Positions 1 to 15,965 of a stretch of 15,965 nt of DNA are shown here, piece by piece. Numbering within the stretch: the first letter of the stretch is position 1; the number at the start of each line of letters is the position of its first letter. Both the position numbers and the translations under genes were made by a program. Below the pieces are notes generated by a model. The model was not told the DNA's origin, did no database searches, and saw only the letters and a program-made list of their open reading frames with translations. Source of the stretch: Candidatus Helarchaeota archaeon (lineage in GTDB: Archaea; Asgardarchaeota; Lokiarchaeia; Helarchaeales; JABXJV01); contig JABXJV010000274.1 of NCBI GenBank assembly GCA_013375355.1, positions 1 through 15,965 of the forward strand. The letters run 5' to 3'.

Positions 1-1709
1 ACTTGAATACCATACATTATTACAGCCGTACCCACCGAAACAATAATGCCTCCTAATAATATACCAAATGTAAAGTCACAATTAGTAAAATTAACTACTG
101 CGGTACCTTGAACGCTCGCTTGCATTATTCTTGCACCTTGAATTAAGACGTCACCAACGGGCTCACCCTGACTACCCATACCTACTTCTAATGATAGAAT
201 CCAATTATTCCCAATTGTATCTGTTAAGCGGACTATACCCTTTGTCTCAATGTCCATTTGTAATGTAATTGTAATATTGTCCATGTATAATTGAGAAGAA
301 TCTCCTGCTGTTATAGCAAAGGCAGTTGAATTCGACAAGTATAGGATGGAATTATCAGACATTCGTATTCCTACTGGAAACATTAGGGCTACACCCCCTG
401 CGCTAACACCTACCATTGTCCCTGGAACAGTTGATGTATTAATCTGGGCTTGGGAATTGTCTTCTAATATTACAGCCGTTAAGTTCGAATTCGAAATATT
501 AAGGCTAGAAGAATCCCTGCCAATAGTGTAATTTGAAGCGCTATTATCCATTGTCACTATACCAGTACCAACAGCCATTACACTATCTAGGTATATTGGT
601 CCTCCACAATTCTGTATAATCGCCGTTGCACTAACCGCTAATACGGATACGCATATCTTCATTGCCTCTGAGATTACAGTACCAGTAAGTACTGTGTTAT
701 TTTGATAAAATGCACCTGATGGAGCGAAATTATTAATAGTAGTTGTTCCAAAACCGCATATTACACCATAGGCTAAACCTGTAACGGCAGAATTAGTTAA
801 ATTGCACCATGCTCCTTGAACTACCATAACAGCGTAAACAGTTAGACTCGTTGCTAATGCCCTTGCGTCACCTTCTAATCTAAGAACTCCAGGAGGGACT
901 CCACCTGCAATATTCAGTGTATTAATTGTTGTGTCTGTAGAGGCTCCTAAGGTAATATTAAATCCGAATATTGAATTAGTTATATTTATAACAGATGGTT
1001 TTGCTGAATCCGAACTTGCAGCTTGCATAAAACCTACAGTACTGCTATCAATTTCAGCATCTGCTCCCGCTGTTATTATAACTGCCCCTACATTTGAACC
1101 CTGTAAAATTTTTATTTTACTATCTATTGCATCTGCATCGACATCTAATACCTCATATAGTGCCGAAAAGATTGGATCCATATCGAAGATAGTGGTCACG
1201 GATGAATTCTTTACTGTAACTGTGGAATAATCACGAGCATATATGGAACCAATAGTACAATTGTCAATTGTAAGTTTAGATTTGCCGAAACAATTAATTT
1301 CTAAGTTTGGATAACTCACGTTTGTCATTTTGAGCTTTGCGTCTTCAAATAAATTGATATAGCGGAATTGACTAGTTCCAATATAAGTTGTACCGTTATC
1401 GTCTGTTGTATTCTTTACTTCAATTTTTCCTATAAGAGGAATTTCAAGATCTGGAAAAGTAGGAACCGTAGGTGCAAATATGTTTTTCATACTATAAGAT
1501 CCAGCAAATATACCAACGCCATGGTTAGTGTTATTAACTACTGACGATTCAATATTAACTGGAGGTGTTGGAATTTCTGGAAGTAGAAGGGGCAGAAGTA
1601 GAAGTCCTGAATAATCGGCTTCTTTCGGTCGTAAAAAGAAATACCAGCCAGCTACGCCACCAGCGAAACCTATTATTAAAATAAGGCCAATGGCCGCCTT
1701 TTTGCCCAT
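1..1709 (-). CDS. Membrane-anchored beta-helix-like surface protein (partial, 3' end beyond window)
   Basis: The reading frame stays open from the ATG at 1709 to the window edge, about 569 codons, with no stop. A GGTGA Shine-Dalgarno lies 7 nt before the ATG and fixes the start; another ATG at 1722 is out of frame. Residues 5-26 form a hydrophobic helix after KK, probably a signal anchor, followed by a hydrophobic, Pro-rich stretch (36-51). From about residue 95 the chain is made of short repeating strands with a rung-like pattern, such as LTIDNCTIGSI, INITNSIFGFNI, LNISNSNLTAVI and LYLSNSTAFAI. This is typical of a right-handed parallel beta-helix. N-x-S/T sequons are frequent, suggesting an N-glycosylated exterior. 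Residues 548-568 are strongly hydrophobic and could be a C-terminal membrane helix, but they also align with the earlier rung around 299-327, so they may just be another rung. No catalytic motif was seen. A structural or adhesive surface role is inferred, and the exact family is not recognised. Confidence 0.85.
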   Translation of the reverse strand, partial: MGKKAAIGLILIIGFAGGVAGWYFFLRPKEADYSGLLLLPLLLPEIPTPPVNIESSVVNNTNHGVGIFAGSYSMKNIFAPTVPTFPDLEIPLIGKIEVKNTTDDNGTTYIGTSQFRYINLFEDAKLKMTNVSYPNLEINCFGKSKLTIDNCTIGSIYARDYSTVTVKNSSVTTIFDMDPIFSALYEVLDVDADAIDSKIKILQGSNVGAVIITAGADAEIDSSTVGFMQAASSDSAKPSVINITNSIFGFNITLGASTDTTINTLNIAGGVPPGVLRLEGDARALATSLTVYAVMVVQGAWCNLTNSAVTGLAYGVICGFGTTTINNFAPSGAFYQNNTVLTGTVISEAMKICVSVLAVSATAIIQNCGGPIYLDSVMAVGTGIVTMDNSASNYTIGRDSSSLNISNSNLTAVILEDNSQAQINTSTVPGTMVGVSAGGVALMFPVGIRMSDNSILYLSNSTAFAITAGDSSQLYMDNITITLQMDIETKGIVRLTDTIGNNWILSLEVGMGSQGEPVGDVLIQGARIMQASVQGTAVVNFTNCDFTFGILLGGIIVSVGTAVIMYGIQ

Positions 1710-1770
1710 AGAATTTCACCATTTTTTTAAATTAGTTTTTGTTATATATCATAAATATAACATTTATCTA

Positions 1771-1950
1771 ATAGAAAAGTTATTTATAAGGCTGTGTAAA
1801 TTTAATAAGTTAATTCAATTTTACCATAAACCTTTTAAGTTAACTTTAGTTTATAATAAACCTATTAAGTCGATTCAATTTTAACATAAATCTTTTAAGT
1901 AAACTTGACTTTGTGTTATACTTATAAAGCCAATTCAATTCGATCTTAAA
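1771..1950. repeat. Degenerate 30-bp tandem repeat, six units, with 60-bp higher-order period
   Basis: Six consecutive 30-bp units start at 1771, 1801, 1831, 1861, 1891 and 1921. All six have AAG at unit positions 7-9, and five have T at position 10. Five end in TAAA, while the unit at 1891 ends in TATA. Units at 1801, 1861 and 1921 share ATTCAATT at positions 13-20, whereas units at 1831 and 1891 carry AACTT at positions 13-17 instead, so the real period is probably 60 bp (two related half-units). The array lies between the divergent beta-helix gene and the ceramidase operon. It has no spacers, so it is not a CRISPR. It could be a phased array of protein-binding sites, because 30 bp is close to three helical turns. 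Confidence 0.7.
1781..1789 (-). promoter_or_regulatory. Candidate TATA box of the beta-helix gene
   Basis: On the minus strand this reads TTATAAATA, close to the archaeal TATA consensus. It lies about 75 nt before the ATG at 1709, which would place transcription start near 1757 and leave a leader of roughly 45-50 nt that includes the GGTGA ribosome site. It falls inside the first, weakest unit of the 30-bp repeat array, so repeat-binding factors could affect it. The call rests on sequence resemblance only. Confidence 0.4.
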
Positions 1951-2067
1951 CATCATCCCTAAAAGGTTTTAAACATAATTTAGAAAAAGATATTTCATAT
2001 TATGACTTAAGAAAAAGTCTAAAATTCAAAATTTACAAAAAAACGAAGTTGAAAAATAAATTATTTC

Positions 2068-2150
2068 AAATAATTGATTAAAATATGTATCCTTATTACT
2101 ATTTTTTGATATATGAGTTCAAAAAGGTTCTCGAAATAATTGATCAAAAT
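2068..2150. repeat. Direct repeat, AAATAATTGATYAAAAT, two copies 66 bp apart
   Basis: The 17-bp motif occurs at 2068-2084 and again at 2134-2150 with a single mismatch (T or C at the Y). The second copy contains the palindrome TTGATCAA and sits directly before the TATA-like stretch at 2152-2165. The spacing to the operon start and the partial dyad symmetry fit a regulator-binding site, but AT-rich DNA yields such matches by chance more often than average. Confidence 0.4.
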
Positions 2151-2151
2151 T

Positions 2152-2165
2152 AATTATAATATATT
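2152..2165 (+). promoter_or_regulatory. Candidate TATA box of the ceramidase-like operon
   Basis: The stretch AATTATAATATATT resembles an archaeal TATA element and lies about 70-80 nt before the ATG at 2233. Initiation would then fall near 2185. The region is so AT-rich that other placements are possible. Confidence 0.3.
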
Positions 2166-2232
2166 TTTAATGATAAAATTATGATTTTACATATTAAGTT
2201 CTAAATGTTTAAGATTGTGGGAAATTCAAAAA

Positions 2233-3558
2233 ATGTCTAATATTGGCTTCTCTGAGGTAAAAATTACTCCAAAAGCAAAAAGTGTCCCAATGGGAGGATA
2301 TGCACCCACAAGATACTCTACAGGAGTCCATGACGAGTTATTTGCAAGAGCAATGTATTTTTCAGATGGAAAAGAAGAAACCATAATAATTTCTGTTGAA
2401 GTTGTTTGTATTTACTATAGGTTCATTCAAAGGATGAGGAAAAAAATCTCTGAAAAAACTGGTGTTAGGCCTGAAAATATTTTAATTTCCTCTCATCATA
2501 ACCATAGTGGTCCAGACACTTTAGGACTTTTTGACATTAAAGGTTTTTTCACTCCCACATTTAACTTAAAAATGATGACTCAAATTGAATTAAAAATTGT
2601 AAAATCGGCAGTTTTGGCCAAAAAGAATGCAAAACCCGGTAAAATTGGTCTAGAAAAAAGGATTTTTGAAAAAAGAGTTATGTTAAACAGAAGGGATCCA
2701 CAGAAAGATACGAAATATGATTTAAGCGTTTTAAGAGTCAACTCTGATGATGGGGAAATGCGAGGATTACTAACTAATTACGCTTGTCACGTAACTACTC
2801 TACCAAGGGATAATACACTACTAACAGGTGAATTTCCAGGATATTTAGTTCGCAGAATAAAGGACTTAACAAAGAATAAAGTCTTTTCAATGTATACTAA
2901 CGGTCCTTGTGGTGATCTTAATCCAAATTTGTATCCTGAAAATGAACCTTTTCATTTGATAACAAAAGAAAGACTTAGCAAGTCAAGCTATGGTGAGTTT
3001 AATCGATTAGGGAATTATAAAACTACTATTAGGATTGGTTACTCATTGGGAGAAAGTGCTTTAGAAATCGCAAAAACTATAAACTGTTCCGAAATAAAAG
3101 ATATTAAGGTTGTCTCAAAAATTATTAATATCCCACTTAAAGATATGATGGAGGATAATTCAAGGAAATCTATAATGAGACACATCTCTTTCATATTTAA
3201 AAAACTATTAATTACAACCCTTCTGAATTACAATCGTTCAAATATGTCATATGTCAGTTTCGTTAAGAAAAGGGGGAATTGGTATTTTCAAACTGAATTA
3301 CAAGCCATTAAGATAAATGATATTTTAATTTTAAGTGTTCCTGGAGAATTATTTGTCGATTTAGGTAAAAAAGTAATATCCAAATCACCGATTAAAAAGA
3401 CCTTTATTATTGAACTAGGTAATGATTGGATTGGATATCTATATCCACCAGAAGAATATTTTAGAGGAGGTTATGAGACTGGAATCGTATCATTTTCTCC
3501 CGTTGCAGGAATTTATGTTTATAATAAAATGCTAAATCTTTTAAACAACTTTAAGTAA
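2233..3558 (+). CDS. Neutral/alkaline ceramidase-like hydrolase
   Basis: The protein has 441 residues from the ATG at 2233. An in-frame TTG at 2215 would add six residues, but the family's typical opening (SNIGFSEVKITP) begins right after the ATG. It matches the catalytic domain of neutral/alkaline non-lysosomal ceramidases, zinc amidases that release a fatty acid from sphingoid N-acyl amides. Counting from the ATG, SSHHNHSGPD (86-95) is the zinc-binding His motif. ACHVTT (184-189) supplies a second candidate zinc His. TNGPCGDLNP (222-231) occupies the place of the family's catalytic-Ser segment. PGE (370-372) and NDWIGYLYPPEEY (397-409) match the conserved Glu and Tyr region. It is shorter than typical ~650-700-residue ceramidases and lacks the C-terminal Ig-like domain and a signal peptide, so it is likely cytoplasmic. 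The catalytic Ser is not obvious: the segment reads NGPCGD where family members have Ser, so the nucleophile and substrate are uncertain. It heads a three-gene operon. Confidence 0.85.
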   Translation: MSNIGFSEVKITPKAKSVPMGGYAPTRYSTGVHDELFARAMYFSDGKEETIIISVEVVCIYYRFIQRMRKKISEKTGVRPENILISSHHNHSGPDTLGLFDIKGFFTPTFNLKMMTQIELKIVKSAVLAKKNAKPGKIGLEKRIFEKRVMLNRRDPQKDTKYDLSVLRVNSDDGEMRGLLTNYACHVTTLPRDNTLLTGEFPGYLVRRIKDLTKNKVFSMYTNGPCGDLNPNLYPENEPFHLITKERLSKSSYGEFNRLGNYKTTIRIGYSLGESALEIAKTINCSEIKDIKVVSKIINIPLKDMMEDNSRKSIMRHISFIFKKLLITTLLNYNRSNMSYVSFVKKRGNWYFQTELQAIKINDILILSVPGELFVDLGKKVISKSPIKKTFIIELGNDWIGYLYPPEEYFRGGYETGIVSFSPVAGIYVYNKMLNLLNNFK

Positions 3559-3577
3559 ATAGCGGAAGGATGTAGAT

Positions 3578-4372
3578 ATGCCAAAAATTTTGAATGAACT
3601 TCTAAAATTGATTAGAGATAATTACGATAGGAGTCCCCCACCTAAAGTTAAACAGGTAATTTTAGGTTTAATCTACTCATGTGTTAGATTAATTAATGAT
3701 CAAATAGGTCTTAGCCATTCTTTGGTTAATTTCTACTCAAAAGATTGTTTTTTAACTAATAAATGGGGTGATTTATCATCTTATACTTTACCAAAATTAG
3801 TAGATTTTTCCGAATCAGATATAATAATAGATAGAGTATTAGGAATTTCTGCCATTAATGCCTATTCACAACATATTTTTGAAGAAAATTCTTTTGGATT
3901 TAACTTTGAAAATGATGTCCTTGATAAATTACAAATAAAAAAATCCGATAAAGTGGGAATGGTAGGACTATTTAGACCTATGGTCCCAAAAATTGTTACT
4001 AAAGTGAAAAGCTTAATAATTGTTGAAAAAGATCCAGAAAAATTGGGAAAATTTCAAGGTGTAGATATAACTAGTGATTCCTCTGTATTGGAGAATGTGG
4101 ATGTTGCGATCATAACTGGTACTACCCTTATTAATAATACAATTGACGGTATACTCAAGTTGGTTGATGAGGCAAGAACAGCAATGATTGGACCTACAAT
4201 GGGAATGCTTCCAGACCCTCTATTTAAAGCTGGAGTTGATATTGTTGGTGGGATGAAATTTTTTGATGTAGACAAGGTAATAAAGACAATAACTGAAGGA
4301 CAAGGGACCAAACGATTTAAAAAATTTGCTAAGAAATACATAATAGAAGAAAAAAACTATACAGGATTTTAA
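3578..4372 (+). CDS. DUF4213/DUF364 protein, putative heavy-metal chelation
   Basis: This 264-residue protein fits the two-part family of DUF4213 (enolase-N-terminal-like) followed by DUF364 (Rossmann-like). The N-terminal part contains VILGLIYSCVRL (27-38) and GLSHS (44-48). The C-terminal part has the family hallmarks VGLFRPMVPKI (129-139), ITGTTLINNT (179-188) and GPTMGMLPDPLF (205-216), then a GGMKFFD segment and a basic tail. The length is normal for the family. Members are often annotated as heavy-metal chelation proteins from structural resemblance, and their reaction is not established. The ATG at 3578 follows the upstream stop by 19 nt, with GGAAGGA as a plausible ribosome site. The next gene starts 3 nt after its stop, so co-translation is likely. 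No signal peptide is present. Confidence 0.85.
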   Translation: MPKILNELLKLIRDNYDRSPPPKVKQVILGLIYSCVRLINDQIGLSHSLVNFYSKDCFLTNKWGDLSSYTLPKLVDFSESDIIIDRVLGISAINAYSQHIFEENSFGFNFENDVLDKLQIKKSDKVGMVGLFRPMVPKIVTKVKSLIIVEKDPEKLGKFQGVDITSDSSVLENVDVAIITGTTLINNTIDGILKLVDEARTAMIGPTMGMLPDPLFKAGVDIVGGMKFFDVDKVIKTITEGQGTKRFKKFAKKYIIEEKNYTGF

Positions 4373-4375
4373 AAT

Positions 4376-5296
4376 ATGAACAATCCAAGAAAACATCTAA
4401 TTAGTTTAACGCATATAGAAGATGTTGATGGAATTGGCGCACAGGCAATATTATTAAGAAAATTCCCTAATATTATCTGTTTCCAAACATTTTATAGTGA
4501 ATTTAATGAATTTATTAAAAAGATCTTTGATTTAAATCCAGATATTTTATATATAACAGACATTGGATTTAATGAATCATATAGAGAAGTTTATGAAATC
4601 TTGGGAAAAATGAAAAACGTATGTTGGATTGACCATCACTTAATATCGGAACCTGATAAAGCAGAACTAAAGAAATATATTAAAAATTTTATTCATGCAA
4701 CTGATAAAACTGTTGCTGCCGAATTGACACAACAAATCTTTCTTCCTGATGATGAAATTTCCAAGAAAATTGCAAAACTTGGATATTTTAGGGACAACAC
4801 AATTGAGAATTTTGAATCTGATCGTTTGCAGGCAATAATAGAAATAAATCAAAATAATCGGAAAAATATTCAGAAAATTGTAGAATTGCTTTCTAAGGGG
4901 GAGTTTAAGAATAAGTGGATTCAAGAACAATATAATATTTACTTAAAAGAAGAAAAAATTGAATATAAAAAGCTCGAAGATAGAGCAAGAGAATTTCAAA
5001 TAAAAAGAGTTAAAGTTGTAATTTCTTTTTCACCATTTTTTGCTACAGGCAAGCAGACTCGTTATTTGCTAAAAAATTTCAACGCGGATATTGTATTTGG
5101 TGTCAACCCTCGTTTTCAGTTAGTAAGTATAAAAAGCCACGATATAAATGTTAAAAAAATAGCAGAGGAATTTGGTGGTGGGGGCCATTTTGATAGATCG
5201 GGGTTTTCTTATGCCAATCTATTAGATGAAAATGATAAATTATCATCAGAATTCATTGAAAAGGTTCTAAAAGCAGTAAGAGAAAATTTAGATTAA
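4376..5296 (+). CDS. DHH/DHHA1-family phosphoesterase
   Basis: This 306-residue protein is of the NrnA/RecJ-like DHH superfamily, manganese-dependent phosphoesterases that cleave short oligonucleotides, cyclic dinucleotides or related phosphodiesters. Motif I is H-I-E-D-V-D-G (13-19). Motif II is the Asp of TDIGF (61-65), motif III is DHH (86-88), and RDNT (139-142) is a candidate for motif IV. The C-terminal DHHA1 domain carries GGGGHFDRSG (267-276), the glycine-rich substrate-binding loop. All the metal-binding positions expected for activity appear intact. There is no membrane segment, CBS, PAS or S1 domain, so it is a stand-alone cytoplasmic enzyme of typical NrnA length. The ATG lies 3 nt after the previous stop, with AGGAT about 9 nt before it. 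The substrate cannot be assigned from sequence; nanoRNase and pAp phosphatase-like activities are both possible. Confidence 0.87.
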   Translation: MNNPRKHLISLTHIEDVDGIGAQAILLRKFPNIICFQTFYSEFNEFIKKIFDLNPDILYITDIGFNESYREVYEILGKMKNVCWIDHHLISEPDKAELKKYIKNFIHATDKTVAAELTQQIFLPDDEISKKIAKLGYFRDNTIENFESDRLQAIIEINQNNRKNIQKIVELLSKGEFKNKWIQEQYNIYLKEEKIEYKKLEDRAREFQIKRVKVVISFSPFFATGKQTRYLLKNFNADIVFGVNPRFQLVSIKSHDINVKKIAEEFGGGGHFDRSGFSYANLLDENDKLSSEFIEKVLKAVRENLD

Positions 5297-5345
5297 ATTT
5301 AATACTTATCGATTGTTCGAAAGGTTGATATTTTTTGCTTTTTTA
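5297..5345 (+). terminator. Candidate T-tract terminator of the operon, inside the convergent gene
   Basis: Two T6 runs (5331-5336 and 5339-5344) lie 35-50 nt downstream of the DHH stop. Archaeal transcription commonly ends at such T-tracts without a strong hairpin. They fall within the 3' end of the convergent giant gene, because only 9 nt separate the two stop codons. The placement is inferred. Confidence 0.35.
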
Positions 5346-8300
5346 CCATATTCAATCATTTTTGGTAAGTTTCCTAATCGTCCATAAGAGATACTAATTC
5401 TATACACAGCATCTTTGAATTGAGGATATTTTGCAATAACTTTTTTATAAAAATCTATTGCTTTTTTGTAACTTTGTAAATGAAAGAATAAATTTCCCAT
5501 CTTATACCATTTTTTAACGTCCTCATCTAGCATTTCTTCAGTAAAAATAGGCTTCTGTTCAAATTTAAGAGTGATATTTTTCTCATTATTTGAAATTTTG
5601 TTATTTAATGAATTCAAAATTTCTATTATTTTTTCATCTTGTGGATCAATTTTATTAGCATTTGTGAAAGATTGGAAAGATTTATTATAATTTTTCAAGT
5701 TTAAATAAGCAACACCAAGGTTATACCATCCTCTTTTATCCAAGGGATCGATTTTAACAGCTTTTTTGCAACAATCAATCACTTTTTGATGATCCCCTAA
5801 TTTACCATAGCATTTAGCAATTTTACTCCATGTTTCTTTGTCATATAAGTCAATATCTAGAACTTTTTTATAAATTCCAATTGCTTTTTCGTAATCTTTA
5901 TAGTAATAAGAAAATAATCCCAAAATATTCCAGACATTTTTTAATTTGGGATCAATTTCAACTACTTTTTCATAACATTTAATTGCTCTGTGGTAATTAC
6001 CTGATGCTAAATAAGTGGCAGCCAAAAAATTCCAAGCATTTTTTAACTTAGGATCGATTACAATTGCCTTTAAATTACAATCAATTACTTTTTGAAGATT
6101 TCCTGTTTTTGAATAACATTTTCCTAATTCAAACCAAGCTTCTTTAAATTCAGGATCTATTTTAATAGCCTTTGTAAAATAATTAATGGCTTTATTATAA
6201 TTTTTCAATAATAAAAACTCAAAACCCTTGACATAACAATTTTTAGCTGTAGATTTTCTTTTTTCTGGCTCATCTAAAGTTAATAAAATAGATTTCTGTG
6301 TGATTTGCTCGCTTTTAGGAGTCAAGACTTGCTTTATTTGCGGTTTTTTACTTTTCATTAAATTCTCATTTTTTATAAGATTTATTTTTGATAAATCTGA
6401 TTTAGGATAAGATTTTTCATTTGATTGATCAATTTCAATAACTTTTTTATAGCATTCCACCATTTTTTGATAGTTTTTTAACCTTCCATAAGTTATTCCC
6501 ATTTTACTCCAAGCTTCTCTAGAGTTTGGGTTAATTTCGATTTCTTTTTTGAAATATTGCAAAGCATACTCATATTCACCTTCATCAAAGACTCTTAAAC
6601 CCATAATATACCAGTTTTCCCTTTTTTGTTCAGGAGGAGGAGTAACAAGTACTTTAGGAGGAGGAGTGATAATCACATTCCCTCCTTCTGCAGATTTTAA
6701 TGCAGTTCTTAATTGATTTAATATAAATTTGGTCTCTCTATCAAATGGATTAAGATTAGCCGCTTTCTCATAATAATCAATAGCTCTCTGATAATTTTTT
6801 GATTCCCTGAAGACTTCTGCCATTCTTTTAAAAATATTGGCCTTTTCAATATTTTTTACTTCTTTCTTTCTCTGAGCAAATGTATAAGTGGCTTTAGAAC
6901 TTTTTACCCTTCCAATAAATTTAGGATCCCAAGTTCTTTTTGATTGTCTTGAAATTGAAGGTTCTTCTGTAACATTATTCCGACTATAAATTCTACCCAA
7001 AATTATCCCTCCAATAAGAATAGAAAATACTATTATTAATAAGACCACTATTGGACCAATATTGAAATTAAAATCCGATATGAGGGATAAAGCGGCCAAT
7101 ATTTTTGGATCAAAAATGGGTTGCTCATCAGGTGGATCTTCTGGGGGAGTACCTGTTCCATATTCAAAATATATCGAGAAATCATTAGTCGAAGTAGTTA
7201 GACCAGTATAGCTATTATAATAATATGTATCATACCCGTAATTTAATCCACACGTATAACTTGATGCGTAATCTAGATAATCGTAACTAAATATTATATC
7301 TCCTGTTTCATATAAAATAATTTCAAATGATCCAACCATAGATCCCCCAAAAGAATAGATATCTTTCCATTCTATAACAAATCGATTTGGAGATGACAAA
7401 GTTCTATAATATATATTACAAGGATTAGCAGCTCTTAAATCATCCCAATATGGGGCGATCATATTATAATAAGAACTAGTAGGAAATGGAACGTTAATAA
7501 ACGAAGTATAACCCACAAAACTAGCAAAACCGTTTGTACAAACCCAAATACTATTAAATTCCCCATCATAAAAGGGAAAAGTAAAAGGCAGACTTATTAA
7601 TTGGGAAGAATCGTCCATTCCATCCAAATTACAGCGAGTGCCAACTGTAGCATCTATCCAAGTATAACTATAACCGGGAATCATTCGATAATTATTTAAT
7701 ATATCTAATTCTTCTACATTTGGTCCACTATAGGGTCCATCATTTGCTGAAAAAATGCCATCATAGCAATTAAAAGAAAATGTATGAACTCCTGGGTTTA
7801 AGTTCGTTTGATATATAAAATTACATCCATCCATATAATTGGAGTCTAGCGGATTTTGTTTGGACATCATGTATGGTATTCCATCAATTATTATATTGAT
7901 GGATGTAGGAGGATTATTATCTTGATCCGTATAAATTACATTATAAGTAAATAACGTAAATTGATTACCATTATTTGGATCAACACTTCCAGAACTTATA
8001 TTTGGTGCAAAAATATTTTGTTGAATAGTAAAGGTAAAATATGAACACCATTCTCCATTAAATAGACCATAAGTAGGACAAACTCGCCAATAATATTGAC
8101 CTGGGGAATAATTTACTAAAAGGGAAATATTTGAAATACTTGGTGTCTCTGTAATTTTTTCGATTTCATGAGTAATATTGGAAAAATCAGAAAAATTTGA
8201 AATTTGTAAAGTATAATTCACTGGACCAAAATATGGTTCTAAACTAGTCCATCGAAAATCAATTAAACCACTAAATAGGGTACTGCCATTAGAGGGACTT

Positions 8301-15924: not shown

Positions 15925-15965
15925 TAATTCCCTAGTGTTTTGAAATGGAATTTTTTCTGTTAAAA

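Follow-up and report, generated by a model that had tools for sequence, protein, structure and literature searches.

Furin, Kex2 and site-1-protease of eukaryotes are type I membrane subtilases with a cytosolic tail, as the protein described here is predicted to be; their tails are short and are not known to carry TPR or HEAT repeats, and we consider the likeness at the level of the S8 domain alone. The S8 enzymes Tk-SP and pro-Tk-subtilisin of Thermococcus kodakarensis (PDB 3afg, 9ues, 2e1p) share with it a pro-domain and S8 core, but are small secreted enzymes not known to have a giant array, transmembrane (TM) helix or cytosolic tail. S8A is named among the extracellular peptidases of known protein degraders, and extracellular peptidases are common in archaeal MAGs, according to PMC9123169. 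Asgard archaea encode giant proteins of >3000 aa, some tied to aloposon elements (PMC8813620); these resemble our protein in size and lineage, and the main text of that paper mentions neither subtilases nor TPR. Asgard longin/roadblock-GTPase proteins are also already in print (PMC10933270). In literature covered by titles and abstract openings, with subscription papers and most preprints outside, we found no paper that treats S8-TM-TPR or S8-FtsX proteins of Asgard archaea, nor one on an S8-TM-adaptor class.

Architecture of the giant gene

The window, i.e. the whole stretch of DNA analysed here, is a 15965-bp contig in full (JABXJV010000274.1, from a Candidatus Helarchaeota archaeon). An earlier note on this DNA, made from the letters alone, had claimed that one frame joins a signal peptide, an S8 protease, spacer modules, one TM helix and TPRs, and the ORF list, Pfam and hydropathy agree with it: the protein has 3530 aa in a single unbroken frame of 3530 codons. 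Its order is signal peptide, I9-like pro-domain (I9 being the name we assume for it), S8, Ig-like repeats with other modules, NIDO-like domain, TM and TPR tail (Table 1). About 2230 residues lie between the end of S8 (about residue 715) and the TM, and they hold nine Ig-like repeats of ~95 aa. A Pfam scan of the protein gave Peptidase_S8 at E 6.4e–38 and TPR_1 at E 6.6e–60. The post-TM tail (562 aa, basic) contains tandem 34-aa repeats over the Pfam cut-off, with eight TPR_1 stretches significant singly and about 11 TPRs recognizable by eye. Among the best 25 of the 27 Pfam families matched, all matches in the tail region were of TPR type, with no catalytic output domain such as would mark a receptor kinase or two-component protein. 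The same families included no P domain, the module that follows S8 in proprotein convertases (furin/Kex2); residues 716–815 carry no assignment.

Table 1. Features of the window, with positions on the contig
Feature	Residues	Position	Strand	Basis or remark
S8-TM-TPR giant gene, whole	1–3530	5306..15898	-	3530 aa; ORF, Pfam, hydropathy
Signal peptide	about 1–29	15812..15898	-	KD peak at 8–26 = 2.34; N-terminus kept in L056
I9-like pro-domain	145–222	15233..15466	-	Model strand/helix order, pLDDT about 90; best PDB match ProN-Tk-SP
S8 catalytic domain	223–715	13754..15232	-	D257, H299, N532, S623; Pfam, alignments, PDB and fold matches
Beta-rich insert in S8	321–441	14576..14938	-	Between catalytic His and oxyanion Asn; model strands mostly pLDDT 75–95
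Ectodomain array	824–2728	7715..13429	-	Nine Ig-like repeats and other modules
Ig-like repeats 1–5	824–920, 928–1020, 1270–1364, 1374–1469, 1686–1776	within 7715..13429	-	
Ig-like repeats 6–9	1788–1877, 2161–2253, 2264–2355, 2634–2728	within 7715..13429	-	
Array extra, lamin-tail PF00932		within 7715..13429	-	Precomputed Pfam list
Array extra, MAM-like	1944–2046	within 7715..13429	-	Under cut-off
NIDO-like domain	2735–2912	7163..7696	-	73% identity to L056, where Pfam names NIDO
Transmembrane helix	2950–2968	6995..7051	-	KD 3.16; basic residues after
Cytosolic TPR scaffold	3018–3530	5309..6847	-	TPR_1 E 6.6e–60; aligns with L056 and L008 tails
Neighbour, DHH-domain protein		4376..5296	+	Convergent; syntenic at L056, 88.9% identity
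Neighbour, DUF4213-DUF364		3578..4372	+	Syntenic at L056
Neighbour, neutral/alkaline ceramidase N-terminal-like		2215..3558	+	Syntenic at L056, 88.9% identity; not thought to be a system member
Neighbour, repetitive protein with N-terminal hydrophobic stretch		3..1709	-	No Pfam match; 59% to L056 counterpart

The database gene call (P0001, 3483 aa) begins at M48 and therefore lacks the signal peptide (window 15758–15898). We favour M1 as the probable true start because L056, an orthologue in Helarchaeota LW55_61, retains a homologous N-terminus (42% over residues 1–144), which we count as supporting evidence.

The earlier note had placed the S8 triad correctly (D257, H299 and S623), and these residues, together with the oxyanion Asn, show no variation across alignments of 11 and 17 sequences, as in family S8. 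The best PDB sequence match was 3afg (E 2.2e–42), the best fold match of the S8 model was of Tk-SP type (E 7.1e–19, 568 columns), and the top Foldseek matches were pro-subtilases, i.e. a subtilisin fold with pro-domain, in a model of moderate quality (mean pLDDT 67; 172 of 575 residues <50). From its sequence, we infer that the domain is proteolytically active.

Topology

Apart from the signal-peptide-like segment, the hydropathy profile has a single strong TM peak away from the termini, with lesser peaks (1.5–1.6) at residues 1014–1036 and 1192–1216, inside the array. Lys+Arg make up 2.5% of the array (816–2945) vs. 18.7% of the tail. Sequons number 57 in the array vs. 35.6 ± 5.0 in shuffled sequences (a count reached by 0 of 1000), and those of the tail are at chance (4 vs. 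4.0 expected). Over the whole ectodomain (31–2945) the excess is weaker (58 vs. 46.2 ± 6.2, a level that 34 of 1000 shuffles attain), since residues 31–815 hold only one sequon. This pro-S8 part is itself depleted (1 vs. 10.4), and the array (816–2945) enriched.

By hydropathy and charge, the protein is of type I single-pass form (signal peptide, one TM, basic side inside). Composition and hydropathy strongly indicate that the array is outside and the TPRs inside, in agreement with the topology that the earlier note had proposed, of a protease outside joined to TPRs inside; charge and sequons make the reverse, with TPRs outside, very unlikely.

A class of S8 ectodomains with varied cytosolic tails

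Of the 28 proteins matched in the first protein search, one being the window's own, seven have a lineage in the source name: Asgard in five cases (Helarchaeota, Sigynarchaeota twice, Hodarchaeota and Promethearchaeota), and Nitrospirota and Thermoplasmata in one case each. When genome contigs were scanned, 18 loci emerged, 16 of them with Asgard titles and two with Bathyarchaeota titles. We counted as S8 homologues the 89 proteins with S8 scores >250 bits, window included, and sorted them by hydropathy into 17 with long tails (≥60 aa after the TM), 54 with shorter ones and 18 with no TM found, the last group including truncated proteins. The script tally had been 16 long, 55 short and 18 none; P0003 was reassigned manually to the long class because the script mistook a hydrophobic HEAT helix for the TM. 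The long tails were HEAT (8, counting P0077, whose HEAT_2 score of 27.6 bits is just below the cut-off of 27.7), zinc ribbon (5; P0016 and P0089 by precomputed Pfam, and P0004, P0086 and P0133 by Cys pattern), TPR (2) and unclassified (2). Neither Pfam scans nor precomputed lists showed an enzyme domain in these 17 tails, two of them being the unclassified ones.

The eight HEAT-tailed proteins (P0003, P0006, P0011, P0015, P0076, P0077, P0079 and P0094), mostly with zinc ribbons as well, follow the same signal-pro-S8-array-TM plan as the window protein, with S8 domains 61–75% identical to its own (measured for P0003, P0006, P0011 and P0015), but their cytosolic tail is HEAT, not TPR. By eye, the tails of P0007, P0090 and L191 have a common cytosolic domain of ~130 aa, without a Pfam match in P0090; titles or names place L191 and P0007 in Sigynarchaeota. 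The P0020 tail has, also by eye, a longin/roadblock-like segment and then a zinc-ribbon-like stretch.

S8 matches at E ≤ 1e–40 occurred in 84 of 227 Asgard genomes (best ≤6 candidates per genome), and the 99 loci were reduced to 93 distinct places by removing five duplicates and one Bathyarchaeota locus. A TM followed by a tail of ≥100 aa was present at 42 of these places, several of the 93 ending at contig ends where tails may be missed; 40 tails were zinc-ribbon-like (in this census, ≥3 CxxC motifs, not Pfam), one was TPR (L008) and one unclassified (L191). The count excludes L046/L125, a single contig-cut place whose presumed TM is inside the ectodomain.

The window protein is therefore not the isolated oddity that it might have been taken for, being the TPR variant of an Asgard S8 ectodomain class with varied cytosolic tails. 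The TPR variant is nonetheless unusual, as had been claimed: it accounts for 2 of the 89 S8 homologues (window counted) and 1 of the 93 Asgard S8 places, only L008 having been found besides the window protein among the relatives searched. When the TM-TPR tail was searched against the 227 Asgard genomes, matches at E ≤ 1e–25 appeared in 31 (best ≤5 candidates per genome); those outside genome G001 are TPR matches of 25–42% identity, counted irrespective of the ectodomain status of their frames. In a protein search with the tail (47 proteins), the window protein was the only one with S8 among the precomputed Pfam families listed. P0164, a candidate TPR-tailed relative, was rejected as having no ectodomain. 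A widespread S8-TM-TPR architecture was thus not supported by the S8 homologue tails, the Asgard genome search or the tail protein search.

The short basic end after the TM in 54 of the 89 relatives, like the wide occurrence of extracellular peptidases in archaeal MAGs (PMC9123169), would suit an ordinary tethered digestive protease that its TPR tail anchors or stabilises only incidentally. We hold this improbable for our protein, with its tail under constraint (dN/dS 0.29, see below) and retained in a protease-less orthologue, and with adaptor-type tails recurring in relatives.

Separable and exchangeable halves

The orthologue L056 (L056:8301–11276, 991 aa) lies on a 1.48-Mb contig of LW55_61, with the same gene order as in the window: DHH protein, DUF364, ceramidase-like and repetitive protein. 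Loss of the DUF364 gene at L056 was considered and rejected, the frame being open there. The orthologue retains window residues 1–220 (51%) and 2734–3520 (59%), i.e. the N-terminus, I9-like pro-domain (68% identical), NIDO, TM and TPR tail, whereas S8 and the array (~2510 aa) are missing without a frame shift. Deletion in LW55_61 appears more likely than insertion in the window because the pro-domain goes with S8 in aligned relatives. The TM-TPR tail, NIDO and N-terminus are constrained (dN/dS vs. L056 of 0.29, 0.29 and 0.35) yet evolve faster than two neighbour genes (0.084 and 0.095), the values of the giant gene being about three times theirs. Since the LW55_61 orthologue has no protease, the protease and TPR halves can be uncoupled. 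The pro-domain left without a protease in L056 is possibly a tethered inhibitor. Upstream of this orthologue and on the same strand, L056:6573–7319 encodes a protein with a C-terminal RING-like cysteine pattern, as seen by eye.

The second S8-TM-TPR protein, L008 (the same protein as P0075), lies about 38 kb from L056 on the same contig; it has 1658 aa, with S8, Ig-like repeats, a TM at 1222–1240 and a 418-aa TPR tail. A contig of only 15965 bp, compared with genomes that are also metagenome assemblies, raises the question of whether the window architecture arose by misassembly or by the chance joining of two genes, or whether its TPRs lie outside. Misassembly is strongly disfavoured because this second copy sits on a 1.48-Mb contig, the TM-TPR part is conserved in the syntenic L056, and neither GC nor GC3 breaks at the TM of the window gene; the charge and sequon asymmetry stands against inversion. 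We therefore regard this group of explanations as very improbable, and a misassembled join, which the earlier note had raised as a way of being wrong, as very unlikely.

The window protein and HEAT-tailed P0003 have an ectodomain in common. The two are 68% identical over window residues 71–1893 and 53% over 2023–2623, about 130 window residues between these blocks having no P0003 counterpart, and homology stops at P0003 residue 2419, 11 residues before its TM at 2430. Beyond that point the window protein has a further Ig repeat, NIDO, TM and TPR, the last three matching L056. One ectodomain type thus carries different tails. An S8 tree of 82 of the 89 proteins (S8 >400 bits, ≥400 residues; a quick tree with SH-aLRT only, 20 of 79 forks open) paired the window with P0003 (support 86, not starred) and placed L008 in a group with P0076 and P0079, both HEAT-tailed (97, starred). 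On this tree the window and L008, the two rows with TPR tails, do not form a sister pair, and the TPR label requires two changes, both forced by starred branches. The five tail states, without the 18 no-TM rows, took 10 changes (minimum 4), and long vs. short took 7; with the no-TM rows as a sixth group, the labels took 25 changes vs. a shuffled mean of 31.4, i.e. they are more clustered than shuffled.

The window and L008 tails align along their full length (35%). The nearest TPR to the L008 tail in LW55_61 is L056 (1e–44; next 1.7e–39), and from the window tail, L008 (3.9e–27) ranks under three same-genome TPR matches in shorter frames (1.6e–44 to 3.1e–41). Transfer of a tail from one S8 lineage to another would account for this, as would two separate gains of TPRs. 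These patterns suggest that outside and inside halves may have been exchanged during evolution.

Neighbouring genes and shared repeats

The earlier note had stated that no partner is visible; this is true of the window, but relatives show adjoining genes, namely a longin-fold protein beside L008 and permeases beside a remote zinc-ribbon-tailed S8 group. The next gene after L008 (L008:15185–16729, same strand, 625 bp on) encodes a membrane protein whose cytosolic domain, modelled from 20 sequences (pLDDT 73), matched structures of AP-complex sigma, LAMTOR, Rag and Asgard roadblock proteins (best E 6.8e–4, the sole one at E ≤ 0.001; most listed query TM-scores 0.4–0.6). We assign it a longin/roadblock fold. 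Relatives of this domain occur in 67 of the 227 Asgard genomes; among seven loci inspected in G001, a strong TM lies hundreds of residues upstream at four and is lacking at three. The Ig repeats are also shared: in LW55_61, L093:5348–9412 is a receptor histidine kinase (Ig repeats, SBP, TM 963–981, HisKA, HATPase_c) whose Ig repeats are 52% identical to a window pair, and the repeats recur in a giant of 3357 aa that has CxxC motifs, unnamed by Pfam, at the end of its tail.

Repeats fronting a histidine kinase and a longin/roadblock neighbour of L008 would both fit a true signalling receptor, in which ligand binding or cleavage at the ectodomain alters the TPR tail and its partner, passing a signal from outside to inside. 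TPRs carry no output activity, however, no signalling partner was recognised adjoining the window gene or L056, and the longin-fold neighbour occurs at one locus only, a one-query BLAST finding the domain in none of 20 zinc-tail loci; we think this reading rather unlikely.

Those 20 loci, the ones on longer contigs among the 40 places of the remote zinc-ribbon-tailed group (L192–L211, e.g. L201:59–14265; S8 27–32% identical), show a same-strand block of permease, ~1300-aa secreted protein, S8 and permease, with both permeases at 19 of 20 (L200, at a contig end, has one) and a small extra ORF inside the block at two. Three permeases scanned, from two loci, were all FtsX (E 1.4e–26 to 2.2e–31). 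FtsEX activates cell-wall hydrolases, and by analogy FtsX/MacB-type permeases might activate or feed the S8 protein in an energised surface machine, the tail touching the ATPase side. For the window protein this seems improbable: the permease-flanked group is distant in S8 and has a different tail, and FtsX was found neither among the window's neighbours (Pfam) nor, by eye, around L056 and L008.

Discussion

Our leading explanation, to which we give about an even chance, is that the window protein is a surface protease/adhesin whose exchangeable tail docks it to cytosolic partners. The architecture, the conservation of the catalytic residues and the diversity of tails are observed; the function proposed is as follows. 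The protein, a type I single-pass surface protein, would come from a Helarchaeota-like Asgard archaeon, as synteny with LW55_61 suggests; it would be exported as a subtilase zymogen with an I9-type pro-domain and mature outside the membrane, probably by autoprocessing as in Tk-SP. The Ig/LTD/NIDO array would space the protease off the membrane and may bind surface or environmental ligands, and the basic cytosolic tail would serve as a non-catalytic TPR docking platform recruiting at least one cytosolic protein. Docking may position, cluster or traffic the protease, or report its occupancy inside. The protein is a member of an Asgard class that combines related S8-array ectodomains with exchangeable adaptor tails (zinc ribbons, HEAT, TPR). 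We prefer a docked protease/adhesin to a dedicated signal receptor because Pfam recognised no enzyme domain in the 17 long S8 tails, two of them unclassified, and because protease and tail have proved separable over evolution. Against docking stand the 54 of 89 S8 relatives without a cytosolic tail, the LW55_61 orthologue without a protease, and the window gene having no adjoining partner gene.

A broader picture, which we offer as speculative and on balance unlikely, is a combinatorial Asgard surface system in which S8-Ig ectodomains with swappable outputs (TPR, HEAT, zinc ribbon; for the Ig repeats, also histidine kinase) would be coupled to longin/roadblock-GTPase machinery or FtsX permeases. 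In such a system, variants that have lost the protease, as in LW55_61, would use their retained I9-like pro-domain, in tethered form, to inhibit or help fold the S8 receptor that remains.

For the question of how archaea related to eukaryotes connect their surface with the cell interior, a membrane subtilase family with swappable alpha-solenoid and zinc-ribbon tails provides concrete baits for cytosolic partners, and L056, an orthologue naturally without protease, allows the role of each half to be told apart.
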